From: a virus | Virus record (IMG/VR): IMGVR_UViG_3300034283_001581 | Coordinates: 1-35,626 of that record | DNA length: 35,626 nucleotides | Direction: 5' to 3' (one strand) | Notes under the pieces: model-generated | Told to the model about the DNA's origin: nothing | The model's database searches: none | The model's input: only the letters and a program-made list of their open reading frames with translations | Part shown: positions 1 to 35,626 of the stretch, piece after piece | How positions within the stretch are numbered: the first letter of the stretch is position 1 | Layout of the letters: each line of letters starts with the position of its first letter | Position numbers and translations under genes: made by a program

Positions 1-97
1 CTGCTCGCAGCCAGGGGTAAGGCAGCGCCAAGCCACTGGCAAAAGCATCGCTGCTGCGCGGTCGTGCTGACCAAACACAAACCTTGCTTTTTCTTCA
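1..97 (+). other. end of an upstream gene or leader, not resolved
   Basis: This stretch precedes the capsid gene. One forward frame is open from the window edge to a TGA at 68-70 and would give a basic C-terminal tail of about 22 residues. It could be the end of a scaffold, protease or other head gene, but it is too short to identify. No promoter or terminator is evident. Confidence 0.2.
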
Positions 98-1150
98 GTG
101 GCTTACCTTGGCAACTTGGGCGGCACCTTTGCCGGTGACGTTACCAGCCTTACGAGACTTGCTACCTCTGGCGAATTTGCCGCCTACCTTCAAGAAGAGA
201 TTTTTCTCAAGTCTCTGATGGTCCGATCTGGCATTCTTGCCAGAAGCAGCCAGCTGCTTGTCGGCACGACCGGCGTTCGCGTTGAAGCGCCATTCTTCCG
301 CCCGATTGATCCGGTGGAAGAAACCATGACTTCCGGCAACGACTGGGGGCAGTCTGGCGAGGGGTACTTTTCTTTCCAGAAGATCCTAAGCGGTACACAG
401 TACGCCACTATTACTCATCGTGGCTTTGCTTACGCCGTTGACAAATTGAGTCGGCTTGCGAGCGGCGAGGATCCCTTGCTTGCGCTTGGTTCGATGCTTG
501 AGCCTGCTATCAACAAACTCAAGACGCGCAAGATGATCTCCCAGTTGGAAGGCTTGCTTGGCACTGGCGGACCGCTTAATGCTACCAACAGCCTCAACAA
601 AGCTGTCACCACTGGCGCCACTATCGCCAACTACCTGACTCCCCAGAACGTCATCGAAGCCCGCTACAAACTGGGCGAGCGGCAGGATCAGGTTACTACC
701 ATCTTCATGCACTCGCTTGTTCAAGCGTATCTTGAAGAGTTGGGTTTCCTTACTTACGATGCCGACCGCAAGGGCATTAACAAGCGCTTGCTGATTGGCA
801 ACGCTTACAACCTCAATGTTGTCGTAGATGACCAGTTGCCGATCATCGGCACCAGCGGCCAGCAGCGGCAATTTGTCACTTACCTTTGCGGTGAAGGCGT
901 TATCTTGGAAGGCGATCAAACTCCGCTTGAGATCGAAACCGATCGCAATGCACCTTCCAAGCAGGACGGAATTATTGTGGATTACCACCACAGTTTCCAC
1001 GTTCCTGGTACGAGCTGGAGCGCTGCCACTGACAACCCGACAAACGCTGCGCTTGCGACTGGCTCAAACTTTGCGCTTGCTTACACTGAGCCGCGCTTGA
1101 TTCCGCTTGTGCGCCTGGTTGTCAATTCGCCCTATGGGGGCACGATCTGA
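98..1150 (+). CDS. major capsid protein
   Basis: A 350-residue protein with the size, composition and position of an HK97-fold major capsid protein, which would form the phage head shell. It has an N-terminal helical region, a central part rich in beta-prone segments, a helical stretch with many charged residues (about 130-200), and a C-terminal part of short strands with few charges. The gene is followed at once by small head-tail connector genes, the usual order in siphoviruses. The only plausible start is GTG at 98, as no ATG precedes the conserved-looking MAYLGN-type N-terminus. No clear ribosome binding site is visible. It ends just before an intrinsic terminator, as expected for a highly expressed gene. 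The family call rests on length, style and context, not on a catalytic motif. Confidence 0.82.
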   Translation: MAYLGNLGGTFAGDVTSLTRLATSGEFAAYLQEEIFLKSLMVRSGILARSSQLLVGTTGVRVEAPFFRPIDPVEETMTSGNDWGQSGEGYFSFQKILSGTQYATITHRGFAYAVDKLSRLASGEDPLLALGSMLEPAINKLKTRKMISQLEGLLGTGGPLNATNSLNKAVTTGATIANYLTPQNVIEARYKLGERQDQVTTIFMHSLVQAYLEELGFLTYDADRKGINKRLLIGNAYNLNVVVDDQLPIIGTSGQQRQFVTYLCGEGVILEGDQTPLEIETDRNAPSKQDGIIVDYHHSFHVPGTSWSAATDNPTNAALATGSNFALAYTEPRLIPLVRLVVNSPYGGTI

Positions 1151-1209
1151 CCTTTGATGGTATGATCTGACCCGAGCCGTGGGGGCGGCTCCCTCTGGTT
1201 GCCTGTCGA

Positions 1210-1242
1210 GCCTCCAGGATGTGATAGTCCTGGGGGCTTTTT
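1210..1242 (+). terminator. intrinsic terminator after the capsid gene
   Basis: A 10-bp stem (1210-1219 with 1228-1237, one G-U pair) and an 8-base loop are followed by five T (1238-1242). It lies in the 140-base gap after the capsid gene. A -10-like TATGAT (1161-1166) lies between the capsid stop codon and this hairpin. Confidence 0.8.
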
Positions 1243-1290
1243 CATGGTCGATCTGGGCTATGCTGGGGCCTGGCCCCGCATCGTCTCTCG

Positions 1291-1485
1291 ATGGCTACCT
1301 TCAATACGATCAATTTCGGCAAGACCTTCACCGTCGCCACCCTGCCCTCTTCGCCCGTGCTGGGCATGGAGCGCGTCTTGACCGGGCTTACTTCTCCTAC
1401 CGTGGGCTCCGCGCCTGTGGCCGGCGGTAGCGCCAGCGCCAAGGTCTGGTACAACGGCACCGCCTGGCGCGTTGTCGCGGTCTGA
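1291..1485 (+). CDS. small hypothetical structural protein
   Basis: A 64-residue protein rich in Ser, Thr, Ala, Gly and Val, ending in a V-W-Y-N-G-T-A-W-R-V-V segment. Such a short beta-hairpin is common at the ends of small phage virion proteins. Its place between capsid and connector genes suggests a minor head or decoration role, but that is inferred from position only. It starts at ATG 1291, after the terminator behind the capsid gene, so it needs read-through or its own promoter. I do not recognise a named family. Confidence 0.55.
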   Translation: MATFNTINFGKTFTVATLPSSPVLGMERVLTGLTSPTVGSAPVAGGSASAKVWYNGTAWRVVAV

Positions 1486-1491
1486 GGCGCC

Positions 1492-2049
1492 ATGCAGACG
1501 CGCTGGTGGCCGTGGCATCGCCTGGCCAATCCCTATCCGTATTCTGCAGTCAGCAGCGAGCCAGCGTGCAACTGCACGCCTCCTGCGCTGATCGTGGTAG
1601 CTGATGTAGACACCTACATGGCCGGCACGCTCAAGGCGGATGACTGGGCGGCATTGACTGCAACGCAAAAAGGGCAGGCGCTTAAGTCTGCCCAAGATGC
1701 GTTGCGCACTTTGCGGTGGTGTACTGACGAGGCAACGTGCTGCGGTAAAGCGCTGACCGCAAGCTATATCGCTGCGGCATCGGAGCTTGCATTTGTGCTA
1801 TTCAGTGATAGCACAGCAGTTTTTGGCGCTGCTAATCAACTTCCAGCCCAAGCCGTCAAGCGCGAAAAGTTCGATGTATTTGAGCAGGAATTTTTCGATC
1901 CCAGTCTTGTCGCAAAAGTGCTTCCAAGGGACAAGCGCGTTGGCAGTAATTCGCCAACTGTATTGCGCTTGTATCCATGGTTGATTGATTTAATCGGTTG
2001 CTGGATTGATCGGCAGAATCAGACCATTATTCCAATGTTCCGAGGGTAA
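1492..2049 (+). CDS. head-tail connector (DnaT-like / gp6-like adaptor)
   Basis: A 185-residue protein. The segment after residue 36 (D-V-D-T-Y-M-A-G, then D-D-W-A-A-L, then a helix ending L-R-W) follows the pattern of the phage adaptor family often annotated 'DnaT-like ssDNA-binding', whose members sit at the head-tail junction. The C-terminal half has a second helical block and ends near a proline/arginine-rich segment. The first 30 or so residues (Trp, Pro and Cys rich) lie outside the family core, so a GTG start inside the ORF is possible; ATG 1492 is kept because it follows the previous stop by six bases. The next gene starts directly after its TAA. Confidence 0.7.
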   Translation: MQTRWWPWHRLANPYPYSAVSSEPACNCTPPALIVVADVDTYMAGTLKADDWAALTATQKGQALKSAQDALRTLRWCTDEATCCGKALTASYIAAASELAFVLFSDSTAVFGAANQLPAQAVKREKFDVFEQEFFDPSLVAKVLPRDKRVGSNSPTVLRLYPWLIDLIGCWIDRQNQTIIPMFRG

Positions 2050-2532
2050 ATGGCTGCTCCGCAAGACGTATGGGCAGGGCCACTTGCCGAGAAAATGATA
2101 GGCAAGTACAGGTGCCAGTCACTTGTTTACGTCAAGGTAAGTTTTGGCGCTTATGACGAAGTAGCGGGAAACGTGCCTAGCATTGAAACCAGATTTAACG
2201 CTGCTGGCGCTGTAATGCGCTCAAAGAAAGCGGAGCGCGATGGCGTGCAGCAGGGGCATGAAGTCGAGGCATGGGTTGATCACAAAACGGTGCCTTGGCC
2301 GATTACTTCCAGCGATCGGCTGGAGTACCTTGGCCGCAAGTGGAAGGTAACTGAAGTCGCAAGTTACGGCAGTGGCAGTGACGGTAAGCCTGTCGGGCCA
2401 GTTTATCTAACTTCATTAGACGGCAAAGTGATTGCTACGCTTGACGGCAAGCCGTTCATCACGCAAGGCATAGAAGGCGGAATAGAAAAATTTACCATGT
2501 ACGCTTCCAGGATCACGGCAAGAGCAGAATAA
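2050..2532 (+). CDS. head closure / head-tail stopper protein
   Basis: A 160-residue protein placed exactly where siphoviruses encode the head completion (stopper) protein that seals the DNA-filled head and docks the tail. It is beta-rich, with alternating short strands and a Trp-Lys-Val-Thr-Glu-Val segment near residue 98, as is common in SPP1 gp16-like stoppers. No catalytic motif is expected. ATG 2050 abuts the previous TAA, and its own TAA overlaps the next ATG by one base (TAATG), so translation is probably coupled. The function is inferred from order and fold style. Confidence 0.55.
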   Translation: MAAPQDVWAGPLAEKMIGKYRCQSLVYVKVSFGAYDEVAGNVPSIETRFNAAGAVMRSKKAERDGVQQGHEVEAWVDHKTVPWPITSSDRLEYLGRKWKVTEVASYGSGSDGKPVGPVYLTSLDGKVIATLDGKPFITQGIEGGIEKFTMYASRITARAE

Positions 2533-3134
2533 TGGCACGACGCAAAAAGCCGGTCAAGAAAGGCAAGGGATTCGGCATTGAAAAAATGGCCGAAGATGTT
2601 AGAGACGCTGCAATTAACGCTTTGCGCAATGCCGCAAAGGAAGTTGTCAATGATCTGGCTGCTGCTAGTCCAGACTGGAGCGGAGAATTTAAGGGAAACT
2701 GGTTTGTTGAAACTGCGGACGGCAAAAGAGGCCGGCCAGGTGGCGAAGGAGGTAAGTACAGCTTGTTCAATATCCCGCAACTTAAAGCGCAAGGTCGAAA
2801 TGCTAAAGGCCAGTTTACTGCAGCCAAGCCAATAAGCGCTGGCAGGGTCGAGTTGTTCATTGGCAACTCTTCGCCTTACGCGCAAGAGGCGATGGATCTT
2901 ATCCCTGGCAAGTTTTTCTATCCAGGCTTTGAACCGCAAGGTAACGTTGTCGCAAGGGGAAGGCGGCAAGATAACATTAGGGGCAAGATTGACCAGGGGC
3001 GCGGCAATAATCGCTCCACTGCTTCGCTGGACTGGTACACTACCTACATGGAAGGGGGTGCGTTTACCGCTGCCTTCAACAAGGGCGCCAAGGCTGGCTT
3101 TCTTGTTCCTGTTAATCGCCCACGTTTTAACTGA
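2532..3134 (+). CDS. tail completion / neck protein (HK97 gp10-like)
   Basis: A 200-residue protein with a very basic N-terminus (K/R-rich, residues 2-13) followed by a helix (MAEDVRDAAINALRNAAKEV). The text 'SP-W-S-G-E-F-K-G-N-W' and the later 'IGNSSPYAQ' element match the layout of the HK97 gp10 / neck-type-1 family, which joins the connector to the tail tube. A glycine/arginine-rich loop precedes the C-terminal strands. The ATG overlaps the preceding stop. The nine-base gap before the next gene is consistent with one connector operon. I am fairly sure of the general role but not of the exact subfamily. Confidence 0.65.
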   Translation: MARRKKPVKKGKGFGIEKMAEDVRDAAINALRNAAKEVVNDLAAASPDWSGEFKGNWFVETADGKRGRPGGEGGKYSLFNIPQLKAQGRNAKGQFTAAKPISAGRVELFIGNSSPYAQEAMDLIPGKFFYPGFEPQGNVVARGRRQDNIRGKIDQGRGNNRSTASLDWYTTYMEGGAFTAAFNKGAKAGFLVPVNRPRFN

Positions 3135-3142
3135 ACTTCGCC

Positions 3143-3601
3143 ATGGCAGCTCCACTTCAGCAGATTCGCGGCATCTATGAGCGCATTGTCATTGACAACG
3201 CTGCTCCCGTGCCGGTTTACGCCGAAAATCAAACAGCGGTAGACTTTGAAGCATTAGATGAATACTGCTTTGTGCGTGTAAACTTTGGCTTAATACAGGC
3301 GCCTGTCATTGGCGCCATGGCTCAGTGGCACATTCGCGGTTCGGTTATATGCGAAATCTTTACCCGTAAAGGCATTGGCCCTGGCCGGGGGATGCAAATT
3401 GCGGCGCCAATCATCGAAGCGCTGTCAGCATTGAATGGCCCTATCCCGCCGGCAACACAGGAGATCATCGCTCGCGTCGGGCCGGTCACTGGGCCAACCC
3501 AGGCGCAACTACAGGACCGCTCGCACCATTTCACTCGCTTCTCGATGCCCCTGGTGGCCCGCCACAGGTCGTGTTTGGCTATAGGGGCATGGTTGCCCTA
3601 G
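3143..3601 (+). CDS. tail terminator-like protein
   Basis: A 152-residue protein with the profile of the DUF4128 / lambda gpU-type tail terminator, which caps the growing tail tube and joins it to the head. It begins with a helix (residues 6-17), has a Phe-Val-Arg-Val strand near residue 43, a conserved-looking W-H-I-R-G-S-V strand near 62-68, then a glycine-rich turn and a helix leading to a C-terminal strand. It sits between the neck gene and the tail tube gene, as in many siphoviruses. Starts at ATG 3143. Confidence 0.65.
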   Translation: MAAPLQQIRGIYERIVIDNAAPVPVYAENQTAVDFEALDEYCFVRVNFGLIQAPVIGAMAQWHIRGSVICEIFTRKGIGPGRGMQIAAPIIEALSALNGPIPPATQEIIARVGPVTGPTQAQLQDRSHHFTRFSMPLVARHRSCLAIGAWLP

Positions 3602-3669
3602 ACTGAGCGCTGAAGCCCTATGCCGGCCACGGGCCGGAATCCCTGATGCCCGTTACCCACTGTGGCCCC

Positions 3670-4479
3670 GTGTCGGTCCTGACCGGCCAAGATGGCATGA
3701 TCACGATGAAGCCTCCAGGCACTTTGGCCTGCTTGCTTGACAAGACCGATTTCCCCGCTCCCGTCAGTCCTGCCACGACTTCCGTTCTTTCAATTCCTCC
3801 TAATTCCGATTTTCGTGTCAACGACCCTGTAACCTTCACGGAAAAAGGCACCGCTAATCTTGATGCTGCAATTACTGACGGAACAGTTTATTACATCAAA
3901 ACCCGTCCCACTCCTAGCACTTGCACTATTTCCGCCACTCTTGGCGGCGCTGCGATTGCGTTTACTGGCAACGGTGGCGCGGGTGGCGCAAACACGCCAG
4001 GCGACGGCAACCACATCGAAATGACCTTTGCCACGGCTTACGCCATGTGCGAAGTGCCGTCTGTTGATCTGACGCTTACCAGGGGCGAAATCGACGTTAC
4101 TTCTATTCCTTGCAAGCCCGGTTCACTGTTTGGTCCTAAACTTGCTCGATTCCGCAGATTCCAGGCTGGCTTTGCTGACGGTAGCGGCACCTTGACACTG
4201 AGGCTTACCGAAGATCGCGCCGCGTTTGCGACTCGCCTTATTCAGGGCACAATGTTTAACGATCAGCACGGCGCCGTGCTGAATGCGTATTTCCATGCCG
4301 TGGCTGCTACTGGCAATCCCAACACGGTTGACGATGCGGCTTCGCTGCCTTGCAGTTTTCCTGTTGTCCTGCTTGGCTTCAGTAGCGCAATCAGTCAAGA
4401 TGATAGCCCAACTGAAGTTTCCGTCAACTACCGAATTAGCGATACTCCTAGCAACTTGATGGGCCTGACCGGCTTCTGA
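3670..4479 (+). CDS. major tail tube protein
   Basis: A 269-residue protein placed before the tail chaperone and tape measure genes, as expected for the tube subunit. I choose GTG 3670 over ATG 3646. The resulting start M-S-V-L-T-G-Q-D-G parallels M-S-V-L-V-G-S-D-G of the tube-like protein at 17210; the longer form adds eight atypical residues. The protein is beta-rich. The stretch of roughly residues 35-115 (Thr/Gly/Asn rich) looks like a domain inserted into the N-terminal strand region and could be exposed on the tail surface. The part from about residue 128 (VDLTLTRGEIDVTS) carries the usual tube fold. A strong terminator follows. Confidence 0.7.
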   Translation: MSVLTGQDGMITMKPPGTLACLLDKTDFPAPVSPATTSVLSIPPNSDFRVNDPVTFTEKGTANLDAAITDGTVYYIKTRPTPSTCTISATLGGAAIAFTGNGGAGGANTPGDGNHIEMTFATAYAMCEVPSVDLTLTRGEIDVTSIPCKPGSLFGPKLARFRRFQAGFADGSGTLTLRLTEDRAAFATRLIQGTMFNDQHGAVLNAYFHAVAATGNPNTVDDAASLPCSFPVVLLGFSSAISQDDSPTEVSVNYRISDTPSNLMGLTGF

Positions 4480-4500
4480 TTGCTTGCAAATGATCACACG

Positions 4501-4524
4501 GCGGGGCTTCGGTCCCGCTTTTTT
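4501..4524 (+). terminator. intrinsic terminator with UUCG tetraloop
   Basis: A 7-bp stem (4501-4507 with 4512-4518, one G-U pair) closed by a TTCG tetraloop and followed by six T. It lies 21 bases after the tail tube stop codon. The head/tube operon should end here for most transcripts. Confidence 0.88.
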
Positions 4525-4548
4525 CATGCGCCGATCCAGTGCTATGAT
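4521..4548 (+). promoter_or_regulatory. possible promoter for tail chaperone / tape measure genes
   Basis: A TATGAT hexamer at 4543-4548, preceded by TG one base upstream (extended -10), lies 31 bases before the chaperone ATG and just after a terminator. A weak -35 match, TTTTCA, lies at 4521-4526 with a 16-base spacer. The same -10-type hexamer recurs before several other units in this window. Confidence 0.4.
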
Positions 4549-4573
4549 TCCGTCGTTGCACTGAACAACCCTC

Positions 4574-4933
4574 ATGAAGAACGTCAAGGAACTGCTTAAG
4601 GCGACACGCCAGCGCCGCAAAGTCGAAATTACGCTAAGCACTGGCGCGGTTTTTGATATGTACTTCATGCCGCTTACTGAAGCGGAAGACGAAAAGATTA
4701 GGGAAGCGGTTGCCAGGGACAACGGCACCAATGCCTACGGCTTGCGCGTGCTGATGCTACGCGCTGAGTACGAGGATGGCGAAAAAATGTTTGATCCGGT
4801 TGCTGACAAAGGCACAATGCGCCATGAGTATGCCAAGGCAGACTTAACTACCATGATGGAAGCGCTGATCTTTAATGGAGGCGTGCTGGCGGGCCAAGAT
4901 CCCAAAAGCAATCAAGGAGGCGATCAAGACTGA
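4574..4933 (+). CDS. tail assembly chaperone, upstream part (gpG-like)
   Basis: A 119-residue protein between tail tube and tape measure genes, the universal site of the siphovirus tail assembly chaperone, which binds the tape measure protein while the tube polymerises. The fold is mixed: a basic N-terminal helix, a strand pair (K-V-E-I-T-L...V-F-D-M-Y-F), and a helix rich in Glu/Asp/Lys. The last 20 residues overlap a second ORF in the +1 frame, which carries the other half of such chaperones. A fraction of ribosomes probably shifts into it, giving a longer G-T product of about 172 residues. It starts at ATG 4574, after a terminator and a promoter-like hexamer. Confidence 0.75.
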   Translation: MKNVKELLKATRQRRKVEITLSTGAVFDMYFMPLTEAEDEKIREAVARDNGTNAYGLRVLMLRAEYEDGEKMFDPVADKGTMRHEYAKADLTTMMEALIFNGGVLAGQDPKSNQGGDQD

Positions 4934-5093
4934 TCCTGCCTTGATGCGTCGGCTTGCATTGTGCAAAGAGCTGGGAATGACGCTTTCCCAGCTCAGGAAC
5001 AACGCAACTCAGGATGACATAATTATGCACGCTGCATACTTTGAAATCCTGGCCGATCAAATCTCGAAACCAGGGGCTCCACCTGTTCGCTGA
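4875..5093 (+). CDS. tail assembly chaperone, downstream part (gpT-like)
   Basis: This ORF, in the +1 frame, encodes the C-terminal half of the tail assembly chaperone. It contains L-M-R-R-L-A-L-C-K-E-L-G-M-T-L-S-Q-L-R and then D-I-I-M-H-A-A-Y-F-E-I-L, the 'elgmtlsel...eiiewaayy' layout typical of the T part in lambda-like phages. Its own ATG (4875) lacks a binding site and would only yield 72 residues. The more likely product is the fusion made by frameshifting near 4901, with the T part beginning around base 4905. An AAGGAGG at 4914-4920 is too far from any start codon to drive separate initiation. It ends 42 bases before the tape measure gene. Confidence 0.65.
   Translation: MEACWRAKIPKAIKEAIKTDPALMRRLALCKELGMTLSQLRNNATQDDIIMHAAYFEILADQISKPGAPPVR
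4901..4907 (+). promoter_or_regulatory. candidate +1 ribosomal frameshift site
   Basis: In the frame of the upstream chaperone ORF the codons read CCC AAA. The second ORF is in the +1 frame and is closed upstream by TGA at 4866-4868, so any shift must occur between 4866 and 4933. CCC (4901-4903) followed by A allows tRNA-Pro to re-pair with CCA, the classical way a +1 slip occurs. A -2 shift would reach the same frame. No good -1 heptamer is present, and -1 would enter the wrong frame. Confidence 0.5.
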
Positions 5094-5135
5094 TCCGAGA
5101 GGCGCTAAGGTGGGGTCGCTGGTGCCGGGGCGGGA

Positions 5136-8100
5136 ATGGCTGATTATACGGGGCTAATCCGAGTTGGCATAGAAGGCCTTGGCCAGATTCGGCAGCTTAA
5201 TACAGAACTTGAAAGGGCAAATCGGCTAATCAATGGCCTGGAAGGTGCCGAGGCAAATGTAAGGCAAGCCGGCGAATCCGCTAGCCGCAATGTTGCTGCG
5301 GCTAGGGATCGAATGTCCCGAGCCGGCTTTGAGCGGACTAGAGCATATAGAACTTTTGAAAATACAAGCCAAAGGATTGATCCCGCTACAAACAGGTACC
5401 TTCCTGGCGGTCCAAACGCTACTGCCAGAAGACTGTCCGCCAACAATTTGCTCCTAGCGGAACGCGAGACAAGGGAAGCAGCGCGAAACTTAAGAGAGCA
5501 GGAGCAAAATCGACGCTTAATAGCTGCGGCTGAAGGCAGGTATGCCAGGGCCGTAAATCGCGCCGCTGACATCCAAGAGCGTACCGGGGAGAGGCGCAAT
5601 GACCAAGAGCTTCGCAATCGGCAGACAATGCAAGGCATCGGCAATGCAAGCCGTGGCAATTATCTTACCAACTTATTTCAGGGCAGGCAACGCGAATTTG
5701 CGCGAGGCGGCGGCGGCGCGGGATTGAGTCAGGAGCTGCAGCAGCAAGCGCGCAACGTGCGCGGCGCATGGGATCTTGCTACTGCCGGCGGCAGAGAAAA
5801 TCTGCAACTGATGCAACGAATCGCCACGGAAATGGCTGGCTTGTTGCGCCAGCAGAATAAGCTTGAAAGAGCGCAAAGAACAGCGCGAAGGCGTATCGAC
5901 ACTGCTGCGAGAGCGGCGGGAGGCGCAGTTGACAAAGGACTCGCAACTGAAGTATCGCTAAATGACAGAACATTTAACGATAGGCTGCGTGAATCAAAAG
6001 AACGCGCAAAGCGAGAGTCGGACCTGTTCAAAGCAAGCAGCAAAGAAGCCGGAAAAGACTTTGATCAAAGGTTGCAGAATCGCGTCAGAGAGCGGCAAGC
6101 GGAGCAGCGCTCTGCTGTCCGTGACCTAAATACAAGGTCTAGCTGGCAGAAGGCGTTAAGCGAAATGGAGAGCCGGAAAACGGTTTCCGATCGTGAAAGA
6201 AGTAAGCGCTTTAGAGAGAAATCTTTGGCCGAGGAAAAGCGGCAAGCTGATCTTGGTATCGGCGTCAATGCTCCTACCCGCATCGGCGGGCCAGTTAAGC
6301 GCACGGGCGCTATTCCGATGGGCGGCGGAATTGACTCGGGCATCATGCCGCGAGCGCTTCCAAGCAGCAAAATACTGGAAAGCAGAATAGCCAATGCTGG
6401 GCAAAGGCAGCCAACTCGACTTGACGATCTGCAAGCAGCTTCGCAAAAGAAACTGGCGAAGGAGGCTGAGCGAGCCGCCGGCTCGCTGGGGCGCTTTGGC
6501 GCGGCGCTGGAGCGCGAGGAGAAGCGGCGGGCAAGCCTGGGAATCGGCACTCCTGGCGGCGCAGGCGGCTCGACTCGGAGGGGCAACGCAATCCCGATGG
6601 GCGGACAAGGCGGGCGGCAGGGCATGTTCAATCAGTACGCTTCCCCGGCCGGTCCCGGCAACCCGATTGGCGTTGGAGAGTTTCAAAGAATTCAGAAGGC
6701 GCAACGCGAGCAGCAGCGCCAGCAAGGCAATCAAAAGGGCTTTTTCCAGGGTGACTTGCGCAGTGCGATTGGTGATGCGCTGATTGGTGGTGCATTCCCC
6801 GCCCTGTTTGGCCAGGGCCTTGGTGCATCGGCTGGCGGTCTTGCTGGCGGCCTTGCTGGCGGCGCAGTCGGAGGCAACTTTGGTTTCGGCCTTTCCCTCG
6901 TCGGCACTGCAATAGGCCAAGTCGTTGATACGACCATTGGCAAACTAGGGAGCCTTGGCGATGCGCTAGGCAGCGCGTCAGACTCGATTAAGGGATTGGA
7001 GGATGCTGGCTTCCGTGTGCGCGATAGCCAAAAGGTGCAAATTGCTCAGCTAGAAAAAGTTGGTCGTGGCTACGATGCACAAGCGGTAGCGCTCAAGGAA
7101 GTTGAATCCAGGCTTGGCCCTGGCTCAGTTGCGCAGATAGAAAAATTAAACGAAGCCCAAAAGCAGCTTTCTGATTCCTGGGCGGCGCTTTCATTGCAAC
7201 TCGGGGTATCACTGATTCCGGTAGTTGCCGAGGCCGCTAGTCTTATTGCGGACCTGTTCGGCAGATCCCCTGGCGGTTCAGGGTCCGGCGCTGCACCTAA
7301 ATCCACCAGACCACGTAAGCCATCGGAAGTGCTTGCGGATATTGACGCATCCATAGCGTTAAACCAGACACTCAAGGCCGGAAACAGGGAATACGCCAGC
7401 CTTGTGCGCGATGCAGAAGATTGGCGGCGCGACAATGAAGATAAGATTTTTCAAATGCGCCGCCAAGGCGTTGACATTGAAAAACAAAAGTCAGATTTAC
7501 GCCTTGACGTAGAAAACAAAATCTTTGACATGAGGCAGCAAGCTGCCACCCTAGAAGCAGACAATACACGCGCTCGCGCACAGCTTGCCATCAATTCATT
7601 TGGCCTTGGTCTTGACCGGCGAGCTGACGCCATTGGAGGCAGGGCCGGTGACTTTATCGCTCAAGTCAGGGAATACTTGCAAGCGAGGGATCAAGGCGAG
7701 TCCGAATTGCAAGCCAAGGAAAAAACAGCAAAGCTGCAAATTGCGGCCAACGAGCGAAGCCTGCAGCAGTACATTTTGCAAGTCTCGGACAAAGTTGCCT
7801 CCATTGCGAGAACCGTAGAGGACTACAAGCGTGATCAGGAGAAGTTCAGATTTGAGTCGTCAAGGCGAATAGAAGACTATCGCATCAAGGCGGAAGATTA
7901 CATCTACAGCCGCGTCAAGGATCGCTATGAGTACGCGATTGGTAGCGAGCAGGAAATACTGCGAATCAAGATGGAGGCCGCTGCTGCGTTGGGGGCGGCA
8001 TTGCCAGCAGACGCAGGAAGGGTGCTTAGCGGCACCGGGCCAACTGCAGTCGGTATGGCCGGCTTAGCAAATCCACTCGGGGCACAAAGCAGCGGGCGGG

Positions 8101-10220
8101 CGCCTAACTGGAATCAGGGACTTGGCGCTGGCCGTGGCCACCAAGGGCAGGATATTGGCGTTGACGTTGGCACGACCATCCATGCCATTGAAGATGCGGT
8201 TGTCGAAGGAATAATCAAAGGATTCAGCAGGGACGGCAACCCCAGAGCTGGCGATGCGGTCATGCTTCGCTATCTCAGCGGGCAGCTTGGCGTTTACGGC
8301 CACATTAAGCCGCTCTCTGGTATCGCCCCCGGTCAGCGTGTCAAAGCCGGCCAGCAAATTGGAACCATATCGGACTGGGGCGACAACAGCCACTTGCACT
8401 ATGAGCTGTGGAAGCGCAGGCGCGGCGCTGGCGGCGAACTGCTTGACCCAACGGAAAGATTGCGCTCTGCAATGAGCGGCAGGCGTGCCAGGCCACCAAT
8501 GCCAGCCACTTCTTCCCAGAGAAGGTCAGGGCCGGCAATGCTGCTCCCCGGCGTAACAGGGCCGGCATTGCAGCCGTCTGCGCCCGCTACGACGGACAGC
8601 ATGTTTGACCGGCGGCAATCCTCTGCCCGCCCCGGTATTGGCGATCAATTTATTTCGCTGCTTAGCAAGCAAGGCGGGTTTGAGGATACCGCTGGGCCTG
8701 CAATCGCGCAAAAACGGCTGCCGACTTACGCTCCTGCGCCGCTGGCACCGCCGACCCTGCCGGCATCGCCGCAACTGCCAGCATCGCCAGCGCCGATGGC
8801 GATGCCTGACATTAAGCCGCTCGCAACAGAGCTGCGCAAGCAGAACAGCGAGCTACTGCAGAGCGTGCAACTTGCCAACAAATTAGAGCAAGTAGAAAAT
8901 GGTCGCCTACTACTTCAGTTGTCGAGCACCAGGGAAGTGCGCGATCGACTGGAAGATGCCACCAAGGAACTTGCGCTTGAATCTAAAATTGCCGAACTCG
9001 GCAAATCTTTAAGTGACAACGATCAAAGCAGAGCAGTAGAAAGAACTCGCACAGCTTTTGCTGCTGAAGAATTAAATAGGCTTGAGCAGCAAAGCCTGGG
9101 TTTTGCTAATGAACTGCTGCAAAAAGGCAAATTACAGAAAGAAGAGTACGATTCTATAACAAGGGGGCTTAGGGAGAGAATTGGCTACGAAAAAGACTTG
9201 CTCCAGGTAGCGGAAGACAGGGCCGAAGTCGCACGGCAAGAAGCATTTAACCAAAGGTCCGGGGAGATTGTGCGCGAGACTCGGCTCGTTGGCGCTGGCT
9301 TGCGTGCTGGCCGCATCGGGGCGGAAGCGCGTGCTTTTGAGGAGGAGTTGAGACTTTCCGGCGATGTTGGCAAAGCGAATCAAATGGCCGATAATACTAA
9401 GCGGCTTGAAGATCAACGACTCGTCTGGGCTAATCTTGAAAAAGATATTGTCAGTGTATCCGATGCAATCTCTGGCGCTTTAACAAATGGCCTGGTTGAT
9501 ATTGTAAGCGGCGCCAGGAGCATCCAGGACGTAGGCCGCGACATGCTCAATAGCATCGCTGGCAGCTTTGCGGACTCCGCGCAACAGCAGCTCGGCAATC
9601 TAATGCAACGTCAACTCGGCGGATTGCTTGGCGGCCAGCAAGGGCCACTCGTCAAGATGCTTGGTGCCGGCGCGGAGGCGGCCGGTCCGCAAGCGCTGGG
9701 TGCCGCCTCCATGGTGGCCTCTGGCCAGGTTGCAGCATTCGGCATGGCGCTACAGACAGTCGCCGCTCAAATGGCCTTCTCCAGTGCCCTGGGCGGGGGC
9801 TCAGCGTTGTCCGGTGCGCTGGGATCGGCGGTTTCCGGCGCCGCGCCAAATTTGTTCGGCAACGCACTGTCAAGCAACATAACCGATATTGCATTCGGCG
9901 GCTTTCTTGCTAACGGTGGCACGGCACAAGCCGGCAAAGGTTATGTCGTTGGCGAAAAAGAACCAGAGTTTTTCTTCCCTGGCGTTACCGGCAGGGTAGT
10001 GCCGCGCAGTGACATGGAAAAAGCCGCTGCATTAGGCCAGTCCGGCGGGCAGGCTGATCCGCTGGAGCTGGATTACACTGTGACCGAACGGCAAGGCGAG
10101 CGCATGGTTACAGAGGAGCAAATGCGCAGAAACAATGCCCTGCTACTTAAGCAAGCGCAAGCCAGAACGCTTGCTTCCATGAGGAACAATAAAGAAGTCC
10201 GTGACTTTGTGAACATCTAA
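5136..10220 (+). CDS. tail tape measure protein with M23 peptidase domain
   Basis: A 1694-residue protein, by far the longest here, that sets tail length and is ejected with the DNA. Residues 1-530 are charged, helical, coiled-coil-like and rich in Arg, Gln, Glu and Ala. A glycine/alanine-rich hydrophobic region follows (about 545-620), then more coiled coil. An M23 (lysostaphin-type) metallopeptidase domain lies at about 990-1110: H1002-x-G-x-D1006 and H1086-x-H1088 are the expected zinc ligands. It would cut peptidoglycan cross-links during DNA entry. A proline-rich linker (about 1195-1230), a further helical block and a hydrophobic C-terminal region with G-G-F-L-A-N-G-G and E-P-E-F-F-F-P-G motifs, typical of tape measure C-termini, complete it. 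ATG 5136 gives M-A-D-Y-T-G-L-I-R-V. Its TAA overlaps the next ATG. Confidence 0.93.
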   Translation: MADYTGLIRVGIEGLGQIRQLNTELERANRLINGLEGAEANVRQAGESASRNVAAARDRMSRAGFERTRAYRTFENTSQRIDPATNRYLPGGPNATARRLSANNLLLAERETREAARNLREQEQNRRLIAAAEGRYARAVNRAADIQERTGERRNDQELRNRQTMQGIGNASRGNYLTNLFQGRQREFARGGGGAGLSQELQQQARNVRGAWDLATAGGRENLQLMQRIATEMAGLLRQQNKLERAQRTARRRIDTAARAAGGAVDKGLATEVSLNDRTFNDRLRESKERAKRESDLFKASSKEAGKDFDQRLQNRVRERQAEQRSAVRDLNTRSSWQKALSEMESRKTVSDRERSKRFREKSLAEEKRQADLGIGVNAPTRIGGPVKRTGAIPMGGGIDSGIMPRALPSSKILESRIANAGQRQPTRLDDLQAASQKKLAKEAERAAGSLGRFGAALEREEKRRASLGIGTPGGAGGSTRRGNAIPMGGQGGRQGMFNQYASPAGPGNPIGVGEFQRIQKAQREQQRQQGNQKGFFQGDLRSAIGDALIGGAFPALFGQGLGASAGGLAGGLAGGAVGGNFGFGLSLVGTAIGQVVDTTIGKLGSLGDALGSASDSIKGLEDAGFRVRDSQKVQIAQLEKVGRGYDAQAVALKEVESRLGPGSVAQIEKLNEAQKQLSDSWAALSLQLGVSLIPVVAEAASLIADLFGRSPGGSGSGAAPKSTRPRKPSEVLADIDASIALNQTLKAGNREYASLVRDAEDWRRDNEDKIFQMRRQGVDIEKQKSDLRLDVENKIFDMRQQAATLEADNTRARAQLAINSFGLGLDRRADAIGGRAGDFIAQVREYLQARDQGESELQAKEKTAKLQIAANERSLQQYILQVSDKVASIARTVEDYKRDQEKFRFESSRRIEDYRIKAEDYIYSRVKDRYEYAIGSEQEILRIKMEAAAALGAALPADAGRVLSGTGPTAVGMAGLANPLGAQSSGRAPNWNQGLGAGRGHQGQDIGVDVGTTIHAIEDAVVEGIIKGFSRDGNPRAGDAVMLRYLSGQLGVYGHIKPLSGIAPGQRVKAGQQIGTISDWGDNSHLHYELWKRRRGAGGELLDPTERLRSAMSGRRARPPMPATSSQRRSGPAMLLPGVTGPALQPSAPATTDSMFDRRQSSARPGIGDQFISLLSKQGGFEDTAGPAIAQKRLPTYAPAPLAPPTLPASPQLPASPAPMAMPDIKPLATELRKQNSELLQSVQLANKLEQVENGRLLLQLSSTREVRDRLEDATKELALESKIAELGKSLSDNDQSRAVERTRTAFAAEELNRLEQQSLGFANELLQKGKLQKEEYDSITRGLRERIGYEKDLLQVAEDRAEVARQEAFNQRSGEIVRETRLVGAGLRAGRIGAEARAFEEELRLSGDVGKANQMADNTKRLEDQRLVWANLEKDIVSVSDAISGALTNGLVDIVSGARSIQDVGRDMLNSIAGSFADSAQQQLGNLMQRQLGGLLGGQQGPLVKMLGAGAEAAGPQALGAASMVASGQVAAFGMALQTVAAQMAFSSALGGGSALSGALGSAVSGAAPNLFGNALSSNITDIAFGGFLANGGTAQAGKGYVVGEKEPEFFFPGVTGRVVPRSDMEKAAALGQSGGQADPLELDYTVTERQGERMVTEEQMRRNNALLLKQAQARTLASMRNNKEVRDFVNI

Positions 10221-10753
10221 TGCTTTACGCTACCCACTACATTGAGTTCCTGACTCCTTCCGGCGCTTCATTTCAAGTGCCGCAACGGTATCAGCCTTAC
10301 TTTATCGGGGAAACAAGAACCTTTAACGGCTTGCAGTATCAGTTTAGCCCGTACAGCATTGCAGGCGATATTTCAACTGATGGCAACGAAAGCGGCGACT
10401 TTGAGCTAATCGCGCCTGGCAACATGATTACAACTGCAAAGTTAGCGCAAGCGTCTGAAGACCTAAACCTTATCAAGATTTCGACCGTCTTGCTTGTCGG
10501 CACGCCGCCAGACAACGCAGGCAGTTACCCGACATGGACCGAGCTAAACTTTCTGTCTTCTACTATTTGCGTTTGCGATGCCTATGGCTACACTGACGCA
10601 ATTCCAGACCAGGAAGACGACGACGACAATTTCCCGATTGTAACGCTTAGGCTTACGAATCCCCTTAATTTTGTCACCGGCACCGCGCCAACCCGTAGAC
10701 TCACGGCGGCTCAGGTCGGGCCGCTGCCATCTTCCGGGGGAATCACATTTTGA
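10220..10753 (+). CDS. minor tail protein (lambda gpL-like position)
   Basis: A 177-residue beta-rich protein starting at ATG 10220, which overlaps the tape measure stop (TAATG). It stands where lambda encodes M/L and where many siphoviruses encode a distal tail protein closing the tube end. It has Y-I-E-F-L near the start, an I-S-T-D-G-N-E-S-G-D-F-E-L turn near residue 52, and an acidic run of Asp near residue 135. No enzyme motif is visible. The role is inferred from gene order and the lack of alternatives. It overlaps the following TTG-started gene by four bases. Confidence 0.55.
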   Translation: MLYATHYIEFLTPSGASFQVPQRYQPYFIGETRTFNGLQYQFSPYSIAGDISTDGNESGDFELIAPGNMITTAKLAQASEDLNLIKISTVLLVGTPPDNAGSYPTWTELNFLSSTICVCDAYGYTDAIPDQEDDDDNFPIVTLRLTNPLNFVTGTAPTRRLTAAQVGPLPSSGGITF

Positions 10754-11133
10754 CTTTTTGGCGCAAATGGTCTGGCCTGCCCTGGGGGCTCGGTGCGGAT
10801 CCGAGAGACGGTCGAGCTGCCTGCTGCTTCAGGACCGCTCAGGCGACCCGCGAGGAGCTTGGCCTGCCCTGGCCGGCAGAACTGATGAAAGGCTGGTATG
10901 CGGCTGCGCACGGCGGCGCCTGGGACGACCTACGGCGGGACTGGCATGGCCTGACTGAACCGATCGAGCAGCCTGAGGCCGGCGCATTGATCCGTTTCGA
11001 CCGGGGAGACGACAGCTTTGGAGTTGGCGTGTTACCAGATGAACGTACACTGATCACTGTGCGCCACTACGGGCGCCTAATCGTCGGCCCGCTTGCTGCT
11101 TGCAGCAAGATGAATCTTTATCGCCTACGATGA
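10750..11133 (+). CDS. degenerate NlpC/P60-like tail protein (lambda gpK-like)
   Basis: A 127-residue protein. The opening W-S-G-L-P-W-G-L-G-A-D-P-R-D-G-R-A-A-C-C-F recalls the NlpC/P60 tail peptidases ('yvGrPWvlGgrgPdafDCwGLvr'). A Cys pair (about residues 25-26) sits at the catalytic cysteine position. The later G-A-L-I-R-F-D-R and V-G-V segment aligns with the 'GDLVlfr...HVGIv' part, but Phe replaces the usual His, so peptidase activity may be lost. TTG 10750 overlaps the previous stop, and the gene ends in an ATGA overlap with the tail tip gene. Order L-like, K-like, then I/J-like supports the assignment. Confidence 0.5.
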   Translation: MTFWRKWSGLPWGLGADPRDGRAACCFRTAQATREELGLPWPAELMKGWYAAAHGGAWDDLRRDWHGLTEPIEQPEAGALIRFDRGDDSFGVGVLPDERTLITVRHYGRLIVGPLAACSKMNLYRLR

Positions 11134-14100
11134 TCCCACTTCTTCCCTACGAAAAGCGTCTTGCCGAGATCCTTGGCGTTTCGGAAGAAGTGTATCAACA
11201 ATGGAAGGCGATTACGCTTAAGGCGTCGATAGAGAAGCCAGCAGAAGGGCCAGTATGCGGTCCGCTTGTGCCGGTACTTGTGAACCTGGCAATTTCCGTT
11301 GGCCTTACATTACTGTCGTCCCTGCTATTCCCGCGTCAGCAGCAATCCAGAATTGTTGCCACCAGAAAAACTGGCTCACCAATTACAAGCAACCAGCGGT
11401 CATCGCCGCGTTTTGGGTTTGATTCAATCCAGGAACCAGCACGAATCGGGCAGTTCGTGCCAATCGTTATCGCCAAGCGTGAAAACGGTTTAGGTGGTGT
11501 GCGCGTAGCGATGCCGCTTGTTTGGTCGCAAATCCTAGCATGGAAAGGCTCGCAAATGGCGAGACTTATATTCCTGGCTGGTTCCGCAAACATGGCAGCC
11601 GATGCCTGGGATCCCGCCGGCTGGGCACTTGGCAATAATACGCTTGGCGCTTACACTTACACTGGCGCCGCAATCACCAATTCAGCCAGATACAGTATCT
11701 ACTATTCGCCAACTGGCGGCAGGATAACCAGCGCCGACCTAGTTGCCGGCAGGCAAGCAGGCAAAGACGTTGGAAACTTTAGCAATTACGGCGGACAAGA
11801 TGTTTTTGCGGTCAGCATTGGCGGCAATCAGTACAAGCGAGCATTTTGCATGGCTGAAACGCCATCAACCAGCAGAGCATTTGGCCTCTATGGCTGGTGC
11901 CCAAACGCGATGATGCGCCGGCCTACCGTAACAATCCAACCTACGATTACAGCCAGAATTAGCAGCAGCGACAAAGTGCGGACCGATGATGATGCGGCTG
12001 CGCTTGTCGAGTTACACAAAGGCAAAATTGTTTGGTCAACACGCAGCGGCCTGCGTCAACGCAATGGCGCGAACGTAGTCAGCTCTGACTTTGGCATTAT
12101 AGAGCAGAGTGTTAGCATCGGTGATTATTTGCTTTACGTTTTACACAGCAGCTCCGATGCTGACACAGTAATTAAAGTAGACCAATCAAACTCACGAATC
12201 AATGATGAATTTTCCGCCTTTGAAGAGTCGATGAGCGGCATAGCGTCTTCCGTTGCGGCACTGCAAAACGCTGCTGACTCTGCACTTATCCCCAACGAGC
12301 TTTACAGGATCGGAACTTGCTGGGCCATCCTGGAGGAAAGGAACTCTGCAGATCCCAATGAAACGATTTTTGTTAGCGATGCAGAACAAGAGCCGGCGGG
12401 AAACGGCAATACTGTGTCGTATGTGTTCAGGGTCGTAAAGGCTGGCACCGCGAACTTTATCGGGCCGGGCTTCTTGAACCCGCCGCCACTTTTGACGCAG
12501 ACGGGGAACATAATTCTTCCCGGCGAACACTGGCCTGCTGATGACATATCAGCTGCAGGCAACGGCACCGAAGAAAGGTATAAAACGTGTTCAATGGCAT
12601 CACAGGTTTTCCGCATGGCGGTAGCATCGGTCGGCGCCGTAAGAGCCTTCAAGGTAAGCGAAATACTTATTAAGTCTAGGGTTGGTATAACCGTAAACGG
12701 AATGACGGGCTTTAGAGAATCGCCCACAATACAAAACATCAATGCAAAGGCTGGCTGGAATCAGACCGGCAACGACGCCAACGGAGTACTGTCTGTTTCG
12801 ATCTACACTAGCAGCGGCAGCGAAGTCACGCTCAAGACTCTTAGGTATAGCGCATTCGTGCTGGAGTACAGCGACAGTCGCGGAGCCAGTTGGACGCAGT
12901 TTCCCGAAGTGTTTGCTATTGCCGGCATAACAGGAGAAGAGGTTTACAACTATTTGCGCACTAATTTTCCGTCTTACAAAAGGTGGGAACGCAGGCTAGT
13001 GCCCATAACAAGCTGGGAAATTCGCAAGGACAGCTTTAACAGGATCGTGGTTCTCGACACAAATAGTAGCGGAGAAGTGAGCACTACGGCGGGAGGGGTC
13101 ACTGTTACCACGACTGGATACGTCATCAACCCAACAGAAGAAAGCCATCGCAAAATATCGCAACTTGAGCCATCGCAAAACATTGGCTATGGCTGGTCTG
13201 ACTGGGATTACAATTCCATGTTTGATGGCTACGCAAGATTCGCAGAAGCGTTCCCGTATGACAATGTGCAATCATCGGTCGGCAATGCGCCAGAGCACGA
13301 AATTGCGCAAGTCAATTATTATGATGACCTTGATGCTATTCCCTCCTACGAATTGCTTTGCCCGGTAGGGCTGAATATAATGGCTTCGCTGGAAATCAGC
13401 AGCCTTGCATCTTTCAGCGGCTTTTGCAATAACGGCTATGAAATGCCAAGGCTGCTAAACAATGACAGCAAAGGACCAAGCCATCTCTTCCCGGACTGGT
13501 TTCGCGAATTGATGACAAGCCCCGGCATTGGCGCTTTGCCTCGCACGCAACTAGCGCAAGTCGATAGACCCAGCTTCCAGGAAGCAGCGCAATGGTGCCA
13601 GGACAGAGAGTATTTTTACGATGCAGTAGAAGATGAACCGCTAAACATTCTTGACTGGGCGTCGGAAACAGCTTTAGCGCACTTGCTTAAAGTGGTGCGA
13701 CTAGGTGGTGTTTATTACCTCAGGAAAGCAATCGAGTTTGATGAGCCACTTGATATTAAAGCTCAATTCAACAATGGTAACATTGAAGAGGGTTCCTTTA
13801 GACTGAATAGTATCGACTACATGACAAGACAGCCATTTATTGTGCAAGTTAAATGGCGAGAAGAGTCAACCGGCGCGGAAGCTCCACTGTTTGCTAGGGA
13901 GCGCGTAGCAATGGTACGGATGGCGAGCACTAGCAATAATGCGCCAGTCAAAACGCTTGACCTTTCAAAGTGGTGTACGAATTACAAGCAGGCGATCGAC
14001 GCAGCGTGCTACTACATTCGATTTGTAACGATCCACGATCACCAGATTAGTTTCAAGACGACGCCAGACGTACTAGCGGCCCAGCTCCGCTCTGGCAGTT

Positions 14101-14489
14101 TCTTTATCATGGATTTTGACGCCATCAGCTATGCTACTTCCTTTCAGGGCTTTGTACAACAAGACGGAACAATTATTTCGACTCGCCCATGGGTTCAGCC
14201 ATCGGCGGACGGATACTATAGCGCAATAGTCTGGGACATGGAAAGTGACCCGCAAGAACAGGACATTATTGTGCTCAACGGCAAAGCGTCTCCCGTAAAC
14301 TGCTTCTTTGCTATAAGAGATAGTTCACTTAAGCCGCGTGTTTATGAGATAAAAAAAGTAAACATCGACGGCGAAGGAGTTATCACTATTGATGCGTTCC
14401 ATCATCCCACAGACGCGAATGGCTTCAGCTTGCTTGGCGCAAACTGGACGACGTATCAGACTGACGTAAATTGGGTGATTGAGCTGTGA
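11130..14489 (+). CDS. tail tip / host-specificity protein (gpI-gpJ-like)
   Basis: A 1119-residue protein starting at ATG 11130, overlapping the previous stop as ATGA. This start is preferred to the TTG at 11100. Residues about 40-65 hold a hydrophobic segment (V-P-V-L-V-N-L-A-I-S-V-G-L-T-L-L-S-S-L-L-F-P), as in the lambda gpI/J region. The following part (S-P-R-F-G-F-D-S-I-Q-E-P-A-R-I-G-Q) is the typical opening of phage tip attachment proteins. The rest is beta-rich and Ser/Asn/Gly rich, with a tip-like tail ending in D-A-F-H-H-P and N-W-V. It should form the tail tip that contacts the host envelope. Confidence 0.75.
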   Translation: MIPLLPYEKRLAEILGVSEEVYQQWKAITLKASIEKPAEGPVCGPLVPVLVNLAISVGLTLLSSLLFPRQQQSRIVATRKTGSPITSNQRSSPRFGFDSIQEPARIGQFVPIVIAKRENGLGGVRVAMPLVWSQILAWKGSQMARLIFLAGSANMAADAWDPAGWALGNNTLGAYTYTGAAITNSARYSIYYSPTGGRITSADLVAGRQAGKDVGNFSNYGGQDVFAVSIGGNQYKRAFCMAETPSTSRAFGLYGWCPNAMMRRPTVTIQPTITARISSSDKVRTDDDAAALVELHKGKIVWSTRSGLRQRNGANVVSSDFGIIEQSVSIGDYLLYVLHSSSDADTVIKVDQSNSRINDEFSAFEESMSGIASSVAALQNAADSALIPNELYRIGTCWAILEERNSADPNETIFVSDAEQEPAGNGNTVSYVFRVVKAGTANFIGPGFLNPPPLLTQTGNIILPGEHWPADDISAAGNGTEERYKTCSMASQVFRMAVASVGAVRAFKVSEILIKSRVGITVNGMTGFRESPTIQNINAKAGWNQTGNDANGVLSVSIYTSSGSEVTLKTLRYSAFVLEYSDSRGASWTQFPEVFAIAGITGEEVYNYLRTNFPSYKRWERRLVPITSWEIRKDSFNRIVVLDTNSSGEVSTTAGGVTVTTTGYVINPTEESHRKISQLEPSQNIGYGWSDWDYNSMFDGYARFAEAFPYDNVQSSVGNAPEHEIAQVNYYDDLDAIPSYELLCPVGLNIMASLEISSLASFSGFCNNGYEMPRLLNNDSKGPSHLFPDWFRELMTSPGIGALPRTQLAQVDRPSFQEAAQWCQDREYFYDAVEDEPLNILDWASETALAHLLKVVRLGGVYYLRKAIEFDEPLDIKAQFNNGNIEEGSFRLNSIDYMTRQPFIVQVKWREESTGAEAPLFARERVAMVRMASTSNNAPVKTLDLSKWCTNYKQAIDAACYYIRFVTIHDHQISFKTTPDVLAAQLRSGSFFIMDFDAISYATSFQGFVQQDGTIISTRPWVQPSADGYYSAIVWDMESDPQEQDIIVLNGKASPVNCFFAIRDSSLKPRVYEIKKVNIDGEGVITIDAFHHPTDANGFSLLGANWTTYQTDVNWVIEL

Positions 14490-16111
14490 ACATCATTAAC
14501 GCACTGCCAGGAATCGCGCCAACGGCGAGAACGTTTACGATGGGAACTTGGCCGCAAAAACGCATGAAGATGCGCAATGCGCGTACGGCTCACTGGGGGC
14601 TCTGCAATAAGCCGTCAGGCGACAAAATGGAACTCGCCTGGGAGAATATCACCTATGCGCAAGCTGAGCAGCTTTGCAGAGTCTGGGACGATAATTACGG
14701 CATTTACGGCTCGCTTTCCCAGGCACCGTCGATACCACTGACTGAAGAGATTCTGGCCGGCACCGGTGGAGAGCTGAAAGCCTTGCTTGCGCTGCCGTTT
14801 CCTGGCTCAAGTTGGCACTTTGCGGCGTCTCCACGGGTTAAGGCTGTCAAGGCGGGGCGATGCACTGTTGAAATGCCAATCAAGCTAAGGGCACAAGCAT
14901 TCTACTCAGGGTTTCGATTTTTATATGATTTTCTTGTCAACGGCTCTAGTCTCCCCACGTACAGCAAAAACAGTAACGCTGAATTTACGTCAGTCTTCAA
15001 TGATGCCGTAGACAACTTGCCGCCAGGTTCAACGCTAACGTCAAGACTGGTTGAAGTGGACCCAGATTGGCCGTCCGGCGGAAAGATTATAGTTAAGTAC
15101 AGGATCTTTGGTGGGGGCTTTGCGACAACGCCGTATATTGGCGGAGTGGTCATAACCGGCGGCGACGAGGATCAGATATTCACCCGCGAGTTATCCCTGG
15201 TATCCGGCAAGTTTCCGCTGCATACAATAACGACAGGCGGCGTTGAGAACAACGACTTCGTAATTCCAGACGGATTTAATACGCCAACCCGCCGCTGGAC
15301 AAGGGCATCAGTTCAAATTGAAGGCAACGATCCTATCGGCGGCGGATACGGAGCCTACATGCCTGCCGACTGGATACTGCTAGCGGGACCGACAATATCA
15401 AGAATTACGATACTTTCGGTCGAAGCCAAGCCCTTACCCGCCAATCCTCCCGTGCCTCCCCTGGGTGGAGCGCAAAAGCTAACTCTGCCCGCGTATACCC
15501 CAACCAACTGGGAGCTGACGCTGCCTGGCTATCCTGTCATAACTGCCAGCTTCCGGTCTGCATCGTATCCAGATATTCTTGGTTCGCTGCCTAGTGAATC
15601 CAGGTGGAAGCTAACCTATGAAAACATGACCAGTGTAGAAGCGCTTGCGCTTCTACTGCCATGGAAAGGTACTGGCTGCGGTATATGGCCCCTTGCTTCC
15701 CTGCCGGCGGAAACGGCGGGAGGCGTGGACAATGAAGACTTCAGGAAAAGGCTTACTGGTACAACGTGGGCAATCGAAAGCGAGCCAATTATGCAGTCAG
15801 TAAAAAACGGTCGCTTCACTGTTACGATTGATCTAATTTATGAATTAACATTTGAATCCGTTTACGGCCCGCGAAGTGCGGCAGCAGATTTAAGCCTGAT
15901 CCCCGTGCGCCTAAATACGTCCAATGTAATGTCGATCATGGCACTAGCAACCCTGCCGCTGCCATCCCTGGAAAACGCTGACGCCGTACTCGATCTGGGG
16001 CTTGAGTCAGGGCTAACCGTGGCACTAGCAACCCTGCCGCTGCCATCCCTGGAAAACGCTGACGCCGTACTCGATCTGGGGCTTGAGTCAGGGCTAACCC
16101 CTGTAGCCTAA
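14486..16111 (+). CDS. tail protein with duplicated domain and tandem-repeat C-terminus
   Basis: A 541-residue protein starting at GTG 14486, overlapping the tip gene stop. Two related domains are visible. The first (about residues 20-135) ends in L-A-L-P-F-P-G-S-S-W...V-K-A-V-K-A-G-R-C-T-V-E-M-P. The second (about 330-460) ends in L-T-G-T-T-W...M-Q-S-V-K-N-G-R-F-T-V-T-I-D. Both also share a W-x-L-x-x-E-N/W-E-N-[IM]-T element. The C-terminus carries a 27-residue unit (A-L-A-T-L-P-L-P-S-L-E-N...) present twice. No enzyme motif is seen. Position suggests a baseplate or tip-associated structural protein. Confidence 0.6.
   Translation: MNIINALPGIAPTARTFTMGTWPQKRMKMRNARTAHWGLCNKPSGDKMELAWENITYAQAEQLCRVWDDNYGIYGSLSQAPSIPLTEEILAGTGGELKALLALPFPGSSWHFAASPRVKAVKAGRCTVEMPIKLRAQAFYSGFRFLYDFLVNGSSLPTYSKNSNAEFTSVFNDAVDNLPPGSTLTSRLVEVDPDWPSGGKIIVKYRIFGGGFATTPYIGGVVITGGDEDQIFTRELSLVSGKFPLHTITTGGVENNDFVIPDGFNTPTRRWTRASVQIEGNDPIGGGYGAYMPADWILLAGPTISRITILSVEAKPLPANPPVPPLGGAQKLTLPAYTPTNWELTLPGYPVITASFRSASYPDILGSLPSESRWKLTYENMTSVEALALLLPWKGTGCGIWPLASLPAETAGGVDNEDFRKRLTGTTWAIESEPIMQSVKNGRFTVTIDLIYELTFESVYGPRSAAADLSLIPVRLNTSNVMSIMALATLPLPSLENADAVLDLGLESGLTVALATLPLPSLENADAVLDLGLESGLTPVA
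15939..16099 (+). repeat. 81-bp perfect tandem duplication in tail gene
   Basis: Bases 15939-16018 are repeated without mismatch at 16020-16099, a period of 81 bases or 27 codons. The unit encodes V/M-A-L-A-T-L-P-L-P-S-L-E-N-A-D-A-V-L and the following nine residues. Complete identity at synonymous sites indicates a very recent duplication. Confidence 0.95.
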
Positions 16112-16125
16112 TCGCAGGCTACAAT
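16103..16125 (+). promoter_or_regulatory. hairpin and -10-like element before 16155 gene
   Basis: A 7-bp inverted repeat (16103-16109 with 16116-16122) spans the stop codon of the preceding gene. It overlaps a TACAAT hexamer at 16120-16125, 30 bases before the next ATG. No T-run follows, so it is not an intrinsic terminator. It could be a weak promoter or a structured spacer. Confidence 0.35.
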
Positions 16126-16154
16126 CCACAAATACTGGCGCTTCGCTCACGACC

Positions 16155-17207
16155 ATGCCCGTCACCAAGCAAACATACACAATAAACTCGGGCCTCACAA
16201 GAACCGAAGTAGCCACAGCTCTGCGATCTGCGCTAATTGACGCCGGCTTAATGACGGAATGGTATGATAGCTTTGCTTCAAATTCGGATAGACTGTGCCG
16301 CGTTTTAAGAATTGAGCACGATTCAACTAAAACATTTGGCACTTGTTTTTACTATTTTACTATTAGTGATGCCGGCATTGGTGTTGCGCTTGCTACAAAT
16401 GGTTGGAGCGGAAACGTGCCAACCGGCGCTCGGTATCTCGACTGGGAAAGCACGCCAGGAAGCTCCCATTGGTTGTTTAACAGCACAAACATTTTTAACT
16501 ATTCCGCAAGCTCTAACCTTGTGCTAAATCGCTTCACGTCTCAGCTTGATTCAAAGCAAAGCTGGTTCGTGTTTAGTCAAACCGTTAGCGGCACCACGAC
16601 AAGATCAAAGCCGTTTTCTTTCTTGCACAAAGACACTGCGCTTCATTCGTGGCTTGACTTAAGTAAAGGTTGCATTAGTGGCTTTACTGCTGTCAGCGCT
16701 AACAGCAACAACCTTGTCGGCCGGATTAACTTTAGCATTGAAGAGAATCTGCAGCGCTGCTTAAGCATCGGCTCAGCGCAGCGCGGTGTCGGCGGTTCCG
16801 GGTTTCATGGCGCTGCGATCAACACGAATTGCTACTACGGCGTAGGGGCGCTGCCCTACGACGGTTTTGGCAGCGGCAACTTTAACATTCCAAGCGAAGG
16901 TCGCGGTAACGGAGCGTCAGGTACGCCGCTCCCGGTTGGGCGGAACGCAGTCAATCCGGCATATCCCACAGACTACACTCCAATTTGCTCCAACCTGCCC
17001 TGGAATCTTTGGACCCCAACACGCCTGGCAAATGATTTTGGCGTTTACGTGCAGTACAACACTGCCGCTCCTGATGTAAACCCAATTTCACTTGGCACTA
17101 AAATTATTGTGCAAACTACCGTCAACGAATGGGAGACGCTTCAGTTTGCAAATAGCAGCGTTCTAATTACAGGCGCAACTCCCATATTCCTTGCGAGAGT
17201 TATTTAA
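16155..17207 (+). CDS. virion-associated tail protein, unknown
   Basis: A 350-residue protein lying between two tail genes. It is rich in Ser, Asn, Thr, Phe and Tyr, with few charges, as in extracellular beta-structured phage tail proteins. Residues 10-30 (L-T-R-T-E-V-A-T-A-L-R-S-A-L) form the only clear helix; a glycine/asparagine-rich stretch with paired Cys lies at about 215-255. It recalls minor tail proteins that follow the tip gene in cyanophage-like genomes, but I do not recognise a named family. ATG 16155 leaves a 43-base gap holding a hairpin and promoter-like hexamer. Confidence 0.5.
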   Translation: MPVTKQTYTINSGLTRTEVATALRSALIDAGLMTEWYDSFASNSDRLCRVLRIEHDSTKTFGTCFYYFTISDAGIGVALATNGWSGNVPTGARYLDWESTPGSSHWLFNSTNIFNYSASSNLVLNRFTSQLDSKQSWFVFSQTVSGTTTRSKPFSFLHKDTALHSWLDLSKGCISGFTAVSANSNNLVGRINFSIEENLQRCLSIGSAQRGVGGSGFHGAAINTNCYYGVGALPYDGFGSGNFNIPSEGRGNGASGTPLPVGRNAVNPAYPTDYTPICSNLPWNLWTPTRLANDFGVYVQYNTAAPDVNPISLGTKIIVQTTVNEWETLQFANSSVLITGATPIFLARVI

Positions 17208-17209
17208 CC

Positions 17210-17686
17210 ATGTCCGTTCTTGTTGGCTCCGATGGAGCGGCACAAATTGATCTTGGCGGCGGCATAAAGTATGTCGCCAATATATTCTCGTGGAATGCAA
17301 GCATGAAGCGCGACATGCTGCGGCGCACAACGCAAGCGGACGAAGCCGAAAGACGCACTGGCGGCCTAGCTGATTGGACTGGCGATTTTAGTTTCAAGCT
17401 ACAATTCTCCGATGATACGGCCACCGCGCAAAGCGCGTGGCAAATGCTTGATTTCGCGTATAGCAACACAGACGATGATCTAAAAGCTGAGCTTCGGCTT
17501 ATCTTGCAATCTTACAAGCTGCCTCCTGACTACGATGTTTTCAGGACAACTGTTTCAGGCATTATCCAATTAGCTGGCACAATCGTTATCGGTGATGTAA
17601 GCCTAGATTGCACTGATCCCGAGCAACCGATTATCGCTAAAGCCTTCTGGGGCGGTGATGGAGCGCTGGCCCTGCAGCGTGCTTGA
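17210..17686 (+). CDS. second tail-tube-like protein
   Basis: A 158-residue protein. It opens M-S-V-L-V-G-S-D-G, matching the proposed start of the major tail tube (3670). It continues with an I-F-S-W-N-A-S-M-K-R-D-like strand and G-L-A-D-W-T-G-D-F-S-F-K, a pattern common in tail tube families ('...W.v...r..v.tT.....R..GLkDWtgs'). A second copy so far downstream suggests a specialised tube or tip ring, or an adaptor for fibres. It lacks the inserted N-terminal domain of the main tube protein. ATG 17210 follows the previous TAA closely. Confidence 0.55.
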   Translation: MSVLVGSDGAAQIDLGGGIKYVANIFSWNASMKRDMLRRTTQADEAERRTGGLADWTGDFSFKLQFSDDTATAQSAWQMLDFAYSNTDDDLKAELRLILQSYKLPPDYDVFRTTVSGIIQLAGTIVIGDVSLDCTDPEQPIIAKAFWGGDGALALQRA

Positions 17687-17719
17687 TCCTTGACGGCGGC
17701 CGGCAATCGGCCCTATGGT

Positions 17720-18148
17720 ATGCGGGCACGGTCAGGCTTACGAGTGTTCGGCGGACAGCAGGAGCGAATTGGCAAGTTAGAGAGCGGCCTGGTTCGGCTT
17801 GAGGTGACCGTCCAGCAACTTGCCGGCGTAGTGTCAAGCGAGCATACGACAAATCAAGAAATACGGAAGCAGGACAGAGAAGAATTGAAAGAGCATGTTA
17901 ATAGAATGGACAAGTCGGTTACCGTTTTGACAGAAGAGATAAAGAAAATTGCCGAACGAACAAGCGCAGTTGACAACAGCGTATTGGCCAGGCAGTCGCA
18001 AGCGAGCGGTGCCGTTGATGCGGCAAAATGGATCGCCGGAACACTGGCCACTGTACTGGGACTGGTGCTTACCTATCAAGCTGGTCAACGTGGCACTCAT
18101 TATGAGCCAGAGCCGCCAGCGCCACAATATAGCGAAAGAGCAAAATGA
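17720..18148 (+). CDS. coiled-coil protein with C-terminal membrane segment (XhlA-like)
   Basis: About 142 residues from ATG 17720; TTG 17690 would add ten. A long amphipathic helix (Q-Q-E-R-I-G-K-L-E to I-K-K-I-A-E-R-T) forms a coiled coil, followed by one membrane segment (W-I-A-G-T-L-A-T-V-L-G-L-V-L) and a short polar tail. This is the layout of XhlA-type holin-associated proteins and of some membrane-anchored tail proteins. It lies between a tube-like protein and the fibres, some 3.5 kb before the holin/endolysin pair, so a lysis role is uncertain. It ends in an ATGA overlap. Confidence 0.5.
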   Translation: MRARSGLRVFGGQQERIGKLESGLVRLEVTVQQLAGVVSSEHTTNQEIRKQDREELKEHVNRMDKSVTVLTEEIKKIAERTSAVDNSVLARQSQASGAVDAAKWIAGTLATVLGLVLTYQAGQRGTHYEPEPPAPQYSERAK

Positions 18149-18645
18149 CACAATCTACCACGATCTCAGGACGGCCGAATGCAACGTTGCCGCTTAGCGG
18201 CACTGAGCGCATCCCGATGGATCAGGAGGGCGCAATCGTATCGGCTGGAGCATTTGTCTTTGGTCAGCCGTACAAAATCGCCAGCATTGGAACTACAGAT
18301 TTTACGTTAATTGGTGCTACCGCAAATACGATCGGCCTAATCTTTGTGGCGATTGGCGTAGGCGCGGGAACCGGCACTGCCGCCACAATGACGACCGTAG
18401 ATGCAACTATTCAAGACATTGCTAATTTTGGCGGCGGTGGCGGTGGCGGCACCAGCGCTTATGTTCACCAGCAACCTGTGCCGGCCGGAACCTGGACGAT
18501 CAATCACAACCTAGGCTTTCGACCTAGCGTTGAACTGCTCGATTCCGGCGGCCAGGAGATTGACGGCGAGGTGTCACACCCTACTGTCAACCAAACAGTG
18601 GTAGCCTTGAGCCCAGCCACTGCGGGCCTTGCCCGATTGATCTGA
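18145..18645 (+). CDS. tail fibre protein, small
   Basis: A 166-residue protein with two parts seen in many phage fibres. Residues about 30-85 hold the 'G-x-x-Y-x-I-x-x-x-G-T-T-D-F-T-x-I-G-A' element followed by a G/T-rich stretch. After a run of seven glycines, residues 105-166 form a small C-terminal domain (Y-V-H-Q-Q...W-x-I-x-H-N-L-G-F-R-P) used as a fibre tip or trimerisation unit. Its ATG overlaps the previous stop. It probably binds the host surface or anchors the next fibre subunits. Confidence 0.65.
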   Translation: MTQSTTISGRPNATLPLSGTERIPMDQEGAIVSAGAFVFGQPYKIASIGTTDFTLIGATANTIGLIFVAIGVGAGTGTAATMTTVDATIQDIANFGGGGGGGTSAYVHQQPVPAGTWTINHNLGFRPSVELLDSGGQEIDGEVSHPTVNQTVVALSPATAGLARLI

Positions 18646-18664
18646 CCCACCACCGAGGACTTTC

Positions 18665-19459
18665 ATGGCCCGCAAGTTTTTTACTGACATTGACATGCAG
18701 TCAGTGTCGAAGATCGTCAATCTTCCTGCCGGTACGGCTGCTGGTGATGCTGTCAATCTTTCGCAGCTCAATGCAGCAATCGAAGGTCTTGCGCCGAAAG
18801 ACAGTGTTCGCGTCAAAAGCACTGGAAACGTAAACATAGCGTCTCCTGGCGCATCAATGAACGGCGTAACGTTCGCGTCTCAAGATCGAGTGCTGCTGGG
18901 AGACCAAGCGCTTGCCACTGAAAACGGCATTTACGTTTGGAATGGTGCAGCCACTCCAATGACGCGAGCACTTGATGCCAATACCTTTGACGAACTTGAG
19001 TCAGCGGTTGTTAGTGTTGACGAGGGCACCACTAACGCACAGACTACCTGGAGGCAGACGGCAGTTAACGGCACCATTGGCGTTACCGCAATTACATGGA
19101 TTCCATTTGGCACCAGTTCGCCAAGTGCAAGCGAAACTACTGCTGGCATTGCTGAAGTTGCAACACAGCCCGAGACTGACGGAGGAACCGACGATGTTCG
19201 CTTCATTACTTCGCTAAAGCTAAAGAACTACTCAGGGTTGCTCAAGAAAGCATCGGCCAGCATTGGCGATGGCAGTGCAACGACCTACACGGTAACTCAT
19301 AACTTTAATACCCGCGACGTAGTTGTGCGCGTTTTTCCGAATAGCGGTGAATACGACGATGTTGAAGTCGATGTGCAGCGCACTTCTGCCAATGCTGTCA
19401 CGCTGGTATTTGCTTCAGCAATTACAGTCAATGCCTATCGCGTTGTAGTGATCGGCTGA
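18665..19459 (+). CDS. tail fibre protein
   Basis: A 264-residue fibre protein. It opens M-A-R-K-F-F-T-D-I-D, followed by V-N-L-P-x-G-T-A-x-G-D-A-V-N-x-x-Q-L, a fibre shaft/attachment module found in many phages. A central module with A-L-A-T-E-N-G-I-Y-V-W-N-G follows, then S-A-S-E-T-T-A-G-I-A-E-V-A-T and D-V-R-F-I-T-S-L-K-L, the classic fibre repeat. The C-terminal 80 residues form a beta domain ending in V-V-V-I-G. Ends one base into the next ATG. Likely receptor-binding or a shaft for the following protein. Confidence 0.75.
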   Translation: MARKFFTDIDMQSVSKIVNLPAGTAAGDAVNLSQLNAAIEGLAPKDSVRVKSTGNVNIASPGASMNGVTFASQDRVLLGDQALATENGIYVWNGAATPMTRALDANTFDELESAVVSVDEGTTNAQTTWRQTAVNGTIGVTAITWIPFGTSSPSASETTAGIAEVATQPETDGGTDDVRFITSLKLKNYSGLLKKASASIGDGSATTYTVTHNFNTRDVVVRVFPNSGEYDDVEVDVQRTSANAVTLVFASAITVNAYRVVVIG

Positions 19460-20025
19460 TGGCACGAAAGTTCCTGACACCAATCGAGCTTGCTCAGCAG
19501 CTCCTTACGGGGCTTGGGGCGACAATGAACACGAATCGCATCCTGCTTCGCACCACAGCAGGAGTTGGCAGCGTGGAAGAAGGAACAGTTAGCGGAGGCT
19601 TAGTGCTCAAGGATGGCAAATTAGTGCCAGGCGAGATCGTCAAGTTAAGAGGTTCAAATATAGGCGAAACTGGAATTGCGACTGGTAACCAAAAAGACGA
19701 AGTTCGACTAGATCGAGCCTTTACCGTGCTGGGCGTTTGGTGGAACTGCGCGCCTACTGCAATGGCTACCGCAAGCGCAAGCGATGCGAGGCCGTATATA
19801 CGCACAGGCGCTGGCACTACATCTGTCGGCACTAAGACGAACATCCTCACCACTGCCGGTAACACGGTATCTCTTGCGCCAGCGGTTCATACTGTGAACG
19901 CAACGGCCAGCATCAATGGCGGCACAATCTCTGGATCTCCTGGAGATTTCCTGGGCTTTGACTATACGTCACATGGCACAGGATCATCGGGCCACACTTT
20001 GACCTTCATTCTGGAGTATCCTTGA
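19459..20025 (+). CDS. tail fibre tip protein
   Basis: A 188-residue protein whose first residues (M-A-R-K-F-L-T-P-I-E) repeat the opening of the preceding fibre. It continues with a shaft-like N-terminal helix, then a glycine/valine-rich region with L-K-D-G-K-L-V-P-G, and ends in a beta domain with S-I-N-G-G-T-I-S-G-S. The shared N-terminus suggests both fibres dock at the same site, or that they arose by duplication. The ATG overlaps the previous TGA by one base. Confidence 0.6.
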   Translation: MARKFLTPIELAQQLLTGLGATMNTNRILLRTTAGVGSVEEGTVSGGLVLKDGKLVPGEIVKLRGSNIGETGIATGNQKDEVRLDRAFTVLGVWWNCAPTAMATASASDARPYIRTGAGTTSVGTKTNILTTAGNTVSLAPAVHTVNATASINGGTISGSPGDFLGFDYTSHGTGSSGHTLTFILEYP

Positions 20026-20027
20026 TC

Positions 20028-20720
20028 ATGGAAATCCTCACCAATCCAACTACCGGCGTCGAGTTCGACAATCTTACCGGAGACAGCATCAAAAAGTTTG
20101 TAGCTGCAGAGTCCAATGGCGTGGTGCGCGACACAAGAGGGGAAAAGTGGCCTGCTGGCGATGGCTTCGTGCATAAACAGCCTTACGAGTATTTTGAAAT
20201 AGTGCCATTTGCTGGCGTAGAGTATGACGCCCAGAAGTTCTACGTCAGAACCGAGCAAGTCCTGGAGCGGTTTGTCCCAAATCCTCCAACGGGGCACCCC
20301 CAGGGGATTTTCAAAACAGTGCAGACGCTTCACCTGCTGCCGAAAGCGGACCTAAAAGCTAACGCTCTCCAGTATTTCAATCAAGCGCAAGCAAAGGTGT
20401 ATCCACAAGATCCAACATACGAAAAAATGCTAGCCCACGCAGAGAGAATGCTCGCCTCTCCTGGAGCAGGGGATCCAGCGATTGGAAGCGTAGAGCTTTT
20501 TGTTGCGATTGTTGAAAAAGAGGGCCGAATACAGGCGGCGTTGTGGCACAATAGAGAGAGGCTGGAAGAGTTAAATCAAGAAATCAATGAACTGCGGATC
20601 GACGAAAACGGCGACCTTGAGCTAGACGCAAACGGGCAGGTTATTACTTCGCCCAACCATATCGACTTTGCCAGGATGTGGGCAACGGACGCAAGTGGCT
20701 GGGTTGATGGTGTCGAGTAA
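20028..20720 (+). CDS. hypothetical protein in fibre region
   Basis: About 230 residues from ATG 20028 (a TTG at 20022 overlaps the previous stop). Acidic and mixed alpha/beta. Residues about 110-150 are helical with repeated Ala/Lys/Gln; residues about 165-195 form a second helix rich in Glu. It has no signal or membrane segment. Proteins placed after fibre genes are often fibre assembly chaperones, but no diagnostic motif is visible, so the function stays unknown. Confidence 0.5.
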   Translation: MEILTNPTTGVEFDNLTGDSIKKFVAAESNGVVRDTRGEKWPAGDGFVHKQPYEYFEIVPFAGVEYDAQKFYVRTEQVLERFVPNPPTGHPQGIFKTVQTLHLLPKADLKANALQYFNQAQAKVYPQDPTYEKMLAHAERMLASPGAGDPAIGSVELFVAIVEKEGRIQAALWHNRERLEELNQEINELRIDENGDLELDANGQVITSPNHIDFARMWATDASGWVDGVE

Positions 20721-20773
20721 TGGACGGAGACTCCCGCCGCCATGGCAGCCTGCTACGTTTAACCGACCAAACA

Positions 20774-20781
20774 AAAGGAGG
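20774..20781 (+). promoter_or_regulatory. strong ribosome binding site
   Basis: An AAAGGAGG sequence is followed after six bases by GTG 20788. Such a strong Shine-Dalgarno is unusual in this window, where most genes have none. It decides the start of the lectin-like gene and suggests high, independent translation. Confidence 0.75.
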
Positions 20782-20787
20782 TTTCCT

Positions 20788-21654
20788 GTGATTGGCCCGT
20801 ATCGAAGAAGGCCAGGTAGCGTGCTATGGACCCTCGCAGACACCGCTACTGAGCTATTACTGCTGCCTAACGAGGCGAGCACAATCACGATCACATCGGG
20901 AGCGGTAAGTCAGATGCGAGATTTTAAGAACAACGGCCGGGTATTTGACGGCGCCGCCGGGAGTCGGCCCACTATTACGGCGAACGCGCTAAATAACAAA
21001 GCCAGTCTTACCTTTAGTGGCACGCAGTGGCTTACCCTTGCTGGCTTGGCTTCAGTGTTTAATATGCTGCATACAGTTGCTGGAGCTGGTTCAACGATAG
21101 TTGCCGTGTGGAAAGCTGGAACCAACTCTAACCCCAACACTTTCTACGGCTTACTAGGGAACAGTGCCTTTCAAACGTTAAACCATGGCTTCGCTATGGG
21201 TTTCGACGACAGGCTGAGTGCTACCAGAAACAACTCGGCGCTTGCCCAAATTGTTCGCGGCGTCTCTGGCCAGCCTACAGCGCAAAACGCATCAGAGGAT
21301 AATACACACCCAGTAAATACACCTGCAATAATTGTCCATACGTCTAACCCCGCTGCGTCCCTTCCAGCCGATAGGTCCATACTCAGGATCAATGGCACAG
21401 AGTTCAAAAACAATATAGCCATAGGTGCCGCCTCTACGGCAAACGCTACATTTCCGCTGCAGATCGGGGCAGCCGGCGGTAATGTATTCCCGCTTGTCGG
21501 CGAGGTATTCATGCTTAGCATTTTGCCGCCTGGCACTACCCAAGACACTATCCTGCGGGCGGAAGGCTACGCCGCCGGCCCGGTGGCGGGATGGAATTTA
21601 CAAGACAGGTTAGTTACAGGGCACCCCTACAAGTCAGCCGCCCCAACAGTCTGA
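20788..21654 (+). CDS. lectin-like (concanavalin A-type) tail adhesin
   Basis: A 288-residue protein starting at GTG 20788, behind a strong binding site. An upstream in-frame ATG (20707) would add 27 residues overlapping the previous gene and is less likely. The text D-F-K-N-N-G-R-V-F-D-G-A-A-G-S-R-P-T, then L-N-N-K-A-S-L-T-F-S-G-T-Q-W-L, and later T-I-V-A-V-W-K, is the LamG/concanavalin A-like layout ('..g......RPtl....lngkp.v.FdG...L'). Such domains bind glycans, so it is a good candidate for the receptor-binding adhesin. Confidence 0.7.
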   Translation: MIGPYRRRPGSVLWTLADTATELLLLPNEASTITITSGAVSQMRDFKNNGRVFDGAAGSRPTITANALNNKASLTFSGTQWLTLAGLASVFNMLHTVAGAGSTIVAVWKAGTNSNPNTFYGLLGNSAFQTLNHGFAMGFDDRLSATRNNSALAQIVRGVSGQPTAQNASEDNTHPVNTPAIIVHTSNPAASLPADRSILRINGTEFKNNIAIGAASTANATFPLQIGAAGGNVFPLVGEVFMLSILPPGTTQDTILRAEGYAAGPVAGWNLQDRLVTGHPYKSAAPTV

Positions 21655-21681
21655 CCCGCCACCATCCTCTTCGACCTAATC

Positions 21682-22026
21682 ATGGCACAGTCTAATTCCG
21701 GTTCCAAGCTCCAGGCAAGCAAGCCGCCGATGCAGCTTGACGTAAAAGCAATCATCGGACTTATCGGTGCAGCGACAGTGCTAATTGTGCTCGCTGTCTC
21801 AGGGCGCCAGTACATCAGCGAGTGTCGAGCTGCCGGCGGAGAAGTTGACCAGTGCTGGGACAAGGGGCTCGCAATCGCAGGCATGGCAGCCGGTGGCCCG
21901 CTAAGCGCTGGCGTAGTGCTAGGCTACATTGTCGGCACTGCTGGCAAAGAAAAAGAAAAAGCAGATAAATACCAGGAAGGCTACTGGACGCTAAACCCTG
22001 ATCTCCGCGACGACAACCAGCCATGA
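21682..22026 (+). CDS. holin-like membrane protein
   Basis: A 114-residue protein with two hydrophobic segments (about residues 22-42 and 63-87) separated by a polar loop with two Cys, and a charged C-terminal tail (K-E-K-E-K-A-D-K). Length, two membrane helices and the ATGA overlap with the endolysin gene fit a class II holin, which would form membrane lesions to release the endolysin. Holins have little sequence conservation, so this rests on shape and context. Confidence 0.6.
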   Translation: MAQSNSGSKLQASKPPMQLDVKAIIGLIGAATVLIVLAVSGRQYISECRAAGGEVDQCWDKGLAIAGMAAGGPLSAGVVLGYIVGTAGKEKEKADKYQEGYWTLNPDLRDDNQP

Positions 22027-22754
22027 CACGATCCATTCGACCATTTGTCGAACACACCAATTTCGATCTACCGCATCATATTGCATTCTGGAATGCAGTT
22101 GAACGCGCACTGCCTGCCGGTAGCCTGGATACTGATGGCAGGCTGGGAAGCATTTGGGACAATGCCGTGCCGGTCAAGCAACCGTCACTTACGCCAGCGC
22201 AACACAGTGAATGGGCAACAAAAATTAAAGCGCTAAACCTTAGCCAGCCTGATGCTTATACATGCCAAGCCACTTGCATTGGCATGGCAGTAGGCGATTC
22301 AGACGTAATGAAAATTAGGCGCAATTTACTTGCGCGGGGAGAAGCGGGCAGTCCTGCTGTAATGGGTAGCGTAATTCGCGCTTACGGGAGACCGTATAAA
22401 TATGAAGGCAACGCAAGCCTGGCGCAAGTTTACGAATGGCTAAAAGCTGGCGAGTTCTTGATTACTCACGGCTGGTTCACTGGCAGCGGCCACGTTATTT
22501 GTCTCGATGGCTTAAAGGCTAGGGCTACCAGTAATCGCCATGACCTAAACGTGAAAGATCCGTGGTCAGAGTTTAATGCAGTCAAATGGCTCTACGACAA
22601 AGCGAGCAAGTTTTACGATGGTTTCTACAGCGATCGGCTAATTTACGCTACTTGCGTTGCTGGTGCCGGCAGTCTCAATGCTAAGCGGATCTACGATTCC
22701 GGCATTGTCGATACAGCCAAAGGCGGAATGTGGGTACATCGTTTTCTTGCGTGA
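22023..22754 (+). CDS. endolysin-like C39-type cysteine peptidase
   Basis: A 243-residue protein with the peptidase C39-like pattern: Q-A-T-C (C85, preceded by C81 and Q82), G-H-V-I-C-L-D-G (H157) and N-V-K-D-P-W (D179), matching the Cys-His-Asp triad of the C39_2 family. It would cleave peptide bonds in peptidoglycan to lyse the host. No signal peptide is seen, consistent with release by the holin next to it. ATG 22023 overlaps the holin stop. It is the last gene before the bidirectional terminator. It could also act in the virion, but the position favours lysis. Confidence 0.7.
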   Translation: MTRSIRPFVEHTNFDLPHHIAFWNAVERALPAGSLDTDGRLGSIWDNAVPVKQPSLTPAQHSEWATKIKALNLSQPDAYTCQATCIGMAVGDSDVMKIRRNLLARGEAGSPAVMGSVIRAYGRPYKYEGNASLAQVYEWLKAGEFLITHGWFTGSGHVICLDGLKARATSNRHDLNVKDPWSEFNAVKWLYDKASKFYDGFYSDRLIYATCVAGAGSLNAKRIYDSGIVDTAKGGMWVHRFLA

Positions 22755-22779
22755 AAACACACCAACGCACAAAGCAAAA

Positions 22780-22812
22780 GAGCGCGTGTATTGCTACACG
22801 CGCTCTTTTTTT
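22780..22812. terminator. bidirectional intrinsic terminator
   Basis: An 11-bp perfect stem (22780-22790 with 22795-22805), loop TTGC, flanked by A4 on the left and T7 on the right. It works for the rightward lysis operon and, on the other strand, for the leftward operon ending at 22858. Confidence 0.93.
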
Positions 22813-22817
22813 ATGCT

Positions 22818-22848
22818 GATGGAGGCACCTTGATCAGGCGCCTCCATC
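22818..22848. repeat. 9-bp inverted repeat in the convergent gap
   Basis: GATGGAGGC (22818-22826) pairs with 22840-22848; the loop is 13 bases. It lies in the 3' untranslated region of the leftward operon, between its last stop codon and the terminator. No U-run follows on either strand, so it may stabilise the 3' end. Confidence 0.5.
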
Positions 22849-22857
22849 AATGCCAGC

Positions 22858-23463
22858 TCAGGCGGCCTGAGCCCCGTCCAAAAGAGGCGTGCCAGGCTGC
22901 TCGACAGGCTCGCTCTTGCGTGGCTTGACGGGCTCCACGACGCCAGTAGGCGTAAGGAGAATGCAGCCACCCTCGGGATAGCTGACATCAAACACCTCGC
23001 CCACTTTGGCGCCAATCTTGCGGGTCGCCAGTTGCGATACCAACAAGATGCCTTGACCGCTAACGCGAGCCTTGGTTTCGCCGGCATGGGAACGACCGGG
23101 GCCAGTAGGACCGCCGCCAGTTTCAATTCCCTGCGCCTCCAAAAGTGCCTTGTTGAATTGCGCGACCATCACTCGCTCCTGCCCGGTTTTAGTGATGGTC
23201 TGATACCCGGCATCAAAGGCAATCTCAGTGTGACTGCGACCGGCTGCCTTTTGCTTGTTATGGAAGGCGAGCAGTTCAGCGCCAACAAGTCGAGCAACAG
23301 GCTCGACGGGCTCGGCAGCTTCAGCGGGCTCGGCGGCTTCAGTGATAGATGCGCCATCGGCCATCAGATCGCCAAAGTCCTCCAGCCCCTCTTCAGGGTC
23401 TTGGGTTTCGATGGGCTCCTCAAGGACAGGTTCGGGAGCAGCGGCTTTGGTTTTGGTGGGCAT
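22858..23463 (-). CDS. cyAbrB-like transcriptional regulator
   Basis: A 201-residue protein starting at ATG 23463 (a GTG at 23508 would add 15 residues but lies upstream of the promoter-like elements). Residues 1-57 are acidic and disordered (repeated E-P, A-E-P). From about residue 58 the text G-A-E-L-L-A-F...A-G-Y-Q-T-I-T-K-T-G-Q-E-R-V then F-N-K-A-L-L-E-A-Q-G-I-E follows the cyAbrB family (AbrB-like, PF14250), which is confined to cyanobacteria ('..C-G-Y-Y-T-V-T-K-N-G..R-V...F-L-N-A-L-L-x-A-x-G'). The C-terminal part with S-G-Q-G-I-L-L-V and K-V-G-E-V-F-D-V matches the AbrB DNA-binding half. Host cyAbrB proteins regulate carbon and nitrogen genes, so this phage copy may act on host or phage promoters. 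Confidence 0.8.
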   Translation of the reverse strand: MPTKTKAAAPEPVLEEPIETQDPEEGLEDFGDLMADGASITEAAEPAEAAEPVEPVARLVGAELLAFHNKQKAAGRSHTEIAFDAGYQTITKTGQERVMVAQFNKALLEAQGIETGGGPTGPGRSHAGETKARVSGQGILLVSQLATRKIGAKVGEVFDVSYPEGGCILLTPTGVVEPVKPRKSEPVEQPGTPLLDGAQAA

Positions 23464-23486
23464 TGGGATGAATGCGATACCTGAAA

Positions 23487-23515
23487 AGCATACCACGCAA
23501 TCAGGCACGCATCAA
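23487..23515 (-). promoter_or_regulatory. promoter of the cyAbrB-like gene
   Basis: Reading leftward: TTGATG (-35, 23510-23515), a 17-base spacer ending in TGG, then TATGCT (-10, 23487-23492), an extended -10. The predicted start of transcription is about 17 bases before the ATG. It overlaps the 3' end of the exonuclease gene and is the best sigma-70-type match I see in the window. Confidence 0.6.
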
Positions 23516-24403
23516 CGGAAAAAGCGCGTTAAGCGCAGATCGGAAGACAGCATGGCCACCAGCCATCACCGATCGTTGGTGATGCAGTAACAGGCCGCCA
23601 GCGAACTGGAGCCATCCCTGGTCAAGATCAGGTCGGTTCCAGTGATGCTCCTTGACACCATCGACCGATAGCATAAAATTGATACCACGCTCTACGCGCA
23701 AGCCATGACGCAAGCCATGAATTGCTTCAACGCCGAAAGCGTAACTGCCTTGTTGCATTTGCCAGCCATCACGCACGCGAGCAGTTACCTCCTTGACCTT
23801 GCCAGCGTTGTAGTCAGCATTAGCAAGATGCGCACAAATGCCACGCAGGATTTCGTCGTCTGGAGCGTAATCGGAAAGTCGCTGATAGCGTTCGGTGTAG
23901 TGCTCGGCTTGATTGCTTTTCCAGTCGCACATAGTCACAATGCCGTCAACTTCAGCAACAAGATCAGGCGTCAAGCCATAGCAGCCGCCAGGGTGGATCA
24001 TCGGTTCTTCGATAACATAGACCTTCCCGATACGGGGAAGGACGCTTTTGAGCCATAGCTTATGTATCGCGGCGGCTTCTACGTCTTTAGGGCATTCCGG
24101 CGCTACTTCTTTCTGCTCAAAAGAGCCAAGCGATAAGCCGGCCATGCCATGAAACCTTGTGCCAACATCAGCGCGAATATCTCTTACGCGCTCCATAAAA
24201 TACTCAGCACCAGATTCGCTAAGCCCTTTGCGCAGCAGTGATTGACGCCATCGCGTCTTGTCAAAATCCTTGCCGCCGGCCAATGCGATAATGCGCGAAG
24301 ACGACGGTACTTCGATATACGGTTCACCCGTATAAAAATACTTGTGGTCTTCTTCCCTAAAAAAAACTCCCGGCTGAGCCGGGAGTAAGCGAAGTTCAAA
24401 CAT
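23501..24403 (-). CDS. PD-(D/E)XK exonuclease (RecB/Cas4-like)
   Basis: A 300-residue protein starting at ATG 24403, whose first base overlaps the preceding stop (TGATG). H20-K-Y-F-Y-T-G...P-S-S-S-R-I-I is the 'HxYxxxGxxxPSVTxI' opening of phage RecB/Cas4-type nucleases. G81-T-R-F-H85-G, T-P-D147 and D160-W-K162 supply the catalytic His, Asp and D-x-K core. It would resect DNA for the ERF annealing protein upstream. Codons 6-15 coincide with a terminator-shaped hairpin. A longer ORF reaching 24706 is a frame shadow of the proline-rich gene and is not used. No start exists between the hairpin and the H20 motif. Confidence 0.8.
   Translation of the reverse strand: MFELRLLPAQPGVFFREEDHKYFYTGEPYIEVPSSSRIIALAGGKDFDKTRWRQSLLRKGLSESGAEYFMERVRDIRADVGTRFHGMAGLSLGSFEQKEVAPECPKDVEAAAIHKLWLKSVLPRIGKVYVIEEPMIHPGGCYGLTPDLVAEVDGIVTMCDWKSNQAEHYTERYQRLSDYAPDDEILRGICAHLANADYNAGKVKEVTARVRDGWQMQQGSYAFGVEAIHGLRHGLRVERGINFMLSVDGVKEHHWNRPDLDQGWLQFAGGLLLHHQRSVMAGGHAVFRSALNALFPLMRA
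24359..24386 (-). terminator. intrinsic terminator-like hairpin inside exonuclease codons 6-15
   Basis: On the leftward strand, a perfect 9-bp stem (24378-24386 with 24366-24374, outer pair A-T), triloop TCA, and eight T (24366-24359). It sits 17 bases after the exonuclease start codon. It has the full form of an intrinsic terminator, yet lies within the coding sequence. It could act as an attenuator governed by ribosome passage. Confidence 0.75.
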
Positions 24404-25086
24404 CAGAAGTTTTGTGGGAGAACGGGAGCAAGGCCAGCGGGCGCGTACTGCGGCTGTGGCGGGCCGGCGGGCGGCTGGCCATGGATCGCGCCAGGCATCG
24501 GCTGAACCGGCGCTGGAGGAGCGACAGGCTGCTGTGGCGCGGCGAAGCCAGCGGGCACAGGCACATGAGCAGGCCAGCCTTCGGGCGCCTGCTGTGGCTG
24601 CATCGGCTGCGGGCTCCCGTACTGCGGCTGGGAGCCGTAGAGCTGAGCAGGAGCTGGCTGAGGCTGAGCAGGAGCTGGCTGAGGCGCCTGCGGCTGCTGG
24701 GGCCACTGCGGCTGCTGCTGTGGCTGTGGCTGAACCTGTTGCGGCGTTGCCTGCTGGTACTGTTGCGCGGCCTGCTGGCGTGCAGCAGCGCTGTACTGGG
24801 TTTCGCCCAAAGTAGAGAGCTGACCCGAAAGGATCGGCTTTTTATCGCCAGGCGTTACCTGTTGCGCGTAAAGCGCAATGTCGAGCTTAATGCAAGGCTG
24901 GCCGCCGCGATCCTGCGTGTACTGGCCGGCATTGAATGCAGTCAGTAACTCTTGAACTAGAGCATAAGAAAGCTCCAGGTTGCCTTTGTAGTCAGGCTGG
25001 TTTGCAGCATTCTTGCGATCATTGACCCAAAGCGCAGTGCGATTGGGGCGATACTGAGCCTGTTGTTGCGGTTGAGAGGGAATCAC
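24403..25086 (-). CDS. putative ssDNA-binding protein with Pro/Gln-rich tail
   Basis: A 227-residue protein starting at GTG 25086, overlapping the ERF stop (GTGA). Residues 12-95 form a compact domain (N-R-T-A-L-W-V-N-D-R-K-N...P-D-Y-K-G-N-L...I-K-L-D-I-A-L-Y-A), a pattern of small phage single-strand-binding-like proteins. Residues 96-227 are almost only Pro, Gln, Ala and Gly, with 21-bp tandem units, and are surely disordered, like the tails of SSBs. It lacks the usual acidic D-D-I-P-F tip and ends L-P-Q-N-F. Its place between annealing protein and exonuclease supports a recombination role. The OB-type call is tentative. Confidence 0.5.
   Translation of the reverse strand: MIPSQPQQQAQYRPNRTALWVNDRKNAANQPDYKGNLELSYALVQELLTAFNAGQYTQDRGGQPCIKLDIALYAQQVTPGDKKPILSGQLSTLGETQYSAAARQQAAQQYQQATPQQVQPQPQQQPQWPQQPQAPQPAPAQPQPAPAQLYGSQPQYGSPQPMQPQQAPEGWPAHVPVPAGFAAPQQPVAPPAPVQPMPGAIHGQPPAGPPQPQYAPAGLAPVLPQNF
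24642..24683 (-). repeat. 21-bp perfect tandem repeat
   Basis: Two identical 21-bp units (24642-24662 and 24663-24683) encode Q-P-A-P-A-Q-P-like heptapeptides in the disordered tail of the ssDNA-binding-like protein. It is one of three slippage-type loci in the window. Confidence 0.9.
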
Positions 25087-25748
25087 TGAAGGACGGGGAG
25101 AGGTTGAACAGGGTTGACCATTGCCGGCGGCATTGCTGCCATCGGCGGCTGAGAATGTTGCGGGTACATCGCTTGCGGCGCCTGCACTTGCTGACCAGGA
25201 GCAGGCCAGACGCCAACGCCGCCAGGCAAGCCCGGAAGTTGCGCTACGGCAGGAGCGGGAGCGTTGTAGCCGCCGCTACTACCATCATCGTCATCCTCAG
25301 GGCAAACGGCAAGCAACGCAAACAGATTGTAACGTGTGCCGTAAGTGAACGACCCGCCAATTTTGTGAAGGGTTGAAATGTCGCTGATCGGAAAATCAGA
25401 GTACATTTCCTCGCGGCCATCGACAAACGCAAGCGTCGTTCGCACAAGCCAAGCACCTTCAAGGCACATGGCTTGACTGTAAACGACAACACCTTGATCG
25501 AGCAGCGGTTGCTTAATGGCTTTAAGTAAGCCAGGCAACTTAAGATACTTCGACTTAAGATAGGTGTTGTCGCTATCTTTAGTCAAATCGCCAAAGCCAG
25601 CAGAAGCGGCAGCGATAGCCTCAAGTAGTGATGGTTGCCTCAAAGGAGTAACAGGGTGCGCCATTGGCGCGGGCTGTACTTGTGGCGGCGGTGCAACGAC
25701 CTGAAGCGGTTGCACTTGCGGCGGTGGAGAGGCTGGTGTTCGTGCCAT
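25083..25748 (-). CDS. erf: ERF-family single-strand annealing protein
   Basis: A 221-residue protein. Residues 1-38 are proline/glutamine-rich. Residues about 40-155 follow the ERF superfamily: L-L-E-A-I-A-A-A-S-A-G-F-G-D-L-T-K-D-S-D-N-type opening, Y-L-K-L-P-G-L-L-K-A-I-K-Q-P-L, then I-G-G-S-F-T-Y-G-T-R-Y-N-L-F-A-L-L and a D-D-D-D tail ('YG.RY.L..ll.i..eddd'). The remainder is Pro/Gln/Met rich. It would anneal complementary single strands in phage recombination. It is translated in an overlapping operon with a ssDNA-binding-like protein and an exonuclease. Start ATG 25748. A TACAAT hexamer lies upstream. Confidence 0.82.
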   Translation of the reverse strand: MARTPASPPPQVQPLQVVAPPPQVQPAPMAHPVTPLRQPSLLEAIAAASAGFGDLTKDSDNTYLKSKYLKLPGLLKAIKQPLLDQGVVVYSQAMCLEGAWLVRTTLAFVDGREEMYSDFPISDISTLHKIGGSFTYGTRYNLFALLAVCPEDDDDGSSGGYNAPAPAVAQLPGLPGGVGVWPAPGQQVQAPQAMYPQHSQPPMAAMPPAMVNPVQPLPVLQ

Positions 25749-25769
25749 GGAAGATCAGTGAACAAGTGA

Positions 25770-25775
25770 ATTGTA
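25770..25775 (-). promoter_or_regulatory. -10-like element before the ERF gene
   Basis: Leftward TACAAT preceded by TGG, 22 bases before the ERF ATG. I see no good -35. It is similar to the hexamers before other units and could drive the recombination operon. Confidence 0.35.
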
Positions 25776-25794
25776 CCATGAAACAGGCTACCGG

Positions 25795-26304
25795 CTAAGC
25801 GGCTTCCCTTACCTCTCTGGAGAAACGCTTAAGCAGTCCCGCAAGTGTGCGAGTAAGCGTAGACGGCGTAACAAGAGTCGGCAGAATGCACGGAGCTTTA
25901 GGAATAATCTCAAGCGTAAGGCTGAGCGCTTGCCCCCTCTGGCCGGTGCAAGCCTCAATCCGCAATTCCCACCGCTCCCCGCAATCTTCACAGCAAAAAC
26001 CAAGCGCAATAATGTCGGCCTCTATATCGCCGCGTGTCTCCTTGCGAGTTGTAACACCAAAACGCGAAGACGAGAAACCAACAGAAGTGCTGGAGCATTC
26101 CGGGCAGGTCAAGACTTGCGCCGTAGTTTCATCAAGCTCGATAGCGTAAGTGGAGGTAGGCCCCTCTTCCACTGGAACAACGTAATCGCAGGAACTGTCA
26201 ATAATTTCCTGGAAACGCAGCATGTAATCTACGTTTGACGGCTCACCGTGAGCGCAAATCAAACGATCATAGATCCATTGCAAGTGCTCCTTGTCGGTGC
26301 TCAT
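25795..26304 (-). CDS. zinc-ribbon protein, unknown function
   Basis: A 169-residue protein starting at ATG 26304 (a TTG at 26325 is less likely). It opens E-H-L-Q-W-I-Y-D-R-L...N-V-D-Y-M-L-R-F-Q-E-I-I-D, a short helical motif seen in phage hypothetical proteins. Two Cys pairs, C-P-E-C (about residue 67) and C-E-D-C (about 104), separated by about 35 residues, would bind zinc. The C-terminus is basic and helical (L-L-K-R-F-S-R-E-V-R). It sits between primase-helicase and the ERF operon, suggesting a DNA-linked role, but I cannot name it. Confidence 0.55.
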   Translation of the reverse strand: MSTDKEHLQWIYDRLICAHGEPSNVDYMLRFQEIIDSSCDYVVPVEEGPTSTYAIELDETTAQVLTCPECSSTSVGFSSSRFGVTTRKETRGDIEADIIALGFCCEDCGERWELRIEACTGQRGQALSLTLEIIPKAPCILPTLVTPSTLTRTLAGLLKRFSREVREAA

Positions 26305-26361
26305 GGCATGTTTTGTGTTGGACAACCAAGCATTGCACGCTGGCCGGCCTTTGTCAAGCGT

Positions 26362-28791
26362 TTAATCGGGGAACCTTCCAAGCGCTACAAAAGTTTGCGA
26401 CTTTCCCTCTCGCCATTCGCCAAGACCCATTGAGACAAGCTGCTCCATTGCAGCCTTAACCTGTGACTGTTGCACGGTTCTGCGATGCCTGACTGGAACG
26501 CAAGCAGATACAAACTTCGCCGCAGTGCAGCCATTATTCGCCTTCGCATAAACGTGGACACGCCTATTAAGATCAAACGCGCCGTGCCTTTGCATCTGGG
26601 ATTCCTGTTGCTCGACAATCGCGTAGCTTTGAAGTAAATCCACCAATACCGTAGCACGCGCTAGTAGCTGCTTGGACAAGTATAGCTCGCTGACGGTTTC
26701 CTCATTAGCAGCAACACGGCATAGATGTATAACAAGCGCAACTTGCAGCACATAACCAAGCCGCTTGCCATACACGGCTCGCTGACTTTCAAGCGATACA
26801 GCTTGCGACTTGTCGTAGGTATCGCGGTGCAGCGCCTTAAACAATTCTACCGCTTCCGGTTCAAGTCTTAGCACAATCGGCTTCAGTTCAAGGCAGCGTA
26901 AATAAAAGTTCTCCAGGCATTGCTCAGCCATGTGTACTGCTATAAGTTCCTCTGGCGAACGACAAAAGTTTGGCTCTTTGTAATCATTGACCAATGGCAC
27001 CATTAGGCAACGGGCAAACAAGCCGGCATCATCACCTTCCTCAATCATCTTGCGGAATACACCAGGCTGCACACCACCTATCAATGCGTTTTGCACTTTG
27101 CCTTTCACCATCTTAGCTCGCTTGCCAACGCGATGCGAAGTATTGACATTGCCATCAAACAAGCAAAGAAACGTTTCCTTGCCCTTGCCTTTACCGCCGG
27201 TCTTGTATTCATCAAAGTTGCCAAGGATCTCCTTGATCTCCTCAGAGTAGATGAAAGTACCTAACCCCTGCCGGTGGTTGTCGCCCAAAATGCCTGTTAA
27301 ACTTTCAGTCGTAAAGTTTGCGATACAAGTTTGCAGCGGCTCTGGCCTGTCGGGACGCAACGCTTTCGCTACGTTCAAATAGCGTGCCTCATATTCACTT
27401 TCAGCAGCGTCACTAATATGTTCATAATGATTCAGAACAAGCCGCAACCTGTTCTGGCACAAATGACGCATAATTGGACTTTTGCCGCTACCGGACGAGC
27501 CAGATAGCAGCAGCCACATTATGGGTTCTTTAACAAACAAGCCATCGCCTGCGTCAACGCGATGGCCTGCCTTGAATGCACCGGCAGCAGTAGTAAGCAC
27601 CACTGCTATTGCCGTAAGCGGATCACAGGCAAGGTTGGCCGTTAATGTTTCAACCGCACCAAGTATCAAGTCAGGCAAGTAATCAGCAATGGCAACAGAC
27701 TCTCTTTTGACCGCTATGTTCTGTCGCTGCGTTATTGCAGTCGTAGCACCAAGCGCCTCATCCTCAACCTGCCGGTCTTCTTCCAGGGAGTCCCATATCC
27801 TCCTAGTATCAAACGCTGACGCGTCATGAGCGCTGGCAATATCTGCGACACCAGCTTGTATGTCAGCAGCAGAGGCTGGATTGGTTTCGTAAAATTCCTG
27901 CAGCGCTTTTTTGATCGCGCCATAGCTGACGCGGCTTAGTGGTGCCGGTTTTGCGCCTGACGCTGACTTAATCGCTACTGCAATAAGCGAGCCAAGTTGC
28001 TCCGCTGGCATATCATCAACTGAGCCACCATCCGGCACATTGCAAATGGACTCTGCCGGAACAACGCGCAACTCAATCTGCGCAAGTTGCGCAGCAGCTA
28101 AAAACGCAGCCGCTTTCTTTCTGCCAGGCGCGTCGTTGTCTGATATAAAGTAAACAGTCTTTACACCTACTGACAGCAGGCCCGCATATCTTGCTCTGCA
28201 GCTCACCTCGTCCCGTTGGTGGCCAGGGTGAGTGATTGCCGCAATTCCCTGCGCACGCAATACGTCAACACACTTTTCTCCTTCAACTTCTATTATTGAC
28301 GCGCCAGAATTGTTATCGACCGATCCGTAGAACGGCCATATTTCAGAGCCAGCGCCAGCATTCCAGCGCCCATTAAAGAAAAACTGTGGCTGAAAATCTT
28401 TCTTTTTGTCGCCTTCATAGTCAGATCGGACTACCCGCAAGTCTTCCCTGTACTGATATGTTGTAGCCAGGCAAGGCAGCTCATTTTTTACCGCCGGCAG
28501 TGGGACAGCGGCAGGCCACGGCTCGCAAGCGGGCAGACTGGTGCCTGGCCTGTCGATCACAAACACCGCGCCATCCCTACTGTCGTCCCTCGACTCCCCA
28601 GTGTAGGCCCACTGGCGCTGCTGAGCGTCGGTCAGGATCTGGCCCAACTTCAGTCGCTCGGGTGGCCCCATACTCTTGCCGCGATGGCAAATCACCATCT
28701 CGCCATCGGCGCGAGTACGGCAATCCCCATCCTTAATCCTGCCGCAAATTGGACAAGGATTCTTCGCGCCTGACTGCTGCCAGCGTTCCAT
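26362..28791 (-). CDS. primase-helicase (Toprim + DUF3987-type ATPase)
   Basis: An 809-residue replication protein. An N-terminal zinc-binding module has C13-P-I-C16, C24 and C35. A Toprim domain follows with E168-V-E-G-E-K and S-D218-N-D220-A-P-G-R, the acidic metal ligands for primer synthesis. A middle linker leads to an ATPase with a Walker A, G431-S-S-G-S-G-K437-S, in the style of DUF3987/D5-like helicases. The C-terminus looks like a winged-helix-type DNA-binding end. It would unwind and prime the phage genome. Start ATG 28791 gives M-E-R-W-Q-Q. It heads the leftward arm. No DNA polymerase gene is present, so the host enzyme or one outside the window must serve. Confidence 0.85.
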   Translation of the reverse strand: MERWQQSGAKNPCPICGRIKDGDCRTRADGEMVICHRGKSMGPPERLKLGQILTDAQQRQWAYTGESRDDSRDGAVFVIDRPGTSLPACEPWPAAVPLPAVKNELPCLATTYQYREDLRVVRSDYEGDKKKDFQPQFFFNGRWNAGAGSEIWPFYGSVDNNSGASIIEVEGEKCVDVLRAQGIAAITHPGHQRDEVSCRARYAGLLSVGVKTVYFISDNDAPGRKKAAAFLAAAQLAQIELRVVPAESICNVPDGGSVDDMPAEQLGSLIAVAIKSASGAKPAPLSRVSYGAIKKALQEFYETNPASAADIQAGVADIASAHDASAFDTRRIWDSLEEDRQVEDEALGATTAITQRQNIAVKRESVAIADYLPDLILGAVETLTANLACDPLTAIAVVLTTAAGAFKAGHRVDAGDGLFVKEPIMWLLLSGSSGSGKSPIMRHLCQNRLRLVLNHYEHISDAAESEYEARYLNVAKALRPDRPEPLQTCIANFTTESLTGILGDNHRQGLGTFIYSEEIKEILGNFDEYKTGGKGKGKETFLCLFDGNVNTSHRVGKRAKMVKGKVQNALIGGVQPGVFRKMIEEGDDAGLFARCLMVPLVNDYKEPNFCRSPEELIAVHMAEQCLENFYLRCLELKPIVLRLEPEAVELFKALHRDTYDKSQAVSLESQRAVYGKRLGYVLQVALVIHLCRVAANEETVSELYLSKQLLARATVLVDLLQSYAIVEQQESQMQRHGAFDLNRRVHVYAKANNGCTAAKFVSACVPVRHRRTVQQSQVKAAMEQLVSMGLGEWREGKSQTFVALGRFPD

Positions 28792-28829
28792 GTGATAAAA
28801 TTTCGTGGTTGGACAGTTGGTTGATCAAG

Positions 28830-28866
28830 GGCCGGATGCTTTGGCGGCATTCCGGCCTTTTTTTTT
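28830..28866 (+). terminator. orphan rightward intrinsic terminator
   Basis: A 10-bp stem (28830-28839 with 28847-28857, one bulged base) with a 7-base loop and nine T. It points rightward, but the gene to its left runs leftward and starts 40 bases upstream. So no known gene ends here. A TAAAAT hexamer at 28796-28801 could start a transcript of about 60 bases ending at this hairpin. Confidence 0.85.
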
Positions 28867-28991
28867 GCGCGTACCCTGTGGCGCGGTTCCGATTATGGCA
28901 CGACAGAGCAAGCGTGACAATGGCGCAACTGGCACATGGTCAAGAGTTTTTCACGGGGCGCCAATAGTCTAGCGTACAACCGCTGGCATTT

Positions 28992-29141
28992 GTGGGCAAC
29001 CCTGCTAACTGGACAAAGCTTGAAAACAGTGGCGCCCTGCCTCGCCCGCCTGGCAGAGAGGAGGCAGTAGCGGTTACAATGGCAAGGACAGCAGCCAAAA
29101 AGACTGCTGAAAAAGAAAAAACTACCAAGGCCGCCAAATGA
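28992..29141 (+). CDS. small Lys-rich hypothetical protein, start uncertain
   Basis: A 49-residue reading frame from GTG 28992 to TGA 29139-29141, overlapping the next ATG as ATGA. It opens V-G-N-P-A-N-W-T-K-L-E-N-S-G-A-L-P-R-P-P-G-R, then a lysine/alanine-rich tail (A-R-T-A-A-K-K-T-A-E-K-E-K). A shorter version from ATG 29079 would have 20 residues. A second ORF (28895-28972, 25 residues, M-A-R-Q-S-K-R) ends in a frame that could join this one by a +1 slip at GTC TAG, where both frames touch; the joined product would be about 79 residues. It could be a broken or recoded gene. Confidence 0.35.
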   Translation: MGNPANWTKLENSGALPRPPGREEAVAVTMARTAAKKTAEKEKTTKAAK

Positions 29142-29545
29142 CTGAACAGCAAGCCTGGATTATTCCTGGCAATCCAAGCGACATGGCACCACTGCCGGTG
29201 CTAAAGAAGGGCGAAGCGCTTGCATTCTACGAACGCAGGGCGCAAGCCTTTGGTGTTTTCGTCAAAGATCCGTTTGCCGCTATCAGCACCTACTCAGACT
29301 TTGAGTCTTGCCGCGCTGCTATGATTGCAGAGCGCTCCGCGATGCTTGAGGATCTGAATAAGACGTGCCGCGAATTGGCGGCATCCATCGAGCACATCAA
29401 AACCATTCCCACCGCAACCTTCCCCAATGTCAGCCGAGAAGTACGAGAGCAAGGGCAACAACAAGAAGAAGCCAAAGCCCAAGAAGAAGCCAAAGCCGAA
29501 GAAGTGAAGCCAGCGCCTGAGCTGAAGAAAAGGCCAACGCGCTGA
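29138..29545 (+). CDS. hypothetical protein with Glu/Ala/Lys-rich tail
   Basis: A 135-residue protein. The N-terminal 75 residues contain A-W-I-I-P-G-N-P and a Y-E-R-R-A-Q-A-F-G-V-F-V-K-D-P-F-A-A-I segment. The middle is helical (R-S-A-M-L-E-D-L-N-K-T-C-R-E-L-A-A-S-I-E-H-I). The last 40 residues are charged and repetitive (E-E-A-K-A-Q-E-E-A-K-A-E-E), likely disordered. No family is recognised. It starts with an ATGA overlap and is closed by a terminator. Confidence 0.5.
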   Translation: MTEQQAWIIPGNPSDMAPLPVLKKGEALAFYERRAQAFGVFVKDPFAAISTYSDFESCRAAMIAERSAMLEDLNKTCRELAASIEHIKTIPTATFPNVSREVREQGQQQEEAKAQEEAKAEEVKPAPELKKRPTR

Positions 29546-29567
29546 AACCACGCGCAAGTGCATCATC

Positions 29568-29597
29568 GGGCAAGCATTGCAGGCTTGCCCTTTTTTT
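29568..29597 (+). terminator. intrinsic terminator
   Basis: An 8-bp stem (29568-29575 with 29583-29590), a 7-base loop and seven T, 23 bases after the stop of the preceding gene. Confidence 0.88.
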
Positions 29598-29601
29598 GTG
29601 C

Positions 29602-29607
29602 TATGAT
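29602..29607 (+). promoter_or_regulatory. -10-like element after a terminator
   Basis: TATGAT preceded by TG one base upstream, directly behind the terminator T-run and 26-31 bases before ATG 29633. No good -35 is present. It decides the start choice of the next gene. Confidence 0.35.
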
Positions 29608-29632
29608 GGCATTGACCAACGCATCACCCCCA

Positions 29633-29917
29633 ATGCCAGTAAATTGCTTTTCGCTTCCGTTTGACAACATAAAAATATGGGAGCTTCGTTTCTGCCATGA
29701 AGCTAATAGCAAAATGACAATTTCAATGATTATCGAATGCACGTTCGAGATTACGTTTCCCGGCATTCCGTTTCTGTTTGCTTGGTTTACTGGGACATGG
29801 CTCGCTAATCGACTGGAGCAGTTGCCAGCAAAGGATACCGGCACTCCTTTCTGCTATCATCTCACTGCGCAAAGTGTGATCAGTACGCAGGATTTGGCAA
29901 AACTTTTAAGCCTATGA
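29633..29917 (+). CDS. small membrane-associated hypothetical protein
   Basis: A 94-residue protein from ATG 29633. An upstream in-frame ATG (29558) would start inside the terminator region and is rejected. Residues about 30-55 form a hydrophobic segment (M-I-I-E-C-T-F-E-I-T-F-P-G-I-P-F-L-F-A-W-F), followed by a polar C-terminus. It lies between a terminator and the resolvase gene. No family is recognised; it might act at the host membrane. Confidence 0.45.
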   Translation: MPVNCFSLPFDNIKIWELRFCHEANSKMTISMIIECTFEITFPGIPFLFAWFTGTWLANRLEQLPAKDTGTPFCYHLTAQSVISTQDLAKLLSL

Positions 29918-29918
29918 T
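29913..29918 (+). promoter_or_regulatory. -10-like element before the resolvase gene
   Basis: TATGAT overlapping the end of the previous gene, 36 bases before ATG 29954. No convincing -35 at the standard distance. It is listed because the same spacing recurs before other units. Confidence 0.3.
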
Positions 29919-29953
29919 CCACGGCCTCTTTTTCCCACCGCTCACAGCTCCCC

Positions 29954-30418
29954 ATGAAATCCATTCTTTCGCTTGATCTTGGCACCACAACTGGCTGGGC
30001 ATTAAGGAGCCGTGATGGCTCGATTGTTTCAGGTAGTCAATCATTCAAGCCGCAACGCTTTGAAGGTGGCGGAATGCGCTACCTTCGCTTCAACCGTTGG
30101 CTTTCTGAAATTGCTTCTCCTGACGGGAGCGCTAATCTTGTTGACCATATCGTGTTCGAAGAAGTCCGCAGACACGTTGCTACAGATGCCGCGCACGCCT
30201 ACGGCGGATTTCTGAGTCACCTTGAAGTGTTCGGAGAAACAAAGCAAATACCTTATGAAGGCGTACCAGTTGGGACAATCAAGAAACATGCCACCGGCAA
30301 GGGTAACGCGGGCAAGCCGCTGATGATAGCCGCCATGCAAGGGCTTGGGTATAACCCAGTTGATGACAACGAAGCCGATGCACTGGCACTGTTGCATTAC
30401 GCTATCGAGAGGTATTGA
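29954..30418 (+). CDS. RuvC-like Holliday junction resolvase
   Basis: A 154-residue protein with the RNase H fold signature of RuvC-like resolvases: L-S-L-D8-L-G-T-T-T-G-W-A near the N-terminus, V-F-E-E (E69/E70) in the middle, and D-D138-N-E-A-D142-A-L-A-L near the end. The segment K-K-H-A-T-G-K-G-N-A-G-K (about 110-121) is the basic DNA-contact region. It would cut branched DNA before packaging. Start ATG 29954. Length fits the family. Confidence 0.85.
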   Translation: MKSILSLDLGTTTGWALRSRDGSIVSGSQSFKPQRFEGGGMRYLRFNRWLSEIASPDGSANLVDHIVFEEVRRHVATDAAHAYGGFLSHLEVFGETKQIPYEGVPVGTIKKHATGKGNAGKPLMIAAMQGLGYNPVDDNEADALALLHYAIERY

Positions 30419-30427
30419 CCTATTCTC

Positions 30428-30433
30428 TATACT
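30428..30433 (+). promoter_or_regulatory. -10-like element
   Basis: TATACT ten bases after the resolvase stop and 32 bases before ATG 30465. It is pyrimidine-flanked and lacks a clear -35. Confidence 0.3.
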
Positions 30434-30464
30434 TTTCCCTTTTCCCGCAATTCTGGCTGCAGCT

Positions 30465-30776
30465 ATGACCAATCCACGCCTGACGTTCGGTGAGATGACC
30501 GTCTACGGGGAACTCGCCCGTGGGGTCCATCCGGCCGATGAACTTGGCCTGCAGATGGCCATGGCGCTCGGGCAGCCTGATCCACCATCGCCGCCGTTTG
30601 CTGTGGTGCCGGTCCTGCTCGATGGGCACGCGATCGGCTGGCTGGCCAGCATCCGGTACACCTGGGGCGGAACGTGCTACGAATTTTGCTCTACAAGCGG
30701 TAACACAAATTTTAGGGGCGCAACCAAGGAAGCGACGCTGGACCGCCTACAAGAGGTGCTACAATTAGCGGGTTGA
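30465..30776 (+). CDS. hypothetical protein
   Basis: A 103-residue protein from ATG 30465 (the longer ORF from 30345 overlaps the resolvase gene and is rejected). The N-terminus is P-R-L-T-F-G-E-M-T-V-Y-G-E-L-A-R-G-V-H, then a strand-rich middle with L-L-D-G-H-A-I-G-W-L-A-S-I-R-Y-T and a C-terminal helix (T-K-E-A-T-L-D-R-L-Q-E-V-L-Q-L). It resembles small phage alpha/beta proteins of unknown role. Confidence 0.45.
   Translation: MTNPRLTFGEMTVYGELARGVHPADELGLQMAMALGQPDPPSPPFAVVPVLLDGHAIGWLASIRYTWGGTCYEFCSTSGNTNFRGATKEATLDRLQEVLQLAG
30760..30765 (+). promoter_or_regulatory. -10-like element before 30792 gene
   Basis: TACAAT preceded by TG one base upstream (extended -10), 26 bases before ATG 30792, within the last codons of the previous gene. 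No good -35. Confidence 0.35.
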
Positions 30777-30791
30777 CAACCAGCAACCGCC

Positions 30792-31154
30792 ATGCAAACG
30801 CCAACATCAGCACCAACGCCAACAGCAGAGCAGCTTGCAATAAGGCTACTGTATCTGCAGGGACAGGAAAAAACGGTCAAGGATCAGATCAGCAAGCTCA
30901 AGGAAGAGTTGGAAGCAATGCACGCCGCACATGCCATTGCGACAAAAACAGAATGCAAGGCTCAGTTTAATGATGGCACCACAAAGAAAGTGCGGCTTGC
31001 CCGTGAAGCAACAGGCACCTACTTCAAAGTGGGCGATGACTTCAAGGATGAATTTAGCGGCGAATCGCACAAGCTCCAGGCCAAGTACTTAAAAGCCGGC
31101 AAGGCAGAGATGGCTGATAAGGCGCACACATGGAAGGTGCGGGTACTTAAGTAA
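30792..31154 (+). CDS. hypothetical protein with N-terminal coiled coil
   Basis: A 120-residue, lysine-rich protein. A Pro/Thr-rich leader is followed by a helix (A-E-Q-L-A-I-R-L-L to K-E-E-L-E-A-M) likely to form a coiled coil. The rest carries short strands with many Lys. It directly precedes the helicase gene (gap two bases), so it may act with it. No family is recognised. Confidence 0.5.
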   Translation: MQTPTSAPTPTAEQLAIRLLYLQGQEKTVKDQISKLKEELEAMHAAHAIATKTECKAQFNDGTTKKVRLAREATGTYFKVGDDFKDEFSGESHKLQAKYLKAGKAEMADKAHTWKVRVLK

Positions 31155-31156
31155 TA

Positions 31157-32569
31157 ATGTTTGACCTTAGGGATTACCAGCGCAATCTCTCTGGTCTAAC
31201 AGTTGAGCACATGAACGAAGGGGGCGCACCTTGCCTGGTGTCCCCCACCGGCTCTGGCAAAACTGTTATGCTAGCAGAGATAACACGCCTGTACCGTCAA
31301 TGGGGCTATCAAGTCATCCTGGCGGCGCACCGCAATGAAATCATTAAACAGCTTGCCGCATCATGCCGTAAGCACTGCAATGAACCTGTAGGGTTCTACA
31401 CTGCTAAGCGTATGACGGAAGATCGCGGCATCATGGTGACAATGATGCCGACACTTGCGCGTAGGCGTGAAGCGATCTCTACGTTTAAGGGCAGGGTGCT
31501 GCTGCTCGATGAATGCCATCATATACAGGCAAAGACGTATCAGGAGATTATACGTGCAATGCAGCCTGCATTCTTTGCCGGCGCTAGTGCAACGCCAATC
31601 ACACCAACCGGCGCCGGGCTGGGTAAATTTGGCATCACCAAGCTAATACTTGGTCCGCAGCCTAAGCAGTTAATGGACGATGGCTCACTATGCAAGTACA
31701 AGATGTTTGGCGGTGATGATGCAGTAGTTGACACTGAAGGCGTAACAACACGCGGCGGAGATTTCAAAAAGGAAGAGATTGAAGAACGCATTGTCAAAGT
31801 ACAAGGCGACTTCTTGCGTGATCTATTGCATTTCAACCCAGACTTGCATCCTACCATTACGGTAACGATTAGCGTTGAACATGCCAATAGAATTGCGGAA
31901 GAGTATAAAGCGCAAGGCATCAGCGCTGAAGTTGTCATCGGCACTACATCAGACCGCGACCGTGATTATGCGTTTGAGCGCTTTACTGCCGGCGATTTGA
32001 AGGTAATTGTTTCCGTTGCATTGATTGATGAAGGCTTAGACCTGCCGGCCGCAACATGCTTGCAGCTTATTAGGCCAACACGTTCATTGCGACTCTGGAA
32101 GCAACTTATCGGCAGGGTATTGCGCACCGATTCAAAAAATCCAGACAAGGTAGCGCTAATTATTGACCATGGCAACTGCTGGCGCAATTTACCATTGCCG
32201 CATGAGCCGATTGATTGGACGCTAGAAGGTAAGGTCAAGATCAAAAAGACTAAGTTTCATCTTAGTGCAGAGAAAGAAGTAGTCGAGAAGCCGGATAAAC
32301 CAGAGCGACTTTTGCTTGCAAAAGGTGATCGGCGGGAGCTGAGAGAATTGTCAATCGAAGATTTGTATGAGCAAAGAATACAAAAGCGCGTGAAAGCCGC
32401 CAAAAAGAATCTATACCTTGTTGAAGCAAAAAGTTTCAACCCTTCCATTTTGTGGCCATGGGCACATAGCCCCGAGGGGCTTACCAACGATCAACGACGG
32501 CGGGTCGAGCGCTGTCTTGGCCTGCCGTTCGGCCATTGCGGAGACGCGGAGGCAGTGCAACGTTACTAA
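31157..32569 (+). CDS. SF2 DNA helicase (DECH box)
   Basis: A 470-residue helicase. Motifs: Q-like D-Y-Q-R (6-9), Walker A P-T-G-S-G-K35-T, motif II D118-E-C-H121, S-A-T-P (motif III, about 143-146), V-A-L-I-D-E-G-L-D-L-P (motif V) and Q-L-I-G-R-V-L-R (motif VI). It is of the type found in many phages near recombination genes, with a role in replication, branch remodelling or restart. The C-terminal 100 residues are charged and helical. ATG 31157 follows the previous stop by two bases. Confidence 0.88.
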   Translation: MFDLRDYQRNLSGLTVEHMNEGGAPCLVSPTGSGKTVMLAEITRLYRQWGYQVILAAHRNEIIKQLAASCRKHCNEPVGFYTAKRMTEDRGIMVTMMPTLARRREAISTFKGRVLLLDECHHIQAKTYQEIIRAMQPAFFAGASATPITPTGAGLGKFGITKLILGPQPKQLMDDGSLCKYKMFGGDDAVVDTEGVTTRGGDFKKEEIEERIVKVQGDFLRDLLHFNPDLHPTITVTISVEHANRIAEEYKAQGISAEVVIGTTSDRDRDYAFERFTAGDLKVIVSVALIDEGLDLPAATCLQLIRPTRSLRLWKQLIGRVLRTDSKNPDKVALIIDHGNCWRNLPLPHEPIDWTLEGKVKIKKTKFHLSAEKEVVEKPDKPERLLLAKGDRRELRELSIEDLYEQRIQKRVKAAKKNLYLVEAKSFNPSILWPWAHSPEGLTNDQRRRVERCLGLPFGHCGDAEAVQRY

Positions 32570-32592
32570 ATGTTAAGAGATCAACATGCGGC

Positions 32593-32621
32593 ATGGCAGC
32601 GATGCTTTAAGCGGTTATTAT
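32593..32621 (+). promoter_or_regulatory. possible promoter of the small-gene chain
   Basis: ATGGCA (32593-32598, four of six -35 bases), a 17-base spacer and TATTAT (32616-32621, five of six -10 bases). The GTG at 32650 lies 28 bases further. It lies in the only real gap between helicase and the overlapping small genes. Confidence 0.4.
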
Positions 32622-32649
32622 TGTCTTGTTCAACCAGCCACAGGTAAAC

Positions 32650-33338
<689 letters not shown>

Positions 33339-33342
<4 letters not shown>

Positions 33343-33470
33343 TTCGTTTTCTTTCCCCTCTTTTGTTGGGCATCTTGCTAGGAGCGAGCTTTCTCGCCAG
33401 TAGCGATCTACCAGCTCGATTCCAGCAATTCTTGCTTAATCGCAATCCACCTACTCAGTACCTGCCATGA
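33339..33470 (+). CDS. small signal-peptide-like membrane protein
   Basis: A 43-residue protein. The N-terminus is basic-hydrophobic (M-I-R-F-L-S-P-L-L-L-G-I-L-L-G-A-S-F-L-A), a membrane anchor or signal peptide, followed by a short polar tail with P-P-T-Q-Y-L-P. The ATG overlaps the preceding stop (ATGA) and its TGA overlaps the next ATG in the same way. Too short to assign. Confidence 0.5.
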
Positions 33471-33637
33471 CGCAGTACGGCTACATCCGTTGGCGCAGCA
33501 CCCTGACCGGCAAAGAGGGCGGAGGCAATGTGCCTATCGCCAACCCTTCCGAAGAAGTGGCACTGGCAAACGACCTAAACCCTAGCCTCGTACATTGGTT
33601 TGTTCCTGCAACAGTACACATTCCTAAACCTTCCTAA
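33467..33637 (+). CDS. small hypothetical protein
   Basis: A 56-residue protein (M-T-Q-Y-G-Y-I-R-W-R-S-T-L-T...) with a W-R strand and a glycine-rich turn at about 15-21, ending V-H-I-P-K-P-S. It has no membrane segment. It is part of the overlapping chain: ATGA overlap at its start, TAATG at its end. Function is unknown. Confidence 0.45.
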   Translation: MTQYGYIRWRSTLTGKEGGGNVPIANPSEEVALANDLNPSLVHWFVPATVHIPKPS

Positions 33638-33813
33638 TGACTACACGGAAAAAATTTCCTCGCTTCAATCTATGGGTTACAGCCGGTAACCAAGCAAGCG
33701 TTATCTGCCATGGCGAGCTTGAAGAAATGAACCACCTCGCCATCTATGCCGGCATCGCAAATGTCTACGTTCTGCCTGATGGCACGGACTCTCCAGTGGA
33801 GGATCCAAAATGA
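33637..33813 (+). CDS. small hypothetical protein
   Basis: A 58-residue protein (M-T-T-R-K-K-F-P-R-F-N-L-W-V-T-A-G-N...) with a basic start, a helix (G-E-L-E-E-M-N-H-L-A) and a strand (A-N-V-Y-V-L-P-D-G), a small alpha/beta pattern. It shares start and stop overlaps with its neighbours. Function is unknown. Confidence 0.45.
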   Translation: MTTRKKFPRFNLWVTAGNQASVICHGELEEMNHLAIYAGIANVYVLPDGTDSPVEDPK

Positions 33814-33986
33814 TTAACCGCATTCTTTGCCTTGCTGGTATTCACGCATGGCACTACAGGCTAAGCGAGGTTGGTTATGTTCCGTTAAGGGGATGGCCGA
33901 TCGGCACAACCTGCCAGCACTGCGGCAAATCTCACCCTGACCCATTGCCGCCAATCCCGATACATGAGGACATTGGCCCGTGTTAA
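33810..33986 (+). CDS. small zinc-finger-like protein
   Basis: A 58-residue protein. C-L-A-G-I-H-A-W-H-Y-R followed at about residue 35 by C-Q-H-C-G-K-S-H. One Cys pair plus nearby Cys and His residues could hold zinc. Phages and cyanobacteria have small proteins of the layout 'ClxGxHxWxYR...RxCxxCG'. Such proteins often bind nucleic acid or host RNA polymerase; this one cannot be assigned. ATGA overlap at its start. Confidence 0.5.
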   Translation: MINRILCLAGIHAWHYRLSEVGYVPLRGWPIGTTCQHCGKSHPDPLPPIPIHEDIGPC

Positions 33987-34156
33987 GCATCACACGCACC
34001 AAGATAGCGTTTGTTGCGCTAATCCTTAGCGCTTCAACCCAAACGCTTCCGCTTTCAGCACTGTTCATCATCACCGCCCTTTTCGCTTTAATCCCATGGA
34101 AGTCACTCTTTACTTTGAGTCGCACCCAACGATCGAAGGACTCAAGGAGGAACTGA
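33980..34156 (+). CDS. small membrane protein, tentative
   Basis: A 58-residue frame from GTG 33980, overlapping the previous stop. It holds two hydrophobic stretches (I-A-F-V-A-L-I-L and L-F-I-I-T-A-L-F-A-L-I-P-W) and a basic end (R-T-Q-R-S-K-D-S-R-R-N). It fills an otherwise empty 110-base gap in the chain, but overlaps the next gene by 61 bases, which is unusual here. It is real only if both are translated. Confidence 0.4.
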   Translation: MLSITRTKIAFVALILSASTQTLPLSALFIITALFALIPWKSLFTLSRTQRSKDSRRN

Positions 34157-34392
34157 AAAATCTCCAGCCACCATATAGCGTGGAGATCATACAGAATCCA
34201 ATCCATGAGTTTCTTGATTGCGATACTGTTGAGGAACTACACGCCTTCTTGTGTGCGGGCGATTACGCCGTCAATGACAATGAAGATTTCTTGGTTGAGG
34301 TTGAAGAGATCAACCCGCCGCCGGATGATGACCGCGATCATCCAAGCCTGACGGCTGCAGAGCGTAATCCTAGCATGGTGAATCAGCCATGA
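34096..34392 (+). CDS. acidic hypothetical protein
   Basis: A 98-residue protein from ATG 34096, the only start in frame. Strongly acidic (E/D-rich; N-D-N-E-D-F-L-V-E-V-E-E), with a helix (E-G-L-K-E-E-L-K-N-L) and a strand (Y-S-V-E-I-I). The end, D-D-D-R-D-H-P, is disordered. Acidic small phage proteins sometimes mimic DNA, but no evidence here goes beyond composition. ATGA overlap with the next gene. Confidence 0.5.
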   Translation: MEVTLYFESHPTIEGLKEELKNLQPPYSVEIIQNPIHEFLDCDTVEELHAFLCAGDYAVNDNEDFLVEVEEINPPPDDDRDHPSLTAAERNPSMVNQP

Positions 34393-34688
34393 AGGTTACC
34401 GTAAGCCGCGATTATCTTGCGGCACTTTCCTCTCCCTGCTTGGATGTTACCTTTAGCGTAAACATGCACGAATTTCAGGAATGGAAATTTCAGCGCTATG
34501 GAAACGCAGAGGTTTTTCCGCTAAATAGTATCGATCCAGTGGGCGAAGCGCTACATCTTTTGAGAGAGTTTTACCTGAGCCAACGACAAGGCAACTGGAG
34601 GGAGCGCGGCTTAATGGATATCGTTGAGGCGATAGTTGAAGTGTGCGATACAAGTAAATTACTCCCTCCCAATGAAACCAATGGCTGA
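34389..34688 (+). CDS. hypothetical protein
   Basis: A 99-residue protein (M-K-V-T-V-S-R-D-Y-L-A-A-L-S-S-P) with N-terminal strands, an H-E-F-Q-E-W-K-F segment and two helices (G-E-A-L-H-L-L-R-E-F-Y and L-M-D-I-V-E-A-I-V-E-V). It looks like a compact soluble protein. Start and stop overlap its neighbours. Function is unknown. Confidence 0.5.
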   Translation: MKVTVSRDYLAALSSPCLDVTFSVNMHEFQEWKFQRYGNAEVFPLNSIDPVGEALHLLREFYLSQRQGNWRERGLMDIVEAIVEVCDTSKLLPPNETNG

Positions 34689-34869
34689 CATTTCAATACT
34701 AAAAGCCGAAGTCTCCCTGTTAGACGCAAAAGCATGGGCTTATATCGGCAGGCGAGCAATTTGCGGCGACTCTGACGCGCAATCTTTGATCAACCTGCTT
34801 GAGTCGCAGGATGAGCTAGACACACTGCGCTCTATCGAAGCAGATAGGAACCTGGAGGAAGGCTTATGA
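34681..34869 (+). CDS. small helical hypothetical protein
   Basis: A 62-residue protein from ATG 34681, which overlaps the previous stop by eight bases; ATG 34672 would add three residues and 34636 more. It is almost wholly helical (E-V-S-L-L-D-A-K-A-W-A-Y-I-G-R-R; S-L-I-N-L-L-E-S-Q-D-E-L-D-T-L) and acidic at the end. It ends in an ATGA overlap. Function is unknown. Confidence 0.45.
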   Translation: MADISILKAEVSLLDAKAWAYIGRRAICGDSDAQSLINLLESQDELDTLRSIEADRNLEEGL

Positions 34870-35339
34870 CACTTCCCCCTATCAGCGAGCTGCAGGCTCT
34901 ACTCCACTATAACCAACTCACGGGCCAGTTCACATACCTCAGGCAGCGTGGTCCGCGAAAAATCGGTGATCCTGCCGGCAGCACCCAAGGGAACATTCCC
35001 TACCTGTTCCTTAATGGCCGGCAGCCGGCGGCACTGGTGGCCTGGATTATGGCCAATGGCACTGATCCTAGCCCGCAGTATGTTGTCTGCATTGACGGCA
35101 ATCCTCTCAACTTAGCGCTATGCAATCTAGCGCTATCCGATAAACCGCCATGTTATGATTCCCCTCACCGGAAGCGAGGAAGGCGGCCAGGTTGGGAGCG
35201 GACAGATATACGCAGATACAGGAAGACTGGCCTTTGGGTAGCAAAATACAAGGGCAAAATCATCGGTGAATTTCTTAGCCGGCCAGAGGCGATTGCTGCA
35301 AGGCGGTTAGCTGCTAAGGAGGATACGGAAGATGCCTAA
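34866..35339 (+). CDS. degenerate HNH-AP2-type protein
   Basis: A 157-residue protein with the layout of phage HNH-AP2 homing endonucleases. The opening L-L-H-Y-N-Q-L-T-G-Q-F-T-Y-L-R and A-A-L-V-A-W-I-M-A-N-G match 'LldYdpeTGvftw...ahrlAWl...G'. In the next segment (V-V-C-I-D-G-N-P-L-N-L-A-L-C-N-L) the catalytic His residues of 'IDHINGdp.DNR..NLR' are missing. A basic linker (R-K-R-G-R-R-P-G) leads to an AP2-like C-terminus (T-G-L-W-V-A-K-Y-K-G-K-I-I-G-E-F). It probably binds DNA without cutting. It overlaps both neighbours. Confidence 0.6.
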   Translation: MTLPPISELQALLHYNQLTGQFTYLRQRGPRKIGDPAGSTQGNIPYLFLNGRQPAALVAWIMANGTDPSPQYVVCIDGNPLNLALCNLALSDKPPCYDSPHRKRGRRPGWERTDIRRYRKTGLWVAKYKGKIIGEFLSRPEAIAARRLAAKEDTEDA

Positions 35340-35610
35340 TCTGATCTCGCCTGATCTTGACCTTAAGAGCGTAGACCTTAAGCGCACTTTATTTAAGAAT
35401 GTAAGGGTTGGCCAGTTGTTTCTTTACTGCGGTAGATGGTACTTGAGAAGATCGAAACTGCTGGCCGTTTACGCTGACACGCCAGGCGATGAAGTAGAGC
35501 GCTTTAAGCAAAAGATAATGGTAAAAGTTCTACGCGAGGATCACCTACCGCCGGCAAGGAAGGAGGTTGGCTTGACGTTTGATGAATTTATCAACCAAGC
35601 AACATTTTAG
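35332..35610 (+). CDS. hypothetical protein
   Basis: A 92-residue protein starting at ATG 35332, eight bases before the end of the previous gene. It has a strand-rich middle (V-G-Q-L-F-L-Y-C-G-R-W-Y-L-R-R-S-K) and a C-terminal helix (L-T-F-D-E-F-I-N-Q-A). The 'R-V-G-Q-x-F...G-x-x-Y-x-K/R' pattern is common in small phage proteins of unknown role. A TAAACT hexamer (35613-35618) follows at the window edge. Confidence 0.45.
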   Translation: MPNLISPDLDLKSVDLKRTLFKNVRVGQLFLYCGRWYLRRSKLLAVYADTPGDEVERFKQKIMVKVLREDHLPPARKEVGLTFDEFINQATF

Positions 35611-35626
35611 GCTAAACTGTCCCAGT

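Follow-up and report, generated by a model that had tools for sequence, protein, structure and literature searches.

A phage gene encodes a protein, P0002, that is very probably a diverged member of the cyAbrB family. It lies in a 35.6 kb IMG/VR virus record (IMGVR_UViG_3300034283_001581, positions 1 to 35,626), here called the window. We show that P0002 is kin to cyAbrB and shares its architecture, that its gene closes a recombination operon, and that this gene is conserved and under selection in related phages. We suggest that its likeliest role, at a probability of about 40%, is to interfere with cyAbrB, a nucleoid protein of the host, in an anti-silencing, dominant-negative manner.

Results

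P0002 is a distant relative of cyAbrB

The reading frame of P0002 is uninterrupted over 201 codons (Table 1). Against Pfam, the protein matches PF14250 (AbrB-like) across residues 102-161 with an E-value of 2e-5 and 25.0 bits, a borderline pass of the cut-off of 25. A DNA-level search gives 27 bits, above the cut-off, which two relatives of P0002 also exceed. P0002 is a distant cyAbrB relative, since intact full-length host cyAbrBs reach 82-122 bits. None of the PHROG and NCBIfam models describes P0002, and a Pfam search finds no ArdA domain in it. Alignment with host cyAbrB and an AlphaFold model both recover the two-part plan of the family, in which the conserved N-terminal domain comes first and the AbrB-type domain lies at the C-terminus. 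The kinship proposed in an earlier, sequence-only reading is therefore upheld, with the profile threshold barely passed. All 80 of the 80 genome matches listed are cyanobacterial by title, in keeping with the confinement of cyAbrB to cyanobacteria and their phages. A chance match to PF14250 was also considered; it is ruled out, since the two domains are conserved, as are gene order and selection.

Table 1. Coordinates of the phage cyAbrB-like gene, the parts of its product and the surrounding operon.
Feature	Position	Strand	Basis
Phage cyAbrB-like gene (protein P0002, 201 aa)	22858..23463	-	intact frame, PF14250 at cut-off, relatives, purifying selection
Acidic, probably disordered N-terminal extension, residues 1-57	23293..23463	-	net charge about -13; AlphaFold pLDDT mostly 50-70
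cyAbrB N-terminal domain, residues 58-113	23125..23292	-	helix, helix, hairpin, helix; 17/21 host-conserved residues
C-terminal AbrB-type domain, diverged, residues 124-171	22951..23094	-	model fold; PF14250; 9/27 host-conserved residues
C-terminal tail with PGTPLLD-like motif, residues 172-201	22861..22950	-	four-lineage alignment
Strong terminator-like hairpin after the cyAbrB-like gene, between convergent genes	22776..22809	.	consensus scan, 15 pairs
Promoter-like element before the cyAbrB-like gene, TTGATG-17-TATGCT, TGn before second hexamer	23487..23515	-	8/12
Exonuclease, directly upstream of the cyAbrB-like gene	23501..24403	-	phrog_298 exonuclease, E 6e-11
P/Q-rich ORF	24403..25086	-	no Pfam family; order conserved
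Erf-like ssDNA annealing protein	25083..25748	-	Pfam ERF E 8e-7; phrog_2324 E 1e-16
DUF3987 helicase-type protein, operon head	26362..28791	-	Pfam DUF3987 E 3e-27
Promoter-like site before the DUF3987 gene	28920-28892	-	consensus scan

The AlphaFold model of P0002 has a mean pLDDT of 74.7, with the acidic tail at low confidence. The N-terminal domain is predicted confidently, both within the full model (pLDDT about 92-96) and when modelled by itself (92). After a linker comes the AbrB-type domain, modelled as strand-strand-helix-strand-strand at a pLDDT of about 80-88. The best PDB matches to the model are SpoVT, AbrB and histone-like proteins, with weak E-values; the N-terminal domain has no PDB analogue by sequence or by fold.

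The gene is maintained in related phages

Four further independent IMG/VR contigs carry a gene of the same clade, with 97, 60, 59 and 54% identity to P0002, and one of them has an additional near-identical contig that also carries it. Each related contig has the order Erf, P/Q-rich ORF, exonuclease and cyAbrB, of which the near-identical second contig shows only a part because it begins within the exonuclease. All three related contigs that extend far enough have the DUF3987 helicase upstream, at 72-87% identity, and the exonuclease is 71-98% identical in related contigs. The cyAbrB of the clade changes faster (54-60% identity) than the adjoining exonuclease (71-87%).

Overall dN/dS between the four lineages is 0.25-0.38, which places the P0002 gene under purifying selection. 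By part, the strongest constraint falls on the N-terminal domain; the sequence of the AbrB-type domain is likewise under purifying selection. The PGTPLLD-like motif of the C-terminal tail is kept across the four aligned lineages of the clade. Thus, the gene is neither absent from related phages nor decayed, the outcomes that would have spoken against the sequence-only reading.

The DNA-binding half has diverged and the N-terminus is acidic

Conservation is unevenly distributed along P0002, which keeps 17/21 host-conserved residues in the N-terminal domain and 9/27 in the DNA-binding domain (Fisher p 0.0014). In the family, the conserved residues of the DNA-binding domain include GR, NGN, Y and LGRK. 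We class P0002 as a diverged relative and not as a functional cyAbrB because most of the conserved set is gone. When picocyanobacteria are counted among the reference hosts, the clade retains 62% of host-conserved residues in the N-terminal domain and 33% in the DNA-binding half, whereas other phage cyAbrB copies keep 84% and 83%, respectively. GR, Y146 and LGRK are replaced in all five clade copies. The last strand of the AbrB domain is basic in hosts (mean charge +2.2), but has a charge of -1 to -2 in the clade.

In the cyAbrB tree, the clade is monophyletic (100/100) and is separated from all other sequences by about 5-7 substitutions per site; the tree does not settle its nearest relatives or its place within the cyanobacteria. 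A placement beside picocyanobacterial cyAbrB is not supported (85/43).

Every clade copy bears an N-terminal extension of 58-76 aa with a net charge of -8 to -18. By comparison, across 106 host copies the N-terminal extension has a median length of 9 aa, never exceeds 57 and carries a charge between -2 and +11. The sequence of the tail drifts (dN/dS 0.4-1.05) while its acidity is retained. The proposal that hosts lack an acidic, disordered N-terminus of about 57 residues holds for the acidic form, which is specific to the clade; length alone does not set the phage proteins apart, for Calothrix and its relatives have a long N-terminus that is basic.

The gene ends a recombination operon

The cyAbrB-like gene closes the recombination operon: it follows the exonuclease by 37 nt, and no clear terminator lies between the two. 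It had been described as separate from this operon, which these features render doubtful. It had also been credited with the best sigma-70-type promoter in the window, and this claim fails. The best match (TTGACA-16-TAAAAT, 11/12, 23652-23679) lies on the + strand inside the exonuclease and is directed away from the cyAbrB-like gene; it may give rise to an antisense transcript or be due to chance. The site on the gene's own strand reaches a score shared by 649 sites in the window, so a strong promoter of its own is rejected. What persists is an extended -10-like motif, TGnTAnnnT, that recurs at the same place before the gene in 4/4 independent lineages, and a modest, putative promoter of its own is possible.

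The P/Q-rich ORF might, at a guess, encode a ssDNA-binding protein. Just past its TGATG overlap with the exonuclease gene, the first codons of the latter contain a strong intrinsic-terminator hairpin (24366-24386, -; ACTCCCGGCTCAGCCGGGAGT followed by a T-run). This hairpin is nearly identical in four phage lineages and could attenuate expression of the exonuclease and cyAbrB genes.

The host is probably a cyanobacterium

Among named phages, the cyanosiphoviruses S-2L, KBS-S-2A and S-H1 come closest by capsid protein. Together with the cyanobacterial genome matches, this indicates a cyanobacterial host at the phylum level only. The gene had been thought to identify the likely host, and it does so for the phylum but not for the genus. 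When the window was compared with 386 cyanobacterial genomes, the stronger matches fell in an Ala-rich repeat ORF and the remainder measured 24-60 bp, which does not point to a host; the helicase has only distant matches. The Ala-rich, repetitive ORF (32626-33342, +) resembles repeats in 217 of the 386 genomes at the DNA level and is probably of low complexity. Elsewhere in the window, positions 5136-10220 (+) encode a protein of 1694 aa that is probably the tape measure and contains an M23 peptidase domain.

cyAbrB genes and fragments occur in many other phages

A scan with picocyanobacterial cyAbrB found relatives in 148 viral contigs, with near-canonical copies. We retrieved 80 of the 148. 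Those examined are of phage origin, since terminase, portal, head, endolysin, polymerase and RecT genes adjoin. Of the 80, 51 have both terminase and portal genes beside cyAbrB, which lies between the two in the cases inspected (in a large IMG/VR group, labelled L198-L253, its neighbours are the portal gene and that of the terminase large subunit), and RecT is near the near-canonical gene in 11. The cyAbrB tree requires at least three changes of phage label, a pattern consistent with several captures of cyAbrB by phages. BFVD also contains an “AbrB family transcriptional regulator” (A0A6S4PMF7) from an uncultured MedDCM phage.

Searching isolated phages by tblastn with P0002 or Acaryochloris cyAbrB gave no match, which reflects sensitivity, as the picocyanobacterial query did match them. 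In P-TIM68, the cyAbrB N-terminal domain stands alone as a 52-aa protein lacking the AbrB domain. In S-B28, WH11-B and 7B11-B it is joined to a part that is annotated as antirestriction in WH11-B and 7B11-B; the ArdA match in the S-B28 protein is sub-threshold (E 0.029). B23 has the domain in another fusion. The loci of the N-terminal domain in isolated cyanophages are L171:1480-2037, L172:1480-2037, L170:1501-1656 and L173:1411-1836.

Discussion

The features of P0002 are most readily compared with those of its host counterparts. Like cyAbrB1 and cyAbrB2 (PF14250; Synechocystis sll0359 and sll0822), it has a two-domain order and keeps the residues of the N-terminal domain. The DNA-binding domain of host cyAbrB sits C-terminally (PMC4284466), and P0002 retains one third of its conserved residues. 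P0002 further differs in its acidic N-terminal extension, in AGY for CGY and in a longer C-terminal tail. Near-canonical viral cyAbrBs and A0A6S4PMF7 are likewise phage-borne and full-length, but the near-canonical copies have a host-type DNA-binding domain, lack a strongly acidic tail and occupy other genome positions. The P-TIM68, S-B28, WH11-B, 7B11-B and B23 proteins share the N-terminal domain with P0002, and those of S-B28 and WH11-B also an acidic part; all lack the AbrB domain, and their remainder is unrelated to P0002.

cyAbrB2 is reported to resemble H-NS and to occupy AT-rich DNA and IS elements (PMC11368403), and silencers of the H-NS-like kind yield N-terminal fragments with dominant-negative action (PMC7074111). 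Both reports favour the interference reading, and by analogy the architecture of P0002 would fit that of dominant-negative or counter-silencing proteins. Encoded by the last gene of an early replication and recombination operon, the diverged cyAbrB would most likely associate with host cyAbrB through its conserved N-terminal domain. Host cyAbrB is a nucleoid protein and coats DNA that is AT-rich or mobile; the acidic tail, together with the changed DNA-binding half, would strip it from phage DNA or keep it off; DNA binding by P0002 itself would be reduced or altered. This reading is suggested by the retention of the N-terminal domain alongside a changed DNA-binding domain, the negative last AbrB strand in the clade, the acidic tail in all copies and the peak of selection on the N-terminal domain. 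Isolated cyanophages that carry the N-terminal domain without an AbrB domain point the same way. Against it, the predicted AbrB fold and the purifying selection on it mean that P0002 may still bind DNA, and the window, with a G+C content of about 50-56%, does not stand out as AT-rich and hence as a target.

The same fold and selection lend themselves to a possible, if doubtful, alternative, in which P0002 is an autonomous transcription regulator whose C-terminal AbrB domain is re-tuned to phage operators and sets early-operon timing or a late-gene switch. AbrB proteins are classically transition-state regulators, and the gene's place at the end of the early operon, with its own conserved promoter-like element, would suit such a role. 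However, most host-conserved DNA-binding residues and the basic last strand are lost, and the acidic tail disfavours DNA binding. Gene order has also to be weighed. Within the clade, cyAbrB invariably comes right after Erf, the P/Q-rich ORF and the exonuclease, and RecT is found near some near-canonical copies, as would be expected of an accessory DNA-architecture protein, a partner of Erf and the exonuclease in handling phage DNA and not a regulator of the host. Such a role is unlikely, given that the contigs with terminase and portal beside cyAbrB point away from recombination and that no sequence feature links P0002 to it.

The main idea of the sequence-only reading, a plain mimic that replaces host cyAbrB on host promoters and resets host metabolism, agrees with the domain order and would be a better fit for the near-canonical phage copies. 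For P0002 it is improbable: the clade's DNA-binding half lacks two thirds of the residues kept by hosts and other phage copies, which by sequence argues against simple mimicry, and no link to metabolism, including that of carbon and nitrogen, is seen. A captured gene decaying without function would account for the weak profile score and the long branch, yet is very improbable given frames intact in all copies, a conserved position and the low dN/dS.

Phage copies of host nucleoid silencers are already known. Homologues of H-NS, Lsr2 and CgpS, and truncated H-NS antagonists, are likewise phage or mobile-element copies of a host silencer (PMC7074111), although these are protein families unrelated to P0002; that review mentions neither cyanobacteria nor AbrB. 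Our literature search, which covered sources other than subscription papers and preprints, found no paper describing cyAbrB in cyanophages. As far as these sources show, the cyanobacterial version is new, above all the clade whose tail is acidic and whose DNA-binding half is altered.

A recent proposal casts cyAbrB2 as a nucleoid protein of cyanobacteria with a possible part in defence against foreign DNA (PMC11368403). A bolder reading, which we rate as less likely than not, is that the cyAbrB N-terminal domain has repeatedly served cyanophages as an adaptor to counter the silencing of foreign DNA by cyAbrB, whether alone, with an acidic ArdA-like part or as in P0002. Our findings draw attention to this uncharacterised domain, which lacks a solved structure and is common to host and phage proteins. 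The many cyanophages with cyAbrB genes or fragments, including the diverged acidic form, offer a direct route to testing the role of cyAbrB in phage conflict. If the domain does serve as such an adaptor, cyAbrB would be the cyanobacterial counterpart of H-NS in that conflict.
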